Part shown: positions 1 to 64,000 of the stretch, piece after piece | How the letters are laid out: every line of letters starts with the position of its first letter | Position numbering within the stretch: position 1 is the first letter of the stretch | NCBI GenBank assembly: GCA_028293125.1 | Contig: JAQGPJ010000052.1 | Coordinates: 124,001-188,000 of the forward strand | From: Verrucomicrobiales bacterium | GTDB taxonomy: Bacteria; Verrucomicrobiota; Verrucomicrobiia; Verrucomicrobiales; V1-33 | Direction: 5' to 3' | Length of the DNA stretch: 64,000 nucleotides | The notes under the pieces: model-generated | What the model was told of the DNA's origin: nothing | Databases searched by the model: none | What the model saw: only the letters and a program-made list of their open reading frames with translations | Made by a program: the position numbers and the translations under genes

Positions 1-2
1 TT

Positions 3-527
3 GTGGGGACTTGGATGCGGCATGAAAACCGGCATGTTTTTCTCCGTCACTTGGTGGATGCGGGGGTGAAGGTGCGAATCTGGGGCGACCGCTGGAACAA
101 ATGCGGAGACACAGCCTTGGTGGCGGAATGCTGGACAGGTAAAAGAGCCTCCGGTCGGGATTATGTGTATGCGGTTGCCGGCGCCAAGGCGGCTCTCGGG
201 CTTCTTTCCAAGGGCAACCGGGACCTGCACACCCGGCGCTCCGTTGAGATTCCCTTTGCCGGTGGCGTGTTTTGTGCTGAACGGACCTCCGAGCATGGCC
301 TGATGTACAAGGAGAACGAGGAGGCTGTTTTCTGGTCCACGGCGGAGGAGTGTGCAGAAAAATGTTTGGAATTGGTTGCGGACTCCGCAAAACGGGAATC
401 AATCCGGTTGGCAGGAATGGCGCGTGTCAGGGCCATGCACCTGGGCAATGAGGATGTCTGCCGGGCGGTTCTGGCTGAGGCTTTCAACCCGTCCCGCCCT
501 AAAATTGGGGAGATTTCACCTGCCTGA
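3..527 (+). CDS. CgeB-like glycosyltransferase, C-terminal part (cut by window edge)
   Basis: Only the last about 174 residues are in the window, and the reading frame is open to the left edge, so the true start lies outside. The C-terminal half has the pattern of the CgeB/DUF3880-type glycosyltransferase tail: RRSVEIPFAGG near residue 80, an AER-x-x-EH segment just after it, then an EEAVFW stretch and a helical tail rich in Glu and Arg. In that family this part binds the nucleotide sugar. It is the first gene of a plus-strand glycan cluster, so a role in assembling a surface polysaccharide or glycoprotein glycan is likely. Donor and acceptor cannot be read from the sequence. Confidence 0.6.
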   Translation: MGTWMRHENRHVFLRHLVDAGVKVRIWGDRWNKCGDTALVAECWTGKRASGRDYVYAVAGAKAALGLLSKGNRDLHTRRSVEIPFAGGVFCAERTSEHGLMYKENEEAVFWSTAEECAEKCLELVADSAKRESIRLAGMARVRAMHLGNEDVCRAVLAEAFNPSRPKIGEISPA

Positions 528-571
528 TTTGGGAAATTTGGCTATTGCAAATTTGGCTATTAATTTATTTG

Positions 572-1180
572 ATGTCAGACTCAAAATCACCTTTTGAAAT
601 TATTTTCAGTTACCCCGTCGTCCTGTTCGATTATGACCGGACCATTATGTCGCTGGCCATTGACTGGCCGGCAGCCCGCGAGAGCTGCCGGGCGTGGCTG
701 ACGGAGAAATTTCCCGGATTTGCAACCGGGACAACGGAGCGTATGGATGAAATGGAGGCGGCGGCAATTGGCCAGTTTCCGGACCGTGCCCACGATATTT
801 TTGAGTTCCGCAGACAACTGGAGGGCTCCGAGATGGAGGAGCATACCCCTCAGCCCGAGGTCATCAGTCTGGTCAGGGATCTGGCCGCGCCCAAGGACGC
901 GCGGAGGCTTTTCATCATCAGCAACAATCTGCACGCCACTGTGAAAACCGGTCTGCGGGCGCTTGGTTTAGCCGGTCATTTTGAGGCAATTTTAGGGATC
1001 GACGATGTGGGGCTTCCAAAACCCTCCATAAAAGCCGCGCACCTGCTGCATGAGCAGTATGGAGTCGATCTTCAAAAATCCATTCTTGTGGGGGACAGTC
1101 CCTCTACTGACGGCGAATTCTGCCGGCTGGCGGGAATCCCCTACTTCAACATTCAACCGTTCACCACACACTGCCGATGA
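572..1180 (+). CDS. HAD-superfamily sugar-phosphate phosphatase-like protein
   Basis: A HAD hydrolase of 202 residues. The nucleophile motif is FDYDRT near residue 20 (Asp-x-Asp-x-Thr). Motif II is IISNN near residue 116, the conserved Lys is in GLPKPS, and the acidic motif is VGDSPSTDGE. These are all the catalytic residues of an active phosphatase. The stop overlaps the start of the aldolase gene (ATGA), so the two are translationally coupled. With the CMP-transferase two genes on, a role as an ulosonic-acid-phosphate or sugar-phosphate phosphatase is reasonable but inferred. ATG 572 is preferred over the in-frame TTG at 545; neither has a Shine-Dalgarno sequence. Confidence 0.75.
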   Translation: MSDSKSPFEIIFSYPVVLFDYDRTIMSLAIDWPAARESCRAWLTEKFPGFATGTTERMDEMEAAAIGQFPDRAHDIFEFRRQLEGSEMEEHTPQPEVISLVRDLAAPKDARRLFIISNNLHATVKTGLRALGLAGHFEAILGIDDVGLPKPSIKAAHLLHEQYGVDLQKSILVGDSPSTDGEFCRLAGIPYFNIQPFTTHCR

Positions 1181-2721
1181 AAAACACAACCCCCAAGCTG
1201 CTGGATTGCACCATCCGGGACGGCGGCTACCTTAATGACTGGGATTTCACCCTTCCGTTTGTTTACCGCCTGCTGCGGGTGCTGGATGAATCCGGTTTCG
1301 ATTTTGCGGAAGTGGGTTTCTGGAACCCCAAAGACGCCGGCACCCTTTGGAAGCATTGTGATATTGAAACGCTCAAGGCGCTGGATGCCGGATCGTTGAG
1401 GATCAAACTCGTCCTGCTGCTTGATTATGGCACCTGTTGCGTGGACGAGGTGCCTGCCGAGCTTGCGGAATACGTCAGCCTGATCCGGGTCACCGCCCAT
1501 AAAAAGACCCTCACCCAAGCCGCCGACTTCGCTTTCGCCCTGCGTCAGAAGGGGTTTTCGGTGACCGTCAACGCCATGGGCATCACCTCCTATTCCAAGG
1601 CGGATCTGGTCCATTTGGCGACGGAGGCACACCGGGCCCAGGGCCGCTGCGATTATTTCTATCTTGCGGACAGTTTTGGTGCCCTGACTCCGGAGGAGAC
1701 CGCGCGCGTCTTCCACCTCCTCTCCACCGTGTCGGAGGTGCCGCTGGGATTTCACCCTCACAACAATCTGGAACTGGCCGTAGCCAATACCCTGACCGCT
1801 GTTGAGTCCGGTGCCTCCATCATTGACTCCTCCCTGCTGGGCATTGGCCGCGGTGGTGGAAACCTGCGCTCCGAGGTCATCGCCGCCATTCTGGCGCGGA
1901 AGGACCGTTCGAAAGTCAACCCCCTTCCACTGCTCAGCTTTGCGGACGCCACCTTTGACCGTATCGGTGCCAGGCTCGGCCTCTCCTACGACCTGGAGCA
2001 GGTCATCAGCGGCATGGCGGGCTGTCACCCAAATTACGCCTCCGCACTGATCGGTCCCCGCCGTCTGGCGCTGGATGAGATTTTCCATGTCATCGAGGCT
2101 ATTCCCTGCGAGCGAAAAAACCAGTTCTCCGATGCTCTGCTGGAGGAAATGATCACCGCTGCCGCCGCGAAAGCAGAGCCGGTGGCCGGAGAGCCCCCGT
2201 CAACGCTGGCCTGCGCCGGCAGCGCATCCGCCGTGCTGCTGTGCCCTGGGGCGGTGCCGCCTCAAATTCCGGCGGGAGTGCCGATTTTCAGCGTGAACAC
2301 TATTCCTTCCGGCATTGAACTGACAGGTGCAATCTTCGGGAGTCTCCGCAGGCTGTGGCAGAATGGCGACACTGCGGGCAAGGTTCCAGTGTGGCTGGCT
2401 TGGAACCGTCACACCCAACGCAGCCTGCCCTCCTGCCGTGTGCTTGACGCCGCATCCATGGAGGCCAAAACCGGTATCTCCATTCAAAACAGCGGCATCC
2501 GGGCCCTCGCGCTGCTGCTGGAGGCGGGGTACCGCACCGTGGAGGTCTATGGCATGAAAGGGTTCTCCGTTCCGGGAACCTCCGGAGACGGCACCGGGGA
2601 TGGAATCCTGAAACATCTCAATGATGAGGCTGTGGTGGAATTGAAGGCGGTGGCAGCGGCCTATGCCACCACAGGCGCTTCCTTCATTCTCCATGAGTCC
2701 CCCCTTTCCAAAGTGCTGTAA
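1177..2721 (+). CDS. DRE-TIM (HMGL-like) aldolase fused to an unassigned C-terminal domain
   Basis: 514 residues. The first about 320 form an HMGL-like DRE-TIM metallolyase barrel: DCTIRDGGY at residues 5-13 supplies the catalytic Arg and metal-binding Asp, and GFHPHNN near residue 191 supplies the His-x-His metal site. This resembles 4-hydroxy-2-oxovalerate aldolases, which add or remove pyruvate. Residues about 335-514 form a second alpha/beta domain with GIRALALLLEAGY and a VEVYGMKG segment, resembling the nucleotide-fold part of DUF115-type proteins, though I cannot assign it firmly. The gene lies between a HAD phosphatase and a CMP-sugar synthetase, and no NeuB/KdsA-type synthase is present. 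A pyruvate-dependent step to a keto-sugar acid is therefore plausible. The substrate is unknown. Confidence 0.75.
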   Translation: MKNTTPKLLDCTIRDGGYLNDWDFTLPFVYRLLRVLDESGFDFAEVGFWNPKDAGTLWKHCDIETLKALDAGSLRIKLVLLLDYGTCCVDEVPAELAEYVSLIRVTAHKKTLTQAADFAFALRQKGFSVTVNAMGITSYSKADLVHLATEAHRAQGRCDYFYLADSFGALTPEETARVFHLLSTVSEVPLGFHPHNNLELAVANTLTAVESGASIIDSSLLGIGRGGGNLRSEVIAAILARKDRSKVNPLPLLSFADATFDRIGARLGLSYDLEQVISGMAGCHPNYASALIGPRRLALDEIFHVIEAIPCERKNQFSDALLEEMITAAAAKAEPVAGEPPSTLACAGSASAVLLCPGAVPPQIPAGVPIFSVNTIPSGIELTGAIFGSLRRLWQNGDTAGKVPVWLAWNRHTQRSLPSCRVLDAASMEAKTGISIQNSGIRALALLLEAGYRTVEVYGMKGFSVPGTSGDGTGDGILKHLNDEAVVELKAVAAAYATTGASFILHESPLSKVL

Positions 2722-2722
2722 C

Positions 2723-3424
2723 ATGAGCAGGGACACCACAGTCATAGTGCCGGTCCGCAAGGGCAGCCAGCGCATCATCCACAAGAATATCCGTCCGGTG
2801 GCGGGGTTCCGCTACGGCCTGATGGAAATCAAACTCCGGCAGCTGCTGGCGACCGGGGTATTCGATCAGATCCTGGTGGACACGGATCTGGAGGAGATGG
2901 GTGAAATGATGGATTATATTACGGGTGGAGTCCCGGATCCCAGGGTGCGGGTCGAGCCGCGCGATCCCCGCCTGGCGGGCAGCGATGCCACCACGGATGA
3001 TTTGATCCGCCATCTGGTGACCAAGGTCCGGACCACCCATATGGTTTGGACCCATGTGACTTCGCCGTTTTTCACCGCGGAATGCTACCGCCGTTTTATG
3101 ACGGCTTATCATGAACGCCCGGAGACTGCGGACTCCCTCGTGGCGGTGGATGTGCTGCGCGAGTTTCTGTGGACCAAGGGCGGTCCTATGAATTATGACC
3201 GCTCCAAACTGCGCTGGCCCTTCACCCAGACTCTGGAGCCGGTCTATCTGATCAACAGCGCGGCGTTCGCCATTCCGGTGGAGTTGGCTCGGAAGGTGGG
3301 TGACCGGCTGGGCGACAGTCCGGCATTCTTCGAATGTGAAACCTTCGAAGGTTTCGATGTGGACTGGCCCGCGCAGTTTCAGGTCGTGGAATCGCTCGTC
3401 AAAAACGGTTATCCTGTACTCTGA
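2723..3424 (+). CDS. Acylneuraminate cytidylyltransferase-like CMP-sugar synthetase
   Basis: 233 residues, near the usual size for NeuA/KdsB-like enzymes. The N-terminus has the nucleotide-binding signature VIVPVRKGSQR with Lys and Arg in the expected places, followed by KNIRPVAG. Further in are LVDTDLEE, then HVTSPF, the substrate-contact segment typical of CMP-sialate synthetases. This family transfers CMP from CTP to a 2-keto sugar acid. The ATG directly follows the aldolase stop, and the next gene starts 3 bp after its own stop, so these genes are one operon. The product is probably a CMP-nonulosonate or related sugar acid; the exact sugar cannot be read. Confidence 0.82.
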   Translation: MSRDTTVIVPVRKGSQRIIHKNIRPVAGFRYGLMEIKLRQLLATGVFDQILVDTDLEEMGEMMDYITGGVPDPRVRVEPRDPRLAGSDATTDDLIRHLVTKVRTTHMVWTHVTSPFFTAECYRRFMTAYHERPETADSLVAVDVLREFLWTKGGPMNYDRSKLRWPFTQTLEPVYLINSAAFAIPVELARKVGDRLGDSPAFFECETFEGFDVDWPAQFQVVESLVKNGYPVL

Positions 3425-3427
3425 CCC

Positions 3428-4267
3428 ATGGGCAAACTGCTGGATCTGAAATTCACGGTGGATCACCGCCTGCTGTCGGTGGTGAATATGTGGCGCACCG
3501 TCAAGGCGCTGAGGCTTAGCGGAGCCCAGAAAGCCGCCCTCCGCCGCACGGACGCCGTATGGAGAAAATCAGGGAAGGGAAGCTGCCTGATTTGCGGAAA
3601 TGGCCCTTCGCTGGGAGAGCTCAGTTTTGAGGATTTCAGCTCCACTCCGGCCTTCGCCGCCAATTATTTTTACAAGCACCCCCAAGGGGACAAGCTGAAC
3701 CCGAAGCACTACGTGATCATCGACGGGAAAATCACCGAGGGCATCTGGCCCGTTACGATGATTGATGAGATATTCGCCACATTTCCGGAAACCTCCCTCT
3801 TTCTGGATGTGAGGTGGCTGGAGTTGCCCGTGTTCGCCCCCTATGTGAAAAATGAGCGGATTTTCTGGATCTACCCGGCGTTGTTTCCCCACGCGTTTCT
3901 GAAGCCCCGCCGCCGTCTGGACCAGCCTCTGTACGCGCTGAACGTGGTGTCCGCGATCATCTCCCTGTCCACCGCCATGGGTTATACCGGGCTGGGCATT
4001 GCGGGTGTGGACGGCGACGGCCTGTTCCGGGAAATTCTGGACATGCAGTCCCATTTCTACGCCGGGGACAAGGACCACTCCATGAGAAACTTTGAATCCA
4101 TGGTCAAATCACTGATGCTCTCCACGGAGAATCTGTGGGCCTGGCAGGGAATCGTGAAAACCCACCGCGCGCAGGGAATCCATCTGGAGAATCTGTGCAA
4201 AGGCGGAATCATGGACTGCATGCCCCGGGTTTCACCCGCGGATTTCCTGGCCGCCGGGAAAAACTGA
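3428..4267 (+). CDS. DUF115/sialyltransferase-like protein
   Basis: 279 residues. The segment CLICGNGPSLGEL near residue 57 is the glycine-rich nucleotide-binding start shared by DUF115 (Maf flagellin glycosyltransferases) and GT42-type sialyltransferase folds. It is followed by FAANYFYK and YVIIDGK, and AMGYTGLGIAGVDGDG near residue 184 resembles the second half of that fold. Because it follows a CMP-sugar synthetase by only 3 bp, the simplest idea is that it uses the CMP-activated sugar. That is inference. No signal peptide or membrane segment is seen, so it should act in the cytoplasm. Confidence 0.6.
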   Translation: MGKLLDLKFTVDHRLLSVVNMWRTVKALRLSGAQKAALRRTDAVWRKSGKGSCLICGNGPSLGELSFEDFSSTPAFAANYFYKHPQGDKLNPKHYVIIDGKITEGIWPVTMIDEIFATFPETSLFLDVRWLELPVFAPYVKNERIFWIYPALFPHAFLKPRRRLDQPLYALNVVSAIISLSTAMGYTGLGIAGVDGDGLFREILDMQSHFYAGDKDHSMRNFESMVKSLMLSTENLWAWQGIVKTHRAQGIHLENLCKGGIMDCMPRVSPADFLAAGKN

Positions 4268-4294
4268 CAAGCATCTCTTTCCCCCTTTGCTTTC

Positions 4295-5482
4295 TTGAAG
4301 ATCGTTTTTTTCTGCCACCCGGATTTTGAAAACCACCAGAGCATGCCCCGCTATGCGCGGATGCTTTCCGAGGCCTTTTCCCGGAAGGGATATGAGGTGG
4401 AGATGTGGGCTCCCAAGGAGCGGCTCCACCGTTTCGGGCGCTCGCCATTCATCAAAAAATGGCTGGGGTACGTGGATCAGTTCCTCATCTTCCCCCTGGA
4501 GGTCAAAATCAGACTCCGCTCACTTGCCGAGGGGACCTTGTTTTCCTTCACGGATCAGGCTTTGGGCCCATGGGTGCCGTTGGTGGCGTCCCGCCGGCAT
4601 GTCATCCACTGTCATGATTTTCTCGCCCAGCGCTCCGCTGCAGGGGAAATTCCGGAAAATCCTGTTTCCTCCACAGGCAGGCAGTACCAAGCCTACATCC
4701 GGCGGGGATACCGCAAGGGCCGGAATTTTATCTCGGTCTCCAAAAAAACCCGCGAGGAGCTGCATCATTTTTTTGGTGGTGTGCCTTCGCGCTCGGAAGT
4801 GGTTTACAATGGCCTGAACCAGGACTTCACTCCCCTGCCGGCTCCGGAGGCGAGAGCGGTGACGGGCAGGGCTTTGGGGTTGAACTTGGGGCAGGGCTTT
4901 ATCCTTCATGTGGGAGGAAACCAATGGTACAAGAACCGCACCGGTGTGGTGGAGATATACGATGCCTGGCGGTCCGGCGGCGGGAATCTGCCGCTGGTGA
5001 TGATCGGCGCGCCTCCGCCTCCCGAACTTGAGGCCGCCCGCGGGGCATCGGCTTTCCGGGAGGATATCCATTTTTGCCAAGGTGTGGATGACACCACACT
5101 GCGGGCCGCGTATGCCGGAGCCTCGGTATTTTTATTTCCTTCGCTGGCCGAGGGCTTTGGCTGGCCGATCGCCGAGGCGATGGCATCCGGATGTCCGGTA
5201 ATCATCACCAATGAGCCGCCAATGACGGAAGTGGGGGGAGACGCCTGCTTTCTCATTCCGCGCCGCCCTTCTGCGGGGACCGGTGACCAAGAAGTCACGG
5301 ATTGGGCGCGGGAAGCTTCAGCAGTCCTGTCGCAGGCTGTCGATATAAGCGCGGAAGACCGGACCCGGCTGGCGCTCCGCATGCGGGAAAATGTAAAGCG
5401 TTTCGACCCCGGAAAAGCCATTGACCGGATGGAATCCATTTACTTGGAAATTTTCAACCGCCCCGCACACGCTCCCTTATGA
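4295..5482 (+). CDS. Glycosyltransferase family 4 (GT-B)
   Basis: 395 residues with TTG as start codon; the reading MKIVFFCHPDF begins exactly where GT4 proteins begin. The N-terminal donor-free domain carries HCHDFLAQR. After the linker, FILHVGGNQWYKNR opens the donor domain, and FLFPSLAEGFGWPIAEAMA carries the E-x7-E retaining-transferase motif. It should add a sugar to a lipid-linked or nucleotide-derived acceptor at the inner membrane face. Its stop overlaps the start of the acyltransferase gene (ATGA). The sugar specificity cannot be read. Confidence 0.85.
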   Translation: MKIVFFCHPDFENHQSMPRYARMLSEAFSRKGYEVEMWAPKERLHRFGRSPFIKKWLGYVDQFLIFPLEVKIRLRSLAEGTLFSFTDQALGPWVPLVASRRHVIHCHDFLAQRSAAGEIPENPVSSTGRQYQAYIRRGYRKGRNFISVSKKTREELHHFFGGVPSRSEVVYNGLNQDFTPLPAPEARAVTGRALGLNLGQGFILHVGGNQWYKNRTGVVEIYDAWRSGGGNLPLVMIGAPPPPELEAARGASAFREDIHFCQGVDDTTLRAAYAGASVFLFPSLAEGFGWPIAEAMASGCPVIITNEPPMTEVGGDACFLIPRRPSAGTGDQEVTDWAREASAVLSQAVDISAEDRTRLALRMRENVKRFDPGKAIDRMESIYLEIFNRPAHAPL

Positions 5483-6516
5483 GGAATCAGCCTACATCCA
5501 CTTCACTGGAGGCTGAGAAGGGCCGCAATCTGTTTTTGGATGCGGCGAGAACCATCGCCGCGTGGGGGGTGATTGCCATTCACGTTCCGTATGAAACGTG
5601 GGGGGCCAAGGCCTTCAATCAGATCTTCTGGCCAACATGCGTGCCATTTTTCTACGTCGCCGGCTTGGTGTTTTTTATAAAATCCGTAAAGCTTGACAAT
5701 GTCCCCGGGCTTCTGCAAAAGCAATGGGCGCGGCTGATGATCCCCTACATTTGTTGGACCGTTATCTATCTGGCGCTGAGACTCGCGAAGGGAATTCTGA
5801 CCCATGATCCGCCGAAGATTGAGTGGGTGGCGGCACTTTTTTACGGCGCCTCAGCCGTTCACCTGTATTTTTTGCCGATGCTCCTGATTTTTCAGGCGCT
5901 GGCGCTTTCCCTTATTCTTATTAGCAAGGGGCAGGGCAGGCTGAAGGGGCAGGGAGTGGCTATTCTTGTCATTGCATTGATTGTTTTTTCGGGCGGGTAT
6001 TTCCGGAAATATTACGACAAGGGGAGCACCGGCTACTTCCTGGCAGTGGCCATGTACTTGTCAGCTGGTTTTCTGTTTGCCTCCCGGATGAAAAATGGCC
6101 GGATGGCCAAAGGGTGGGGTCTGGCTGGCCTTGCCATCTGGGTTGCAGCCGTGGCCATGAATTTCAAGGGCTGGCGGCTGACGGTGCTGGACTGCCCCCT
6201 CCTGCTGCCTTTTGGGGGCATTGGATTTTTTATGTTGGCAGCCTCTGATTTGTTTCAGCTTCGGGCAAACCGCTTTACGCCATTTTTAGGGCTGTCCTAC
6301 GGTATTTACCTCAGTCACGTGATTTTCCAGGAATTTTTTGAATTTGCTTTCGCGAAATTCGCTCACGGGCATGTGGTTTACAACGCATTGACCAAAGTGG
6401 CGGTGACCACGGTCATCTTTGGGCTGGCCATGATGCTCACGCTGGCACTCCCCCGCTTAGTTCCAGCGGCGGGATGGCTGTTTGGAGAATACCGCAAACG
6501 CTCTCCAAAAGCCTGA
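5479..6516 (+). CDS. Membrane acyltransferase, acyltransferase_3 family
   Basis: 345 residues with about ten hydrophobic segments. The start region FLDAARTIAAWGVIAIHVPYETW carries the family signature: Asp and Arg in helix 1, and the essential His of the first membrane segment. The family moves acetyl or other acyl groups from the cytoplasm onto surface sugars (OafA/WecH-like O-acetylation). The 4-bp overlap with the upstream GT4 gene suggests that it decorates the same glycan. Two further members lie at 9.5 kb and 12.5 kb with different codon and base composition. Confidence 0.85.
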   Translation: MRNQPTSTSLEAEKGRNLFLDAARTIAAWGVIAIHVPYETWGAKAFNQIFWPTCVPFFYVAGLVFFIKSVKLDNVPGLLQKQWARLMIPYICWTVIYLALRLAKGILTHDPPKIEWVAALFYGASAVHLYFLPMLLIFQALALSLILISKGQGRLKGQGVAILVIALIVFSGGYFRKYYDKGSTGYFLAVAMYLSAGFLFASRMKNGRMAKGWGLAGLAIWVAAVAMNFKGWRLTVLDCPLLLPFGGIGFFMLAASDLFQLRANRFTPFLGLSYGIYLSHVIFQEFFEFAFAKFAHGHVVYNALTKVAVTTVIFGLAMMLTLALPRLVPAAGWLFGEYRKRSPKA

Positions 6517-6550
6517 GACACTGGATGATCATGGCCTCTCTTCCTGATTT

Positions 6551-7816
6551 ATGACAGTTCTGCACGTCATCGCCAGCATGGATCCACGTCATGGCGGCGT
6601 CTGCCAGGCGGTCAGAACCATTATCCAAGGACTTCAGCCACTGGGCATTCAAAATGAGGTGGCCAGTCTGGATGATCCGGCTGGACCGTCCCACGACGGC
6701 GATCATTTCCCGCACGCCCGGCTCGGGCCCGCCTCGGGTCCCTGGCAGTATGGGAGGGGGCTGAAGTCCTGGCTTCAGAGCCATCTGGAGCGTTTTGACG
6801 CTGTCATCCTCCATGGTCTTTGGCTGTATCACGGATACGCTCTGCGGCGGACGGTGCAGAGTATCAGAGTCCGCGGCGGAAAAGCGCCACGCTTTCTGGT
6901 GATGCCCCACGGAATGCTGGACCCCTACTTTCAGAAGGATCCCTCACGACGCTTGAAGGCGGTCCGGAATGAAATTTACTGGAAAGTGATCGAGCGGAAA
7001 ACCGTCAATGACGCCGACGGGCTGCTCTTCACCTGTGAGGAGGAAAAGCGGCTCGCCCGATTGGCATTCCAGCCATACCGGCCGGCCGGTGAGCATATTG
7101 TGGGCCTGGGGGTGGATTTCCCTCCACCGTTCACGGACACCATGGCGTCCGCTTTCGCCGTCAAGTGTGCTGAGCTGGCAGGGCGGCCCTACTTGCTTTT
7201 TCTCAGCCGGCTCCATGCCAAGAAGGGAATTGATATCCTCATTCAAACCTGGGCGGAGATGGCCGCTCAAGGCACCGGCGCGGGAAGGGCGGGATTTCCA
7301 TCCTTGGTGGTGGCCGGACCTTTGGATACAGCATATGCGGAGGAGATGAGACAGCTGGCGGAGCGGCTGTGCCCGCCAGCCTCGGCTTCAATTAAGCCCA
7401 GCATTTTCTTTCCCGGCATGCTTCAGGGAGATGCCAAATGGGGGGCGTTTTACGGATGTCTGGCCTTCGTGCTGCCCAGCCATCAGGAGAATTTCGGCAT
7501 TGCCGTGGTGGAGGCGCAGGCCTGTGGCAAGCCGGTGCTGATATCGGAAAAGGTCAATATCTGGCGTGAAATCACCGCCGGCGGGGCGGGCTGGGCCGCA
7601 GAGGACAGTGGGGCAGGCGTCCGGCGTCTGATTAGCGACTTTTTGGCGCTCACTCCTGAAAAATCGGCTGCGCTTCCCCGGCAGGCAATGGAATGCTACT
7701 TGGAGAATTTCGGAGTGGAGGGTGCCGGCCGCCGTCTGGCTGCGGTTCTGAATCCCGCCGGTTCCGAGTCCCGCCGCGCGCCTCCACTCCCCTTTCCCTC
7801 GTCCTTCGCGCCATGA
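6551..7816 (+). CDS. Glycosyltransferase family 4 (GT-B)
   Basis: 421 residues. The start MTVLHVIASMDPRHGGVCQA is the classic GT4 opening with a glycine-rich turn. LMVMPHGMLDPY-type residues near 120 (PHGMLDPYF) and the donor-domain opening LLFLSRLHAKKGIDIL near 220 are typical, and PSHQENFGIAVVEAQACGKPV carries the E-x7-E motif. It is a retaining transferase of the WcaI/ExpE-like GT4 group. It sits 34 bp after the acyltransferase and belongs to the same plus-strand cluster. The last about 20 residues are Pro- and Arg-rich and probably unstructured. Confidence 0.85.
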   Translation: MTVLHVIASMDPRHGGVCQAVRTIIQGLQPLGIQNEVASLDDPAGPSHDGDHFPHARLGPASGPWQYGRGLKSWLQSHLERFDAVILHGLWLYHGYALRRTVQSIRVRGGKAPRFLVMPHGMLDPYFQKDPSRRLKAVRNEIYWKVIERKTVNDADGLLFTCEEEKRLARLAFQPYRPAGEHIVGLGVDFPPPFTDTMASAFAVKCAELAGRPYLLFLSRLHAKKGIDILIQTWAEMAAQGTGAGRAGFPSLVVAGPLDTAYAEEMRQLAERLCPPASASIKPSIFFPGMLQGDAKWGAFYGCLAFVLPSHQENFGIAVVEAQACGKPVLISEKVNIWREITAGGAGWAAEDSGAGVRRLISDFLALTPEKSAALPRQAMECYLENFGVEGAGRRLAAVLNPAGSESRRAPPLPFPSSFAP

Positions 7817-7867
7817 TGCCGGATCTTCCGCATCATCAATTTCCCGCCTGATTATCCACCTAACAAA

Positions 7868-8428
7868 ATGGCAGACAAGGCCGATCCCGTCGACACCTTC
7901 ACCGCCCCCAGCTTCTCCCTGTCAAACCGCCTGCAAAGGCTGGTCTGGAATGTGGTTTACCTGTTTGTCTTCCGCCTGATCCCCGGGCCTTTTCACGGGA
8001 TCAGAGCAGCCATCCTGAGAGGGTTCGGAGCCCGGATCGGCAAAAGTGCCCATATTTATCCCGGAGCCCGGATTTGGGCTCCATGGAATTTGGAGGTGGG
8101 TTCCGAGGCCGGCATTGCCAATGGTGCCATTCTTTACAATCAGGGAAAAATCTTCATCGGACGGCGGGCGGTCATTTCCCAGGGAGCGCATCTCTGCGCC
8201 GGCACTCATGATTACGAGCAGGCCGGCATGCCACTGATCACGCGGCCCATCCGCATTGGAGACTATGCCTGGATCACGGCTGAGGTTTTTGTGCATCCAG
8301 GGGTCAACATTGGTGAGGGGGCGGTGATCGGAGCCCGTTCAGTGGTCACCCGCAATATTCCCGCCTGGACAGTCTGCGGGGGATGCCCGTGCAAGCCTTT
8401 GAAAAACAGAACCTGGCGGCCCAGCTGA
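7868..8428 (+). CDS. Hexapeptide-repeat acetyltransferase (WcaF-like)
   Basis: 186 residues. From about residue 55 on, short repeats with Ile or Val at every sixth position (IGKSAHIYPGARIWAP, IGEGAVIGARSVV) form a left-handed beta-helix. The His in CAGTHDYE is the catalytic base of the xenobiotic/colanic-acid acetyltransferase group. The N-terminal hydrophobic helix (VVYLFVFRLIPG) matches the membrane-facing start of WcaF-type proteins. It should transfer acetyl from acetyl-CoA to a sugar of the glycan. It is followed after only 5 bp by a GT2 gene. Confidence 0.82.
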   Translation: MADKADPVDTFTAPSFSLSNRLQRLVWNVVYLFVFRLIPGPFHGIRAAILRGFGARIGKSAHIYPGARIWAPWNLEVGSEAGIANGAILYNQGKIFIGRRAVISQGAHLCAGTHDYEQAGMPLITRPIRIGDYAWITAEVFVHPGVNIGEGAVIGARSVVTRNIPAWTVCGGCPCKPLKNRTWRPS

Positions 8429-8433
8429 TTTAT

Positions 8434-9270
8434 ATGTCCCTTTCTGTCCTGATATTGACAAAAAACGAGGAGCAAGACCTGCCGGGATGCCTGAAGTCCG
8501 TAGCGTGGTGTGACGATGTCCATGTATTCGATTCCCTCAGCACCGACCGCACCTGTGAGATCGCGGAGAACGGCGGAGCAAAAATCACCTCCCGGAAATT
8601 CGACAACTGGTCAGCGCATCAGAACTGGGGACTGGCCAACATCCCCTTCAAACATCCCTGGGTGCTGTACATTGACGCTGACGAGCGGGTGTCCGAAGGG
8701 CTCCGCACCCATGCCCTTGCCGCCGCCAAAGCGGATGCCCCTGAAAGCGCTTTCCGCCTCCGGCGCCGTGATTTTTATGGAAACGGAGTCTGGCTGAAGC
8801 ACGCCCAGATTTCTCCTTTTTACCTACGGCTCTTCCGCCCATCGAAAATGCGGTATGAGCGCCTGGTGAATCCGGTCTCCATTGTGGACGGCCCCATCGG
8901 GAACATCGAGGGCTTCCTCGACCACTACCCCTTCAGCAAAGGCGTCGGGTTCTGGCTGGAGCGGCATATCAAATACGCCGACCTGGAGGCGAGAACGATC
9001 ATGGAAAACCGAGCCAAACAAGACTCGTTCTCACTGATGAAGGCTTTCACGGCGACGGATTTCACGGAAAAAAGATTTCATCAAAAAGAGCTTTTCTACC
9101 GCCTACCATTCCGACCGTTGATAAAGCTGTTTTATATGTTTTTCCTGCGCCGTGCCTTTCTGGACGGCAGGGCGGGCTGCACCTACGCCGTGCTTCAATC
9201 CATTTACGAATACTTTATCGTTTTAAAACAGCGCGAACTAGAAAATCGCCAATCTGAAACTAGGGTATGA
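8434..9270 (+). CDS. Glycosyltransferase family 2, WaaE/KdtX-like
   Basis: 278 residues. It begins MSLSVLILTKNEEQDLPGCL, followed by the DSLSTDRT nucleotide-contact loop and the metal-binding IDADERV near residue 75. These are the features of an inverting GT-A transferase of the lipopolysaccharide core WaaE group. The C-terminus carries a hydrophobic segment (LIKLFYMFFLRRAF) that probably attaches it to the membrane. The start at 8434 is chosen because the in-frame ATG at 8383 lies inside the upstream acetyltransferase. The last about 37 bases of coding DNA recur at 12415, which points to a local rearrangement. Confidence 0.85.
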   Translation: MSLSVLILTKNEEQDLPGCLKSVAWCDDVHVFDSLSTDRTCEIAENGGAKITSRKFDNWSAHQNWGLANIPFKHPWVLYIDADERVSEGLRTHALAAAKADAPESAFRLRRRDFYGNGVWLKHAQISPFYLRLFRPSKMRYERLVNPVSIVDGPIGNIEGFLDHYPFSKGVGFWLERHIKYADLEARTIMENRAKQDSFSLMKAFTATDFTEKRFHQKELFYRLPFRPLIKLFYMFFLRRAFLDGRAGCTYAVLQSIYEYFIVLKQRELENRQSETRV

Positions 9271-9380
9271 TTATAATAAAACATCAATCTTAAGGTTTGC
9301 GTGTTGAGTTAAATGTCTGAACGCCTATTATCTCTTTTGCCTCCCGGGAAATTTTTTCAACAGGCTCTTAGCGGCGGTCA

Positions 9381-9415
9381 CCCCATACCGCAGGCTGTGC
9401 CCCGCTAATCAATTA
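9381..9415 (+). mobile_element. Short fragment of an IS66-like element end
   Basis: About 35 bp closely match, in the same orientation, the end region that occurs reverse-complemented at 13,502-13,540. The shared core includes CCGCAGGCTGTG and CCCGCTAATCAATTA. The same terminal word is found at 11,771 (as GTAATTGATTAACGGG) and in shortened form at 12,400. The fragment carries no gene and lies in the 236-bp space between the GT2 and the AT-rich acyltransferase, so it marks the left side of an inserted cassette. Confidence 0.6.
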
Positions 9416-9506
9416 GACAAAAATCAGCTTACTAACTTTTGTCATGGCTTTTTTTATTAATCCGATGCAGGGCATGATCATCGCTTGGCGATTAGTTTAA
9501 ATAAAC

Positions 9507-10604
9507 ATGACCACTCCTATAAAAAGCGTCTCAAAATCTATTGCTTTTGAAAATTTGGATATCGTCAGGGGCATTGCTGCTGCTTCTGTTTTCCTGCATC
9601 ACTATGCACAACAATTTCCCCACCCCGGCAGCGCGGCCTTAAGTTTTTTTGAAAGGCTGGGTGGTTGGGGAGTAACCATATTTTTCGTCCTGAGTGGGTT
9701 CTGTATCCACTGGTCTGAAATAAATAACCGCAGTTCCGGGAACGCGTTTAATATCAAATCATACTTTGTTAGAAGGATTTTCCGGATTTATCCCGCATTT
9801 GTCGTATGTTTAATAGTGTGCTTAATCATTTCGAATTACCACACGTCTAATAATATAAATCACGGAGGCATTGAAGCCGTTTTCTCCCACCTCTCGCTCA
9901 CAAGTTCATTTTCATTAACTAATCGAAATGCAATAAACACTGTTCTGTGGACTGTGGTTGTTGAGGCGCATTTTTATATCCTTTACGCAATATTTCAGAA
10001 ATACTTCAATGGCTTGAAAGCTGCCCGCCGAATGGTTGTGATTTCCATCGTCGTGAGTGCCATCACGTATGTGGCATCCGTCACTTTCGTTGAGGCTGGC
10101 TTGGTGCGAGTAACAATGCAGAAGATATTCGCCACTTCTTGGTGGACTTGGTGCTTGGGTGCTTGGGCGGCGGAGATTATAAAAACAGGACATCCGCTGA
10201 TAAAATCCCACCGGTTGCGGCAAGGGGTAATGGCGTGCGCAATTGCAGGATCCTTAGCATTGCTTTTCTTGCCCCCGACCTATTCACTTCAGGCGATCCG
10301 TTTTATTCTTCCTATATTTGTTTTGATTGGTATGCTATTAATATTAAAGAGTCAGACTTCCCCGCTGTTTAAGCCATTGAGGGGATTGGGGGAGGTTTCC
10401 TATTCGTTGTACCTCTTCCATCCGGTAGCTCTATTAGTTGGAATTTATATCGTCGTCAATCCTATAAGTCATTTTGTGTTGGTGATGGTGATGGGCTTGC
10501 TAATTGCAGTGTTTGGATATAACTGCATTGAAAAACCATTCAACTTCAAGGGGCATCGCTTGGCGAAAAAAATCAGCAGCAAAAAAGCTGGCAGTATTTC
10601 TTAA
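9507..10604 (+). CDS. Membrane acyltransferase, acyltransferase_3 (OafA-like)
   Basis: 365 residues, polytopic. The start contains ENLDIVRGIAAASVFLHHYAQ, the family signature with Asp-x3-Arg and the catalytic His pair in the first membrane helix, and GGWGVTIFFVLSGFCIHW is the second conserved block. It would acylate a surface sugar. The DNA is clearly more AT-rich than the genes at 1-9 kb, and an IS66-like fragment lies just upstream, so this gene was probably acquired horizontally with the following glycosyltransferase. Confidence 0.85.
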   Translation: MTTPIKSVSKSIAFENLDIVRGIAAASVFLHHYAQQFPHPGSAALSFFERLGGWGVTIFFVLSGFCIHWSEINNRSSGNAFNIKSYFVRRIFRIYPAFVVCLIVCLIISNYHTSNNINHGGIEAVFSHLSLTSSFSLTNRNAINTVLWTVVVEAHFYILYAIFQKYFNGLKAARRMVVISIVVSAITYVASVTFVEAGLVRVTMQKIFATSWWTWCLGAWAAEIIKTGHPLIKSHRLRQGVMACAIAGSLALLFLPPTYSLQAIRFILPIFVLIGMLLILKSQTSPLFKPLRGLGEVSYSLYLFHPVALLVGIYIVVNPISHFVLVMVMGLLIAVFGYNCIEKPFNFKGHRLAKKISSKKAGSIS

Positions 10605-10650
10605 ATGTTATTTTCAATTTACTGGCACTAATCCCAGTTATATCAGTTTT

Positions 10651-11436
10651 ATGAGCTACAAATATTTTCTCGGTATCCGTTTTTGGAATGAACAAACTGA
10701 AAATTTGCTAATTTCAGCTGATCAGCAAGGTGGCCTTTTTACCGTTCCTTCCGCACCTTCCTTGGGTGCTATGGACAATGATGCTCCATTGTCGCGCGCA
10801 TATCGTGCTTCGGACTGGGCGGTAGTAGATGGCGGTTATGTGGCTCTTATTTTGAGGTTTTGTTTCGGCAAATCAATTCGTCGTATCTCTGGTTTGCAAA
10901 TACTTCAGAAGTTGATTGGGGTGGGGCATGATCATGCAGTTCCCATGGAGGAGCGCACTATTTTGTGGGTTATACCCAACGCCAAGGAGGAGGATGCTAT
11001 CCGTAATTATTTGCTTCAAGGAAATTTTGATCTAAATCGTCAGCATTTTTATGAGGCACCGTTTTACAAAACCGAAGATGATTTTGCTGACCAGAAGCTG
11101 CTAATTAAAGCAAAGGGAGTGGCTCCTGATTGGATTATTATGTGCATTGGTGGCGGTCGCCAAGAAAAGATAGGCTATTTTATCAGGCAGCAATTTGAAC
11201 TTTTTAAAAGAAAGCCAGTTATTCTGTGCACAGGAGGAGCTATTTCATTCCTTACCGGAACACAAGCTAATATTCCTACTTGGGCAGACCGTTTATACTT
11301 GGGATGGCTAATGCGGATTTTTTCCAGCCCGCGGCTTTTTGGAGCGCGATATTTGGATGCCGCATGGCGCTTTCCCAAACTGCTATGGACATCACGCAAG
11401 TGCATTTTTATTGAGAGTGCACATTCTAGTAAATGA
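10651..11436 (+). CDS. WecG/TagA/CpsF-family glycosyltransferase
   Basis: 261 residues. FTVPSAPSLGAMDNDAP and ASDWAVVDGGYVALILRF give the typical opening (in WecG and TagA the matching part holds the catalytic Thr and Asp), and WIIMCIGGGRQEKIGYFI is the conserved GxxxQE block near residue 175. This GT26 family adds N-acetylmannosaminuronate, ManNAc or similar residues to lipid-linked intermediates. It follows the acyltransferase by 46 bp and shares its AT-rich composition, so both probably arrived together. The ATG at 10651 is preferred because the earlier in-frame ATG at 10504 overlaps the acyltransferase. Confidence 0.8.
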   Translation: MSYKYFLGIRFWNEQTENLLISADQQGGLFTVPSAPSLGAMDNDAPLSRAYRASDWAVVDGGYVALILRFCFGKSIRRISGLQILQKLIGVGHDHAVPMEERTILWVIPNAKEEDAIRNYLLQGNFDLNRQHFYEAPFYKTEDDFADQKLLIKAKGVAPDWIIMCIGGGRQEKIGYFIRQQFELFKRKPVILCTGGAISFLTGTQANIPTWADRLYLGWLMRIFSSPRLFGARYLDAAWRFPKLLWTSRKCIFIESAHSSK

Positions 11437-11589
11437 TAAGTCGGATCCTCCGGACGATGCTTTTGTTTGCCTGAAACATTGAACTAATAATTCAGTTTTT
11501 TTAGGAAAAATACTTGTGTAAAATATATTTAATACAATTATTGATCCACCGCCTTAAAGGCGGTGTTTTCGTTTTTGCGGCTAAAAGCC

Positions 11590-11790
11590 GGTAGTGGGGC
11601 GAAAGTGTAAGTCTTGACGCGTGACCGTGCGGCAAGAGTTGACCGTTGACCGCAGCCAGCCTGCCGCCTTGGCTGGCGGGCAATTTGGCGAAGAGCCAGT
11701 ACAGGTAGACGCGCGGGTTCATGCCTCGGCGCAGGCAGCTGCGCAGTAGACTAAAGAGCGTGGTGGAGCGGTAATTGATTAACGGGTGAA
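11590..11790 (-). pseudogene. IS66-like transposase, C-terminal remnant
   Basis: On the minus strand this reads RSTTLFSLLRSCLRRGMNPR followed by VYLYWLFAKLP. This matches the well-known C-terminal tail of IS66 TnpC proteins (a short helix ending in R-x-G-(I/M)-(D/N)-P, then a Tyr-Leu helix). It has no start and is cut off at about 11,790, at the sequence GTAATTGATTAACGGG that marks other remnants of the same element. It is non-functional. Confidence 0.6.
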
Positions 11791-11809
11791 AATTGTTTCG
11801 GGGACTATG

Positions 11810-12407
11810 AGTACTTCTGGAATGCCCATTGCGAGAGAGCGCATCACCATGGGCTTCCTCTGTGCAAAGTTCCGGCGGTGATCTCGGGCCCGCCACCCGC
11901 ATCTCCTTGGGCCAAAGCGCCCTGACCCAAGCTCAGCTATGAGGCAAACGCCTTGGACGTCATCGGCCAACAAAACTGCCTGAGCCTTCTGCTCAAAAAT
12001 CTCATCACTGTGGAGGAGACAAGTACTGGGCGGACGCGGGACCACCAAGAGCTGGGACGCCTTGTCAGGCAAAAGCCCCGGCTGCCAATTGCGGAACCGC
12101 AGGCTCAGGAACCCTGACAATCAGCGCCTGCTGGACCGGTTCGGCCCTCAGCATGACAACGGACGCGTTCTGCAATTTCTGGAGCGTCCGGAGAATTGAG
12201 CCCAGCAACAACTGTGCAGAACGCGGACTGCACAGTGCCGTGATTGCGCGCAAAGTGCCGCATTGCTCGAAGAATGGGTGTGGAGCCGGGACTTATGAGG
12301 TCATGAAAAGCATCACCGCCACCTTATCTCTGCGCGGCCATCAGGTGTCCAGAGCCTTGGCAAGCATGATTAAGGGCGACCCTATGCCACAGCCAGCGGC
12401 CCGCTAA
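11810..12407 (+). pseudogene. IS66-like transposase remnant with frameshifts
   Basis: The plus strand holds pieces of a transposase in more than one frame. The clearest part, from about 12,190, reads EPSNNCAERGLHSAVIARKV and later MKSITATL. The N-N-x-A-E-R block is the conserved C-terminal part of the IS66 DDE domain. Upstream, DNQRLLDRFG (from 12,115) lies in another frame with a stop between, so at least one frameshift has broken the gene. The segment from MKSITATL on is repeated, inverted, at 13,502-13,655. Confidence 0.55.
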
Positions 12408-12414
12408 TGAACCC

Positions 12415-12452
12415 CTTCAATCCATTTACGAATATTCTATCGCTTATAAAAC
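12415..12452 (+). repeat. Duplicated 3' end of the GT2 gene
   Basis: The first 20 bases (CTTCAATCCATTTACGAATA) are identical to positions 9193-9212, inside the end of the GT2 gene, and most of the next 17 also match. The copy has no coding frame of its own and lies directly in front of the second AT-rich acyltransferase gene. It indicates that GT2 tail plus acyltransferase once formed one unit, and that the two cassettes are duplicated or exchanged versions at the same junction. Confidence 0.75.
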
Positions 12453-12474
12453 TGAAAATAGATCTGACTCCAAC

Positions 12475-13485
12475 ATGAGTATGACAGAACAAAAGCGGCT
12501 GACAGGTCCAGATTTTGTCAAAGGGTTGGCAATTGTTTTGATGGTTTATGGACATTTGGACCATGCTGGCAGCCTAGTGGTGCAGCAAAAAGCAGCAGTC
12601 AAATGGGTTTACTCATTTCACATGCCCTTATTTTTACTTATTTCTGGGTTTTTATTCAAGTTGCGTTCTGAAGGGAAGATATTAATTGGGAATGTTGTAT
12701 CAAAAATATTACGTCCATATTTAATTTTTGCGGCGTTATATTTGTGCGGCCTATGGGTAGCGTCCACGATGGGATTGCCAACTGCAAATGTAGCCCCTCA
12801 ATCAGCACAGGGCTTTTTTGATACCCTGTTTCTTCATCCACGCGGAGGCTACTGGTTCCTACACTCCCTATTGATAATTCAGATATCTTTGATAATTCCT
12901 AAAACAATTAGAATTTTTAAAAATAATGACCCATTAATTTACTTTATACTTTCATCACTAATTTGGGTTATATGTATATATTATAATGTTATACTTCCTA
13001 GGACAATTGCATTTTTCATGATTGGTTTTTGCCTCGGGAATATCTGGGGGATGTTCAGGGGCGGGATTTGGGTGGGATTTGCAGGTGCCATGATCACGGC
13101 AGGACTGTCATGTTCTGATCTATTTACATTTTCGATGGCTCAGATAGTATGGGCGGTATCCCTGCTTTGCTTTTTAAGCGGCGTATCCGAAGCAAAACCA
13201 TCAGCATTAGCGGTTCGGTTTTTTGCTTGGTTGGGAAAAAATTCAATGGGTATTTTAGTTTTTCATGCTATTTATGTAAGCCTTTTTAAAATTTTATCAA
13301 AATCAATACTTAAAGTAGAGCCTTCAGGAATTCTAAATTCAATCGCTGCAACAGTGTTTTGCGTCGGCGCATGCCTTGCAACATCATTTTTGATTGATCG
13401 CGCAAAAATGACAATGTTCCTTTTCGGATCTAATAATGTGTATTTTCCTTTCCGCGCGAAACGAGAATTCATTGTAGGTTGTTAA
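12475..13485 (+). CDS. Membrane acyltransferase, fucose 4-O-acetylase-like
   Basis: 336 residues with about ten hydrophobic segments. GPDFVKGLAIVLMVYGHLDH at the start carries the Asp-x-x-Lys-Gly and the conserved His of the YcfT/fucose 4-O-acetylase branch of acyltransferase_3, and FHMPLFLLISGFLFKLR is the second signature. It probably O-acetylates a surface sugar. It is the most AT-rich gene in the window and is flanked on both sides by IS66-like remnants in opposite orientation, so recent horizontal acquisition is likely. Confidence 0.82.
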   Translation: MSMTEQKRLTGPDFVKGLAIVLMVYGHLDHAGSLVVQQKAAVKWVYSFHMPLFLLISGFLFKLRSEGKILIGNVVSKILRPYLIFAALYLCGLWVASTMGLPTANVAPQSAQGFFDTLFLHPRGGYWFLHSLLIIQISLIIPKTIRIFKNNDPLIYFILSSLIWVICIYYNVILPRTIAFFMIGFCLGNIWGMFRGGIWVGFAGAMITAGLSCSDLFTFSMAQIVWAVSLLCFLSGVSEAKPSALAVRFFAWLGKNSMGILVFHAIYVSLFKILSKSILKVEPSGILNSIAATVFCVGACLATSFLIDRAKMTMFLFGSNNVYFPFRAKREFIVGC

Positions 13486-13501
13486 GGGTCTAATTGGGAC
13501 G

Positions 13502-13655
13502 TAATTGATTAGCGGGCCACAGCCTGCGGCATGGGCGGCCGCTGATCATGCCGGCAAGGGCACCGGACACGTGATGGCCGTTCAGAGCCAGGGTGGCGGT
13601 GATGCTTTTCATGGCCTCACAAGTCCGGGCACCGCCTTCGTTTTTCGGTAAGCGG
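13502..13655 (-). pseudogene. IS66-like transposase remnant, inverted copy
   Basis: The minus strand encodes MKSITATLALNGHHVSGALA, homologous to the piece at 12,301-12,407 on the plus strand, preceded by a KNEGGARTCEA segment. It ends in the same CCCGCTAATCAATTA word. The pair of inverted copies brackets the acyltransferase at 12,475-13,485. No full transposase remains. Confidence 0.6.
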
Positions 13656-13665
13656 TGCGTTTAGC

Positions 13666-15212
13666 CTTTTGATTACCCATAAGTTTTGGCGATTTTGAAT
13701 CCCAACACTATATCCTCCAGCCGCCGCCAGCCGCGCCAGATGACCATGTTTCCCGGTGGCCCGTCATGAGCCCGTGCCAGCCATCCTCCAAGCCTGGCCA
13801 GTGCCTTGGGGTAATCACCAAGGGTGCTGTGTGGCGGATGGCCGCGTTTTGGCGGAATGACGGTGTCCAGCGCCGCCTGCTCCTCCGGTGTCAGCACCTG
13901 CGAAACCTCCGCCAGCGGACTTGCGCGGTTGAGCATGGTCATCCAGAAAACACGCCAGCTTACAATGCAGTAAAGAGCGATCCGTTTGACCACCCGCTCC
14001 CAGGTCCTCGGCTGGGAGTCCTCCGCCCGGCAGCCGGATTTGAGTATTTTATGAAAGACTTCAATTTTCCATCGAAGGGCATACCAGTCCATTTTCCCGG
14101 CGGCCTCCCCAGGAGTAGAGGCCGGCAGGCTGGTGAGCAGTTGCCAATCAATGGGCTCACGCCCCGCCGGCGCGCTGCGCTCGGTGGCGTGGATCACGGT
14201 TAGCTCCAGCTCCGGCCATCGCGCCTGCTTGCCAACGGGAGGCAGAATCCACAGGTGCCGCCAGCGGACGTCCAGCCACGCCTCCTCCACGCGGCCGTTG
14301 CCCCGTCAAAGAACAGGGTGTGGGAACCGGATCCATCAGGCTTTTCCATGGCTTCGGCCACGGTGCGCCCTCCCTCCCCCACAAGACGGTCCACACAGGT
14401 GCGCACCAAAAAGTGCATATGCTCACTTTGCGCCGTGCAAAAAAGCTCATAAATATCACTTTCCCGGCCGCCGATATGCACCTGCCGCTCCGGATTTCCC
14501 AGCAGGCTGCCTGACTCCCGGAGGTTCTCCAGCCAGCGGTGGCTTTCCTTCTCCTCAATGGGAATGCGGGTCGGATTGGCCCCGCGTTCATGGGCGTTGG
14601 CGTCCTTGAACCGCTGGCGGCTCCGCAATTGGACGGCTGCCAGGCCCAGCGGCACCCCGTCCAGTATCAGTGCCATGCCAGAGTGCATCAGCAGTCCGCG
14701 CACCATGATCTCCCGTCCGTCGCCCAAGCGGGCCTTGGTGAGCAGCCCGAAACTGGCGGCGCTCTCCCGCTGAAACACAAACTCCGTGGTGTCGTAGAGA
14801 ATCAGAACCGTGCCGGACGCGGCCTGGAACCGCGCGCGGGTGGCTTCAAAATGGCCCGCCAGGATGCCGGACTCACTCACTTTGGGATTGGAAAGGAAGC
14901 GATAGTCCGCCTTCACCGCGGCCCAGTCCTGACAGGCGCGCGGAATGCCGCCGCCGATGTGGTCATGAACCTCACCCAGCAGCCGGCGGAACCGCTTCCG
15001 GAGCCGTTCGTCCGCGAAAGTGGACGCCCGTGCCTCTTCATCAGCCCAGCCGTCATGATCTCCGCTTTTCGGAAGAATAGGTGCGTGATTGCTGTCATTC
15101 CGGTCTGGTTTTTGGTTCTTCATCCCGCGTTTTCAACAAATTGACTTTACTTTGCACAGCCAATTTTCAAGAGACACAATTTTTTCACTCTGAAGTTGTG
15201 GGTAATCAAAAG
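13666..15212 (-). mobile_element. IS4/Tn5-like insertion sequence with terminal inverted repeats
   Basis: The element is about 1.55 kb. Its left end reads CTTTTGATTACCCATAAGTT, and its right end, read inward on the minus strand, is CTTTTGATTACCCACAACTT, so 18 of 20 terminal bases agree. It carries one transposase gene on the minus strand, broken by a frameshift. The right end lies inside a second, related transposase fragment. I could not find a convincing target-site duplication, so the flanks have probably been rearranged since insertion. Confidence 0.7.
13673..15123 (-). pseudogene. IS4/Tn5-like transposase, frameshifted
   Basis: It reads in two overlapping frames on the minus strand. The N-terminal part (15,123 to about 14,290) has the Tn5-type DNA-binding start (FADERLRKRFRRLL, CQDWAAVKADYRFL) and the catalytic LILYDTTEF (first Asp), as well as GGRESDIYELF (second Asp). 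The C-terminal part (about 14,290 to 13,673) has ALRWKIEVFHKILKSGCRAE, which supplies the Y-x2-R-W-x-I-E signature and the catalytic Glu of IS4 enzymes. All three acidic residues survive, but the frame changes near 14,290, so a single full-length product needs a frameshift. I see no clear slippery site and treat it as a pseudogene. Confidence 0.75.
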
Positions 15213-15512
15213 CCTTCGTGGCCGCCCAGTCCTGACAGGCAAACGGAATGCTGCCGCCGATGCGGCGGAAGAGACTGTCCAGCAGCGTTTTAAATCGCCG
15301 GTCCAGTCGCGCGTCTCCAAAGCCTCCTTCAGCCGTTTCCCCCTCCATCGGGAACATATCGGTAACCTCATTGATCCGGGGATTTTCCGGTGCTTTTCCG
15401 CGCTGCTTTCCGACGGTCATGCACAACTTCTGAGCAAAAACGTATCACGTTGTACAGACAATTCAGCAGGGATCGCCGGTTTTTCAGACCGAAACTTGTG
15501 GGTAATTGGAAG
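15213..15512 (-). pseudogene. Second IS4/Tn5-like element, right-end remnant
   Basis: The minus strand from 15,360 encodes FGDARLDRRFKTLLDSLF and then ACQDWAATKAF, the N-terminal DNA-binding region of a different Tn5-like transposase. The frame is cut at 15,212 by the end of the neighbouring IS4-like element. Its own outer end is at about 15,512, where CTTCCAATTACCCACAAGTT (minus strand) resembles the neighbour's terminal repeat. The rest of this element is missing, so it was probably split or deleted by the later insertion. Confidence 0.65.
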
Positions 15513-15549
15513 CAAGCATCAAACGCTTACGGAGATCCTTCGCCCCGTC

Positions 15550-16384
15550 GCTGATGCCGGCCACCGGCGTCTCCGGAAAGTGGGCTTTGAGTCAGTCAAG
15601 CTCGCGCTCCATGGGGGGGAGAAAGGTATTTTTGCCTTCCTCCAGGGCGTTAGCTATATAAACGGTCTCCAGCCGCTCCCCTTTGACATCAAGCAGATCA
15701 AGGCCTCCGGTCATGGCCTGTTTGTATCCCTCGTCACAAAGCGCCGCGCAGGTCTCGTCGATGCCCACGGCGATGGCGGCCACCTCTCCGGGATCCGCCT
15801 GCGGGCTGTAATTCCACGGCGCATGGCCACCCCGCCGGCGTGCGCGGCCACCGTCTGGATATAATCCAGGGAGACATGGCGCTGAAGGCTCTCCTCAAGG
15901 TCCCGCCGCACGGCGTTGCTGCTCCGCGCGCTGTATTTTGCGGCGATGACGGCGGCGAACGGGCAGGTGGCGTTCTCCAGGATGCGCGCGCACTCCTCCA
16001 GCGGGCACCAAGTGCGCTCTAATAAACCTGCCGCGCCACCCGCACCGACCCGAAAAGACTCTGCCAAGTCTACTCCTGCCGGCCCTTGCCGGTCAGACGG
16101 GCTCTGCCCTGCTCAAGAGGCTCCCCGCCGGTGTCGTACAGCGCCGGCAGATGCTCCATGACCTCCCTTCCGGCCTCATGGAGCGCCGCCTGAACACCCA
16201 TCTCCGCCTGCCGCGCTCCTCCGATCTCATCCTGCGCGGGCAGTTCGATGGTGAAGGTGAGGCGGATGCGACCGCTCCGGGTCCGGATCACACTTCGCCC
16301 GCTGAGGCTGATCATTCCCGTCTCTGGCACGGAAGTCCCTCCGGTCCAAACCGAAATTTGTTCAGCCTGCAAAATGTACATCAA
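15550..16384 (-). pseudogene. ISKra4-like transposase remnant
   Basis: Several minus-strand pieces in different frames line up with an ISKra4 transposase. AVGIDETCAALCDEGYKQAM and LETVYIANALEEGKNTFLP (15,592-15,783) match its DDE-like core (DG-x-(GYREAMVG)-type block and T-I-Y-x-A-x-(P)E-x-GK). Upstream, 15,711-16,067 and 16,070-16,384 hold parts of the N-terminal region in other frames. Stops and shifts separate the pieces, so it cannot be functional. Confidence 0.5.
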
Positions 16385-16439
16385 GCTGCGGTCGCACCCG
16401 CCAGGACAAAACTCAAGGGCCTCTACCCATCAACCCTCA

Positions 16440-16640
16440 AGGAATAAGCCACTAGTTCCAAAGAAATTTTACCACCCAAGTCTTGGAGGTGTAATCCCGG
16501 ACCCGTTCAAAGTTCTCCTTCAGAGCACACTCAGTACCGGTTTTCAGATCTTGCGCCAGCAGCTCCCGAAACTCCGCCTCGGTTTGAATCCTCAGACCGG
16601 CATGGGTTTTCCACAGCACCATTTCATTATTCTTTGACCC
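16440..16640 (-). pseudogene. ISL3-like transposase C-terminal remnant
   Basis: The minus strand reads LLAQDLKTGTECALKENFER and then VRDYTSKTWVVKFLW. This resembles the C-terminal part of ISL3 transposases (an L-K-T-x-R-A-x-x-x-K-E block followed by W-x-Y-x-S-x-x-x-A-x-x-FL-x-x-W). Several signature residues are changed and the frame ends at once, so this is a decayed fragment next to the Wzc-like gene. Confidence 0.4.
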
Positions 16641-18828
16641 GGGAAGTTTGAGATGGGGAAACAGCTGGAGTAGATTCAGGCCACGCGGCATCCTCATCGT
16701 TGGACTTTTTACTGCGCTTTTTCTTGGGATTGACGGAGCTGCCGTAAACGCCGTCCTTCACGTAGGGATCACCGTAGTAGTAGTAGTAATAGGCGGCTCC
16801 GCGGCGTGCCGGCATGCGGTTCATGACCACACCCGCCAGGCGTGCGTTGGATTTTCTCAGCAGGCCCACAGCCCGGAGAATGGCGCGGCGCGGGGTTTTG
16901 CCATACCGCAGCACGATGCAAACCGCATTCGCCAGCGGAGCAATGGAGAGGGTATCGCTCACGGCATTGACGGGGGCGCTGTCAAAAACGATCCGGTCAT
17001 ACTTGGCAAGGAGCTGTGGAATCAGTTTCTCCACCCCTCCCTGGGCCAGCAGTTCCGCTGGATTGGGCGCGCGCCGGCCGGAGGGAATGAGGGAAAGATT
17101 CTGCACGGCTGTGGCGCGGATGGCCTCATCCGCGGTGCACAGTCCACTGAGCACATCCGTCAGGCCGCGGAATTCCTCATTCTGCCGCACATCGCGCTCC
17201 AGCATGGTGGCGCTGAGGGCCGGACGCCGGAGGTCGGCATCAATGAGCAGGGTGCTGAGTCCCTGGGTGGCCAGCGCGGCGGCGAGATTGGTGGCCGTGA
17301 AGGTTTTGCCCTCCGCCGGAACCGCGCTGGTGACCAGCAGCACCCGCCGCTGGGACTCTTCCCCCAGGAGGGAAAGAGAGGCCCGCAGGGTGCGGTAGGC
17401 CTCCGCCTGGGAGCTGTTGGCATCGTCGGTCATCACGGTGCCGCCTTTGGGAATTTTGGAGGCATCGCCATCAGGCACCGCAGCCAGCACGCCCAGCTCC
17501 AGAATATTCTCCGCCTCATCCACGGTGCGGATGGAGGAATCCAACCGGTCCATCAGCAGCACCAGGCCGGAGCCGAGCATAAGGGCTAATAAGCCCGCGA
17601 TGGCCATGATCTTTTTGGGATTGGGACGGACCGGAATGGAATTGACCAGCGGCTCCTCAATCACCTTGTAGGGGGATTTGGCGAGGGTGGAGGTGATGTC
17701 GATCTCCTTCATGCGGGTCATGATGGAGTCGTGGAGCGAGCGGTTGGTCTCCGCATCCCGTTTCAACGCGTTGTAGGGATAGGCGATTTTATCAAAATTG
17801 AGGGCGTCGGCTTCGGCCTTTTTCAGCTGCTCCGTGAGTTTTTGCTCCGTTTCCGTCAGACTACGGTATTGCTGGCGCAGAGCGTCCCCGGCATTGGCCA
17901 CGGCGGTTCTCAATTTGGATTTGACCTCACCCAGCTGGGCCTGGGCCTCACCGTATTTGGGGTGTTTGGATTTGTAGCGCTCCAATACACCGGCAAAAGC
18001 GGCTTCTTTATCCATGACGGCGGTGCGGGCCCGGAGCACGTCCGGCAGAACTGAGAGGCTGTTCAGTTTGAGCAGTTCGTCCACATTTTCGATCGGAATT
18101 TGCTTCAGGGCGGCCAAATCGGATTCAATGGCGGTTCTTTGATTGGTGGCCGCGCCGACCTGGTTGTTGAGATCCTTCACACGGTCGGCCAAAACGTTCG
18201 ATTTCTCATCGAGGGACACCGCTTTATACTTTTGCCGGTATTCCGCCAAGGCATTGTCGGACTCGGCCATCTTTTTTCTCAGGTCCTCCTCCTGGCCCTT
18301 GAGGGCCACGAAGGCATCCTTGGAAACTCCGGATCTGTCCGTGCCTTGGAGCAGAAAAAACTGATTCACCACCTCATTGGCCAGAGCCTGGGCTTTTTTG
18401 GGATTGTTCTCCTCGGCGACAATATCAATCAGCCGGGTATTGCGGCGCAGGGTGACTTTCAACTTCCCGTTCAGCGTGTCAACGATGACACTGTCCATGT
18501 CCCGGCCCGCCTGGCCTTTGCTTTTTTGGCTTTCCACAATCTCCTTGCCATAATTCGTGTGATTGGCCACTGCCAGCAGCACTTTATTGCTGGTAACGCT
18601 CTGCACCACAGTGTTCAGTTGATCCGTTCCTTTGATCGGAGTGGAATCCAAGCCTTCAATATTGACGAGCTTGCCCTCATCCATATCCACCTGAAGCACC
18701 GCGCGGGAGGCGTAGACCGGGGACTGCTTGGAAAGCCATGCCCATGCCCCTCCCATCATGATGGCCACAATCAGAATGATCAGCCACGAGTAACGGAGGA
18801 ACAGGTATAAATAATGAAGTGGATTCAT
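16627..18828 (-). CDS. Wzc-like polysaccharide co-polymerase and tyrosine autokinase
   Basis: 733 residues. The N-terminal part has a Wzz domain with two membrane helices (LIILIVAIMMGGAWAWL near residue 16 and IMAIAGLLALMLGSGLVLLM near 425) around a long periplasmic coiled coil. The C-terminal BY-kinase domain has Walker A SAVPAEGKT, Walker A' LLIDADLRRP and Walker B RIVFDSAP. The tail has six Tyr in a row (AAYYYYYYGDPY), the autophosphorylation cluster. It controls chain length and export of capsule or exopolysaccharide together with the Wza-like protein encoded 58 bp upstream. ATG 18828 is chosen because the longer frame starts inside that upstream gene. Confidence 0.9.
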   Translation of the reverse strand: MNPLHYLYLFLRYSWLIILIVAIMMGGAWAWLSKQSPVYASRAVLQVDMDEGKLVNIEGLDSTPIKGTDQLNTVVQSVTSNKVLLAVANHTNYGKEIVESQKSKGQAGRDMDSVIVDTLNGKLKVTLRRNTRLIDIVAEENNPKKAQALANEVVNQFFLLQGTDRSGVSKDAFVALKGQEEDLRKKMAESDNALAEYRQKYKAVSLDEKSNVLADRVKDLNNQVGAATNQRTAIESDLAALKQIPIENVDELLKLNSLSVLPDVLRARTAVMDKEAAFAGVLERYKSKHPKYGEAQAQLGEVKSKLRTAVANAGDALRQQYRSLTETEQKLTEQLKKAEADALNFDKIAYPYNALKRDAETNRSLHDSIMTRMKEIDITSTLAKSPYKVIEEPLVNSIPVRPNPKKIMAIAGLLALMLGSGLVLLMDRLDSSIRTVDEAENILELGVLAAVPDGDASKIPKGGTVMTDDANSSQAEAYRTLRASLSLLGEESQRRVLLVTSAVPAEGKTFTATNLAAALATQGLSTLLIDADLRRPALSATMLERDVRQNEEFRGLTDVLSGLCTADEAIRATAVQNLSLIPSGRRAPNPAELLAQGGVEKLIPQLLAKYDRIVFDSAPVNAVSDTLSIAPLANAVCIVLRYGKTPRRAILRAVGLLRKSNARLAGVVMNRMPARRGAAYYYYYYGDPYVKDGVYGSSVNPKKKRSKKSNDEDAAWPESTPAVSPSQTSRVKE

Positions 18829-18886
18829 GCGCTGAAAATCAGAGGGGAGGAGGGAAGCATTTAAAGCAGCCAGGCGGCATTCAAAA

Positions 18887-19462
18887 TCAGAGGAAGGATC
18901 GTCCCACAGTGACAACATCCCCGGGCAAAACCGGATAGGCGGAAGCTCCCTCGTCCGAAAGTTTGCTGCCATCCACCTTGATGAGGGTATTGCCGCGCTT
19001 GATGGTGATTTTGGACTGATTGGCTCCGCGGGTGTAGCCTCCGGACAGGCCGATGGCCTGCAACAGGGTAATTTGCTTTTCACCCTCCGGAAAATAATAG
19101 CTGTTGGGTCTTGTGACCTCGCCCAGAATCGTAAAACGCAGTCTGGCGTACTGTGCCACCCCTACGGTGACGCTGGGTTTGACCAAGTATCCATCCTGGT
19201 ATTTCAGGGAGATCAGTCTGGCTGCCCCCTCCGTGGTGAGCCCGGCAACAGGCACCTGGCCAATGAGGGGGAGGGCCACTTTGCCATCCTTGCTGATGGT
19301 GGCCTTGGCATCCAAATCCGGCTCCTGAAAGACCTTCACCTCGATGGTGTCGCTGGCCGTCAGGATATGCTCCGCCTGATTCTGGGCTGCCAGCAGTGCC
19401 GGAAAAGCCATCGCAAGGAGCAGCAAAATGAATGGGAGGGTGCGAGAAGATTGGTTTTTCAT
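18887..19462 (-). CDS. Wza-like polysaccharide export protein
   Basis: 191 residues. The signal peptide (FILLLLAMAFPALLAAQ) has no lipobox Cys, unlike E. coli Wza. The Poly_export domain starts at ASDTIEVKVFQEPDLD and contains GKVALPLIGQVPVAG. It is followed by one SLBB-like segment (RFTILGEVTRPNSYYFP to VLPGDVVTVGRSF). It is much shorter than Wza, so it should form the periplasmic part of the export channel. The separate beta-barrel encoded 17 bp upstream may supply the outer-membrane pore. The order barrel - export protein - kinase suggests one minus-strand operon. Confidence 0.85.
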   Translation of the reverse strand: MKNQSSRTLPFILLLLAMAFPALLAAQNQAEHILTASDTIEVKVFQEPDLDAKATISKDGKVALPLIGQVPVAGLTTEGAARLISLKYQDGYLVKPSVTVGVAQYARLRFTILGEVTRPNSYYFPEGEKQITLLQAIGLSGGYTRGANQSKITIKRGNTLIKVDGSKLSDEGASAYPVLPGDVVTVGRSFL

Positions 19463-19479
19463 GAGGGAATCCCGTGAAT

Positions 19480-20961
19480 TTAAAAAGATAACGCAACTTG
19501 GATGCCAATCTGGTTTCCAACGTAGGTGCGGCCGTTTTCGCCATCGGAATCATTGTCCCGGTGCTCGTAAAACACTCCAAGGGTGGTCCGGGAATTGGGC
19601 AGATAGTTGAAAGCAGTGCGGGTGTACCAGTAATTCTCATCCCGGCTGACTCCAGAGGCACCTGTGGCCTCGTAGGACGCGCGCTCGTATCCGCAGTTCA
19701 GAGAAAACAGGAATTTTTCCCCGAGGGACTGTTCAATCCCCAGGTTCACATAATTCCGTTCGATCGAGGTTTCCGCGGAGACGGCGGAGGTGTCCACCAT
19801 CCGGCCGGTATCCAGTTTCAGAACCGTGCGCTCGCGCATCTGATACTCAGCTTCAATGTTGAAGCTGGGATTCACGGCGTCACCCTCGGAGGATGCGCCG
19901 TCATATTGACGGAACTCCACCCCGCCATCGGCGGAGAGTTTCAGTTTTTCGGTGGCTTCGTATCTCAGCGTGAGCAGTGCCTCCTGATATTTCTGCGTGG
20001 GATTGTTGTCCGAGTCCAGATATCCGTATCCCCCGGCAACCCCCAAAATGGTCCTCTCAGTGGCCTTGTAGCCAAGCCCCAGGCGGCCGTAAAAATTTTG
20101 AGAATTGCGAAGCCCCGACTCGTAAAACACGCCCTGGTAACGCAGCACCGATGTAAGGATGGTTTTGGAGCCCAGATCATGGGAGGCGGTGGCGGAGGCG
20201 GAGATCAGATCCCGTTGGGCATACTGCACCCCCTCACGCTCGGCGGCGGAGGTGCGCTGGGCTCCCGAGCCTGAGAACTGTCCCAGGAGACCTTCGGCGC
20301 CTCCGGAGAGGTGCGCATAAAAGGCGGCCAGACCCAGCCGGGTGCTGGGAAGATCCAAGGCCATCCCGAGGCGTGCGGCGTGATTCACCCCATCCAGATC
20401 CGAGTGATCAAGGTATTTGAATCCGGTGGCCCCGTAGGCAGCGTAAAAGGATCCGTCGCCACTTTCAACGGGCGCAAATTCCACTCCCAGCCGGGCCATC
20501 ATGATGATGTCGTCCGACTTTTCACTGTCCAGCAGAAAAATATTATCGTCAAAAATGCCGGCCACCGCTCCTTTGAAAACCAATCCTCCTTTTTCCGGCT
20601 CGCTGTTCTTTAGGGATTCGGTTGCCACCTCCCCGGCACCCTCAGTGGCGATATCGGCAACCTCGGAGGCAACCTCCGCTGCCCCCAGGCCGGAATCCGC
20701 TGTTGAGGCCCTTGAGGATTGGGCGTCATTGCCGGTATTGTCCACCGCATCCACCGCCAGGGAGTCCGTGGAGATTTCGGCTGGCTTGGACGGATCCGTG
20801 AGCACCATCTGGCCATGGAGGGCGGCCATGGGAGAGAAAGCCATGGAAAGACAGCCCAGTCGGACCATGCCCGTGGACAGGGAACCGAATTTCCGCCTGG
20901 GGCTAAAATCAGACCGCCCGCCGTCCGGGCGGGCAGTGGAAGGGGAGAAACGTGAAGGCAT
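19480..20961 (-). CDS. Outer-membrane beta-barrel protein of the export operon
   Basis: About 493 residues. A short leader with a hydrophobic stretch (MVRLGCLSMAFSPMAALHGQ) is probably a signal peptide. Next comes a Ser/Ala/Glu-rich linker. From about residue 125 onward the sequence shows alternating amphipathic strands with many aromatic ends (SFYAAYGATGFKYLDHS, RRNSQNFYGRLGLGY-type turns), and the last residue is Phe. This is the normal signature of an outer-membrane barrel recognised by BamA. Similar barrels accompany Wza-like proteins in Verrucomicrobia and Proteobacteria exopolysaccharide loci. A role as outer-membrane export porin is inferred from position. Confidence 0.7.
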   Translation of the reverse strand: MPSRFSPSTARPDGGRSDFSPRRKFGSLSTGMVRLGCLSMAFSPMAALHGQMVLTDPSKPAEISTDSLAVDAVDNTGNDAQSSRASTADSGLGAAEVASEVADIATEGAGEVATESLKNSEPEKGGLVFKGAVAGIFDDNIFLLDSEKSDDIIMMARLGVEFAPVESGDGSFYAAYGATGFKYLDHSDLDGVNHAARLGMALDLPSTRLGLAAFYAHLSGGAEGLLGQFSGSGAQRTSAAEREGVQYAQRDLISASATASHDLGSKTILTSVLRYQGVFYESGLRNSQNFYGRLGLGYKATERTILGVAGGYGYLDSDNNPTQKYQEALLTLRYEATEKLKLSADGGVEFRQYDGASSEGDAVNPSFNIEAEYQMRERTVLKLDTGRMVDTSAVSAETSIERNYVNLGIEQSLGEKFLFSLNCGYERASYEATGASGVSRDENYWYTRTAFNYLPNSRTTLGVFYEHRDNDSDGENGRTYVGNQIGIQVALSF

Positions 20962-21297
20962 AGCTGGTAACTGGTTATATCTGAACGCGATGGGGCACAA
21001 CCGATATTTTTTGCAGGGTTTCCTTACAGTTCCGGTTGGTCATAGGAAGAAGCCTTATCTGTGGAATATCCCACTGCAGGGCAGCCTCCGGGGAAACGGA
21101 GCTTGATTTTTTGCTTTTTAGGAGCTTCGCCTTCCACAATTGGCCCGAAGGGCCAGTGGCGGGGGATCTAAAGGCTGGAGGATGGTGTCAAATGCGGCAT
21201 TGCTTGGGAAAAAGGATGGTTTTACTGTTTTAAAAATCAGTCAATTAGCGGGGATAGATAAGCGTGAATAAGCAGGGAACGGTGGCGTTGCCAGCCA

Positions 21298-21327
21298 TTG
21301 ACATGCGAACAGGTGTTCAAATATAAC
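21298..21327 (+). promoter_or_regulatory. Sigma70-type promoter
   Basis: A perfect -35 box TTGACA is followed, 18 bp later, by TATAAC (five of six bases of the consensus). Transcription would start near 21,335, about 520 bp before the next annotated gene on this strand. The RNA would therefore have a long leader or be a separate non-coding RNA. Confidence 0.55.
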
Positions 21328-21818
21328 CTGTTATTCTTAATAAAATTCAAAAGTCCAGCTCGCAGTCCGGTGGAATCATCATAATTTCTCCATGAAATCA
21401 ACGGGTCTGCTGCCGTTCAGCTGGATTTTTAAGGGCTTTTGTTTTAAACATCCTTTATGCAGCTAAGCTGTTCGACAGATGGGTGGAATGCGGGAAGATG
21501 CCCGCTCTGCACGGCATGGCGTAATTTCCAGGAAATGGGGTGGGGTCTGCTCATAACCAAACCGAAACGCCCCTGAGCAGGTCTGCGGTATACGGAATGG
21601 CGTTGAGCTCAAGGCTGCAAAAGCCGGGTCAGCAAGCTCCTTTTTCCTGCTGTGAGCCATGTTCCGTCCATACCGAAATTTTCGTAAATTCGCTGTATCT
21701 GTTCGCGTAATCAGTTCGGCTTCAACGATTTTATACCGGAGGCGGCAGTGATATTATTACCATGGCATGAATGGTGCTGGAATCAACGTGGGGGACCCTC
21801 TAAAAATGGATAATTGGG

Positions 21819-21846
21819 TTGACTCCGATAAGCCCGACATTATTAT
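21819..21846 (+). promoter_or_regulatory. Promoter directly in front of the small secreted peptide
   Basis: TTGACT, a 16-bp spacer and TATTAT give a good sigma70 promoter. The -10 box ends only 8 bp before the ATG at 21,855, so the predicted transcript would start at or within a base or two of the start codon. The mRNA would be leaderless. Confidence 0.45.
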
Positions 21847-21854
21847 CGCCTTGC

Positions 21855-22010
21855 ATGAAAACTAAAACTTGTCACCGTTCAATACTCGCCTTGCTCGTTT
21901 TGGGTGTGGTTTCCGTCACCCTCAGCACCTCCGCCCAAGCCGGCAACCGCAGGACCAGTGTGGCCCCGATCTTGATCAAAGTCGAAAAGCCCTTCATCAG
22001 CAACCCGTAA
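21855..22010 (+). CDS. Small secreted protein, 51 residues
   Basis: I do not recognise the family. The first about 29 residues are a clear Sec signal peptide: MKTKTCHR, then the hydrophobic SILALLVLGVVSVTL, and the cleavage site SAQAGN. The mature part would be only about 23 residues with basic and hydrophobic character (RRTSVAPILIKVEKPF). It lies 79 bp before the PEP-CTERM gene on the same strand and has its own promoter at its start. Possible roles are an exported peptide or a leader peptide for the next gene; there is no evidence to decide. Confidence 0.45.
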   Translation: MKTKTCHRSILALLVLGVVSVTLSTSAQAGNRRTSVAPILIKVEKPFISNP

Positions 22011-22089
22011 TCCTCGGGCTGTTGGGCCTGATCCGTGGGTCAGACTCCTTTTGCGCACCCCCATCCTCAATAAAACCACCCACTTATAA

Positions 22090-22878
22090 ATGAAAAAAAT
22101 TCTGTCCCTTGGCGTGCTCTGCTCGCTCTTCGCCCTTCCGGCGGTCAGCAAGGCTGACTTCCTCTATAATTTCAACAGTGCCACCCCCAACGGTGGCACG
22201 GCCAATTTCGCTCCCCAGGATGGTTGGTCCATCAATGACAGCACTGAGGACCTGAGTTTCCTGGTGGAGACCGCCCCCGGAGACAATGCTGTGGCTCTGG
22301 GCGGCTATCTGTCCGCTCCATCAGTGGGTGCGGTGAATCTGACGCATACAGCTGGTGAAACGCTGGACGGCGGCACCTTTTCGGTCGATTTCGCGCTGAT
22401 CAACAGAGACAGCACTGATCCGGGCAACTTCTTCAATGAGGATGACTCCTTCAGCATCAATCTGTCCGGTACAGAGGGGCTCAACTACACCTTGACGCTG
22501 ATTCCGAGCGCCACGGAGAACATCCGGGAAATTCTGTCGACGAACAGCACGGACACCGGAGGTATCCTAACCAACGACGCCACTGATGCGGGTTCCTACA
22601 CGCTGAGCATTTCCTTCACCGCCAGCGGTGCGGATCTGAACTATGTGGCTCAGGTCATCGGGAGCACCACCGGCACTTTCACTGGTACCCTCGCCGGTGC
22701 GGCCACTTCCCAGCTGACCAGCTTCGGAGTGACTTTTGACACTACCGATCCTAATCCTGCGAACGCCGGCTCCAACTACATTCTGGTGGACAACTTCGCT
22801 TTTGTCCCCGAAGCCGGAACCGCCGCCCTCAGCCTGATGGCTGTTGGTGCGCTGAGTCTGCGCCGCCGCCGCCGCTAA
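22090..22878 (+). CDS. PEP-CTERM sorted secreted protein
   Basis: 262 residues. An N-terminal signal peptide (MKKILSLGVLCSLFALPAVSKA) is followed by a beta-rich, Thr/Ser/Asn/Gly-rich body with few Cys. The C-terminal sorting signal has VPEAGTAALSL, a hydrophobic helix and a final run of Arg. This is the PEP-CTERM signal processed by exosortase/archaeosortase-like systems in exopolysaccharide-producing bacteria. Here the motif is V-P-E-A rather than V-P-E-P, which is common in Verrucomicrobia. It probably becomes part of the cell surface or matrix made with the export genes upstream. No exosortase gene lies in the window. Confidence 0.85.
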   Translation: MKKILSLGVLCSLFALPAVSKADFLYNFNSATPNGGTANFAPQDGWSINDSTEDLSFLVETAPGDNAVALGGYLSAPSVGAVNLTHTAGETLDGGTFSVDFALINRDSTDPGNFFNEDDSFSINLSGTEGLNYTLTLIPSATENIREILSTNSTDTGGILTNDATDAGSYTLSISFTASGADLNYVAQVIGSTTGTFTGTLAGAATSQLTSFGVTFDTTDPNPANAGSNYILVDNFAFVPEAGTAALSLMAVGALSLRRRRR

Positions 22879-22912
22879 TTGCGGCTTTGAGCTGACATCC
22901 AGTTAATACCCG

Positions 22913-22958
22913 GAGCGGGAATAGTTCAGGAAATCCTGAATTATTCCCGCTCTTTTTT
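22913..22958 (+). terminator. Rho-independent terminator of the PEP-CTERM gene
   Basis: An 18-bp inverted repeat (GAGCGGGAATAGTTCAGG, loop AAAT, then its near-perfect complement) ends in TTTTTT. It lies 34 bp after the stop codon. The stem has one mismatch at most. Confidence 0.9.
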
Positions 22959-23105
22959 GGCCAAAATAAGGCCTGCCTATCAAGAGCCGGTGAAAAAGAG
23001 CGGGCGAAAAAAATCTTTTAAAGTTATAAGTATTCTTTAATATTCAGTACCGCTTAAAAAACAAAATTGCTCCTTTATAAGGGATTTCCCGTCGTGGGCT
23101 GTTAT

Positions 23106-24674
23106 TTATCCCTGCCGCACACCATTCACCAGCCGGGATAGTTTCAGAGGATTGGACTCCTGAAGGGCCGGAGGAAGCAGAGCGTCGCCGCAGTCCTGCC
23201 AGCAGACGTGGCGGGTGAAGCGGAGAATGGCGGCACCGCCCACGCTGGTGGTGCGTCCGTCGGAAGTGGCAGGCCAAGGACCGCCATGGACAATGCTCTG
23301 GTTGACCTCCAAGCCAGTGGGCACTCCGGCTCCCAGGAGGCGGCCAGCTTTGGTTTCGAGGATAGCCATCAGGTCCTTTTGCAGGGGGACATCAGAAGCT
23401 GCGCCATGCACGGTGGCAGTGAGCTGCCCCTCCATGGAGCGCGCCACCTCCAAGATTTCATTGGGGCCATTGGCGGCGATGAGCAGGGTGGCGGGACCGA
23501 AGACCTCGCCGGTCAGGCCGGCATCGGCCAGCACCGCTTTGACGGTGGTGGCATAGAGGCCGGCTCCGCCGGAGCTGCCGGGGGATTCCAGTTCGAGTAA
23601 GGTGGAAACCCCTTCATGTCCTGCCAAGGCGGCTCGTTTGGAAAGGTAATTGGTATGGATACCGGCATTCAGCATGGTGCCGGGCAGGGCAGCGGCAAGC
23701 GCCGACTGCAGGGCTTCCTGAAACGGCTGGATATCTGAATTCCGGTCATAAATCACCAGTCCGGGACAGGTGCAGAATTGCCCGACGCCCGCCGTCACGG
23801 AGGCGGCAAGAGCGCTGCCTAAAGCGGCACCGCGTTCCGCCAAGGCACCGGAGAGCACAAAGACAGGATTCACACTGCTCATCTCCGCATAGACCGGGAT
23901 GGGCTGCGGGCGCTCCGCCGCGGCTTTGGCCAGGGCGGTGCCACCGGCGCGGGAGCCGGTGAAGCCAACCGCCTGCACCAGCGGGTGCCGCACGAGAGCG
24001 GTGCCCACCTCCAGCCCGGCATCATAGAGCATGGAGAACACACCCTCCGGAAGGTTGTGGCTGCGGGCCGCCTCAACCACGGCTCCGGCCACCAGGCCGG
24101 CAGTGCCGGGATGGGCGGCGTGGGCTTTGACAATGACCGGGCAGCCCGCCGCGAGGGCGGAGGCGGTGTCGCCGCCGGCGGTGGAGTAGGCGAGGGGAAA
24201 ATTGCTGGCTCCGAACACCACCACCGGCCCCAGCGGGCGCAGCATGGAGCGGGTGTCCGGCTTGGGAAGCGGCGTGCGGGCGGGATCCGCATGATCGATG
24301 CGGGCATCCACCCACGATCCCTCCTCCACCATCCCTGCGAACAGGCGCAGCTGGCCGCAGGTGCGGGCGGTTTCGCCTTTGATGCGGGCCTCCGGCAGGC
24401 CGGTCTCCGCCATGGCGCGGTCGGTCAGGGTTTGGCCCAGGGCTTCAATATTGGCGGCGATGGTCCGCAGAAAGGCTCCGCGCACCTGTCCCGGCAGATC
24501 GCGGAAGGCGGGAAAGGCCTGCCCGGCCAGCCGGGCGGCGGCCTCCACGTCATCCGGGGAGGCGCTGTGGAAGGTCCCCGGCAGATCGGCGCCGGTGGAG
24601 GCCTGTTTGCCGGTGAAGGTGGCGCCGCCGGAGGCCGCGCGCTGATAGCCAATATAGGAAAGTCCGGAAAGCAT
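23106..24674 (-). CDS. Alpha-ketoglutaric semialdehyde (2,5-dioxovalerate) dehydrogenase
   Basis: 522 residues, an aldehyde dehydrogenase of the NADP-dependent 2,5-dioxovalerate branch. It has FGASNFPLAYSTAGGDTASA with the Asn of the oxyanion hole, the cofactor turn GFTGSRAGG near residue 240, the Glu in VYAEMSSVNPVF, and the catalytic Cys in GVGQFCTCPG near residue 310. This enzyme oxidises 2,5-dioxopentanoate to 2-oxoglutarate, the last step of oxidative pentose, hexarate or hydroxyproline breakdown. No other gene of such a pathway is next to it. It stands alone on the minus strand and faces the PEP-CTERM terminator. Confidence 0.85.
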   Translation of the reverse strand: MLSGLSYIGYQRAASGGATFTGKQASTGADLPGTFHSASPDDVEAAARLAGQAFPAFRDLPGQVRGAFLRTIAANIEALGQTLTDRAMAETGLPEARIKGETARTCGQLRLFAGMVEEGSWVDARIDHADPARTPLPKPDTRSMLRPLGPVVVFGASNFPLAYSTAGGDTASALAAGCPVIVKAHAAHPGTAGLVAGAVVEAARSHNLPEGVFSMLYDAGLEVGTALVRHPLVQAVGFTGSRAGGTALAKAAAERPQPIPVYAEMSSVNPVFVLSGALAERGAALGSALAASVTAGVGQFCTCPGLVIYDRNSDIQPFQEALQSALAAALPGTMLNAGIHTNYLSKRAALAGHEGVSTLLELESPGSSGGAGLYATTVKAVLADAGLTGEVFGPATLLIAANGPNEILEVARSMEGQLTATVHGAASDVPLQKDLMAILETKAGRLLGAGVPTGLEVNQSIVHGGPWPATSDGRTTSVGGAAILRFTRHVCWQDCGDALLPPALQESNPLKLSRLVNGVRQG

Positions 24675-24922
24675 GGGGTGGAGGCGGTTGGGGATAATGG
24701 GCTCTTTCTAGTCTGAAGGGGAACGGGAATGCGGAAGCGGCGTCAGCGCAACTTTTACGATGGATTATGCTGACTTTGCCACGGGGGAAGTCTCCGGATT
24801 CAGGTGGAATTCACCACGCGCCGCAATGGCTGGTGTTCCTTCAAAGCCCAGCCGCCCGAGGCAATTTTTTAAGTGGAAACTCATTGCCCGCCGCCGGGCT
24901 GCTCTGATAGTCCAGCACCCGT

Positions 24923-25252
24923 ATGTCCGACACGCCGACGCCGACACCTGATTCCCAGCGCATCCACAGCGAGGAATTCCTGCATGAACTCATGCGGCGG
25001 CAGCTGCGGCTGTCGGCCTCCTGCGCCGTGGCCTTCCTGGTGGTGCTGATTGGAGTGCCGCTGGCGAATTACTTCGCTCCGGACTTCATGGCCCAACGCG
25101 TGGGCGGCTTCACCCTCACTTGGCTGGTGCTGGGGGTGCTTTTCTTTCCCTTCGTCTGGATCATCGCCCGCGTCTTCATCACCCGCTCCATCGCTCTGGA
25201 GGAATCGGAGGTGAGGAACGCCGCCGCGCCGGTCTCCAAGCCTGAAGCCTGA
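24923..25252 (+). CDS. DUF485 membrane protein
   Basis: 109 residues with two membrane helices (SCAVAFLVVLIGVPLANYF and LTWLVLGVLFFPFVWIIARV) and a short charged C-terminus. The size, the arrangement and the LMRRQLRLS start match the DUF485 (YjcH) family. This family is almost always found upstream of an ActP-type solute:sodium symporter, as here, 88 bp away. It is thought to help the transporter in acetate or short-chain acid uptake, but its exact role is unknown. Confidence 0.85.
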   Translation: MSDTPTPTPDSQRIHSEEFLHELMRRQLRLSASCAVAFLVVLIGVPLANYFAPDFMAQRVGGFTLTWLVLGVLFFPFVWIIARVFITRSIALEESEVRNAAAPVSKPEA

Positions 25253-25340
25253 AGCGTGATGCGGGCCTGATCCGATCTGACCTGACCTGTCCGGATTGAA
25301 GCTCATTCCGCTTTCGCCGGCTCCCCCCCCTTTCCGTCCC

Positions 25341-27125
25341 ATGCAAGACCAAATCGATTACTGGATCCTGACCTTCTCCGCCATCACCGTCATCATCACG
25401 GTCTGGATGGGATTCCGCTCCGCCAAAACGTCGAAATCCGCCTCGGACTTCTTTGTGGCCGGACGCTCGGTCTCCGTGGGCTGGAATGCGTCCGCCATCT
25501 CCGGGGAATACCTCAGCGCCGCCAGCTTCATGGGGGTCGCCGGCATGGTCATGTCCTCCGGCTATGATGCGCTGTGGTATCCGGTGTGTTACGCGTGCGG
25601 TTATCTGTTCCTGCTGCTGTTCATCGCGGGGCCGCTGCGGCGCTTCGGGGCCTACACCATTCCGGACTTCGCCGAAGGGCGGTATGATTCGCCGGTCTTC
25701 CGGAAGATCGCCGTCTGCTTCGTGCTCTTCATCGGCTTCTTCTACACCATGCCGCAGATGAAGGGGGCGGGCACCACCCTTGCCTATATCTTCCCAGGCC
25801 TGCCGTATTGGGTCGGTGTGGCCGTGGTGGGCGCGGTGATCACGCTGAATGTGGCGCTGGGCGGCATGAAGGGCATCACGCTGGTGCAGGCGGTGCAGTA
25901 CTGGATCAAGATGTTCGCCATCTCGGTGCCGGTCTTTGTGCTCATGGCCGTTTATGGCGGCTATGGCCGGAATCTTTCCCTGAACCACTCGGGCTATGAC
26001 AGCACTCCGCCGCCGGCGGTGGTGCAAACGGTGGAATACGGGAATCCGGAAGCACAGCGCCTGGCCATGCCGGAGAAAGCTCCGAAGGATGAGGATTGGG
26101 TGGCACCCTTCGGTCCTCTGACGACCAAGGCCGCGAAAGCCGCCGGGCTGAATGCGGAGCAGGCCAAACCCTACTCGCTGCTTTACACCTTCTCGCTTAT
26201 CGTCGCCCTCGTCTGCGGCACCGCCGGGCTTCCCCATATCCTGGTGCGGTTCTATACCAATCCCGACGGCGTGGCGGCCAAAAGGACGACCATGTGGGTG
26301 ATGATCCTCATCGGAGTCTTTTATGTGTTTCCGCCGGTTTTCGGCGTGCTGGGGCGGAACTTCCTGCCGGAGCTCTACACCGGGCTCACCGGTATGAAGG
26401 GCACCGATCAGGTGGTGCTGAAACTGCCCACCCTTATCCGCGAGAAATACGGCGTGCTGGGCTCCATTCTCAGCGGGGTCACCTGCGCCGGGGCTTTCGC
26501 CGCTTTCATGAGCACCTTCTCCGGCCTGCTGGTCTCCATGTCCAGTGCCCTGGCCCACGATGTGTATGGACGCATGCTGCGCCCGCATTCCTCGCCGGAG
26601 CAGCGCATGCGCATGTTCAAATTCTGCGCGGTGCTGGTGGGGGCCGTGTCCGTGCTGCTGGGCTGCCTGGTGGAGCCGCTGGAGATCAGCTTCATGGTCG
26701 GTCAGGCCTTTGCCATCGCCGCCGCCAGCTACTTCCCGCTGCTGTTCATGAGCGTCTGGTGGCGCGGCATGACCATGGCCGGCGCGGCGGTGGGCATGCT
26801 TTCCGGTGGCCTGCTGGCGCTGGTCGCGGTGGCGCTGACCAATGCCAGCAGCCTCGCCTTGGACAAGGGACCCATGGGCAAAGTGTTCGCCGGCTTCGCG
26901 GGATTGAACGATTTCTGGAAAGCTCACCCGCTGCTCCGCATCCTGGCCGAGCAGCCCGCTCTGTGGGCCGTGCCGCTGGCCATCATCCTCATGGTCGTGG
27001 TCTCCAAGGCCACGCGTCGGAGCATTCCGTCCGACATCCGCATGAAGATGCTCGTCCTGCACGCTCCGGAAAAGCTGGGCCTGAAACAGGAATACATCCA
27101 GGAGCACAGCGGGCCCGCCCACTGA
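25341..27125 (+). CDS. Solute:sodium symporter, ActP/MctC-like
   Basis: 594 residues and about 13 membrane segments. SASDFFVAGRSVSVGWNASA and GEYLSAASFMGVAG are the sodium-solute symporter signatures in the first helices, GGMKGITLVQAVQYWIK is the classic block of helix 5, and CGTAGLPHILVRFYT is that of helix 7. A long extracytoplasmic loop of about 60 residues (YDSTPPPAVV onward) distinguishes this subgroup. The family takes up acetate, pyruvate or other monocarboxylates with Na+ or H+. The ATG at 25341 is chosen over the one at 25296 because the family's first helix begins right after it. It pairs with the DUF485 gene upstream. Confidence 0.88.
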   Translation: MQDQIDYWILTFSAITVIITVWMGFRSAKTSKSASDFFVAGRSVSVGWNASAISGEYLSAASFMGVAGMVMSSGYDALWYPVCYACGYLFLLLFIAGPLRRFGAYTIPDFAEGRYDSPVFRKIAVCFVLFIGFFYTMPQMKGAGTTLAYIFPGLPYWVGVAVVGAVITLNVALGGMKGITLVQAVQYWIKMFAISVPVFVLMAVYGGYGRNLSLNHSGYDSTPPPAVVQTVEYGNPEAQRLAMPEKAPKDEDWVAPFGPLTTKAAKAAGLNAEQAKPYSLLYTFSLIVALVCGTAGLPHILVRFYTNPDGVAAKRTTMWVMILIGVFYVFPPVFGVLGRNFLPELYTGLTGMKGTDQVVLKLPTLIREKYGVLGSILSGVTCAGAFAAFMSTFSGLLVSMSSALAHDVYGRMLRPHSSPEQRMRMFKFCAVLVGAVSVLLGCLVEPLEISFMVGQAFAIAAASYFPLLFMSVWWRGMTMAGAAVGMLSGGLLALVAVALTNASSLALDKGPMGKVFAGFAGLNDFWKAHPLLRILAEQPALWAVPLAIILMVVVSKATRRSIPSDIRMKMLVLHAPEKLGLKQEYIQEHSGPAH

Positions 27126-27140
27126 GCGGCCCGGGGCCGG

Positions 27141-27194
27141 AGTCGGAATCGGAATCGGAATCGGAATCGGAATCGCAGTCGGAATCGCAGTCGG
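27141..27194 (+). repeat. Hexanucleotide tandem repeat
   Basis: About nine imperfect copies of a TCGGAA/TCGCAG hexamer lie directly after the symporter stop codon. They are outside any gene, about 135 bp before ileS, in a stretch otherwise poor in signals. Such tracts can change length by slippage, but I see no promoter boxes around this one. Confidence 0.85.
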
Positions 27195-27329
27195 CAAAAG
27201 AGGGCAGGGCGTCCGGAACCCTCGTTTGCCAGGAGCGCGGGATAAAAGCGGGCTGCGCCCCCGCCTGTGATTTCCTCTTTCGCCCCGCGCAAAGGCCGGT
27301 AGGGTGCGGGTTCTTTTTCCCCCAGTCTC

Positions 27330-30149
<2,820 letters not shown>

Positions 30150-31182
30150 TTTCAGGCGACGGGCTTTTGGTGCCGCCAACCGCCAGCCGCCGGCCATGGA
30201 TCGCTTTTCGTGAGGGATCCGGTGAGGCAATTCACCGGGTCCCTGCGATAACGCGGCTGTCCCCTCCGGGTTTTCCGGAGTCCGGGCGGTTGCCCCCAGC
30301 CTTGCGGCCCGGTGGCGGGTTCCCGGTTGGCGGCGTGGCCTGCCTTTTTCAGAAGGCATGGGTCCCTTTCCGCATTGCCGGGATCCGCCCGCCGGATACC
30401 GGCTTTTCCTCTTTCCGGTTTCTGAAAAGGCTCTCGTCAGTCCATCCCCTTGAGGATGATTGTAGAATAGCGGGCTGCGGTGGCAGGGACGCAACTCCCG
30501 CAGGGACGCCGGCGTCACCCCCCGGTGACCTCCGCGCCACCCCTCCGGTGACATGGGGGTCACCCCCCCAGCGGAATTTTGGAAAAAAGTTTGCATGTCA
30601 CCGGTGACATGGGTGTCACCGGTCGGCCGGAGGCCGGCGTCAGGGGAGGATGGAACCGGACCGGATCCCCCATCGCGGCAGCGCTGTCCGGCGTCAGGCC
30701 GCCGCGCGCCGTTCCAGATCCGCTTTCCGGCGGTGGACGGAAAGGCGTGCCGCCGCAGCTGGAAAAACCATGCCATGATAGCAAAAAATTACTTACGCTG
30801 AACACCGGTGGTTCAGCGATTCCAAATAACGCACGGAAAGTCGCTCAAGGCAAGGCATTTCAAGGGAAATGAAGCCTTTTATTACGGTGAAAATAGTCCG
30901 TGTGGGAACCTCCGGAAGGTTGGGGAATCTGAGTTTAAAAAATGCTATTATGGATACCATTCACCATGCGGATCCGAGTTGTCAGGGGCCGGCTCCGGCC
31001 CGCCGATGCACCGGCCTCCTCAGCCCTGAAAAGGCGCATTCGGGCAGCCCGGGGCAGCGCCCCAGTTTTTCCGTGTCAAATTGGGCAGACACCCTCAGGC
31101 CACGGGGCGAGGCCCGCAATTTTAATAAATTCCGGGCATTGACTTCCTGACAGCTATCATCAATGTTAAATTTTAATTTTCC
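30150..31182. other. Intergenic region between ileS and cas3
   Basis: About 1 kb without a convincing gene. Short frames are present, and a very long frame on the opposite strand is only a shadow of GC-rich ileS and its neighbours. The region holds a cluster of GGTGAC/GTCACC dyads (30,514-30,620). An AT-richer stretch before cas3 contains TTGACT at 31,139, a weak candidate -35 box. I see no tRNA and no CRISPR repeat here. Confidence 0.5.
30514..30620. promoter_or_regulatory. Cluster of seven GGTGAC half-sites in dyads
   Basis: Seven copies of GGTGAC or its complement GTCACC lie within 107 bp. Two are arranged as GGTGAC-N6-GTCACC with near-identical centres ATGGGG and ATGGGT (30,547-30,564 and 30,603-30,620). 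One is GTCACC-N4-GGTGAC (30,514-30,529), and one is a direct back-to-back GTCACCGGTGAC (30,597-30,608). This could be a multi-site operator or a set of RNA hairpins. No gene starts within 500 bp on either strand other than cas3. Confidence 0.4.
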
Positions 31183-33861
31183 ATGACTCCAGTCCTCACA
31201 TCCTCCAACATTAATCTTGTTGATTGCTGGGCGAAAACCTGGACGGACGGGCCTCTGAATGGAAGGCCCGGTCTTACAGTTTATGACCATTGTTTAAATG
31301 TGGGGGCCGTGGCTGTCGAATTACTTGGGAAACTGCCCAGGCCAGTCCGTGAAACGCTTCCTCCAGGAGCGCATTTGCTTGTTGCAGTGCACGACATCGG
31401 AAAAATCACGCCCGGTTTTTTGCGGAAATGCGAATTCTGGAAATGCCACGAACCCCGCTCCGCCACTCAGGGCGAAACAGATCACGCCAGAGTCAGTCAG
31501 TGGTTTCTGGCAGGATTACCGGAAATGAGGGACCCGCGCGGGCGGCCCACGGACTGGCTGCTGGCGGCGGGCGGACATCATGGGCGTTATCCTTCCTCCA
31601 AAGCGGATCTTCCCGGCATCCGGGAGTTTGCACAATCAGATTGGCCTCTGACTCTGCGTCGGGAGTTGCTGGCTGAATTGATTGAACTTTTCGGATCTCC
31701 GCCTGCGGAGCTTGTTTTCCTCCGCCATGGGGACATTCGAACTTCAGCCCGGGTGCATCTTCTGACGGGTTTCACCACTTTCTGCGACTGGTTGGGCTCG
31801 GATGAGAAAACGTTTCCCCTCAGTGCGGAGTTTCCTCCCGCCTGTCCCGCCACCCTTCCGGCAAGCAGGAAAGCAGCCGCTGGTTCGCTTGCCGCGATCG
31901 GTTCGCACCAGCGGGAGGTTACTGCCGGCATGGGTTTTGCCGAACTGTTTGCGGATGACAGTGGCACTGTATTCAGCCCGCGGCCGCTGCAGAGCACGCT
32001 CATGGCAGCGATGGACGCGCCCGGTCTTTATATTGTGGAGGCGCCCATGGGCATGGGAAAAACGGAGGCCGCTTTGGCCGCGGCCTATGCCAGATGGACC
32101 ACGGCGGATGCGGAACGCGGTCTTTATTTCGCATTGCCCACGCAGCTTACCAGCCAGCGCATTCATCAGCGCGTCGCGGCGTTTCTCAAAAATATTATTT
32201 CTGATAAAGCGACGCTGACCCTGGTGCATGGAAATGCGTGGTTGAGCGCTGACCGGGTGCTTCAGCTATCGCCCACCAATGATTCCCATGAGGACCAGGG
32301 CGCGGCTGATGCCCACGGGTGGTTCGCCTCCACCACGCGGAGGGCGCTGCTGGCTCCTTTCGGCACGGGCACGATTGATCAGGCTCTGCTTTCCGTTCTT
32401 CCGGCCAAACACGCCGCGCTGCGTTTTTTCGCCCTCGCCGGAAAAGTAATTGTTTTGGATGAGGTTCATTCCTACGATCCCTACACCTCCGCGTTGGTGG
32501 ACCGCGCTATCCAATGGCTGCTTCATGCGGGATGCAGCGTGCTCGTTCTTTCCGCCACCCTGACAGCCGCCCGGCGGGCTGCTCTGGTAGCAGCCGCCGG
32601 AGCGGTGGAAAATGGATTTTCCAAGGATTATCCACTGATCACCAAAGTCAGCAGCGGCAGCCAGGAGGCGGTCCATATTCCCGTCGATGGAGAAGTCCCG
32701 CGGCGGCTGACAGTGAGCCTGAAGCATCTGCCAGCCGGAGACCCTGACATCCAGGAGCGGGCGGTGGAGGCGGCCGCGCGCGGAGCCTGCGTGCTGATTA
32801 TCCGGAACACCGTCGCCCTTGCGCAGGAAACCTATCGCCTTATCAAATCGGCGCGGTGCGGCGACGCCTTTCAGGTGGGTCTGCTCCACAGCCGCTTTCC
32901 CCAGTGGCAGCGGGATGAGCAGGAAAAGAAATGGACGACGCTTCTGGGAAACCATCAGGAAGGACGTCCGCGCGGCTGTGTTCTTGTCGCCACCCAAGTG
33001 GTGGAGCAGTCCGTGGATATTGATTCCGATCTGCTCATCACGGATCTCGCGCCGACGGATCTGCTGCTGCAGCGCATAGGCCGCCTGCATCGTCATGACC
33101 GGTCGCGCCCGGACGGATTTGCGGAGCCGCGATGTCTCATTCTTTATCCGCGGGTGGATTGGTCGGCCGATGCGAAAGTTATCCGAAGGGAACTTTCGCC
33201 GCATGGCTATGTCTATCCGCCCTATGCGCTTTACCGGGCTCAGGCTCTTTGGCGGGAACGGGAGACTGTTTCATTGCCCGGAGATATCCGACCGCTGTTG
33301 GAGGCCACCTATGCCGATGCCGCGGATTTGCCCGTCGGAGTGTCGGGGCTGCATCGGGAACTGGCTTCCAAAGTCGAAAAAATGGTGGGCACCGCCGCGT
33401 CTCGGGGAGTCTTCACCGCAGTGGCCACAGCGGACCGGGAAGGAGCTGAAACCCGCTGGATTGAGCAGGACACCGCTCTGGTGGTGCTGTTGCCCGCAGC
33501 TCCGGTGGAAAGTGGTTCGTCGCGCATCACGGTCACACTGCACGGGGGATCCACGCTGCATGCGGATACCTCGCGCTTCCACATGGACCTGGCCCAGGCG
33601 CTGCACCTCCATGCCGTCCGGGTGCCCCGTTATCTTATCGCTCCGGCTTTGGCGCGGCAAAAGCCCTGGTTCAAATTTCATATCAACGACGCCGTCCTCG
33701 CCGTCTGCCCTCCCGAAACATCAAGTTGCCTCATCCCGGAAGCTTCGGACAATATGGCTTTCCTCCAATACCATCCGGACACCGGGCTTACCTACACAAA
33801 ACCGGAAAAATCATCCGCCTCCGCGGATCTTTCCGCCTTTGAGGAGGACGGATGGTTTTGA
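31183..33861 (+). CDS. cas3: CRISPR-associated helicase-nuclease Cas3
   Basis: 892 residues. Cas3 is recruited by DNA-bound Cascade and nicks, unwinds and degrades the target. The N-terminal HD nuclease has His36, the His70-Asp71 pair in VAVHDIGK, and AAGGHHGRYP further on. The helicase part has Walker A APMGMGKTEAA near residue 290, DEVH near 426, SATLTAA, and QRIGRLHRHDR (motif VI). The C-terminal domain ends in FEEDGWF. It is the first gene of the locus and is separated from cas8e by a 326-bp regulatory region, as in E. coli. All key catalytic residues appear intact. Confidence 0.95.
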   Translation: MTPVLTSSNINLVDCWAKTWTDGPLNGRPGLTVYDHCLNVGAVAVELLGKLPRPVRETLPPGAHLLVAVHDIGKITPGFLRKCEFWKCHEPRSATQGETDHARVSQWFLAGLPEMRDPRGRPTDWLLAAGGHHGRYPSSKADLPGIREFAQSDWPLTLRRELLAELIELFGSPPAELVFLRHGDIRTSARVHLLTGFTTFCDWLGSDEKTFPLSAEFPPACPATLPASRKAAAGSLAAIGSHQREVTAGMGFAELFADDSGTVFSPRPLQSTLMAAMDAPGLYIVEAPMGMGKTEAALAAAYARWTTADAERGLYFALPTQLTSQRIHQRVAAFLKNIISDKATLTLVHGNAWLSADRVLQLSPTNDSHEDQGAADAHGWFASTTRRALLAPFGTGTIDQALLSVLPAKHAALRFFALAGKVIVLDEVHSYDPYTSALVDRAIQWLLHAGCSVLVLSATLTAARRAALVAAAGAVENGFSKDYPLITKVSSGSQEAVHIPVDGEVPRRLTVSLKHLPAGDPDIQERAVEAAARGACVLIIRNTVALAQETYRLIKSARCGDAFQVGLLHSRFPQWQRDEQEKKWTTLLGNHQEGRPRGCVLVATQVVEQSVDIDSDLLITDLAPTDLLLQRIGRLHRHDRSRPDGFAEPRCLILYPRVDWSADAKVIRRELSPHGYVYPPYALYRAQALWRERETVSLPGDIRPLLEATYADAADLPVGVSGLHRELASKVEKMVGTAASRGVFTAVATADREGAETRWIEQDTALVVLLPAAPVESGSSRITVTLHGGSTLHADTSRFHMDLAQALHLHAVRVPRYLIAPALARQKPWFKFHINDAVLAVCPPETSSCLIPEASDNMAFLQYHPDTGLTYTKPEKSSASADLSAFEEDGWF

Positions 33862-33950
33862 ACCCGCCCCACGAAGGTGGGGAACCGTTGCTCCACAATG
33901 GTTTGTCTTCGCGCTGCGCGGGTCATCCCCATCATACGAGTGGGGAACTC
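33859..33950 (-). CRISPR. Degenerate mini-CRISPR (CreR-like) between cas3 and cas8e
   Basis: Read on the minus strand, two imperfect type I-E repeats flank a 31-nt spacer-like segment. The first repeat (33,950 to 33,919) starts GAGTTCCCC and ends GGGGATGACCCG. The second (33,887 to about 33,859) starts CGGTTCCCC, has the stem CCCCAC-CTTC-GTGGGG, and then decays. The main-array repeat begins GTTTTCCCC and ends GGGGATGGACCG, so stem and handle positions correspond; the 8-nt handle would be ATGACCCG against ATGGACCG. The segment between is 33,888-33,918. Orientation is opposite to the main array. This is the architecture of Cas-regulating RNA genes known from other type I systems. Transcription is not shown, and I see no clear promoter. 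Confidence 0.65.
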
Positions 33951-34002
33951 AACAGTGCCATTGGTCTTCAGTGGTGCAACTAAGTTTTGAGTTCTGTTGA
34001 TT

Positions 34003-34022
34003 TTTGTTTTCGCTCTGCGCTT
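34003..34022 (-). promoter_or_regulatory. Cascade self-target site in front of cas8e, with AAG PAM
   Basis: On the minus strand the site reads AAG (34,022-34,020), then CGCAGAGCGAAAACAAA. The mini-CRISPR spacer begins CGCAGCGCGAAGACAAA. They agree at positions 1-5, 7-11 and 13-17 and differ at 6 and 12, and the match stops at 18. In type I-E complexes every sixth crRNA base is flipped out and does not pair, so the differences fall exactly where they cost nothing. AAG is the canonical E. coli type I-E PAM. A full Cascade footprint would cover about 33,988-34,022, just upstream of the likely cas8e promoter. Confidence 0.7.
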
Positions 34023-34030
34023 CTTTTTTG

Positions 34031-34058
34031 TTGCACACTTTATTTTGTAAGTTTAAGA
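34031..34058 (+). promoter_or_regulatory. Candidate promoter of the cas8e operon
   Basis: TTGCAC (34,031-34,036) and TTTAAG (34,053-34,058) are separated by 16 bp. Each matches four or five of the six consensus bases. The pair begins 9 bp after the PAM of the self-target site, so bound Cascade would crowd the -35 box. Other weak boxes exist in this AT-rich stretch, so the exact start is uncertain. Confidence 0.35.
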
Positions 34059-34187
34059 GGGGATGAACCCGAAAGCTGTTCTCCCCCCGGACTCGAATGG
34101 CCCGGCAGTTTAAAGGCAAAACATGCAGACCTCCCATTCGGAATGATGGGAGCTCAACTTCCGCCGGGGCTGCTAAAATTACAAAAT

Positions 34188-35717
34188 GTGAAAAAAGTGA
34201 TCGCTTTCAATCTTGCTGACGATCCATGGGTTCCTGTCCGCTGGCTGGACGGATCATCAGACTTGTTATCTTTGAACGATCTCTTCGCGCGGTCGGCGGC
34301 TATCGCCGGACTTGATGCCGCGCCGCATGAGCGGGTTTCCCTGATGCGCCTGCTGGTCTGCCTCGCCCAGGCCGCACTTGGCGCGCCGAACGAATGTTAT
34401 GGCTGGCCCGGTTTTGGCGCGGACATGTCCACGAAGGTGCCCGCCTATCTGGCACGCGCCGACATTCATCCGCATTTTGAATTGTTTGGTCCCGGCCCGC
34501 GGTTTCTTCAGGTGGAAGTGCCGGCCCGTGAGGAGCCGGTGCCCGCCAGCAAGCTCATGCCCCATTTGGCCACTGGCAATAATCCCACGCTTTTTGATCA
34601 TGCGGGAGGCACGGACCGCTCATTTTCACCTTCCAAACTGGCGCTGGCTTTACTGACTTTCCAAAATTTTTACCCTCTCTATGGCGCGGGTCACAAGGGT
34701 AAGGGTCCCTGTGCGGACAGCAATATGGCCCATACCCTTCTCCATGGTGGAAACCTTTCGGAAACCATCCTGCTCAATGCATTGGATGCGGATACCATAG
34801 CTGAGTTTTATAAGGTGGCCGGCATGGGCCGTCCCCTGTGGGAGACCGGTGCCGCCACGGTGGCGGCGCAACAAAGCGCCACCAGGTCCTATCTTGGGCG
34901 CCTTGTGCCCCGGCACCGGAACCTCTGGCTCCATGACGACGGCAAAGCTTTCAATCTTTCTAATGAGAGTCTTCAGTATCCCAATTTCGAGGAGGCCCGG
35001 GAACCCTCCGCCACCGTCAAGGTTACTCTTAAAACCACGGGGGAGGAAAGAAGACTGCTCCCGCTCCGGCAGGGTCGCGGATTGTGGCGGGATCTGGACA
35101 GCATCGCCGTATTGCGGACCTCCCGGCAGCAAACCCAGCAGGCTCCGCTGACACTTCAATCGCACATCCACGCGTTTGAAAAAAAAGAGGGGCATTTATG
35201 GGTGGGTGGATTGGTGACCGATCTGAAGGCCAAGATCCTCGACACGGCCGAATCCAGCTTCACCGTGCCGTATGCCCTTTTCAAGGAGGAGGGCCGGGCA
35301 ATGTATGAGAATGGAGTGGCCGCCGCACAGACGCAGTCCCAGCAGCTTTATGGAGCGGTGAAAAATTACGCCGCCGGCATGAAGCACGAGTCAGCTCCGC
35401 ACGAGGCGGCATCCCGCCACTACTGGAATACCCTCGATCAGGAATCATCATTGCTCCTGAGCCTGATCGGTGACCCCGGCCTTCTTGACGGCAAACAGAT
35501 CGAAGCCGCTGACAGTATTTGGGGCCGGATTGTCCGCCATGCCGCGCGGGCCGCGTATGACGCCATCTGCCAGCGGCTGACCCCGCGTCAGCACAAAGCT
35601 TACATCGAGGGTCTGAGGGTCCTTTTTCCCAAACCAAAAAGCGCCACCGCCAAAAAAAAGCCCACCATGAAACTGGCAAAAGCCGTTCCGCCTGAACCTG
35701 AATTTTCCCATGAGTGA
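34188..35717 (+). CDS. cas8e: Cascade large subunit Cas8e (Cse1/CasA)
   Basis: About 509 residues. Cas8e recognises the PAM, stabilises the R-loop and recruits Cas3. The N-terminus FNLADDPWVPVRWLDGS matches the Cse1 opening (L-x-x-D-x-W-(I/V)-P-V-R). The middle has ACPL-like HERVSLMRLLVCLAQAALG, GPRFLQVE and the Thr/Gly-rich ATGNNPTLFDH, and the C-terminal helical bundle is present. The start is uncertain: the frame is open to 33,987, but homologous sequence begins at 34,188 (GTG) or 34,197 (GTG). ATG 34,143 is another option. None has a Shine-Dalgarno sequence. The gene overlaps cse2 by 8 bp. Confidence 0.88.
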   Translation: MKKVIAFNLADDPWVPVRWLDGSSDLLSLNDLFARSAAIAGLDAAPHERVSLMRLLVCLAQAALGAPNECYGWPGFGADMSTKVPAYLARADIHPHFELFGPGPRFLQVEVPAREEPVPASKLMPHLATGNNPTLFDHAGGTDRSFSPSKLALALLTFQNFYPLYGAGHKGKGPCADSNMAHTLLHGGNLSETILLNALDADTIAEFYKVAGMGRPLWETGAATVAAQQSATRSYLGRLVPRHRNLWLHDDGKAFNLSNESLQYPNFEEAREPSATVKVTLKTTGEERRLLPLRQGRGLWRDLDSIAVLRTSRQQTQQAPLTLQSHIHAFEKKEGHLWVGGLVTDLKAKILDTAESSFTVPYALFKEEGRAMYENGVAAAQTQSQQLYGAVKNYAAGMKHESAPHEAASRHYWNTLDQESSLLLSLIGDPGLLDGKQIEAADSIWGRIVRHAARAAYDAICQRLTPRQHKAYIEGLRVLFPKPKSATAKKKPTMKLAKAVPPEPEFSHE

Positions 35718-36279
35718 AATCCCAGCACGCTTCCCAACCGCTCAGGGAGCGGAGAACCGTAAATTCCTGGATGCCTTGATTGGTGTCTGCGGCGACCGTG
35801 GCCAGCGGGCCGCGCTCCGCCGTTATTGGAGCGATGCCACCAGGCACGATGCCTATCCCGTTCTTGGCAGGCTCCGGGCCATAGGGAATGAGCCCCGTGC
35901 GCTGGTGGCGGCTCTGTTTGCTGAGCATCCTTATCACAGTGACTCCGCCCGCAGTTTCGGTCAGACCTGTTTGCGCCTCGCCGGAGGCGAAATTGAAAAC
36001 TACGAAAGCCATTTCCGGCGCCTGCTGGCCTGTGACAGCCTGGACGATCTTGCCGCGCCGGTTCATCGGGCAATCCGCCGGGCCTCGCGCGAAGGGGCCG
36101 GGTTGCCGGTGAATTACCTGCGCCTGCTCAAGGATCTTTGGGCTTGGAAAGACTATCCAGCCCACCAGGCATATTATCAGGAGCACGGATGGGACGATGT
36201 GAAAACCAGGTGGGCCCAGGATTTTTGGCAGGCTCCGGCGGAGGCAATAAACACCGACCCTGTCTCTGAACCCCTATGA
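35710..36279 (+). CDS. cse2: Cascade small subunit Cse2 (CasB/Cas11e)
   Basis: 189 residues, the normal size. Two copies of Cse2 form the inner belly of Cascade and hold the displaced DNA strand. The mostly helical sequence has basic residues at the expected places (RAALRRYWSDATRHDAYPVL), and the family's second helical block is near LPVNYLRLLKDLWAW. It overlaps cas8e by 8 bp at the start and cas6e by 4 bp (ATGA) at the end, so all three are translationally coupled. Confidence 0.88.
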   Translation: MSEIPARFPTAQGAENRKFLDALIGVCGDRGQRAALRRYWSDATRHDAYPVLGRLRAIGNEPRALVAALFAEHPYHSDSARSFGQTCLRLAGGEIENYESHFRRLLACDSLDDLAAPVHRAIRRASREGAGLPVNYLRLLKDLWAWKDYPAHQAYYQEHGWDDVKTRWAQDFWQAPAEAINTDPVSEPL

Positions 36280-36947
36280 TTCCGCTGTTACTGACTCAGG
36301 CCCTGGTGCCCTATGATATTGCAGCCCGCTGGGATTGCGGCCGCGGATTTGCGGACAGCTATGCCTGGCACCAGCGCGTCTGGGATACCTTTCCGGGCCG
36401 TGGGGACGCTCCGCGTGATTTCCTGACAAGGCTGGATGACAGGGCGGACGGATTCCGTCTCCTCATCCTTTCGGCACACCCGCCCGTGAGGCCTGACTGG
36501 TGCCCCGAGCCCAATTGGCAAACCAAGACGATACCTGAATCTTTTCTCAGCCATCCCCGTTACGAATTTTCCCTGGTGGCGAATCCCGCGCGGAAAGTGC
36601 GGAGCAACACCAAAGGTGAGCTTCTTAACAACAGCCGCCGCGTGGCCATTGTCCACCGGGAGGACCAGGAAGTGGACGGAAAGCCGCAGGCGGGATTGCT
36701 TTCATGGCTCATTCGCCAGGGGGGACAGCACGGCTTCAGTCTTCCGCAGCCCGGCAGGGTGAGCACCATCCCGCGTCCCCGCCGCTATTTTCTGAAAAAA
36801 AACCAGCCCGGCCTCCACGCCGCCACGGAATTCCAGGGCCTTCTGCAGGTGACTGATCCCACCGCCTTCCGCCACGCCTTCACGGGCGGCATTGGCTCCG
36901 CCCGCGCCTTTGGTTTTGGAATGCTGTGCCTTGCTCCCTCAAAGTGA
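36276..36947 (+). CDS. cas6e: crRNA-processing endoribonuclease Cas6e (Cse3/CasE)
   Basis: 223 residues. Cas6e cuts the repeat hairpin 8 nt before the spacer and stays bound as part of Cascade. The C-terminal glycine-rich loop GIGSARAFGFGMLCLAP is diagnostic for Cas6. The N-terminal ferredoxin-like fold has a candidate catalytic His in SYAWHQRVWDTF near residue 30. In the usual type I-E order cas6e follows cas5e; here it comes straight after cse2 and before cas7e. Its last 9 bases overlap the toxin gene on the opposite strand. Confidence 0.9.
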   Translation: MIPLLLTQALVPYDIAARWDCGRGFADSYAWHQRVWDTFPGRGDAPRDFLTRLDDRADGFRLLILSAHPPVRPDWCPEPNWQTKTIPESFLSHPRYEFSLVANPARKVRSNTKGELLNNSRRVAIVHREDQEVDGKPQAGLLSWLIRQGGQHGFSLPQPGRVSTIPRPRRYFLKKNQPGLHAATEFQGLLQVTDPTAFRHAFTGGIGSARAFGFGMLCLAPSK

Positions 36948-37199
36948 TTGGATCAGCCTTTCATACTCATCATGAGCGCCTATCCAGACCCACAGCAGCC
37001 CTTCAGGTCTTTCCTTCGCCAGCGCCCGGTAACCACCGGAAATTCTGACCGACCAGCCCTTGCCCTTCCGTTCAAAATGCAGGGACGGATGCGAGGGGTT
37101 CTCCTTCAGCAGAGCAAACGCCTTGTCGGCATTTTGCCTCACAGGCCCGGTGAGCGCGCCATAAAACTTCCAGTATTGAGGCGTTGTGAAATGCCTCAT
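36939..37199 (-). CDS. RelE/ParE/HigB-like toxin inside the cas operon
   Basis: 86 residues from the ATG that overlaps the antitoxin stop (ATGA at 37,196-37,199); a longer start at 37,211 is possible. The C-terminal part has WSVRISGGYRALAKE followed by LLWVWIGAHDEYERLI. This is the standard RelE-fold ending with a basic strand, an Arg and the His-x-x-Y segment. RelE-like toxins are usually ribosome-dependent mRNA interferases. It lies antisense between cas6e and cas7e, overlaps the last codons of cas6e, and follows its antitoxin as in a normal type II operon. Confidence 0.8.
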   Translation of the reverse strand: MRHFTTPQYWKFYGALTGPVRQNADKAFALLKENPSHPSLHFERKGKGWSVRISGGYRALAKERPEGLLWVWIGAHDEYERLIQSL

Positions 37200-37408
37200 A
37201 ATTCCCGGCAACGTCCCGCTTCAAATTCCGCATCAGCTTCAGCAAACAGTTTGTCCAGCTTTCCGGCCGTCACATCCGCCTCAATCTGGCGGTCCCAGTC
37301 GTCGTCGAAATCCCGCAGCCAGGAGGTCAGCTCCGAGCGCTCGGCCACCGTCAGCCGGGTGGCGCAGGCCTGTTTTATTTCCTCCACGGCACTCATGCCC
37401 CGCAACAT
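37196..37408 (-). CDS. Antitoxin of the RelE-like pair
   Basis: 70 residues, strongly acidic in the second half (DFDDDWDRQIEADV, FAEADAEFEAG). The N-terminal half SAVEEIKQACATRLTVAERS and SELTSWLRDFDDDWD resembles small addiction-module antitoxins of the type with a T-x-x-E-R-x-x-L-x-x-W-L helix. I see no obvious ribbon-helix-helix or HTH domain, so DNA binding is uncertain. The gene is head-to-head with cas7e, only 59 bp apart, so the two may share a control region. Confidence 0.7.
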   Translation of the reverse strand: MLRGMSAVEEIKQACATRLTVAERSELTSWLRDFDDDWDRQIEADVTAGKLDKLFAEADAEFEAGRCREL

Positions 37409-37467
37409 AGCGATCCCGCTGTGAATTCAACCGGACTTTCCCTTTCCGCCCACGATCCAAACGATCC
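37409..37467. promoter_or_regulatory. Divergent control region of the antitoxin and cas7e genes
   Basis: 59 bp lie between the antitoxin start (minus) and the cas7e start (plus). The segment contains the 9-mer CCGCCCACG (37,446-37,454), identical to the core of the CRISPR repeat, and two copies of ACGATCCA before the cas7e ATG. TGAATTCA (near 37,423) is a small palindrome. I see no clear -10/-35 pair, but cas7e to cas2 need either read-through from cas6e or a promoter here. Confidence 0.35.
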
Positions 37468-38505
37468 ATGAAACTCATCGAACTCCACATCCTCCAGTCC
37501 TTTCCCGTCTCCTGCCTTAACCGCGATGATGTGGGATCACCCAAAACAGCCCTTTTCGGCGGGGTGAACCGCGCCCGTCTTTCCAGTCAGTGTCTAAAGC
37601 GCGCGGCGCGGGTCCACGCCAGGGAGCACGGGGAGCCGGAACGCTTTCAGGGCATCCGCAGCCGCTTCCTGCTGGAGGCGTTCTCCACGGCGCTGACCGG
37701 ACATGGACTCACTCCTGACCAAGTGGCCGAAAAAGCCAAATCCATCGCTGAAACTCTCAGCAAACTGGAGGTCAAAAAGAAGGAGACCGACAGCGACGTG
37801 ACCACCGCCGTCTTCCTTTCTCCAAGTGAAATTGAACAGATCGCGGCCGCGGTCGCCGGAGGCGATGATCCCAAAAAAGCCGCCAAAAAGGCCACCCGGC
37901 TGGATGCCGCCGACATTGCCCTGTTCGGCCGGATGATCGCCAATGATCCGACTTTGAATGTCGAGGGGGCCGCTCTGTTCTCCCATGCGCTCTCCACACA
38001 TCAGACAGCGAACGAGGTGGATTTTTTCTCCGCCGTGGATGACCGGAAAACCGATGCTGCGGATGCCGGTGCCGGCATGATCGGCACCCTGGAGTTCAGT
38101 TCCGCCACTTATTACCGCTACTGTGCGGTGAATCTGAGCCTTCTGGAGAAAGAGTCTCACCTTGGCCTCCTGGCCAAGGAGGAGCGCAGGCAAGTGGTGG
38201 AGGCTTTTCTCCGGGCCATCCTGCTGGCTGTGCCGGGGGCGCGCCAAAATTCCATGAATGCCGCCACCCTGCCGCACACCGCGCTGGGCGTGGTGAAGGA
38301 AAAAGGCCAACCCCTGCAGCTCATCAATGCCTTTGAAAAACCGGTCAGCGCCAAACAGGGCGGCCTTGCTGACGCCTCCGCTGAACGAATGAAGGCGCAT
38401 TATGGGGAATTGAATGAGACATGGGGACTCACTCCCACAGCGGAAGTCTGGCTGCCGGAAACCAACGTGGACGGCTTCCTTAAAACCCTCCTGAGCCATG
38501 TCTGA
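37468..38505 (+). CDS. cas7e: Cascade backbone subunit Cas7e (Cse4/CasC)
   Basis: 345 residues. Six copies of Cas7e coat the crRNA and form the backbone that also flips out every sixth base. The start IELHILQSFPVSCLNRDDVG and SPKTALFGGVNRARLSSQCLKRA are nearly invariant family blocks. GTLEFSSATYYRYCAVNL and PGARQNSMNAATLPH are further signatures, the latter in the thumb region. It overlaps cas5e by 8 bp. It is the first gene after the inserted toxin-antitoxin pair. Confidence 0.95.
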   Translation: MKLIELHILQSFPVSCLNRDDVGSPKTALFGGVNRARLSSQCLKRAARVHAREHGEPERFQGIRSRFLLEAFSTALTGHGLTPDQVAEKAKSIAETLSKLEVKKKETDSDVTTAVFLSPSEIEQIAAAVAGGDDPKKAAKKATRLDAADIALFGRMIANDPTLNVEGAALFSHALSTHQTANEVDFFSAVDDRKTDAADAGAGMIGTLEFSSATYYRYCAVNLSLLEKESHLGLLAKEERRQVVEAFLRAILLAVPGARQNSMNAATLPHTALGVVKEKGQPLQLINAFEKPVSAKQGGLADASAERMKAHYGELNETWGLTPTAEVWLPETNVDGFLKTLLSHV

Positions 38506-39247
38506 TTCCGCCGCCCTGGCCTTTGTGCTGGATGGCCCGCTGCAATCATGGGGCGTCGATTCCCGATACCAGCAGCGGGACACGTCCGCCTTCCCCACCA
38601 AAAGCGCCATTATCGGCCTGCTTGCCGCCGCACTCGGCATCGACAAACACGCGTCCGATGAGGCGGACCGCCTCGCTCCCTATGCGGCCTTGAATCTCAC
38701 CGTGGTCCGCGCCGCCCTTGATCAGGCCCGTCCGGGCGGCAGACTGAGCGATTTTCACACCATCGGCGGCGGTTATGATGTCGGTGTTCCGTGGCAAAGG
38801 CAAAGCACGCCGGAGAAAGCCGGAGGCGGTGCGTTCGGCACGGTCATCACCCGCCGCATCTATCTCACCGGCTCCGCATTCATCGCCATCCTTGAGGGTC
38901 AGGGCACCGTGCTTGAAACCGCCGCCGCCGCTCTCCTCGATCCCGTGTGGGGGGGCTGGCTGGGAAGAAAAGCCTGCATCCCGGCCCGTCCCTTTGCGCC
39001 AACCATTGGACCCTCCGCCCAGCAGGCTTTTGACAGCCTCAGGCTCAGGCTGAGTCTTCCCGCCGCACGGCTGGAATTGTTTGACCGTCAGACGCAGCCC
39101 TGCAAAGGGGACACATCGGCCGATTTATTTCACCAGCCGGATCAGCCGCAAAGTTTCGGCGGACGGTCCCACCTGTCCAGACCAGTCCGTTATGTCCGGG
39201 GAGCCAAGCCAGGAGTGGCTGCCGCCAACATGTTTGATGCCATTTAG
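38498..39247 (+). CDS. cas5e: Cascade subunit Cas5e (CasD)
   Basis: 249 residues. Cas5e grips the 5' handle of the crRNA. The start FVLDGPLQSWGVDSRYQQRDT followed by FPTKSAIIGLLAAALG is the canonical Cas5 N-terminus, and the segment FHTIGGGYDVG and the later SRPVRYVRG fit Cas5e. It overlaps cas7e by 8 bp and is followed by cas1 after 20 bp. Confidence 0.93.
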   Translation: MSDSAALAFVLDGPLQSWGVDSRYQQRDTSAFPTKSAIIGLLAAALGIDKHASDEADRLAPYAALNLTVVRAALDQARPGGRLSDFHTIGGGYDVGVPWQRQSTPEKAGGGAFGTVITRRIYLTGSAFIAILEGQGTVLETAAAALLDPVWGGWLGRKACIPARPFAPTIGPSAQQAFDSLRLRLSLPAARLELFDRQTQPCKGDTSADLFHQPDQPQSFGGRSHLSRPVRYVRGAKPGVAAANMFDAI

Positions 39248-39267
39248 CTCCGCCGCCGCCGCCAGCC

Positions 39268-40101
39268 ATGCCCATTTTCGAAAAACCACCCTTGGAAACC
39301 CTGTCCATGGCGCGGGACCGTTGGACACCGCTCTATTTGGAGCACGGCCGTCTGGAGGTGGATGATTCCTCCGTAAAGTGGATCAGTTCCCAGAAACTGG
39401 TCTGCAGGATACCTGTGGCCACCGTCAGCGCCCTCATTCTGGGCCCCGGAACCACCCTGACCCACGCCGCCATGAAGGCCTGCGCGGATTCCAATACTCC
39501 CGTGATCTGGATGGGGGAGGAGGGGATGCGTTTTTACGCTGCCGGTCTTCAGCCAAACCATGACAACTCCATGGCCCGGCTTCACGCCACCGCCTGGGGC
39601 GACAAACGGAGGCGTGAGGCCATCGCGAGGGCCATGTTCCTCTTCCGCTTTGAAAATGTCGAGGTTGACTCCGCCACTGTCCAGCAGCTTCGGGGCATGG
39701 AGGGAAAACGGGTCAAAGTTGAATACGCCAAGCTGGGTATTCAGTACGGGGTCACTTGGAAGGGCCGCGACTACAACGCCCAGAACTGGGACCTTGCCGA
39801 CGGCATCAACAAAGCCCTGTCCGCCGCCAACGCCAGCCTTTATGCCCTCTGCGCCGCGGTTTGCCACACCATGGGCTTCATTCCACAACTGGGATTTGTG
39901 CATGATGCCGGCACTCTGCCTTTCATTTATGACATCGCTGACCTTTACAAACACGAGACCTCATGGCCCGCCGCCTTTCAGGCCATTTCGCAGAAACCGC
40001 AGGACGATGGAACCCTCGCCCGCAAATTTCTAAAGGAGAAAGTGGAGGAAACCAAACTTCTTCAGCGCATTCCCCGCGATCTGACCAAACTTTTTGCCTG
40101 A
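39268..40101 (+). CDS. cas1: Spacer integrase Cas1 (type I-E)
   Basis: 277 residues. Cas1 with Cas2 captures protospacers and inserts them at the leader end. The metal-binding residues are present: Glu145 in RGMEGKRVK, His212 in GFVHDAGTLPF, and Asp222/Asp225 in YDIADLYK. The N-terminal beta domain starts DRWTPLYLEHGRLEVDD, as in E. coli Cas1. All the catalytic residues suggest an active integrase, in line with the long and regular array nearby. Confidence 0.96.
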   Translation: MPIFEKPPLETLSMARDRWTPLYLEHGRLEVDDSSVKWISSQKLVCRIPVATVSALILGPGTTLTHAAMKACADSNTPVIWMGEEGMRFYAAGLQPNHDNSMARLHATAWGDKRRREAIARAMFLFRFENVEVDSATVQQLRGMEGKRVKVEYAKLGIQYGVTWKGRDYNAQNWDLADGINKALSAANASLYALCAAVCHTMGFIPQLGFVHDAGTLPFIYDIADLYKHETSWPAAFQAISQKPQDDGTLARKFLKEKVEETKLLQRIPRDLTKLFA

Positions 40102-40151
40102 ACTCCGCCCTCCGCAAAACTGGATTCCGAACAGTTGAAACTGAATTGCCC

Positions 40152-40487
40152 ATGACCTGTCTCCTAGCCAACGACACGCCCCCCGCCATCCGGGGGCTGC
40201 TCAAACGGTGGTTCATAGAGCCCCGCCCCAACATTTTTGTGGGCACTCTGAATCCCAGGACCCACCGTAAAGTCATGGATTACGTTCTTCGAAACGCTCC
40301 GGCGGATTTCGGCCTGCTGATTGTCACCAGTGCCCTGAACTGCCAAGGCTACACGCTGGAACGGATCGGCCCCTGCGGCTGCACCGGCCGCGACCCTGTT
40401 GAAATCTCCGGTATTCCTCTCGTTGCGGAATCCTGGGAGGACATCCCGGAAGTTTTGGAGGTGGACCCCGAAAACGCTCCTTTCTGA
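40152..40487 (+). CDS. cas2: Cas2 (type I-E)
   Basis: 111 residues. TPPAIRGLLKRWFIEPRPNI and FVGTLNPRTHRKVMDYVLRN match Cas2e, which has the P-x-x-(L/I)-R-G start and G-x-(L/V) strand. The C-terminal tail after SGIPLVAESW is longer than that of E. coli Cas2. The ATG at 40,152 is chosen because the frame upstream runs within the end of cas1. It lies 50 bp after cas1 and 56 bp before the first repeat. Confidence 0.92.
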   Translation: MTCLLANDTPPAIRGLLKRWFIEPRPNIFVGTLNPRTHRKVMDYVLRNAPADFGLLIVTSALNCQGYTLERIGPCGCTGRDPVEISGIPLVAESWEDIPEVLEVDPENAPF

Positions 40488-40543
40488 TCTCGGAAACAGT
40501 TGATTTTATGGAAATTAAAGTCATAACTTGTTGAAGTTTGAGA
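40488..40543 (+). promoter_or_regulatory. Short AT-rich CRISPR leader with IHF-like site
   Basis: 56 bp between the cas2 stop and repeat 1, clearly richer in A and T than the flanks. At 40,493-40,505 the sequence GAAACAGTTGATT matches the reverse complement of the IHF consensus (WATCAA-N4-TTR) at 12 of 13 positions. In E. coli, IHF bends the type I-E leader so that Cas1-Cas2 can insert new spacers. No strong promoter is visible; transcription could start within the leader or continue from cas2. Confidence 0.5.
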
Positions 40544-43500
40544 GTTTTCCCCGCCCACGCGGGGATGGACCGGAGGACGTGCGCACCGTGCTGGGAGAGC
40601 TCCGGTTTTCCCCGCCCACGCGGGGATGGACCGCTGGAGCCCGCCGCCCAATCCGCTTTCCCCACGTTTTCCCCGCCCACGCGGGGATGGACCGGAAACC
40701 ATGCGGCTTTGAGTTTCTCAGGAGGGGTTTTCCCCGCCCACGCGGGGATGGACCGCCTCCCTTGCGCCCGGCCTGCCCCTCCCGGCGGTTTTCCCCGCCC
40801 ACGCGGGGATGGACCGGTGAAAGTCAACCTCACGCTCACCCTGCACCTGTTTTCCCCGCCCACGCGGGGATGGACCGCCCGCCGTCCCATCCAACAGCCT
40901 CCGGGGATTGTTTTCCCCGCCCACGCAGGGATGGACCGCCCATGTGGAGTGGCTGAAAGCGGTGGTGACCGTTTTCCCCGCCCACGCGGGGATGGACCGT
41001 GCGCTCCGGCATTGAAACCCATCTGTCCGCCGTTTTCCCCGCCCACGCGGGGATGGACCGCCCGTGGAGCAGCCGCAGGAGGCCGGCCCCACGTTTTCCC
41101 CGCCCACGCGGGGATGGACCGAGCATCCCCCGCGCTCACCGCATGAACGAACTGTTTTCCCCGCCCACGCGGGGATGGACCGCACACCAATCTGATGGCG
41201 CTGTGTGCGCGGTGGTTTTCCCCGCCCACGCGGGGATGGACCGTATTCGCATAAACTTGTCAGGAGTCGATTCATGTTTTCCCCGCCCACGCGGGGATGG
41301 ACCGTTATGCAGCTGCCTGTCAGCTACCGCATTGTAGTTTTCCCCGCCCACGCGGGGATGGACCGCGGAATTCAGACGCTGGGCGAACAGGTGACCGGTT
41401 TTCCCCGCCCACGCGGGGATGGACCGTTCACCTTGCCGGGTGATTGGGGAAACGATACGTTTTCCCCGCCCACGCGGGGATGGACCGGCCGGGACCTGTC
41501 AGCGGCCGCCCGCGGGTGCGTTTTCCCCGCCCACGCGGGGATGGACCGTCTGCTGACATATCTCAACACCGCCCTCAACAGTTTTCCCCGCCCACGCGGG
41601 GATGGACCGCAGCCTACGGCACTCAACTCCGCTACACCGATGTTTTCCCCGCCCACGCGGGGATGGACCGGCCGGCGGCTATGCCTACGTCCCCAATGCG
41701 CCGTTTTCCCCGCCCACGCGGGGATGGACCGGCCCACGCGCAGGATGGGCGGAGCCGGAGAGGGTTTTCCCCGCCCACGCGGGGATGGACCGGCATGTTT
41801 TTTGATGCCGATGGCGGCTTCCACGTTTTCCCCGCCCACGCGGGGATGGACCGCCGCCCGCATTCTCGAAATCCTGCTGCGCTCCGTTTTCCCCGCCCAC
41901 GCGGGGATGGACCGGTCCTCGGAATCTTGGACAAAGCCGACGCCAAGTTTTCCCCGCCCACGCGGGGATGGACCATTATATCGCCAGCATCGTCAGCACG
42001 CTGCCGCGTTTTCCCCGCCCACGCGGGGATGGACCGGCGATGTCTTTTACTTGGTAGTCGGGGCAAATGTTTTCCCCGCCCACGCGGGGATGGACCGCGT
42101 GATGGTGGTTTCCATCTCCGCCGACAGTTGTTTTCCCCGCCCACGCGGGGATGGACCGCCAAATCCCACGCGCGGGAGGTTTACGACCGTGTTTTCCCCG
42201 CCCACGCGGGGATGGACCGGCCGGCACGGCGGATCCGGCGGCGCTGAAGGTGTTTTCCCCGCCCACGCGGGGATGGACCTTACGCATGCCGGAGGCAGAG
42301 GCGGGGCGGGTTGTTTTCCCCGCCCACGCGGGGATGGACCGGCGCTGGACACGCTCCGCCGGCAGTGGACGGAGTTTTCCCCGCCCACGCGGGGATGGAC
42401 CGTTCCTGCATTTCATCTATCCGCGTGAGGATGCGTTTTCCCCGCCCACGCGGGGATGGACCGCCTCCCCGCACTTCGGCCCAAAGCTCCAGTATGTTTT
42501 CCCCGCCCACGCGGGGATGGACCGGTGGTCCACGATGAAAACCTGGACGAGGCACTGTTTTCCCCGCCCACGCGGGGATGGACCGCCGCCGTCCATGTCC
42601 GTGATGACCCCGCTGTCGTTTTCCCCGCCCACGCGGGGATGGACCGCAGCTGCTGCACCATCACAAGCGGGGCGTCGAGTTTTCCCCGCCCACGCGGGGA
42701 TGGACCGTTTTGCTGTTCCGGTCGCTCCGCATGAGTCCGGTTTTCCCCGCCCACGCGGGGATGGACCGATTGGCACGGGCGAGGGGAACCAGGTTTACGG
42801 GTTTTCCCCGCCCACGCGGGGATGGACCGCCTTCCGGCGCTTCATTCTGGAACCATTGGAGGTTTTCCCCGCCCACGCGGGGATGGACCGGCCGGATTCT
42901 GTGGCACGCCCACCTGTGCGGCGTTTTCCCCGCCCACGCGGGGATGGACCGATTGTTCGGCATGGGCCTGCGCGCCGGCTGGTGTTTTCCCCGCCCACGC
43001 GGGGATGGACCGCAGATGACCGCCCGTGAGGTCACGGAGCGCAGGTTTTCCCCGCCCACGCGGGGATGGACCTTGCTGATGCCCATGGCGTTCATCTTCT
43101 CGCGGGTTTTCCCCGCCCACGCGGGGATGGACCGTGGCGGGCTGGGTGTTTTTCAGGGACCACTCCGTTTTCCCCGCCCACGCGGGGATGGACCGGATTT
43201 AACCGTGAACGAACCCCGCACGGGTCCGTTTTCCCCGCCCACGCGGGGATGGACCGCATTTGCAACGCCAATGGGCAGCCCAGATAGCGTTTTCCCCGCC
43301 CACGCGGGGATGGACCGCGCCGGCTGGATCACATCGCCAACCTGCACGAGTTTTCCCCGCCCACGCGGGGATGGACCGCATTTCCAGTTCATAGGACACC
43401 ACCTCAGCGGGTTTTCCCCGCCCACGCGGGGATGGACCGACAAAACCGGGGGTCAGGGCGGCGTTTGCGGTATTTTCCCCGCCCACGCGGGGATGGACCG

Positions 43501-44415
43501 CAAACCACCCTCCTGCAGACCATCGCCGGTTCGTTTTCCCCGCCCACGCGGGGATGGACCGGCTCCCGTCCTGCGTGGAAATGTAGTATCTGAGTTTTCC
43601 CCGCCCACGCGGGGATGGACCGCTCGCCCGCTCAGGGAGCACGGCCGGAGATTTGTTTTCCCCGCCCACGCGGGGATGGACCGCCCTGCTGAAAACAGAG
43701 CCGGGGGGGACGTCTGTTTTCCCCGCCCACGCGGGGATGGACCGGCGCGGTTTATGCGCGGGGAAACCTCCGCTGGGTTTTCCCCGCCCACGCGGGGATG
43801 GACCGGGCGGCTTCCGCTTCCTTGACTTTAGCCAGTGGTTTTCCCCGCCCACGCGGGGATGGACCGGGGTTCGTCGGGGACGGCGGCGGGCGGGCTGCGT
43901 TTTCCCCGCCCACGCGGGGATGGACCGGAGATTGCCGAGGGCAGCCTCAAACTTCAGGCGTTTTCCCCGCCCACGCGGGGATGGACCGGCGGCGCGGCGC
44001 TCCTTCGCTTTGGCGTCGCGGTTTTCCCCGCCCACGCGGGGATGGACCGCCCGCCAAACCCAGCCAATCCCGGTCATGCCCGTTTTCCCCGCCCACGCGG
44101 GGATGGACCGTTGGGGTCCACGTTGTCATACCGCAGCGTGTAGTTTTCCCCGCCCACGCGGGGATGGACCGCTTCCGGCCATAGAGGAGGTGCAGCCATG
44201 ACCGTTTTCCCCGCCCACGCGGGGATGGACCGCGCCCTATGTCATCAACTGGCCCGTCCGCCTGGTTTTCCCCGCCCACGCGGGGATGGACCGCGGGTCC
44301 CTGTGGAGTTTGAGGGAGCCCGCGAGTTTTCCCCGCCCACGCGGGGATGGACCGCCATGGACGAGGATGTCGATTTCAGCTGGCTCGTTTTCCCCGCCCA
44401 CGCGGGGATGGACCT
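40544..44415 (+). CRISPR. Type I-E CRISPR array, 64 repeats and 63 spacers
   Basis: The repeat is 29 bp: GTTTTCCCCGCCCACG, then CGGGGATGGACCG. It contains the stem CCCCGC-CCAC-GCGGGG, and the 8-nt handle is ATGGACCG. Spacers are 32 bp and the period is 61 bp at every point tested from first to last repeat. Repeat orientation and the cas2-side leader put the newest spacers at the left. Variants: repeat 7 has A at position 18 (40,927), and repeat 49 starts with A (43,472). The last base is A in repeat 24 and T in repeats 29, 42 and 64. Otherwise the repeats are identical, so the array looks active. All apparent reading frames inside it come from the repeat period. Confidence 0.99.
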
Positions 44416-44752
44416 TATACCACTTTTTGAGAAAATCCGGTAATTCACACGGGGAAAACTTACCGAATTTTGGCTGCAAGTAATATTATTTTTCGCTGCT
44501 GCCCGCGGGCTACGGCTCACGCGCAGTGAATCAACCCCTCAGGGTGCCTGCAAAACCGGAACACCCGGAATACCCGGACGGTCGGCTCACCGTTGCCAGT
44601 GGTGCCGAACCGGGATTGCGCCTGTATTCCATGGCGCTGTCATCCCTGCAAAGACCTTGATCGGGAAATCCTGTCCTTGCGGGGGCCGCAGCTCGGAAAC
44701 TCCCTCTGAACGGAATGATGATTGAGTGTGAACATCGCTGTGCCCCGGCTGG
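44416..44752. other. Intergenic region after the array
   Basis: 337 bp from the last repeat to the end of the DUF1501 gene. The first about 70 bp are AT-rich, and the rest has normal composition. I see no gene, no further repeat copy and no clear terminator. Short frames here are shadows of the neighbouring gene or have no likely product. Confidence 0.5.
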
Positions 44753-46183
44753 TCAGGCCACAAGCGCTTGTACCACTTTGCCGTGGACGTCAGTGAGGCG
44801 GTAGTTGCGGCCCTGGAAGAACCAAGTGAGCTTCTCGTGGTCAAAGCCGAGGAGGTGCAGCAGGGTGGCGTTGAGGTCGTGGACGTGGACTTTGTCCACG
44901 GCGGCCTGGTAGCCGAATTCGTCGGTGGCGCCGTGGCTGTAGCCGCCTTTGGAGCCGCCGCCGGCCATCCAGATGGTGAAGCCGCCGGGGCTGTGGTCGC
45001 GGCCGGCAAAGGCGTTGTCGGTGCCGCCGCGGTTCTCCTTCATGGGGGTGCGGCCGAACTCCGCGCCGCAGACGACCAAGGTGTCGTCCAGCAGGCCGCG
45101 TTGCTTCAGATCCTTCAGCAGGGCGGTCACCGCTTTGTCCATGACTTTGGTTTTCCGCAGGGTGCCGCCGTGCAGGCTGTTGGACTCATTGTCGCCATGG
45201 GCGTCCCAGCCCCAGTCGTAAAGCTGGACAAAGCGCACGCCGCGCTCGCAGAGACGGCGGGCCAGCAGGCAATTGTTGGCGAAGCTGTTTTTGCCGCGCT
45301 CGGTGCCGTACATTTCGTGGATGTGGGCGGGCTCGCTCTCCACATCCGTGGCCTCGGGCACGCTCATCTGCATGCGGAAGGCCAGTTCATACTGGGAGAT
45401 GCGGGTCAGGGTTTCCGGGTCTCCGAACTCCTTCTCGGTCCGGCGGTTGAGGTCATTGATGGCATCCAGCGTGGCGCGGCGCTCATCGCGGCTTACCCCC
45501 TCGGGGTTGCCGGCGAAAAGAATGGGCTCGCCATGGCCCTGGCACTGCACGCCCTGATGGATGCTGGGCAGGAAGCCGCTGCCCCACACGGTTTTGCCGG
45601 CATCGGGATTCCGTCCGCCGCTGGTCAGGACCATGAAGGAGGGCAGGTCGGCGTTCTCCGACCCCAGACCGTAGGACACCCAGGAGCCGAAGCAGGGGCG
45701 GCCTTTGATCTGGCTGCCGGTCTGGAGCATGAGCTGGGCGGGAGCGTGGTTGAACTGGTCCGTGTAAAAACTCTTCACGAAACAGATGTCGTCCGCGACG
45801 GTGCGCAGGTTCACGAGGGGCTCGCCCAGCCAGGCGCCGCCCTGACCATACTGCGCGAAGGGGTATTGCGGTCCCAGCATTTTGGGCACGCCTTTGATGA
45901 AGGCGAAGCGCTTGCCTTTGAGGAATGAATCCGGACACAGCTGGCCGTCGAGCTTGGCCAGCTCCGGCTTATAGTCATAGAGATCGAGATGCGAGGGCGC
46001 GCCGGCGAGGTGGATGTAGATGACGCGCTTGGCCTTCGGCCTGATGGCCGCCTCCGAGGCTTTGGCCGACCCTGACAGAAGCCCCAGAGCCATGCCTCCG
46101 AGGCAGGCCGTGCTCTGCTTCAGAAAAAAGCGGCGGGTGATGCCGGTGACCTGTTCGCGGCGCAGGTGGTCGTGGAAATTCAT
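44753..46183 (-). CDS. DUF1501 protein (Tat-exported, sulfatase-like fold)
   Basis: 476 residues. A twin-arginine signal (ITRRFFLKQSTACLGGMALG) is followed by the DUF1501 domain: RVIYIHLAGAPSHLDLYDYK near residue 55, GSWVSYGLGSENADLPSFM, and the C-terminal GAEFGRTPMKENRGGTDN and GRDHSPGGFTIWMAGGG. The family is related to alkaline-phosphatase/sulfatase enzymes but of unknown activity, and is very common in Planctomycetes and Verrucomicrobia. It almost always pairs with a DUF1549/DUF1553 cytochrome gene, found here 58 bp upstream on the same strand. ATG 46,183 is chosen because the longer frame would delete the export signal from the N-terminus. Confidence 0.9.
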   Translation of the reverse strand: MNFHDHLRREQVTGITRRFFLKQSTACLGGMALGLLSGSAKASEAAIRPKAKRVIYIHLAGAPSHLDLYDYKPELAKLDGQLCPDSFLKGKRFAFIKGVPKMLGPQYPFAQYGQGGAWLGEPLVNLRTVADDICFVKSFYTDQFNHAPAQLMLQTGSQIKGRPCFGSWVSYGLGSENADLPSFMVLTSGGRNPDAGKTVWGSGFLPSIHQGVQCQGHGEPILFAGNPEGVSRDERRATLDAINDLNRRTEKEFGDPETLTRISQYELAFRMQMSVPEATDVESEPAHIHEMYGTERGKNSFANNCLLARRLCERGVRFVQLYDWGWDAHGDNESNSLHGGTLRKTKVMDKAVTALLKDLKQRGLLDDTLVVCGAEFGRTPMKENRGGTDNAFAGRDHSPGGFTIWMAGGGSKGGYSHGATDEFGYQAAVDKVHVHDLNATLLHLLGFDHEKLTWFFQGRNYRLTDVHGKVVQALVA

Positions 46184-46248
46184 GGAAAAGGAGAGGGGAT
46201 TCCGGGCTTCCGGAGTTTGGCGGGGATGACGGGCCGGAGCCGCGGGGA

Positions 46249-48642
46249 TCAGTTCTTGCTGAGCACCTCGTCCATGTTGAGAAGGGTGTTGGCCACGAGG
46301 GTGAGATTGCCGCCGACGCGGGCGTGCAGCTTGCGCAGAGTCCAGAGTTCGTGCCAGTCCGGAGCGCGGAAAGCAGCCAGCGAGAAGCCCCGGACGATTT
46401 GGGCCTCCGGATCGCTGCCGGCTTCGGCCATGCGTTTGGCCAGTCCTTGGGCAGCCTCCAGGAAAACCGGACTGTTGAGCAAATCGAGCGACTGCAGCGG
46501 GGTGTTGGTGCGCAGGCGGCGCACGACACAGTATTCCCGGTTCGGCGCATCGAAGGTCAGCATGCTGGGATAGGCGGAACTGCGGCGGATGAAGGTGTAG
46601 AGACCGCGGCGGCGGGCATCCTCGCCCTCGGCATTCTTCCAGTCCTGACCGCTGTAGGGGGCCAGCCAGGTGCCGGGCGGCTGCCAGGGCATCACGGGCG
46701 GTCCACCCCTTTTCAGACTGAGCAGGCCACCGATCCGGAGCGCCTGATCCCGCAGCTGCTCGCTGCTCAGGCGGAAGCGCGGGCCGCGGGCCAGCAGACG
46801 GTTGGCGGGGTCGAGCCTCAGCGACTCCGGGGTGGCTTTGGAGGACTGCCGGTACACCCGGCTGAGCAGGATTTCCCGCAGCAGCCGCTTCTGGCTCCAG
46901 CCCATGCCGGTCTGGAACCGCACCGCCAGGGTGTCCAGAATCTCCTGATAGGGCGGGCGCTCGCCCTGGGTGCCGAAGTCCTCCGAGGTCTCCACGAGGC
47001 CGACTCCGAAAAGCTGCTCCCACACGCGGTTCACCTGCACGCGGGCGGTAAGCGGATTCTCACCGTTGGTCAGCCATTTGGCCAGGCCGAGGCGGTTGCG
47101 GGGGTAGTCCGGATGCCAGGGATTCAGAATCTTCGGCGTGGCCGGCTGCACCTCCTCACCGTGATCCATCCAGTTGCCCCGCACAAAAACAAAGCTGGGG
47201 CGGGATTTGTCAGCGGGCAGTTCCCTCATCACCGGCAGATGGCAGACGGGCAGGGAGGCCTGCCAGGCCTGGAGCCGGTCCACCTCCGCATAGGCTCCGC
47301 CGGCCTCCGGCGACCGGGCGCTGTAAAACACACGCTCCAGTTTTTCACGCTCCGGGGCTTTCCAGGAGTGGAGCTCCTGTTTGGCCAGGACTTGCAGATC
47401 ATCGGGAACCGCCGGCACGGGTTTTTCCGATTTCAGCCACGCCAGCAGGGCCTCCTGCCCGCCGGCTTTGGCGAGAGCCTGTGACAGCGCCGTCCGGGCG
47501 GCAGCCAGATCCGTTTTGAGCTTGGCGGCGGCGGGACCGTCCTTCGCAGCGTTGAACGTCTGCTTTGGCTCGTCATCGCCCCGGTCGGCGTCCGCCGTGT
47601 TGTTCAGGAAGGCATACATTTGATAGTATTCCCTGTGGACGAACGGATCGTAGGGATGCCCGTGGCACTGGATGCAGCCGTAGGTGGTGCCCTGCAGGGC
47701 GTCGAAGGTGGTGTTGACGCGGTCGATGACGGCGTAGGTGCGGAACTCCTCGTCGTCCGTGCCGCCCTCGTCGTTGGTCTGCGTGTTCCGGTGGAAGGCG
47801 GTGGCGATGACGGTCTCCGGTGTGGCGTCCGGCAGGAGATCGCCGGCCAGCTGATCGGTGACAAAGGCGCTGTAGGGCAGATCGGCGTTCAGGGAATCGA
47901 CCACCCAGTCGCGGTAGCGCCACATATCGCGCAGGCCGTCGCTTTCATAGCCCTTGCTGTCCGCGTAGCGCGCCAGATCCAGCCACACGGTGGCCCAGCG
48001 CTCGCCGTAGGTTGGGGAGGCCAGGAGGCGGTCGATGTAACGGGGCCAGGCATCCGGGCTTTGGTCCTTCAGAAAGACCTCCATCTCCTCCGGGGAGGGG
48101 GGCAGACCGGTAACATCGAAAGCCGCGCGGCGGGCGAGGATGCGGGGCTCTGCCTCCGGGGAAAAGGTCAGGCTCTCCTTTTTCAGACGGGCCTCCACCG
48201 CGGGGTCGATGCCATTGCCGTCCACGGTGGCCTGCGGAGGCGTGTAGGCCCAGTGCTCCTGCCAGTGGGCACCCTCGGCGATCCATTGCCTGATGAGGGC
48301 CGTCTGCTCCGGCGTCAGCGGCGGGCCTTTTTTGGGCATGCGCTCCTCACTGTCGTCCGTGACCAGGCGGTGGAGAAATTCGCTCTCCTCCGGCTTGCCG
48401 GGAACAATGGCGGTTTTGCCGGATTCGCCGGCTTTCAGCGCCAGGTCGCGGAACTGCAGGTTCAGTCCGCCGGCCTCCTTCACTCCGCCGTGGCATTTGA
48501 AGCACTGGTTGTTCAGGATGGGCCGGATGTCGCGGTTGAACTCCACCGGGGAGGGCCTGGCGGTGGCCAGAGCCGCCGTGATCAGATTGAGCCCCAGCGC
48601 CACGAGGGCGGGGAACTGGAATTGCGGGAAACGAAAAGCCAT
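46249..48642 (-). CDS. Planctomycete-type cytochrome protein (PSCyt1, DUF1549, DUF1553)
   Basis: 797 residues. After a signal peptide (FPALVALGLNLITAALATA) comes a PSCyt1 haem motif NNQCFKCHGG near residue 48, with EFNRDIRPIL before it. The DUF1549 domain follows (RRAAFDVTGLPPSPEEM, ERWATVWLDLARYADSKGYE, and a second CxxCH in TYGCIQCHGHPYDPF). DUF1553 is near the end (NRVWEQLFGVGLVETSEDFG, LLLSRVYRQSS-type). These proteins are periplasmic or surface cytochromes of unknown substrate that go with DUF1501 partners, probably in breakdown of complex polysaccharides or similar compounds. The linkage is known; the chemistry is not. Confidence 0.9.
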   Translation of the reverse strand: MAFRFPQFQFPALVALGLNLITAALATARPSPVEFNRDIRPILNNQCFKCHGGVKEAGGLNLQFRDLALKAGESGKTAIVPGKPEESEFLHRLVTDDSEERMPKKGPPLTPEQTALIRQWIAEGAHWQEHWAYTPPQATVDGNGIDPAVEARLKKESLTFSPEAEPRILARRAAFDVTGLPPSPEEMEVFLKDQSPDAWPRYIDRLLASPTYGERWATVWLDLARYADSKGYESDGLRDMWRYRDWVVDSLNADLPYSAFVTDQLAGDLLPDATPETVIATAFHRNTQTNDEGGTDDEEFRTYAVIDRVNTTFDALQGTTYGCIQCHGHPYDPFVHREYYQMYAFLNNTADADRGDDEPKQTFNAAKDGPAAAKLKTDLAAARTALSQALAKAGGQEALLAWLKSEKPVPAVPDDLQVLAKQELHSWKAPEREKLERVFYSARSPEAGGAYAEVDRLQAWQASLPVCHLPVMRELPADKSRPSFVFVRGNWMDHGEEVQPATPKILNPWHPDYPRNRLGLAKWLTNGENPLTARVQVNRVWEQLFGVGLVETSEDFGTQGERPPYQEILDTLAVRFQTGMGWSQKRLLREILLSRVYRQSSKATPESLRLDPANRLLARGPRFRLSSEQLRDQALRIGGLLSLKRGGPPVMPWQPPGTWLAPYSGQDWKNAEGEDARRRGLYTFIRRSSAYPSMLTFDAPNREYCVVRRLRTNTPLQSLDLLNSPVFLEAAQGLAKRMAEAGSDPEAQIVRGFSLAAFRAPDWHELWTLRKLHARVGGNLTLVANTLLNMDEVLSKN

Positions 48643-48876
48643 GCGGGTGGAGAGGAGAACGGCGTGCGGGAGCAGGCCTTTTCCATGCAATTCAATCATA
48701 TCCGGGCACATCCGGCAATCCGCAGGAACCGGAGCCGGAAAAGAAGGTCAAAGAGGGGGCTGGAGGTTTTGAAAACCACCGGCGGGATTCAAATCCGGAA
48801 ACCCCGTCGGAATATAATACCATTTCCATTAGTCATTTATAGAAATGCCGGCGGAAGCCGGCTGGACAGCCGGGTG

Positions 48877-48920
48877 GAACAGGCGTGCCGCCTGTCCCGC
48901 CGGGCATCCTGCCCGGTGCC
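48877..48920 (+). repeat. REP-like palindromic repeat, copy 1
   Basis: It starts GAACAGGCGTGCCGCCTGTC and ends CATCCTGCCCGGTGCC. Two hairpins are built in: AGGCG-TGC-CGCCT and CCGGGCA-TCC-TGCCCGG. It is 41/44 identical to the reverse complement of copy 2 at 49,086. Confidence 0.8.
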
Positions 48921-49085
48921 GGAGCATAGGTTTTTTCAGTTTTCCGGAATGCCGGCACCAGTCATCCCGCTTCAGGGGAACTCATCATATTGTTCATTCA
49001 AAGTCAAAGGATTACAGGATAAATTCCCTCCTTGAAAGGCGGCTTTGAATCTGTAAAAAGCAGAAATGGCAATCGCCGGGACAGT

Positions 49086-49129
49086 GGCACCGGGCAGGAT
49101 GCCCGGCGGGACAGCCGGGACGGCTGTTC
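49086..49129 (-). repeat. REP-like palindromic repeat, copy 2 (inverted)
   Basis: The reverse complement of copy 1 with three changes. The first hairpin is AGCCG-TCC-CGGCT: both arms changed together relative to copy 1, so pairing is kept. The second hairpin is identical. The pair thus resembles an intergenic BIME-type unit. Confidence 0.8.
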
Positions 49130-49225
49130 TACCCGGGCCGCTGAAATCCGTGTGGGGAACTCGCCTGCGAATTAACAAAAATATCTTTGGAAATGGTATA
49201 AGGATAAAAAAGACGAATCCGTGTC

Positions 49226-49852
49226 TCAATGCGCGGCCAGACGGCGGCGGCCGCTGAGCGCCCGGAGGAGCGTCAGGTCATCCGCGGAATCCAGCCCGCC
49301 GCCGGCGGGAAGTCCCTGGGCGAGACGGGTGACCGTGAGACCGGGGAAAGAGGCGCCCAGGGCTCCGGCGAGATAGTTGGCGGTCGCCTCACCCTCCACA
49401 TCGGAGCCGGTGGCCAGGATCACCTCGGTGATGAATCCCTCCCGCAGACGCTGCATGAGAGTGTCGATGCGGAGGTCCTCCGGGCCGATATTGTCCAGCG
49501 GGCTCAGCCGTCCGTGCAGCGCATGATAGTGCCCGCGGAAGGCGCCCGTGCGCTCCAGCGGCAGAACATCCGTGGCCTGCTCGACCACGCAGAGTTGCGT
49601 GACATCGCGGTCCGAATTGCCGCAGAGCGTGCAGCCGGCGGTGCGGCTGGCGAAAAACCCGCACACCGGACAGAGCTCAATCTCCGCCTGAGCCTGATTC
49701 AGGGCCGTGGCCAGATCCGTGGAGGGGGTCTGCCGGGAGCGCAGGAGCCACAGGGCAATGCGTTCCGCGCTGCGGGGGCCGACTCCGGGCAGACGTTTGA
49801 GCTGCGCGATAAGCGCACGGATTTCATCAGGGTAACCAACGGCGGGGATCAC
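49226..49852 (-). CDS. recR: Recombination mediator protein RecR
   Basis: 208 residues. It begins with a helix-hairpin-helix (LKRLPGVGPRSAERIALWLL). The zinc finger is CPVCGFFA and CTLCG near residues 62-80. A Toprim domain follows (LCVVEQATDVLPLE, then GHYHALHGRLSPLDNIGPEDL). RecR helps load RecA with RecO (and RecF) during gap repair. Its start overlaps the stop of the cyclase-like gene by 4 bp, an unusual pairing; dnaX or a YbaB-like gene, the common recR partners, is not adjacent here. Confidence 0.96.
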   Translation of the reverse strand: MIPAVGYPDEIRALIAQLKRLPGVGPRSAERIALWLLRSRQTPSTDLATALNQAQAEIELCPVCGFFASRTAGCTLCGNSDRDVTQLCVVEQATDVLPLERTGAFRGHYHALHGRLSPLDNIGPEDLRIDTLMQRLREGFITEVILATGSDVEGEATANYLAGALGASFPGLTVTRLAQGLPAGGGLDSADDLTLLRALSGRRRLAAH

Positions 49853-51189
49853 GGGCGGGGGAGTTTCCGGGGAAAGGGCAGCCGGCGGCGCGGAGGCAGG
49901 GGAAGAGGTATGAAGGGACCTCCTGCCGGCGGGCTGGCGGGAGCGTCCCGGCGGGCCTGGTCAGCGGCCTGCGCGAGGAACTGCTCCAAAGCGGGATCCG
50001 GCTTCGTCAGACCCTCTCCCGCATCGGCGAAACGCTTCATGGCGTCGCCGGCATGGCCCGCGCGCAGGAGGATGATGGCGTCGCGGAAGGCGTCGCGCCG
50101 CGCCAGTTCATCCATGGGCACGCTGCCGGTGGTGCCCAGAAGATGGAAAATCTCCATGGCCGCGCCTTCGGGAGGATTCAGCACCTCCAGCGGGCGGTCC
50201 TCGATTTCGCCGGCGCGCAGATGGGTGGCGGCATCCAGCAGGGTGCCCGTCCGGTAATTGGAATTCAGGGAGGCCAGCCAGCGGCTGATCTCCACGGCGT
50301 CCCCGAGCACCGAATAGGTGTTGCCGGTGAGGCCCGCCGTGAAGGTGCCGGTGGCGATTCCCGTGCCGCAGACCGGCTGTTGGGGGGATTCTCCGGATGC
50401 GCCTGGGGTTTCGGGGAATTGAAAGGCCTTCTCCAGGGCGAGCGCCGCCCTCACCGCATCATCCGCCGCCGAATCCGATGCCAAAGGCAGACCGAAAAAG
50501 GCGCGGACCCCGGTGGATTCCGTGGGATCCAGACAGGCTCCGTGGGGCAGGAGGACTTCGGCGGCTTTGGCCCGGAAATTCTCACAGAGCTTCAGAAAAT
50601 CCGGAGCGGGCAGGATTTCCCGCAGTGCGCCCTCATTCAACAGCCGGCAGGTCAGCACCGTGCCGGGGCGTTGGGCGGGGGAAAGGAAATCCAGATCACT
50701 GACTTGGGACAGCCGGTCCAGAAGAGCCGGTGACACCCGCCCCTTGAACCAAGGAGTGGCTCCCGTCGGCAGGGCATTCCGCCAGGAGGCCGCGAGACAG
50801 CCCCCCACCATGGCCAGAATGGCGGGCAGGGGCTCCCAAACCGTGTGGCGCATCACCAGCAGCATCGATTGGGTCACCGTGAGCAGCACCCCTGCGGCCA
50901 CCAGTCCCCACGCGATGCGGCGGGGCTGCACCACGCTGCCCACCCAGGCGGCGGCCAGACCACAGGCGAATGCCGCGCCGAACTCCACCCAAACGGGTGC
51001 CTGGGCCACGGGAACCGCCGGCAGCATTTTGAGGATCAGGGGCATCAGCCCCCAGCCGGCCTCCAGCCCATGGCGGTGAAAAAGAAAAACGGTGCCCGCC
51101 GCTGTCAAAGCGGTCAGTGATCCCAAAGCCAGGGAGCGCTGCACACGGCGGCGGGAGGCTGGGGAAACAGAGGCATCCGAAGGGTTCAT
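49849..51189 (-). CDS. Membrane protein with a degenerate class III cyclase domain
   Basis: 446 residues. Three or four membrane helices fill the first about 140 residues. Then comes a cyclase-homology domain: CGTGIATGTFTAGLTG and NTYSVLGDAVEISRWLASLN match the G-x-x-x-G-x-x-x-x-G and (Y/D)-x-x-x-G-D-x-V-N-x-A-x-R-L blocks of class III adenylate/guanylate cyclases. The two metal-binding Asp residues are not visible: the first block reads VLTCRLLNEG, and the second GACLDPTESTGVRAFFG. It is therefore probably inactive as a cyclase and may bind nucleotides or a partner. The C-terminus is Pro/Arg-rich. Confidence 0.65.
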   Translation of the reverse strand: MNPSDASVSPASRRRVQRSLALGSLTALTAAGTVFLFHRHGLEAGWGLMPLILKMLPAVPVAQAPVWVEFGAAFACGLAAAWVGSVVQPRRIAWGLVAAGVLLTVTQSMLLVMRHTVWEPLPAILAMVGGCLAASWRNALPTGATPWFKGRVSPALLDRLSQVSDLDFLSPAQRPGTVLTCRLLNEGALREILPAPDFLKLCENFRAKAAEVLLPHGACLDPTESTGVRAFFGLPLASDSAADDAVRAALALEKAFQFPETPGASGESPQQPVCGTGIATGTFTAGLTGNTYSVLGDAVEISRWLASLNSNYRTGTLLDAATHLRAGEIEDRPLEVLNPPEGAAMEIFHLLGTTGSVPMDELARRDAFRDAIILLRAGHAGDAMKRFADAGEGLTKPDPALEQFLAQAADQARRDAPASPPAGGPFIPLPLPPRRRLPFPRKLPRP

Positions 51190-51292
51190 GGAATAATGAA
51201 CAGTTTAGAATCTTTGCCGACTATAGCGGGGGAGATTTCCTCTGGCAACCCTGCCACCTGATGTTTTTACGGTGCCACCATCCGGAAACCAG

Positions 51293-51352
51293 GAAAAAAA
51301 AGAAGCAGCCGGGCCCCACAGACCGCGGAACGGCGCTGTGCAGCCCGGCTGC
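51293..51352 (-). terminator. Rho-independent terminator after the TPR gene
   Basis: On the minus strand GCAGCCGGGC pairs with GCCCGGCTGC across a 38-nt loop that has internal pairing, followed by TTCTTTTTTT. It lies 33 bp after the TPR stop codon. Confidence 0.8.
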
Positions 51353-51384
51353 CGTGGAAAAGGAGTCGGAAGGTCAGGGCAGGA

Positions 51385-52776
51385 TCAGTAGGAGCCCTCA
51401 ACACGGCTGGCCACATCCCTGTAGCCGTAATCAACTTCGTAGATCTGCTTGAAGGCATCGAGGAACTCATCCTTGCGGCCCATTTTCTCCAGAATGTTGC
51501 CGAGAACGTAGAGGACCTCCTTCTTGACGATATCCATGGTGGGAATTTCGCCGGCGGCCTCCTGCAGCTGGCGCACTCCGAGGTCGAGCATGTTTTTGGC
51601 CTCGTAGCAGCGGGCCAGGGCCAGCATGGCCTTGGTGCGGATGGCGGGGTTGCCCTTGGCGCGCTGGAGTTCCGGGATGGCCTCGGTGGGATGCCCGGCA
51701 TTGAAGAGGTTGGTGCCCAGTTCGAAGCGCAGCTGCGGATCGGTGGGGTTGCGCTCCACGCGTTCCCGGGAGCTGATCACCAGTTTCTCGATGCGGGCGT
51801 GCTGGAGTTCCTTGAGCTGCTCGCGGGCGGCCTCGGCGGACTCCGCCGTGGGATCGGCGTCGATGGTGGCCTGGAGGGTGGCGATGGTCTGCTCGTCCAT
51901 TCTGTCCTGCAGCTTGTGCACCTTGGTTTCCAGGGAGGCGTCCCCGTTGCTCAGCTGGAGAGCCCACTGGAAGTAGGAGAGGGCGCTGGCGTAGTCATCC
52001 ATGCGCTCGTAGAGCTCGCCGATGCGGCGGGAATTGTCCACGTTGTTGGGATCCGCCTCGTATTCAGCGCCCAGATAGGCCAGCTGTTCCTGCATCTGCT
52101 CCTTGGTGGCACCGACGCGGGCAAGGTCCTCCAGCTGCTTGGCTTTGTCCTTGTTCTTGATGAGGTCACGGAAGTTGCCGCCGTCGCCGCCCTCCCATTT
52201 CTGCTTCTTCATGGACAGCCGGGCATTGGCGTTGGTCACGCCTTTGCGGGCGTCGCCGTCGGAGTTGTCCACCTTGAGGATGTTGTTGTAAACCGTGATG
52301 GCCCCTTCGGGATCATCCTGGGAGAGATAGAACTCCGCCAGTTTGTGCATCACCTTGATATTGGTGGGATGCCCCTTCATGATCATCTCCAGGGCGAAGG
52401 CGGCGGTCTGCGGCATCTTCGCGGCATTGGCGGCGTCGAAAAGCAGCTGGTTGGCGGCGACGCTGAAGGGATCCGTGGCGAGAATCTCCTCAATGTCGTA
52501 AAGCACGCCCACCGGGTCCTTGTCAACTTTGGACTTCAGCTTCATCACCGACAGCGAGGAGGTGTCGATGAGCTTTTTCTTGCCCGCATTGACGAGGGCG
52601 GCGGCCTGGCGGAGCGTTTTGCGGCCCTCCAGGAAGCTGGGGACGTCCTTCACTACGGGCAGCAGCAGCTGCACCGCGTAGCTGGCGTTCTGCATTCTTA
52701 CAGAGGAGACCGCTTTATCAAAGAGACTGCGGTGGGAGGGCGAAAGATCGGCGGCGGTGGTGACGGCTTCGGTCAT
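51385..52776 (-). CDS. Tetratricopeptide repeat protein
   Basis: 463 residues, cytoplasmic, no signal peptide. Several TPR-like helical pairs are visible: KLAEFYLSQDDPEGAITVYN near residue 147, RRIGELYERMDDYASALSYF near 245, FELGTNLFNAGHPTEAIPEL near 343 and LGNILEKMGRKDEFLDAF near 428. A Lys/Gly-rich linker (KKQKWEGGDGGNFRDL) sits in the middle. TPR proteins are scaffolds, so no specific function can be given. It is divergent from the skp gene and ends in its own terminator. Confidence 0.8.
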   Translation of the reverse strand: MTEAVTTAADLSPSHRSLFDKAVSSVRMQNASYAVQLLLPVVKDVPSFLEGRKTLRQAAALVNAGKKKLIDTSSLSVMKLKSKVDKDPVGVLYDIEEILATDPFSVAANQLLFDAANAAKMPQTAAFALEMIMKGHPTNIKVMHKLAEFYLSQDDPEGAITVYNNILKVDNSDGDARKGVTNANARLSMKKQKWEGGDGGNFRDLIKNKDKAKQLEDLARVGATKEQMQEQLAYLGAEYEADPNNVDNSRRIGELYERMDDYASALSYFQWALQLSNGDASLETKVHKLQDRMDEQTIATLQATIDADPTAESAEAAREQLKELQHARIEKLVISSRERVERNPTDPQLRFELGTNLFNAGHPTEAIPELQRAKGNPAIRTKAMLALARCYEAKNMLDLGVRQLQEAAGEIPTMDIVKKEVLYVLGNILEKMGRKDEFLDAFKQIYEVDYGYRDVASRVEGSY

Positions 52777-53082
52777 GGCAGAGTGGCAAAGTCCAAAAAT
52801 TGAAGTGGGGAGAATTACTAGAGAAAGCGGGCGGGGGGCAACAACCTTTTTTCGTTTCAGTGCCGCGCGCCACTTTTTCTCCCTTCAAGCCCGGATGGAC
52901 AATCCTTTTTTGGGAAAACAGTTAAAAAATAAACGGGGAACAGGGCGCTCGCGCTCCTGTCAGCCCGGCGGCTGCGGACTGATTTCACCTTGCTTATTTT
53001 CCGCGGGACTGCTTTTGTCGGGTTCCCCGTCCAGCAGGCCGCAAGCCCCGGCCCACCGATCTTCCAACTTAAAAAGACTCCT
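52777..53082. other. Divergent intergenic region between the TPR gene and skp
   Basis: 306 bp between two outward-facing genes, so promoters for both should be here. A patch of A and T around 52,900-52,940 is the most promoter-like part, but no good pair of boxes can be fixed. Small open frames are present and unconvincing. Confidence 0.4.
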
Positions 53083-53730
53083 ATGACCATCCGCAGCCTC
53101 TTTCTGGCGGCCATCGCCGCCTCCAGCCTTTCCCTTGCCGCCCCGGCCATGGCCCAGGGGACGGAAATGAAGGTGGGAATCGTGGACATGAAGCGTGTCT
53201 TCCAGGAATACTGGAAAACCAAGGATGCGGAAAAGAAGGTCAACGAGGACAAATCCAAGGCCAAAAAGGAACTGGACGAGCGCGGCACCAAATACAAGGA
53301 CCTCATCGGACGCTGGAACGAGATTGACAAGGTGCTCAAGGACAAGCTGGTCAACGAGCAGATGAAGGCCCAGAAGCAGAAGGAGGCCCAGGATGTGATC
53401 TCCGAGGCCCGCGCGCTGGAGCGTGACATGGAGGAATTCAAACGCCGGCGGGAGGCCCAGCTGCAGGAGCAGGTGATGCGCATGCGCAAAGGGCTCCTGG
53501 AGACCATCAAAAGCACGGTTGAGGAAAAGGCCAAGCGCGACAACTACGATCTCGTCTTCGATAAGAGCGGCATGTCCCCCAGCGGGGTGCCTTTCCTGCT
53601 TCACAGCAAGGATGCCGTGGATTTCAGCACCGAGGTGATCTCCGAGCTGAATAAAAACGCTCCCGCGGGCTCCCTTGATCCCGAGCCGGCCGCGGCTCCG
53701 GCGGCTCCTGCTCCCGCGAAGGGCAAGTGA
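53083..53730 (+). CDS. Skp/OmpH periplasmic chaperone
   Basis: 215 residues. A signal peptide (SLFLAAIAASSLSLAAPAMA-QG) is followed by the Skp opening VGIVDMKRVFQEYW. A long coiled coil rich in Lys, Glu and Arg runs over about residues 50-150, and a Pro/Ala-rich tail ends the protein. Skp holds unfolded outer-membrane proteins on their way to the BAM complex. Its position right before lpxD is the common order in Gram-negatives. Confidence 0.88.
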   Translation: MTIRSLFLAAIAASSLSLAAPAMAQGTEMKVGIVDMKRVFQEYWKTKDAEKKVNEDKSKAKKELDERGTKYKDLIGRWNEIDKVLKDKLVNEQMKAQKQKEAQDVISEARALERDMEEFKRRREAQLQEQVMRMRKGLLETIKSTVEEKAKRDNYDLVFDKSGMSPSGVPFLLHSKDAVDFSTEVISELNKNAPAGSLDPEPAAAPAAPAPAKGK

Positions 53731-53741
53731 TTTGCCCGACT

Positions 53742-53786
53742 GCCGCGCCACCGGATGCCGCTGGCTCCGGTGGCACGGCTTTTTTT
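53742..53786 (+). terminator. Terminator between skp and lpxD
   Basis: GCCACCGGA and TCCGGTGGC form a 9-bp perfect stem with a 10-nt loop, extended by GCCG/CGGC. It is followed by seven T. It would reduce transcription from skp into lpxD, so lpxD may need its own promoter or read-through. Confidence 0.75.
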
Positions 53787-53815
53787 ATCCAAGTGATTTT
53801 GCTGATTCAGGAGAC

Positions 53816-54880
53816 GTGGAACTGACACTGGCCCAATTAGCCGCCTTGGTGCAGGGAAGCTTTCCGGAGCAGGACGACTGTGCCCCTCTCACCGGTTTTG
53901 CGGCTTTGGGGGACGCCGGTCCGGGTGATTTCAGTTTTTTTGGAAACGAGCGTTATCTGGCGGATCTGCGGCGCACCAAGGCTTCCGCGGTGCTGGTGCC
54001 GCGGAGCTTCCAGGAGACCGTGGAGGGCGTGGTGCTGGTGCGGGTGGATAACCCCTCCGCCGCCTTTGCCGCGGTGGTGCAGCGTTTCTCGCCGCCCCAG
54101 CGGGTTTTCAAACCGGGGATTCATCCTTCAGCGGTGATTGATCCCTCAGTGGTGATGGATCCCGGAAAAGTGGCCGTTGGACCTTTGGCGGTGATTGAGG
54201 CCGGAGTGGTGCTGGGAGACGGTACGACCATCGGAGCGGGATGCTTCGTGGGGGAAGGGGTAAAGATTGGCAGGAACTGCCTGCTGCATCCCCGGGTGAC
54301 GGTTTACCATCACTGCCAACTGGGGGACAATGTGGCCCTGCATTCCGGTGCGGTGGTGGGGGCGGATGGATTTGGTTATGAGTTTGTGGAGGGGCGCCAC
54401 CGCAAGATAGATCAGGTGGGCACGGTGCATATTGACAATGATGTGGAGGTGGGCGCGAACACCACCATTGACCGTGCGCGTTTCGGGCGGACCTGGATTC
54501 AGGAGGGGGTGAAGATCGACAATCAGGTGCAGATCGCCCACAACTGTGTCATTGGCCGGCACGCCATTCTGGTGGCGCAGGCGGGAATCGCCGGCAGCAC
54601 GAGGGTGGGGGATTATGCAGTTATCGCGGCGCAGGCGGGAGTGGCTGGACACTTGGAGATCGGCCGGGGGGTGGTGGTTTTGGCCAAGGCCGGAGTCACT
54701 AAATCCCTGCTGGAGAAAGGTCAGTATATGGGCTTTCCCGCCGCACCAGTCACGGAAATGCGCCGGCAAATGGTGCAAATCCGCAAAATAGAGGATATTT
54801 TCAGACGCCTGAAGGCTTTGGAGAAGCACGTTCCGGATTCTGGAAAGGGGCATGGCGGCCAGCAGGAGACCGATTCCTGA
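53816..54880 (+). CDS. lpxD: UDP-3-O-acylglucosamine N-acyltransferase LpxD
   Basis: 354 residues. LpxD adds the second acyl chain in lipid A synthesis. The N-terminal uridine-binding domain (LTLAQLAALVQGSF, GDFSFFGNERYL) is followed by left-handed beta-helix repeats and the catalytic HSGAVVGADGFGYEFVEGRH with its His. It starts with GTG at 53,816, preceded by a good AGGAG Shine-Dalgarno with 3-bp spacing, which is rare in this window. The C-terminal helix (IRKIEDIFRRLKALEKH) fits ACP binding. Confidence 0.95.
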   Translation: MELTLAQLAALVQGSFPEQDDCAPLTGFAALGDAGPGDFSFFGNERYLADLRRTKASAVLVPRSFQETVEGVVLVRVDNPSAAFAAVVQRFSPPQRVFKPGIHPSAVIDPSVVMDPGKVAVGPLAVIEAGVVLGDGTTIGAGCFVGEGVKIGRNCLLHPRVTVYHHCQLGDNVALHSGAVVGADGFGYEFVEGRHRKIDQVGTVHIDNDVEVGANTTIDRARFGRTWIQEGVKIDNQVQIAHNCVIGRHAILVAQAGIAGSTRVGDYAVIAAQAGVAGHLEIGRGVVVLAKAGVTKSLLEKGQYMGFPAAPVTEMRRQMVQIRKIEDIFRRLKALEKHVPDSGKGHGGQQETDS

Positions 54881-54998
54881 AAAAGGGAGAGGAGACACCG
54901 GATACCGGATTCAGCGCGGCCGGCAAGCGGGGGCGAAGTGAGGAACCACTGATTTTTTCCCTGGCGGTATACGGCGGGAGGTTTTAACTTCGGGTGAT

Positions 54999-55103
54999 AT
55001 GGTCCCTCACATCTCTCTCGGTATTGCCTTCGCCATCCTGTTTTTGGCGCTGGGCTGTGTTGCGTTCTATTTTATGCTGCGCGGGGGCCAGGATCACGAG
55101 TGA
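54999..55103 (+). CDS. Small single-helix membrane protein, 34 residues
   Basis: MVPHISLGIAFAILFLALGC continues with VAFYFMLRGG and ends QDHE. One membrane helix spans most of the chain, with two Cys-free charged ends apart from Cys20. I do not recognise a family, but the length, clean helix and stop codon are typical of real small membrane proteins. It lies between lpxD and the DUF2868 gene, 42 bp before the latter. A GGGTGAT segment just upstream could serve as a weak Shine-Dalgarno. Confidence 0.45.
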   Translation: MVPHISLGIAFAILFLALGCVAFYFMLRGGQDHE

Positions 55104-55145
55104 GCGGGTTCCGGCTTGCTTAAGGGGTGACCTTCCCTGCCTGTC

Positions 55146-56603
55146 ATGGATTCCGCCACCCGCACCCGCCCGCTGACGACGCCGGAGGCGAGGCAGTTGC
55201 TGTTTTTGAGGGCCGCGGAGGAGGCTGACGCATCGGGAGACCGCATTTCCCTGACGGAGCGTTCCGCCGCGGGGCGTGCTTTTCTGGAGGAAAGCGGCGC
55301 GGATTTTCTTAAACTGAGGGGTGAGCGCATTCTTGCCCGCGCACCGGACACCCTGAAGGCGGCGGTGGCGAAATTCCAGTATCCTGTGGCTCCCTGGCCC
55401 CGGTGGCTCCCGGTGCTGGTGCCGGCTCTGGCTTTCGCGGTGGGCTGGTTCACCAATGAACTGGGGGCGGACCGCAGAGTGAGCCTGCTGGCTTTCCCCC
55501 TGCTGGGGCTGATCCTGTGGAATCTGGCTGTCGTGGTGGCCTCACTGGTTTCAGGGCTCCGGAAAAAGAAGAAGGGCGAGGGCGCGGGTTTTCGGTTCGC
55601 CCTGTTCTCCGCCCCCCCGCCCCAACCTTCGGGCGATGCCTGGCTGGACGCGGCGCAAATCCGGGCGGAGCGCGAATGGGCCGGCCTGCGGGCTCCGGGC
55701 GATGTGGCCCGGGGGAAGCTGCTTTTCCATGTGTCCGCGATTCTGCTGACGGCGGGAGTGGTGGCCGGGATGTATGCGCGGGGTTTGGTCCGGGCCTATG
55801 AGGCGGGCTGGGAAAGCACCTTTCTGACGCAGCCGCAGGTGTCCGAACTGGCCCGGGCGGTGCTGGGGCCGGCTTCGATCCTGACCCGCATCCCGGTGCC
55901 GGAGGTGCCACCGCAGGGTGGTCTGTCACCGGCGGCCCCGTGGATTCACCTCTGGGCGGCCTCGGCGGCCCTGTTGATCGTGGTGCCGCGCCTGCTGCTG
56001 GTGTCGGGGGGCATTCAGGAAATCCGGAAAACGGCCCCTGACTGGCGCGCGGTATTCACGCGATATGAAACCATGGCCCGCCAGATGGCCGCCGGCCAGC
56101 CGCTGGTGGCCCGCGTGCTGCCGGTGCAGTGCCAGCCGGATTCCCCGCTGCGGGACAGCCTGCGGGCCATTCTGCAGCATTTGTGGGGGGGGCAGGTGAT
56201 CGTCGATTTTCAGCCGGGCGTGGAGTATGGGGAGGAGGATGAGTGTCTGGAGGCCCTGACGGATCTGCCCACCCACCTGGTGCTGATGCTTCCCATGTCG
56301 GTGACGCCTGAGCATGAGGTTCACGGTCTGCTGGCGCACGGGCTTCAGCAGAAGGTCATGGCGCATCCCGAGCCGCTGCGGGCTTTGACGGTGCTGGATG
56401 CCACCGCCTTCGAAGCCCGGCTGCAGGGCATGCCCGAGCGTCCGCGCCGGATGGCTGAGCGCCGGGCCGCGTGGGAAAAAGTGCTGGGCAGCGCCTTTCC
56501 GGTGCTGATACTCGATGAGGCCGCGCGCCGCTCACCCGGCGAGGCCGCAGCTTCAGTGGCCCAGGCCCGCGATCCCGTTCGCCCCTGGACGACTGCCCAT
56601 TGA
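55146..56603 (+). CDS. DUF2868 membrane protein
   Basis: 485 residues with four or more membrane helices (WLPVLVPALAFAVGWF near residue 88, LLAFPLLGLILWNLAVVVAS, LLFHVSAILLTAGVVAGMY and LWAASAALLIVVPRLLLV). The pattern TERSAAGRAFL and the order of helices fit DUF2868. This family is generally followed by a DUF3482 GTPase, as here 22 bp downstream, and the two are thought to work as a membrane-linked pair. The function is unknown. Confidence 0.8.
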   Translation: MDSATRTRPLTTPEARQLLFLRAAEEADASGDRISLTERSAAGRAFLEESGADFLKLRGERILARAPDTLKAAVAKFQYPVAPWPRWLPVLVPALAFAVGWFTNELGADRRVSLLAFPLLGLILWNLAVVVASLVSGLRKKKKGEGAGFRFALFSAPPPQPSGDAWLDAAQIRAEREWAGLRAPGDVARGKLLFHVSAILLTAGVVAGMYARGLVRAYEAGWESTFLTQPQVSELARAVLGPASILTRIPVPEVPPQGGLSPAAPWIHLWAASAALLIVVPRLLLVSGGIQEIRKTAPDWRAVFTRYETMARQMAAGQPLVARVLPVQCQPDSPLRDSLRAILQHLWGGQVIVDFQPGVEYGEEDECLEALTDLPTHLVLMLPMSVTPEHEVHGLLAHGLQQKVMAHPEPLRALTVLDATAFEARLQGMPERPRRMAERRAAWEKVLGSAFPVLILDEAARRSPGEAAASVAQARDPVRPWTTAH

Positions 56604-56625
56604 GCGTTCATTGTTGTCCTTGGCT

Positions 56626-58119
56626 ATGCCTTCCCTTTTCACTCCGCGCCACAAAGCCGCCCCGCCGGAGCCCGGTACGGTGGACACGGTGACCTTCAGC
56701 CTGATCTCCCATACGAATGTGGGCAAGACCACGCTGGCGCGCACGCTCCTGCGGCGGGATGTGGGGGATGCGCTCGACCAGTCGCACGTCACGGATGTGG
56801 CCGAGGCCTATCCCATGATCGAGGCCGACGGCGCGCGTCTGCTGCTGTGGGACACGCCGGGATTCGGTGACACCGCCCGGCTGCTCAAACGGCTGAGGAC
56901 CTCCGGCCAGCCGATCCGCTGGATGGTGTCGCAGATGTGGGACCGCTTCCGCGACCGGCCGCTGTGGTGCAGCCAGCAGGCGGTGTGCAATGTGCAGGAC
57001 GAGGCGGATGTGGTGCTCTATCTGGTCAATGCCTCCGAAAAGCCGGACGCCGCCGCGTATGTGACGATGGAGATGGAGATTCTGGAATGGATCGGCAAGC
57101 CGGTGATGGTGCTGCTGAATCAGACCGGACCGCCGCGCCCGGCAACGGATGACGAACAGGAGGAGTCGGACTGGCGCCTGCATCTCCAGCGTTTTCCGGT
57201 CGTGAAAGCTGTGATCGGCATGGACGCCTTCGCCCGCTGCTGGGTGCAGGAGGGGGAACTGATGGATCTGATCGGACCGCTGCTGCCGGAGCCCAAGCGC
57301 CGGATTTTCACCACTCTGCGCCGGGTCTGGGAAAAGCAGCATCTGGATGTTTTTCACCAGAGCATGCAGGCTCTGGGGGAGCAGCTGGCGGGCAATGCCG
57401 CCGACCGCGTTCCCGTGACGCGGGAGTCGGTTCTTCAGAGGCTGGGGGTGAACCGCAAGGAGCTTAACGACTCCATGGAGTCGGCCCGGGAGGGATTGAG
57501 CGGCCGGCTTTCCGTCCGCTCCGTGGCCGCCATGGACCGCATGATCGTGCTCCATGGATTGGAGGGGCGCAGCGCCAAACAGATCCATTCCTCCGGGGAG
57601 GCGGCCTTCGGGGTTCCCGTCCGCATCAATGAATCCCTGTGGTCCGCCGTGGGCGGCGCCCTCACAGGCGCGGTGGGCGGAATCGCGGCGGAACTCAAAA
57701 CCGGCGGCCTGCTGATGGGGGGCGGGGCGCTGACCGGTATTCTGCTGGGCGGCACCGGCAGCTATCTGCTGGCCAAGGGATTCAACCTTTCCCGCGGCGA
57801 CGATCACTCGGTGCGCTGGACGGAGGAGCATTTCGCCGCCCAAGCGGAGATCTCCCTGCTGTGCTATCTGGCGGTGGCCCACTACGGCCGCGGCCGCGGG
57901 GAGTGGCAGGACAGCGTCCACCCCGAACTCTGGCGCGGGCTGGTGCATGAGGTGGTGCACGATCACCGTCGTCACTTCAACCACATCTGGAAGCACGCTG
58001 GAGTCAAGGAGCCGGACATGGCGGATGTCACCAGGGAGTGCGCCAGGGCCCTGACTCTTTGCTCCCTGGCGCTGCTGCGCCGCCTTTATCCGCGCGTCCG
58101 GCTGGACTGGCTGTCATAG
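56626..58119 (+). CDS. GTPase with DUF3482 domain
   Basis: 497 residues. The N-terminal GTPase has Walker A SHTNVGKTTLARTLL near residue 30, the switch II DTPGFGDT near 81, and LLNQTG (N-x-x-G variant of the NKxD motif) near 164. The C-terminal DUF3482 part contains a glycine-rich pair of membrane-like helices (GGALTGAVGGIAAELKTGGL, LTGILLGGTGSYLLAKG). The partner DUF2868 gene lies directly upstream. The NKxD motif looks weak, so base specificity is uncertain. Confidence 0.82.
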   Translation: MPSLFTPRHKAAPPEPGTVDTVTFSLISHTNVGKTTLARTLLRRDVGDALDQSHVTDVAEAYPMIEADGARLLLWDTPGFGDTARLLKRLRTSGQPIRWMVSQMWDRFRDRPLWCSQQAVCNVQDEADVVLYLVNASEKPDAAAYVTMEMEILEWIGKPVMVLLNQTGPPRPATDDEQEESDWRLHLQRFPVVKAVIGMDAFARCWVQEGELMDLIGPLLPEPKRRIFTTLRRVWEKQHLDVFHQSMQALGEQLAGNAADRVPVTRESVLQRLGVNRKELNDSMESAREGLSGRLSVRSVAAMDRMIVLHGLEGRSAKQIHSSGEAAFGVPVRINESLWSAVGGALTGAVGGIAAELKTGGLLMGGGALTGILLGGTGSYLLAKGFNLSRGDDHSVRWTEEHFAAQAEISLLCYLAVAHYGRGRGEWQDSVHPELWRGLVHEVVHDHRRHFNHIWKHAGVKEPDMADVTRECARALTLCSLALLRRLYPRVRLDWLS

Positions 58120-58227
58120 GATTCGGCGGCATGGGGAAGGGCGGAGTGTTGCCCGGCACAAAATGACTTTGGGAAAGCCGGCGGTTTTGGCGGCACCCGA
58201 GCCACGGCAACCCGTCTGTTGGAGGCA

Positions 58228-58266
58228 AAAAAATTCCCCCTGCGTCCACTCCGGAGCGCAGGGGGT
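58228..58266 (-). terminator. Rho-independent terminator after efp
   Basis: On the minus strand CCCCCTGCG and CGCAGGGGG form a perfect 9-bp stem with a 12-nt loop, followed by AATTTTTTT. It is about 135 bp downstream of efp, between the two convergent genes. Confidence 0.85.
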
Positions 58267-58401
58267 AAACCGGGCCGCCTGACGGAGATTCCGCCGGCGG
58301 TGAAAAATGAAATGGAGCAACGCGACAACCGCTTCCGAACCGCAGCTCCTGATGCGTCGGTGGCGGCCACCTGTGACAAACAGAAAAACCCAACCGGGAA
58401 A

Positions 58402-58968
58402 TCAGTTGGCGCGCCCGAGATAGCTGCCGTCCTCGGTCTTCACACTGATTTTCTCCCCGGGATTGATGAAGAGTGGCACATTGACCGTGAGGCCGGTTTC
58501 CAGGATGGCGGACTTATAGACGTTGTTGGCGGAGTCACCCTTCACGCCCTCCGGAGCCTCGACCACTTTCATGATCATGGAGGCCGGCAGTTCGATGGTG
58601 GCGGGAACGTCGTCCGTGAACACCACCAGATACTTTTGGCCTTCGATGAGGTAGTCCTTCACGTCCGAAACCAAGGCATTGCTCAGCACCACGTCATCAT
58701 AGGTCTGCATGTGCAGGAAATGATAACCGCCGCTGTCCTTGTAGCTGTATTCGTAATCCTCCTTGGTGAGATTGACGGAGTCCAGGGACTCGTTGGAGGT
58801 CATGCGCAGATTGTGCACGCGGCCGCTGCCGATGCTCTTGATGGACATCTGCACGTAGGAGGCCATGCGGGGCGGTGTCTTAAGTTCCGTGCCCGTGACG
58901 AGACAGACGTCGCCATTATAACGGACGGCGTGTCCTTTGCGAAGATTGATTACCGGAGTGGAAGCCAT
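58402..58968 (-). CDS. efp: Elongation factor P (variant loop)
   Basis: 188 residues. EF-P rescues ribosomes stalled at polyproline. The KOW-like start (INLRKGHAVRYNGDVCLVTG), the OB domain and the closing PGEKISVKTEDGSYLGRA are standard. The functional loop reads KTPPRMASYVQ, so the residue at the tip is Arg34, not the Lys34 modified by EpmA. The loop resembles the Arg-type and EfpL/YeiP-like proteins. No epmA, epmB or earP gene lies in the window. ATG 58,968 is preferred over the in-frame start at 59,007 because the protein then has the family length. Confidence 0.92.
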   Translation of the reverse strand: MASTPVINLRKGHAVRYNGDVCLVTGTELKTPPRMASYVQMSIKSIGSGRVHNLRMTSNESLDSVNLTKEDYEYSYKDSGGYHFLHMQTYDDVVLSNALVSDVKDYLIEGQKYLVVFTDDVPATIELPASMIMKVVEAPEGVKGDSANNVYKSAILETGLTVNVPLFINPGEKISVKTEDGSYLGRAN

Positions 58969-59069
58969 AGGGGGGTGGAGATAGGCGCATTTTTGAAAAC
59001 TTGCCAAGCCCGGAATCGGGAAAAATTTGGGATTAGCCTAAAAACCTACAGGGAATAAGGAGAATTCGC

Positions 59070-59097
59070 TTGAATCTCCGATGGAGTCTTTTATAAG
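59070..59097 (+). promoter_or_regulatory. Promoter in front of cysD
   Basis: TTGAAT and TATAAG are separated by 16 bp. Transcription would start near 59,104, less than 10 bases before the cysD ATG, which gives a nearly leaderless message. Confidence 0.5.
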
Positions 59098-59112
59098 CTT
59101 CCGCCCGCCACC

Positions 59113-60030
59113 ATGTCCGCCATCCGTTCCTACAACGTCAGTCTTCTGCAGCAGCTGGAATCCGAGGCCATCTATGTCCTCCGGGAAACCGCCGCCCAGT
59201 TCCGTAACCCCGCGCTGCTTTTCTCCGGCGGCAAGGACTCGATCGTCATGGCCTGGCTGGCCCGGAAAGCGTTCCATCCGGCGCGCATCCCCTTCACCCT
59301 GCTGCATGTGGACACCGGCCACAATTTCCCCGAGACGCTGACTTACCGCGATGAGTTCGTGGAGAAAATCGGCGCCCGCCTGCTGGTGGCCAAAGTGCAG
59401 GACAGCATCGACCAGGGCCGGGCGGTGGAGGAGAAAGGTTATCGCGCCAGCCGCAACAAACTCCAGACGGTGAGCCTGCTGGACGCCATCGCGGATCACA
59501 AATTTGATGCCTGTCTCGGCGGGGGGCGCCGGGATGAGGAAAAAGCCCGGGCCAAGGAGCGCTTCTTCAGCCACCGCAACGACTTCGGCCAGTGGGATCC
59601 GAAAAACCAGCGCCCCGAACTGTGGAACCTTTTCAACGGCCGCATGCACGAGGGGGAGCACTTCCGTGTCTTCCCGCTGTCGAACTGGACGGAAATGGAC
59701 GTGTGGCTCTACCTGCGTCAGGAGCAGATCCCGCTGCCCAGCCTCTACTTCAGCCACCAGCGCCGGGTGTTCCTCCGGGACGGTTCCTGGCTGGATGCGG
59801 AGACGGGCTTCGCCCAGCCGCAGCCGGAGGAGACCATCCTGGAGAAGACCATGCGCTTCCGCACCATCGGCGACGTGACGTGCACCGGCGCGGTGGAATC
59901 CCCCGCCGCCACTCTTGATGACATCATCGCCGAGGTGGCCGCCGCCCGTCAGACCGAGCGCGGCACCCGGGCCGACGACCAGCGCAGTGAAAGCGCGATG
60001 GAGGACCGGAAGAAAGAGGGATACTTTTGA
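59113..60030 (+). CDS. cysD: Sulfate adenylyltransferase subunit 2
   Basis: 305 residues, the normal size. CysD joins ATP and sulfate to APS, driven by GTP hydrolysis in CysN. The ATP pyrophosphatase PP-loop is LLFSGGKDSIVMAWLA near residue 30, and HVDTGHNFPETL follows. The C-terminal RGTRADDQRSESAMEDRKK is the typical CysD tail. It starts a plus-strand unit with a small gene and cysN. Confidence 0.96.
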   Translation: MSAIRSYNVSLLQQLESEAIYVLRETAAQFRNPALLFSGGKDSIVMAWLARKAFHPARIPFTLLHVDTGHNFPETLTYRDEFVEKIGARLLVAKVQDSIDQGRAVEEKGYRASRNKLQTVSLLDAIADHKFDACLGGGRRDEEKARAKERFFSHRNDFGQWDPKNQRPELWNLFNGRMHEGEHFRVFPLSNWTEMDVWLYLRQEQIPLPSLYFSHQRRVFLRDGSWLDAETGFAQPQPEETILEKTMRFRTIGDVTCTGAVESPAATLDDIIAEVAAARQTERGTRADDQRSESAMEDRKKEGYF

Positions 60031-60052
60031 AGAAATCCAATTTCCTTTTCCA

Positions 60053-60298
60053 ATGAATACCCTCGCCCTGCAACTTGAGGAGGCCCTGAGCCAGCTGGAC
60101 GCGGAAAAACGCGCTGAGCTGGAGGACGGTGTAAGGTTCCTGATTTATCAAATGGCTCCCAGCGCATTGGACAGGCCAGTCGTGGTTTCCCAGGAGGAGT
60201 GGCGGTCCATCATTATGGATCTCGCCGGCAGCCTGCCGGATTTTCCAGATGACTTCGAGGATTCGCTTCAGGAATCCATCCGCGAAAAGATCAATTGA
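60053..60298 (+). CDS. Small protein of 81 residues between cysD and cysN
   Basis: I do not recognise the family. The start ALQLEEALSQLDAEKRAELE looks like an amphipathic helix of an addiction-module or DUF2281-like small protein, and the tail DFPDDFEDSLQESIREKIN is acidic. No toxin gene is next to it. It lies 22 bp after cysD and 121 bp before cysN on the same strand, so it would be cotranscribed. A chance frame is possible but unlikely given codon use. Confidence 0.5.
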   Translation: MNTLALQLEEALSQLDAEKRAELEDGVRFLIYQMAPSALDRPVVVSQEEWRSIIMDLAGSLPDFPDDFEDSLQESIREKIN

Positions 60299-60419
60299 TT
60301 GACCCTGACACCAGGCATTGGCGGCCGGTGCCGGTGCCGGGGTATTTCCAGTTCCTTCTTCCTGCCACACTTGGCGGTTTCCGCTTTTTTCCCCACTTTC
60401 AACTCCTTCTTCCTCACTC

Positions 60420-61667
60420 ATGGATTTGCTGCGCTTCACCACTGCCGGTTCCGTCGATGACGGAAAATCGACCCTGATAGGCCGACTGCTTTACGATTCC
60501 AAGTCCATCTTCGAGGATCAGCTCGCAGCGGTGGAGCGGTTCTCGAAAAAGCGCGGGGATGAACATGTCGATCTGGCGCTGCTGACCGATGGTCTGCGGG
60601 CGGAGCGGGAGCAGGGCATCACCATTGACGTCGCCTACCGCTACTTCGCCACCCCGCGCCGCAAGTTTATCATCGCGGACACGCCTGGCCATATTCAATA
60701 TACGCGGAACATGGTCACCGGGGCCAGCACCGCCAATCTGGCCATCATTCTCATCGACGCCCGCAAAGGCGTCATCGAGCAGACCTGCCGTCATGCCTTT
60801 CTGGCCAATCTGCTGCGCATTCAGCATGTGGTCATCGCGGTGAACAAGATGGACCTTGTGGATTACTCCGAGGACCGGTTCGAGGAGATCAAGGAGTCCT
60901 TCACATCCTTCGCCAGCCGTCTCGACAATTTGGTGGAGATGACCTTCATCCCCATCAGCGCGCTCAAGGGCGACAACGTGGTGGACAAGTCCGCCGCCAT
61001 GCCGTGGTATCAGGGGCCCACGCTGCTCTATCATTTGGAGACTGTTTACGTCGGCACCACGGAAAACCACGTTGAGGCCCGGTTCCCCGTGCAGTGGGTG
61101 ATCCGTCCGCAGAGCGATGAATGGCACGACTTCCGCGGCTTCAGCGGCCGCGTGGCCGGCGGGGTGTTCAAGCCCGGCGACGAGGTGACCGTGCTCCCCA
61201 GCGGCTTCCGGTCAAAGATCAAGGAGATCCACACCGCGGACGGTCCGCTGGATGAGGCCTACAGCCCGCTTTCCGTCACCCTGCTGCTGGAGGATGAGAT
61301 CGACACCAGCCGCGGCGACATGATCGTCAAAATCAACAACCTGCCGGAGGTGGGGCAGGATATCGAGGCCATGATCTGCTGGTTCGGGGAGAAGCCCCTC
61401 TCCCCGCGCGGCCGCTTCATTCTCCGTCACACCACCCGCGAGGTGCAAGCTGTGATCCGGGATGTGAAATACAAGGTCAACATCAACAACCTGCACAAGA
61501 TCGAGGACGACTTGGAATTCCACATGAACGACATTGGCCGCATCTCCCTGCGGACCAGCGCGCCCGTGATTTTTGACTCCTACAGCAAAAACCGCATCAC
61601 CGGCAGCTTCATCCTCATCGACGCCGGCACCAATGAGACCGTGGCCGCCGGCATGATCCGGGGCTGA
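60420..61667 (+). CDS. cysN: Sulfate adenylyltransferase subunit 1 (GTPase)
   Basis: 415 residues. GTP-binding motifs: GSVDDGKSTLIGRLLYDSK (P-loop), ADTPGHIQYTRNM, and VNKMDLVDY. It then continues with two EF-Tu-like beta-barrels (GFSGRVAGGVFKPGDEVTVL). There is no fused APS kinase at the C-terminus, so PAPS would need a separate CysC. It powers CysD. It begins at ATG 60,420, after a pyrimidine-rich tract without a Shine-Dalgarno sequence. Confidence 0.95.
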   Translation: MDLLRFTTAGSVDDGKSTLIGRLLYDSKSIFEDQLAAVERFSKKRGDEHVDLALLTDGLRAEREQGITIDVAYRYFATPRRKFIIADTPGHIQYTRNMVTGASTANLAIILIDARKGVIEQTCRHAFLANLLRIQHVVIAVNKMDLVDYSEDRFEEIKESFTSFASRLDNLVEMTFIPISALKGDNVVDKSAAMPWYQGPTLLYHLETVYVGTTENHVEARFPVQWVIRPQSDEWHDFRGFSGRVAGGVFKPGDEVTVLPSGFRSKIKEIHTADGPLDEAYSPLSVTLLLEDEIDTSRGDMIVKINNLPEVGQDIEAMICWFGEKPLSPRGRFILRHTTREVQAVIRDVKYKVNINNLHKIEDDLEFHMNDIGRISLRTSAPVIFDSYSKNRITGSFILIDAGTNETVAAGMIRG

Positions 61668-61772
61668 GAGGATGCAGGTGGATCCGCGCCGCGCGGAAGA
61701 GATCGGAAAGCGGGGATCCGGACGATGCCGGGCTCTGGCCGCGATCATGACATTCAATGTTCCGGAGGTTTG

Positions 61773-62783
61773 ATGGCGGACATCATGCATTTCAAATCCT
61801 TTCGCATGATGCCGGCATCCAGTCAGAAAACATCCCGGAAAATATTCTCTCTTCTCCGATGGATGTGGAGGGTCCTGCCGGAGGCCCTGCTGATCCTGAC
61901 CATGGCCTCGCTGATGGTCCGGCTCACCGTGCGTGATGCCTTTGTGTGGTCGGCGGCACTGTTTTACATTGCCCCATGGCCTGTCATGCTCCTGGCGTGG
62001 CCGGTGCTGGGATGGTGGCGGCGCGGCAAAAGAGGAGCGCTGCCGCTGGCAGCGGCGGGGCTGGCAGTCACCGTGGCGGGCTGGATGCTGGGACCCGGGC
62101 CTCCGCCGGTGCGGATGGAGGGGACTCCGGGCATGCCGGTGAAAGTGATGTTCTGGAACATCGGCCACCGCTCCTCGTTGCCGGCGGAGCTGCATGAACT
62201 GGCGGACAGATTCCAGCCTGACATTCTGGCGGTGGCGGAGGCTGAGAACATCCGTGCGGAGGAGCGTGCGTCGTTTGTGCAACGGCATCCCGGCTACAGG
62301 ATCGAATCCTTCAGGGACAGCCTTCAGGTGGCTCTGCGGGGGCAGGCCACCGTGAGACCGCCATTCCGGGTTATGGCCGGCACCCGCGCTCATTTACTGG
62401 AGATCCGGCTGGCAGGGAGGGAGGAGCCGTGGACGCTCCTGCTGGCTGATCTTCCTCCCATGCCGCTGACTCCCCGGACCGACCGCACGGATCAGCTCCG
62501 AAAGCTTGCCGGAAACGGTCCCCGCACGCTGATCCTGGGGGACTTCAACACCCCTTACGATTCCTGTGCCTTTGACAGCTGGCGGAGGGATTTCCACCAC
62601 GGGCTCAGTCAGGCGTCCGTCACTCCGGGCCCGGCGATGTGGCCGATCGGGCTGCCACTGTTGGCGATCGATCATGTCTGGATGTCGAAGGACCTGATTC
62701 CGCTTCAGGCGTGGAAAGGCACACCGTTGGGACATGACCACGCCTGGCAGATCATCAGCATCGCCCCGGTGGGGAGGCCCTGA
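61773..62783 (+). CDS. Endonuclease/exonuclease/phosphatase-family membrane protein
   Basis: 336 residues. Two or three membrane helices come first (LPEALLILTMASLMVRL, LFYIAPWPVMLLAWPVLGWW and LAAAGLAVTVAGWML). They are followed by the EEP domain: VKVMFWNIGHR (first Asn), ILAVAEAEN (Glu), LILGDFNTPYDS (Asp/Asn), and the C-terminal LGHDHAWQII with the catalytic Asp-His pair. The family hydrolyses phosphodiesters of DNA, lipids or sugars; the substrate here is not clear. The active site should face the periplasm. Confidence 0.75.
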   Translation: MADIMHFKSFRMMPASSQKTSRKIFSLLRWMWRVLPEALLILTMASLMVRLTVRDAFVWSAALFYIAPWPVMLLAWPVLGWWRRGKRGALPLAAAGLAVTVAGWMLGPGPPPVRMEGTPGMPVKVMFWNIGHRSSLPAELHELADRFQPDILAVAEAENIRAEERASFVQRHPGYRIESFRDSLQVALRGQATVRPPFRVMAGTRAHLLEIRLAGREEPWTLLLADLPPMPLTPRTDRTDQLRKLAGNGPRTLILGDFNTPYDSCAFDSWRRDFHHGLSQASVTPGPAMWPIGLPLLAIDHVWMSKDLIPLQAWKGTPLGHDHAWQIISIAPVGRP

Positions 62784-62792
62784 TCCGGCTTG

Positions 62793-63521
62793 TCACTCCG
62801 GACGGTCCTGAAGAGAGCGGACGAGGCCCTTCACCGCGTGGGCACGGGGAATTTGATGGAAGACCACATCCTCCTCCGTGCCGCCGGAGGAGGAGAAGAT
62901 GACAGTGCCGACGCCCAGCAGTCCCTTCAGACCGGTTTTGCCCACATTGATGGAGCGGATATCCGCCATGCGGATCTCCTTCGAGCTTTTGGACAGCAGG
63001 CCGTTGCGGGCCTCCACCCGCCGGTTGGTCACGGAGTATTCCGATGACGAGCGGATCAGCAGCATCACCGCCAGCACAGCGCATCCGGCGATCCAGCCGG
63101 TCGCCAGATACGTTCCATCCCAGCGCCCCGCATACCAGCCGGCCGCGGCCAGAGCAGCGGAAAGCAGAAGGCTGATCGGATAATTTAAAAGACTGGGATG
63201 CCCTTTATACCATGTGCGCGCCCGGGGAGGGGCCGGCACCGGCGTGACAGGCTCCTCGGGCAGGGGAGCGGGAATCCATTTGGCTGGAGCCGCAGCGGGA
63301 GGCGGAGATTCAAGGCCGGCAGCCGCGTTTTTGCCGGAGACCGGAGCCGGCGGGATCACTTGGAACAGCTGACGCACCCGCATCCTCTTTCCAGTGGCGG
63401 TGTCCTCGCAGATGGCCCCGGCGCTCAATTCGTCGGCGTCCACCATGTCCAGGAGATCCTCCTCGGTGTAGGGACCGTCGGTGGAGCCGTCGGAAAAATG
63501 GATGAGGTATTCCGCGCTCAC
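62793..63521 (-). CDS. Membrane protein with GYF-like and bacterial PH domains
   Basis: 242 residues. The start YLIHFSDGSTDGPYTEEDLL is a GYF_2-type domain with GPY, common in Verrucomicrobia and Planctomycetes. A Pro/Ala-rich linker follows, then two membrane helices (YPISLLLSAALAAAGWYAG and LATGWIAGCAVLAVMLLI). The cytoplasmic end carries a bPH_2 (YdbT-like) domain: YSVTNRRVEARNGLLSKSSK and GVGTVIFSSSGG. It overlaps the YbjN-like gene upstream by 4 bp, so the two are coupled. The function is unknown. Confidence 0.75.
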   Translation of the reverse strand: MSAEYLIHFSDGSTDGPYTEEDLLDMVDADELSAGAICEDTATGKRMRVRQLFQVIPPAPVSGKNAAAGLESPPPAAAPAKWIPAPLPEEPVTPVPAPPRARTWYKGHPSLLNYPISLLLSAALAAAGWYAGRWDGTYLATGWIAGCAVLAVMLLIRSSSEYSVTNRRVEARNGLLSKSSKEIRMADIRSINVGKTGLKGLLGVGTVIFSSSGGTEEDVVFHQIPRAHAVKGLVRSLQDRPE

Positions 63522-63991
63522 GGCAGCAGGGAGGGGCCGTCGTCCGTATCCGGCACCGGTGGCAGCAGGTCCTCCCGCTGAATGAAGAGCTTCATGTTCA
63601 CCCGCCCCAGCTCCTCCGGCGGCATGCGCAGGATCAGGGTCAAAAACGGCGTCAGACGGTCGGTCTCCGCCAGGGCGCTGTGCACCAGGCTGCCGATGAT
63701 GGCGGTGGGGATGATATGCTCGGGAAACACATTCGAGGCCCGGAACATCACGCGCCCGGCATCGTAGTCCAGTTCGAAGGCTCCGATGGTCAACTCCAGA
63801 TTGGACCGCATCAGGAGCTCGCTGACGATGCCCATGCGGCTGGCCGGCACCGTGTGGCCCAGGGTGGTGGCCACGCTGACGGCTTGGATTTCTGGAAAGG
63901 CCTGCACATGCAGCCGCACACGGGTGTGATGGGTTTCAAAGTCCGCCTCCAGCACTTCCCGGCCGGGCACCTGGCGGCCGGACCACTTCAT
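63518..63991 (-). CDS. YbjN-like domain protein (start near window edge)
   Basis: 157 residues seen. LMRSNLELTIGAFELDYDAG followed by RVMFRASNVFP, and the helix SLVHSALAETDRLTPFLTLI, match the YbjN/type III secretion chaperone-like fold (a two-layer sheet with two helices). The visible ATG is only 9 bases from the edge, so a longer start upstream cannot be excluded. It is coupled to the GYF-PH gene by a 4-bp overlap. Confidence 0.6.
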   Translation of the reverse strand: MKWSGRQVPGREVLEADFETHHTRVRLHVQAFPEIQAVSVATTLGHTVPASRMGIVSELLMRSNLELTIGAFELDYDAGRVMFRASNVFPEHIIPTAIIGSLVHSALAETDRLTPFLTLILRMPPEELGRVNMKLFIQREDLLPPVPDTDDGPSLLP

Positions 63992-64000
63992 GCGGGCAAA

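Follow-up and report, generated by a model that had tools for sequence, protein, structure and literature searches.

The locus described here makes up the downstream end, a variable one, of an exopolysaccharide (EPS) gene cluster that is probably of the Wzx/Wzy type. It looks like an ordinary trace of past gene turnover and not like a working swap device. It lies in a window of 64,000 nucleotides (the whole stretch of DNA that was analysed). Taken as a whole, it is fairly likely that the locus arose through the arrival of genes from an AT-richer source, including a second segment made of a glycosyltransferase gene (GT2) and a membrane acyltransferase gene (AT3c), through loss of most of the second GT2 and through the gathering of old IS elements. 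The features are arranged as follows:

8431 to 9270, forward strand: GT2, intact glycosyltransferase family 2 gene (PF00535, E = 2e-9)
9374 to 9415, forward strand: E1, right end (last 42 bp) of an ISBst12-like element, aligning to 1439-1480 of a 1,481-bp copy
9507 to 10604, forward strand: AT3b, AT-rich membrane acyltransferase gene of the Acyl_transf_3 family (PF01757, E = 1e-31)
10651 to 11436, forward strand: AT-rich glycosyltransferase gene of the WecG/TagA/CpsF family, here WecG (PF03808, E = 7e-18)
11547 to 11565, forward strand: terminator-like hairpin with a T-rich tail behind WecG (consensus scan)
about 11607 to 11770, reverse strand: 3' part of the transposase gene of a second IS66-family element, 81-82% identical to pieces of C3:1056-1301
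11771 to 12411, forward strand: E2, left end and degenerate right end of the ISBst12-like element with three internal deletions (four blocks, 74-86% identity)
12415 to 12452, forward strand: GT2' scar, broken GT2-gene end, 89% identical to 9193-9229 with one gap (E = 1.5e-6)
12475 to 13485, forward strand: AT3c, membrane acyltransferase gene of the Acyl_transf_3 family (PF01757, E = 1e-21)
13501 to 13647, reverse strand: E3, inverted right end of the ISBst12-like element, matching the 1,481-bp copy at 1334-1481 with 88% identity
13663 to 15215, reverse strand: IS4/Tn5-like element, transposase gene split across two frames (PF14706, PF02281, PF01609)

Upstream of the locus lie a GDP-mannose dehydratase gene, two further Acyl_transf_3 genes and a gene that matches Wzy weakly. 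Wzx (flippase), Wza, outer-membrane and PEP-CTERM are presumed labels for other genes of the region, as are the names of its other sugar-nucleotide genes. The Wzx/Wzy type is likely, and not more than likely, since the flippase-like gene is without a Pfam match and the Wzy match of 24.8 bits lies below the cut-off of 26.6. In the locus itself, AT3b and AT3c score 110.7 and 77.8 bits over most of PF01757 (curated cut-off 31), while WecG, whose start was picked by the analyst inside the longer ORF 10504-11436, reaches 65.4 bits against PF03808 (curated cut-off 27.4). Judged by these families, the cassette genes (AT3b and WecG in cassette 1, AT3c in cassette 2) would fit a role in surface glycans. 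AT3b and AT3c probably acylate repeat-unit sugars, likely with acetyl groups, and WecG is predicted to transfer a sugar at the lipid carrier. The target of AT3c is perhaps a fucose, its match to the NolL fucose acetyltransferase (NF042426; 39.8 bits, curated cut-off 425) being that of a distant relative only. The hairpin behind WecG is weakly indicated, with 9 terminator-like sites in the region against 5.7 +/- 2.4 in shuffles, and promoter-like sites show no excess there (8 against 8.8 +/- 3.4).

The cassette genes stand apart in base composition. A scan of the whole window found 1-kb stretches below 47% GC only within 8,759-11,897 and 11,969-13,906. GC and GC3 amount to 0.433 and 0.473 in AT3b, 0.438 and 0.382 in WecG, and 0.387 and 0.341 in AT3c, the most AT-rich gene measured, against 0.53-0.61 and 0.61-0.75 in ten upstream genes of the window. 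A foreign-looking composition of these genes is supported, and their marked AT-richness, already pointed out in the first-pass annotation, is borne out. AT-richness extends beyond the two cassettes, as the upstream Wzy-like gene has a GC3 of 0.485. A mere effect of hydrophobic protein sequence was rejected because WecG, which is outside the membrane acyltransferase family, shares the low GC3. A mosaic GT2 with an AT-rich 3' half was also rejected, the sharp GC drop occurring only at 9,211-9,300; a smaller dip in GT2, to 0.46, is located at 9,031-9,120.

E1, E2 and E3 align to an element that is also present elsewhere in the genome, as a copy of 1,481 bp whose transposase frame is open (G000:C20:11084-12564). 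This copy is bounded by the imperfect terminal inverted repeats GTAATTGATTAGCGGG and GTAATTAATTAGCGGG. A single ORF, overlapped on the same DNA by the other listed frames, fills the space between these ends and encodes a 485-aa IS66-type DDE transposase (PF03050, E = 3e-25, 89.6 bits, cut-off 23.1); members of the IS66 family usually carry further ORFs besides the transposase gene. When two mismatches at most are allowed, the end motif GTAATTGATTARCGGG occurs at 17 places in the 6.48-Mb genome, 3 of which fall within the 4.1 kb of the locus, against 1 place for the control pattern read backwards. At 11,771 the motif marks a left end, and at 9,381, about 12,411 and 13,502 it marks right ends. 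The blocks of E2 correspond to 1-71, 578-665, 917-1020 and 1151-1477 of the 1,481-bp copy. Thus the IS66-like ends originally reported at four places are real, but those at 11,771 and 12,301 are not separate fragments and belong to one deleted element. The right ends form inverted pairs, E1 with E3 (9,382-9,415 and 13,502-13,535; 34 bp, 94%, E = 3e-8) and E2 with E3 (12,282-12,411 and 13,505-13,633; 130 bp, 79%, E = 5e-25). Comparison of the flanks at the C20 copy, the C105 copy and E2 gave no match for an 8-bp target duplication, so E2 is not a clean insertion and the element is named ISBst12-like only; old copies may have lost the duplication. Membership of E2 in a family of short, non-autonomous mobile elements was rejected, as the two-ended 674-bp copy at C105:26452-27125 carries a different internal deletion; E2 and the C105 copy therefore look like independent decay products. 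As described in the accessible part of PMC12898284, ISDge4, of the ISBst12 group of the IS66 family, likewise has one transposase ORF (449 aa) and imperfect terminal repeats that, as here, start with GT(A/G)A, but it transposed with an 8-bp direct repeat, which the copies checked in this genome do not show.

The second IS66-family remnant is truncated by the left end of E2. Its relative on C3 (L132) matches PF03050 with an E-value of 3e-63, and a Pfam search with the window ORF itself gave no match. The IS4/Tn5-like element retains 23-bp terminal inverted repeats, matching at 20 of 23 positions. Both were absent from the first-pass annotation. Repeats are typical points of misjoining in assemblies, and with 120 contigs in the present one, unrelated pieces might have been joined through IS repeats. 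Such an artefact is extremely improbable here: over the longer blocks no other copy exceeds about 88% identity to E2 or E3, both of which thus constitute unique sequence (E1 is too short for this argument), and the assembly has a completeness of 99.1 and a contamination of 0.7.

The junction in front of AT3c holds the GT2' scar, for which the 3' end of GT2 served as the reference sequence. These 38 bp are frame-shifted, a TGA in another frame overlaps the ATG of AT3c, and the right end of E2 abuts them almost base to base. The scar indicates that AT3c once lay directly 3' of a GT2 homologue. Among 81 tails the best match is the GT2 of the window (score 29, against at most 23 for the 80 homologues), although a length of only 38 bp constrains the origin weakly; an import from among these homologues was rejected, as none of them exceeds the resident GT2. 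AT3b is preceded at 236 bp by the intact GT2 itself, with E1 in between. A copy of the GT2 end before each cassette, as first proposed, is thus present for AT3c, in broken form, and not for AT3b.

The order of events that we infer begins with the acquisition of AT3b, WecG and AT3c from a presumed AT-richer source. A GT2-AT3c segment, as a second copy or allele, would have come to rest downstream of GT2-AT3b-WecG. Deletion or recombination would then have removed the greater part of its GT2, the scar of this loss being the junction of IS end and GT2 end at 12,411-12,415. The old ISBst12-like, IS66-like and IS4-like elements would have accumulated at this junction, which they mark, and they may have helped to form it by providing a break or homology. 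Decay alone could yield the same picture with no IS role needed: the acyltransferase genes would have been gained singly by lateral transfer, the IS elements would later have entered a dispensable region, and the scar would be the leftover of a local duplication. This explanation, which we judge rather unlikely, draws on the old and decayed state of the IS copies, on the 18 pieces of the element in the genome, which make its presence not special to the locus, and on the AT-rich Wzy-like gene, beside which no such IS remnant was noted. It leaves the near contact of the E2 end with the scar to chance, as for any random later hop.

The position behind GT2 was followed in homologous loci of other Verrucomicrobiota, where GT2 identity reaches 84%. 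A pattern scan retained 80 of 96 GT2 homologues, and in 6 of these 80 loci less than 1.5 kb of sequence follows GT2. The class and phylum searches covered samples. In like-for-like clustering, the 76 downstream neighbours split into 35 clusters, the largest with 22 members, and the 79 upstream neighbours form 22 clusters, of which the largest has 40. Of the two positions, the one after GT2 is the more variable, with a moderate contrast. The strict table has an ORF after GT2 in 69 of the 80 loci, forming 28 clusters, and WcaF precedes GT2 in 53 of 80 (tblastn, one query), the two figures coming from different methods and not being directly comparable. Several single-member clusters after GT2 resemble the ORFs that arise by chance where DNA is rich in GC. 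L040 and L054 have an Acyl_transf_3 gene directly 3' of GT2; in L093 and L099, AT3c relatives (37%) are found 2.2-2.8 kb after GT2. WecG follows GT2 in L026, L028 and L032 with 50-53% identity to the window WecG, and cassette 1 therefore looks like a continuing operon. The proposal of two cassettes between IS fragments holds only in part. The comparison covered one genome per species; a close GT2 was sought in the four other genomes of the genus and none was found, the best matches being 32-34%. In G001, the sole relative of the same genus with a long enough contig and recognisable genes there, different glycan genes adjoin the shared Wzc block.

A site for swapping surface-modification genes, as first suggested, agrees with the foreign-looking composition, the surface-glycan genes, the junction IS remnants, the GT2' scar, the variable position after GT2 and the different genes of G001. 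A dedicated exchange site, with IS66-type ends as recurring anchors between which acyltransferase cassettes are swapped among strains, changing antigen or phage receptor, is nevertheless very unlikely. IS ends do flank AT3c on both sides, one precedes AT3b and the position after GT2 is variable in other genomes, but the remnants are in two orientations, without target duplication and with none intact in the locus, and in relatives WecG, as found in cassette 1, commonly comes after GT2. Nor is there support for cassettes interchanged between the same IS fragments, the remnants being separate, decayed and, for E2, without target duplication. No ongoing swapping is evident, since the locus holds neither a target duplication nor an intact IS. 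There is also a slim chance that the conserved 3' end of GT2 (LQSIYEYFIVLK) serves as a cross-phylum recombination joint, behind which incoming glycan genes attach by homologous exchange in GT2. If so, a steadier gene before GT2 would be combined with changing decoration genes after it, and IS remnants and GT2 stubs would be by-products.

The turnover proposed here has counterparts in known systems. In the sections of PMC3715488 available, the Salmonella group D2 O-antigen cluster is described as formed by recombination between D1 and E clusters, and the model given is a transposition resolved via homologous recombination in a shared gene. Like the present locus, it is a polysaccharide cluster of chimeric make-up that retains gene remnants and, at the junction, an IS-like (H-repeat) remnant. 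In contrast, its parent clusters are known and the event is demonstrated; here the element is an ISBst12-like one and the course of events is a reconstruction. Similarly, in the accessible part of PMC9676051, Acinetobacter baumannii K loci vary much in central sugar genes and also in acetyl/acyltransferase genes and are interrupted by IS elements, although that diversity rests on thousands of assemblies and the present species is represented by one genome. The mechanism is thus not new, IS-scarred chimeric polysaccharide clusters being already known, for example in Salmonella (PMC3715488, as far as the sections available describe). For a phylum that has received little study, the locus represents a readable fossil of glycan-decoration gene turnover, and it offers one nameable, testable joint, the gene position after GT2.

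A single polysaccharide cluster occupies the first 13.5 kb of the window (C108:124001-188000) and much of the preceding 20 kb in this 6.48-Mb, 120-contig genome. Before the window lie genes for GDP-mannose dehydratase and two Acyl_transf_3 proteins and a weak Wzy match, together with what we take to be sugar-nucleotide and flippase-like genes. Within it, GT4 genes, a first acyltransferase (AT3a), a WcaF-like hexapeptide acetyltransferase and the glycosyltransferase GT2 are followed by AT3b, WecG and AT3c. The five Acyl_transf_3 genes of the cluster suggest that the polymer is heavily decorated. Wzc, a member of the tyrosine autokinase family scoring above the cut-off, occupies the opposite strand from 16.6 kb onward, and behind it stand presumed Wza-like and outer-membrane-like genes. 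Further on, a minus-strand ORF of 1,865 codons (25179-30776) overlaps a plus-strand transporter-like ORF (25,296-27,125) and appears to be a fortuitous frame of GC-rich sequence.

Features of the cluster end (E1-E3 aligned to a 1,481-bp copy)
8431-9270 (+), GT2, family 2 glycosyltransferase
9374-9415 (+), E1, last 42 bp of an ISBst12-like element
9507-10604 (+), AT3b, acyltransferase
10651-11436 (+), WecG
11771-12411 (+), E2, ISBst12-like, 641 bp in four aligned blocks with three internal deletions
12415-12452 (+), GT2 scar
12475-13485 (+), AT3c, acyltransferase
13501-13647 (-), E3, last ~147 bp of an ISBst12-like element, inverted
13,663-15,215, IS4/Tn5-like element right of E3, 23-bp terminal repeats, split transposase
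15,133-15,426, second IS4-like fragment adjoining it (PF14706)

The end of the cluster is best accounted for as chimeric. Directly after the degenerate end of E2, positions 12,415-12,452 align at 89%, with one gap, to the 3' end of the window's intact GT2. In the GT2 frame the scar reads LQSIYEYSIAYK..., resembling an almost invariant motif of the GT2 homologues inspected, and continues into AT3c with no stop; another frame contains a TGA overlapping the ATG of AT3c. Thus, AT3c formerly stood directly behind a GT2 gene since reduced to its last codons. Since none of the tails of 80 GT2 homologues matches the scar better (at most 23) than the own GT2 (29), these 38 bp favour a duplicate or close-strain allele of GT2 as its origin.

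The full-length relative of the IS ends (C20:11084-12564, 1,481 bp) is bounded by GTAATTGATTAGCGGG and GTAATTAATTAGCGGG and encodes one 485-aa ORF with an IS66 transposase domain, a layout shared with the ISBst12 group (PMC12898284). The genome holds 18 matching pieces, and matches also occur in 5 of 12 further genomes from the family. The flanks of the C20, C105 and E2 copies showed no 8-bp target duplication. The C105 copy (26452-27125, 674 bp) is two-ended with an internal deletion different from those of E2. The left end of E2 cuts the minus-strand gene of a different IS66-family element, whose relative on contig C3 is a clear IS66 transposase. The two IS4-like pieces share a 54-bp repeat (83%), and at 13663-15426 one element apparently inserted into another. 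The elements in the window are defunct and nested together.

The AT-richness reported for both putative cassettes is confirmed, as 1-kb stretches below 47% GC are confined to 8,759-11,897 and 11,969-13,906 (window mean 60%). Third-position GC is 0.34-0.47 in the AT-rich genes vs 0.61-0.75 in ten upstream window genes, and the low GC is therefore not solely an amino-acid effect. The Wzy-like gene upstream of the window (L183:17630-19312) is also AT-rich (GC 0.459, GC3 0.485), so low GC is not an exclusive mark of IS-flanked stretches. At E 1e-20, in overlapping samples of 285 other class and 386 other phylum genomes, AT3b matches 2 and 0 genomes and AT3c 1 and 3, respectively, a sporadic distribution as expected for laterally acquired decoration genes; WecG matches 35 of the 285 class genomes.

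The closest GT2 homologues found all belong to Verrucomicrobiota (a Verrucomicrobiaceae MAG, 84%; an Akkermansiaceae MAG, 82%; Roseibacillus, 79%). Across the 80 homologue loci (L026-L105), GT2 is 60-84% identical over Verrucomicrobiota, Bacteroidota and some Pseudomonadota records. Upstream of GT2, 53 of these loci carry a WcaF-like gene within 1 kb, and GT2 seems to travel widely along with this neighbour. By a single clustering method the downstream neighbours (n=76) form 35 clusters, the largest of 22, and the upstream ones (n=79) 22 clusters, the largest of 40; between species, what follows GT2 is thus variable, and more so than what precedes it. When downstream genes are restricted to those on the same strand that start within 300 bases, 69 loci yield 28 clusters, the largest of which, named by their representatives, comprise 23 (GT4), 9 (GT2-like), 5 (VanZ-like, below cut-off) and 5 (epimerase). 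In L054 and in L040, which has three consecutive ones, Acyl_transf_3 genes stand immediately 3' of GT2, and L093 and L099 have AT3c relatives (37%) 2.2-2.8 kb downstream of it. WecG follows GT2 in L026, L028 and L032 (50-53% identity), and L030 has a weaker match (31%). Thus, WecG is better read here as an operon member than as cargo of the first of the two IS66-like-bracketed cassettes of the first-pass annotation.

Among the four other genomes of the genus (G001-G004), none has a close GT2 (best matches 32-34%). G001 keeps the order of the Wzc, Wza-like, outer-membrane-like and presumably PEP-CTERM-like genes, and the genes neighbouring this block (a carbamoyltransferase, a GT4-like gene and an O-antigen-ligase-family gene) are unlike those of the window. 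G003 also keeps the Wzc block, and tblastn of 20 kb finds none of the window's glycan genes there, on a contig that ends only ~4.4 kb past Wzc. In G002 the contig is shorter than 4 kb, and the Wzc match of G004 is distant only (25-28%).

The two comparisons support between-species turnover of glycan genes. Neither displays within-species IS-mediated exchange of cassettes, and the IS-anchored swap site proposed earlier is not borne out; the underlying observation was mostly right and its interpretation overstated. In the order of events we infer for a chimeric end, a second GT2-AT3c segment would have come to stand behind GT2-AT3b-WecG, and its GT2 would then have been lost at an IS end, by either deletion or recombination. 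Simple decay, with the ISs playing no role in the rearrangement, is a possible alternative. For the chimeric end, the Salmonella D2 O-antigen cluster offers a studied analogy in how the event may have worked, although the elements belong to different families: its junction carries the remnant of an H-repeat, and the published model has a transposition that homologous recombination within a shared gene then resolves (PMC3715488). The locus is an ordinary, if tidy, case of polysaccharide-locus turnover.

Follow-up and report, generated by a model that had tools for sequence, protein, structure and literature searches.

What does a single, degraded mini-CRISPR do between the cas3 and cas8e genes in a complete type I-E locus? 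The window, that is, the whole stretch of 64,000 nucleotides analysed here, comes from a Verrucomicrobiales bacterium and holds a full type I-E set (cas3, cas8e, cse2, cas6e, cas7e, cas5e, cas1e and cas2e) together with type I-E repeats. Its 326-nt cas3-cas8e gap contains, on the minus strand, a unit made of a repeat (R1), a spacer and a second repeat (R2). Such an arrangement brings to mind the CreRs (cas-regulating RNAs), reportedly first described by Liu et al. in 2023. The genes and the array are laid out as follows.

31183-33861, plus strand: cas3, upstream of, not within, the presumed repressed operon
34188-35717, plus strand: cas8e (cse1/casA), with which the presumably repressed operon begins
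35710-36279, plus strand: cse2, type I-E operon
36276-36947, plus strand: cas6e, type I-E operon
37468-38505, plus strand: cas7e, type I-E operon
38498-39247, plus strand: cas5e, type I-E operon
39268-40101, plus strand: cas1e, type I-E operon
39963-40487, plus strand: cas2e (open reading frame), last gene of the type I-E operon, whose remainder after cas8e spans 35710-40487
40544-44415, plus strand: main CRISPR array, 64 repeats of GTTTTCCCCGCCCACGCGGGGATGGACCG with 32-nt spacers

Some neighbouring elements may be recorded here. Antisense to the operon, in the interval between cas6e and cas7e, lie two small overlapping ORFs (36939-37396, minus strand; approximately 37396-37196 and 37199-36939), the latter with a Pfam ParE_like match just under the cut-off (E = 1.1e-4); from these features they are a possible toxin-antitoxin pair. 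When the frame opposite them was used in tblastn, matches were found in the type I-E loci L053, L055, L057 and L107, the one in L053 being located between cas6e and cas7e. Two further small ORFs without a Pfam match (30146-30607 and 30869-31150) immediately precede cas3 on its 5' side, and a 12-nt tandem repeat, CGGAATCGGAAT, occupies 27138-27200.

The mini-CRISPR unit (33859-33950, minus strand) is composed of three elements.

33950-33919, minus strand: R1, GAGTTCCCCACTCGTATGATGGGGATGACCCG, a degenerate CRISPR repeat with a 5-bp CCCCA/TGGGG stem
33918-33887, minus strand: spacer (guide), CGCAGCGCGAAGACAAACCATTGTGGAGCAAC, 32 nt, identical in length to the main-array spacers
33886-33859, minus strand: R2, GGTTCCCCACCTTCGTGGGGCGGGTTCA, a degenerate repeat that retains its hairpin and overlaps the cas3 stop codon

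R1 exceeds the array repeat by 3 nt and has an enlarged loop, and its 5' handle (ATGACCCG) is nearly intact, being identical to the array handle (ATGGACCG) at 6 of 8 positions. The handle of R2 is gone (3 of 8), a combination of loss and retention that is expected if the guide ends up with the R1 handle only. The window thereby displays a mini-CRISPR with diverged repeats at a cas locus, which is one of the features of a CreR.

The guide finds its counterpart within the same gap.

34003-34019, minus strand: target protospacer, CGCAGAGCGAAAACAAA, paired at guide positions 1-5, 7-11 and 13-17 and mismatched at 6 and 12
34020-34022, minus strand: PAM AAG, directly before the protospacer, as in all seven loci compared below

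On the sequence, this confirms the initial annotation, which had described the match over 1-5, 7-11 and 13-17, the AAG before the site and the mismatches at 6, 12 and 18; most later positions are also mismatched. Once positions 6, 12, 18 and so on are ignored, the usable positions match consecutively, 15 out of 15. Apart from the spacer itself, no other such match exists among approximately 127,900 window positions, where the runner-up reaches 10. Against the same gap, 5000 shuffled spacers gave a maximum of 11 usable matches and the 64 array spacers a maximum of 8, or of 6 if the PAM was required. An earlier chance estimate, 2 in 10^8 for each pair of positions, is crude as a figure, but the conclusion drawn from it is safe in view of the window scan and the shuffles. 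Throughout the 6.48-Mb genome, AAG followed by CGCAGNGCGAANAC with at most one mismatch occurs twice, at the target site and at C75:5656; the latter occurrence sits inside mechanical ORFs rather than at an obvious promoter.

Relatives provide a test of whether this match has been maintained. Cas8e searches yielded 101 distinct type I-E loci, the majority of them verrucomicrobial; in most of the 101, cas3 abuts or overlaps cas8e. The gap measures at least 124 nt in seven loci (the window and six others of the Verrucomicrobiota, L047, L050, L052, L061, L087 and L089), and each of the seven has a minus-strand mini-CRISPR in it, with seven different and mutually unrelated spacers. The R1 handle is retained at 5-8 of 8 positions and the R2 handle at 0-4 of 8, and the R1 hairpin is present in all seven despite divergent sequence. 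Each spacer was defined by the handle alone and then compared with the gap, no PAM being imposed, and the best match was preceded by AAG in every locus. Matches in the own gap, out of 15 usable positions, numbered 15 (window), 13 (L047), 13 (L050), 14 (L052), 13 (L061), 14 (L087) and 10 (L089), compared with 7-11 per spacer in the gaps of the other loci. When AAG was required, own pairing covered 92 of 105 usable positions, against 83 at most for any other assignment. With or without that requirement, the pairing of each spacer with its own gap was the best of all permutations (1/5040), in a test that assumes exchangeable loci, while these loci have a common ancestry, though their spacers are dissimilar. 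The L089 guide pairs over positions 1-11 only, and its score of 10 falls within the cross-locus control range when no PAM is imposed; with AAG required, the controls reach only 8. That guide and target are kept together in evolution, a criterion added in this analysis, was thus found in seven loci. The initial annotation had predicted that seed and target should change together in relatives, and they do: each of the seven spacers has its own matching target, AAG is constant, and positions 6 and 12 vary.

A strict scan of the 101 loci recovered the same seven, the remaining AAG matches occurring at the mock-PAM rate. CreR-like units were sought anywhere in these loci, including upstream of cas3 within contig reach, and none stood out beyond the seven; there was no convincing case among the 101 where cas3 abuts cas8e, and the 76-nt gap of L107 yielded no mini-CRISPR guide. 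AAG-flanked gap guides were seen only in loci where a separate promoter for cas8e is likely, suggesting that guide and promoter go together. Viral contigs searched for Cas8e relatives gave none, and the Cas8e search found no genome of the same genus or family with this type I-E system. L047 carries a second array, with the repeat GTGTTCCCCACCTGCGTGGGGATGGACCG, which ends approximately 80 nt before cas3.

The position of the target points in the same direction. In the window it is situated between the two divergently oriented units, 53 nt upstream of R1 and 8 nt upstream of the -35 region of the following element.

34031-34059, plus strand: likely cas8e promoter, TTGCAC (34031-34036), 17 nt, TAAGAG (34054-34059); weak boxes, placed with the help of relatives

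With boxes placed by eye, a TTG-type -35-like hexamer directed towards cas8e is located 7-12 nt from the PAM end in all seven loci, always with the target on the same strand, and a short A/T-rich stretch separates PAM and hexamer in each. The hexamers are TTGCAC in the window, TTGACC in L047 and L087, TTGCAG in L050, TTGAAC in L061 and TTGACA in L089, that of L052, TCGACA, being the least clear. A sigma-70 consensus scan gave no promoter at threshold at the cas8e boxes of the window, which match the consensus poorly; the element is a likely cas8e promoter on the grounds of its position and its relatives. With the promoter so placed, the guide shows partial complementarity, next to a PAM, to a likely cas promoter region, a second feature of CreRs.

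The distribution of mismatches indicates which machinery reads the match. Over the seven loci, positions 1-5 have no mismatch, position 6 has five, positions 7-11 have three in total and position 12 has six, and mismatches are frequent from position 17. Positions 6 and 12 were mismatched in 11 of 14 cases, compared with 3 of 70 at the other seed positions (Fisher P = 6e-9). These two are the guide positions left unpaired in Cascade, and the concentration of mismatches there implies that pairing follows Cascade geometry. Seven loci with guide and target in step, and with positions 6 and 12 drifting, constitute an evolutionary read-out of that geometry. Mutagenesis of CreA has shown that changes at 6 or 12 are harmless while changes at any of the other ten positions are not (PMC8501985). 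In the E. coli type I-E system, a protospacer that is mismatched across positions 19-32 still binds Cascade robustly, yet provokes neither interference nor primed adaptation (PMC5904413). The earlier suggestion that pairing which stops at about 17 permits binding without cleavage is consistent, by analogy, with these data. Cascade binding alone is not proof of repression, since off-target binding in E. coli leaves the expression of nearby genes unaltered (PMC5904413).

What the sequence shows is the mini-CRISPR anatomy, the PAM, the pairing geometry, the promoter-adjacent position and the covariation of guide and target in seven loci. We put at about 0.88 the probability that the mini-CRISPR is a CreR-type guide for autorepression of the cas8e-cas2 operon by Cascade. 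The initial annotation had read the locus as crRNA-guided autorepression of this operon, and the seven-locus covariation supports this as the best reading. Transcription, processing, binding, repression and relief are predicted steps. The minus-strand mini-CRISPR would be transcribed and cut by Cas6e at R1 and R2, giving a single crRNA-like guide that would be loaded into the Cascade of the same locus. This complex would read AAG and pair at positions 1-5, 7-11 and 13-17, 8 nt from the cas8e -35 region, where bound Cascade would probably obstruct RNA polymerase, the pairing being presumably too short for recruitment of Cas3. As Cascade accumulates, the operon cas8e-cse2-cas6e-cas7e-cas5e-cas1e-cas2e would be shut down, and relief would come when plentiful array crRNAs compete with the guide or when anti-CRISPRs disarm it.

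Other explanations have to be weighed against this one. The unit might be a relic, a degraded single-spacer array whose match arose by chance or by old self-acquisition and has no regulatory effect, as the degenerate repeats, the end of the match at position 17 and the weak promoter could suggest. Such a relic would not be expected to show spacers and targets in step over seven loci, a constant AAG and mismatches mainly at unpaired positions, nor would it retain the R1 handle and hairpin, and we regard it as extremely unlikely. Hardly any weight can be given either to the proposal that the guide serves chiefly to repress its own divergent promoter, as negative feedback on guide level, with cas8e only weakly affected: the target does lie between the divergent units, not far upstream of R1, but in 7 of 7 loci its PAM end faces the -35-like hexamer on the cas8e side.

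A CreTA-like addiction module deserves slightly more consideration, though it too is very unlikely. The leader at approximately 34066-34187, with its hairpin, would then be a toxic small RNA, and loss of Cascade would poison the cell. Strong hairpins occur in the leaders of the window, L050 and L052, the L050 leader has an ARAGORN tRNA call and that of L052 a cloverleaf fold, and the guide rules equal those of CreA. An SD-like AAGAGG in the window also precedes a 16-codon mini-ORF, though the ATG of the latter (34063) is no further downstream than the expected transcription start. Against this, the distance from PAM to cas8e is only 40 nt in L047 and 75 nt in L087, so that a toxin gene would have little space or none; by eye there is no mini-ORF with tandem rare codons, the leaders share no sequence, and that of the window folds no better than shuffles (z -1.0).

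The leaders merit a description of their own. Between the guided promoter and cas8e, L050 (14924-15000, minus strand) and L052 (14925-14994, minus strand) have tRNA-like elements, with a strong hairpin ahead of each. The L050 call is for tRNA-Gln, with 0 of 300 shuffles called, and nothing similar was found elsewhere in the L050 genome; the L052 cloverleaf is reported by ARAGORN at a lowered threshold only, as are 5% of shuffles. We do not extend the tRNA-like element to the window, as ARAGORN reported none even at lowered thresholds and the Rfam tRNA model scored 13.5 bits (E = 7.1), below its gathering score. It is unlikely that some of the seven loci have a guided promoter that produces a structured leader RNA of tRNA-like form as well (clear in L050, a cloverleaf in L052 and, in the window, weak at best), with the guide then controlling a tRNA-mimicking RNA, acting as sensor, processing signal or toxin, along with the cas operon. 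Such an element would not fit into L047, and it therefore stands outside the core mechanism of autorepression. In the 776-nt gap of L061, the first reading frame between the guided promoter and cas8e is a 63-aa ORF without a Pfam match, which could be a CreTA/CrePA-like target.

Autorepression by a CreR-type guide also fits the systems already known. As in CreA of haloarchaeal CreTA, two degenerate repeats flank a spacer analogue, a PAM is present, and positions 1-5 and 7-11 pair while 6 and 12 are free (PMC8501985, PMC9458426). CreA represses an RNA toxin, whereas the window is without an evident toxin gene and the promoter faces cas8e. The AAG PAM and the unpaired PAM-distal end resemble E. 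coli type I-E Cascade at sites with PAM-distal mismatches; those sites are engineered or off-target, and no effect on the expression of neighbouring genes was measured for them (PMC5904413). The initial annotation presented the mechanism as new, but it is the published autorepression by CreRs, which, in the passages devoted to them in PMC13131331, PMC12948488 and PMC12737573, are mini-CRISPR RNAs of types I-B, I-E and V-A that act by partial complementarity to cas promoters and respond to crRNA supply and anti-CRISPRs. The literature searches, which covered CreRs through papers citing them, turned up no earlier report for this phylum. Compared through these citing descriptions, the locus shares with CreRs the mini-CRISPR at a cas locus, the limited complementarity to a cas promoter, the predicted use of its own effector and a type I-E host system, and differs in host group and in the individual guide and target. 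Taken together, it is, as far as sequence can tell, a further member of the known CreR class, agreeing with it in each respect open to a sequence test, and it offers a clean and testable natural instance of CRISPR as a gene regulator.
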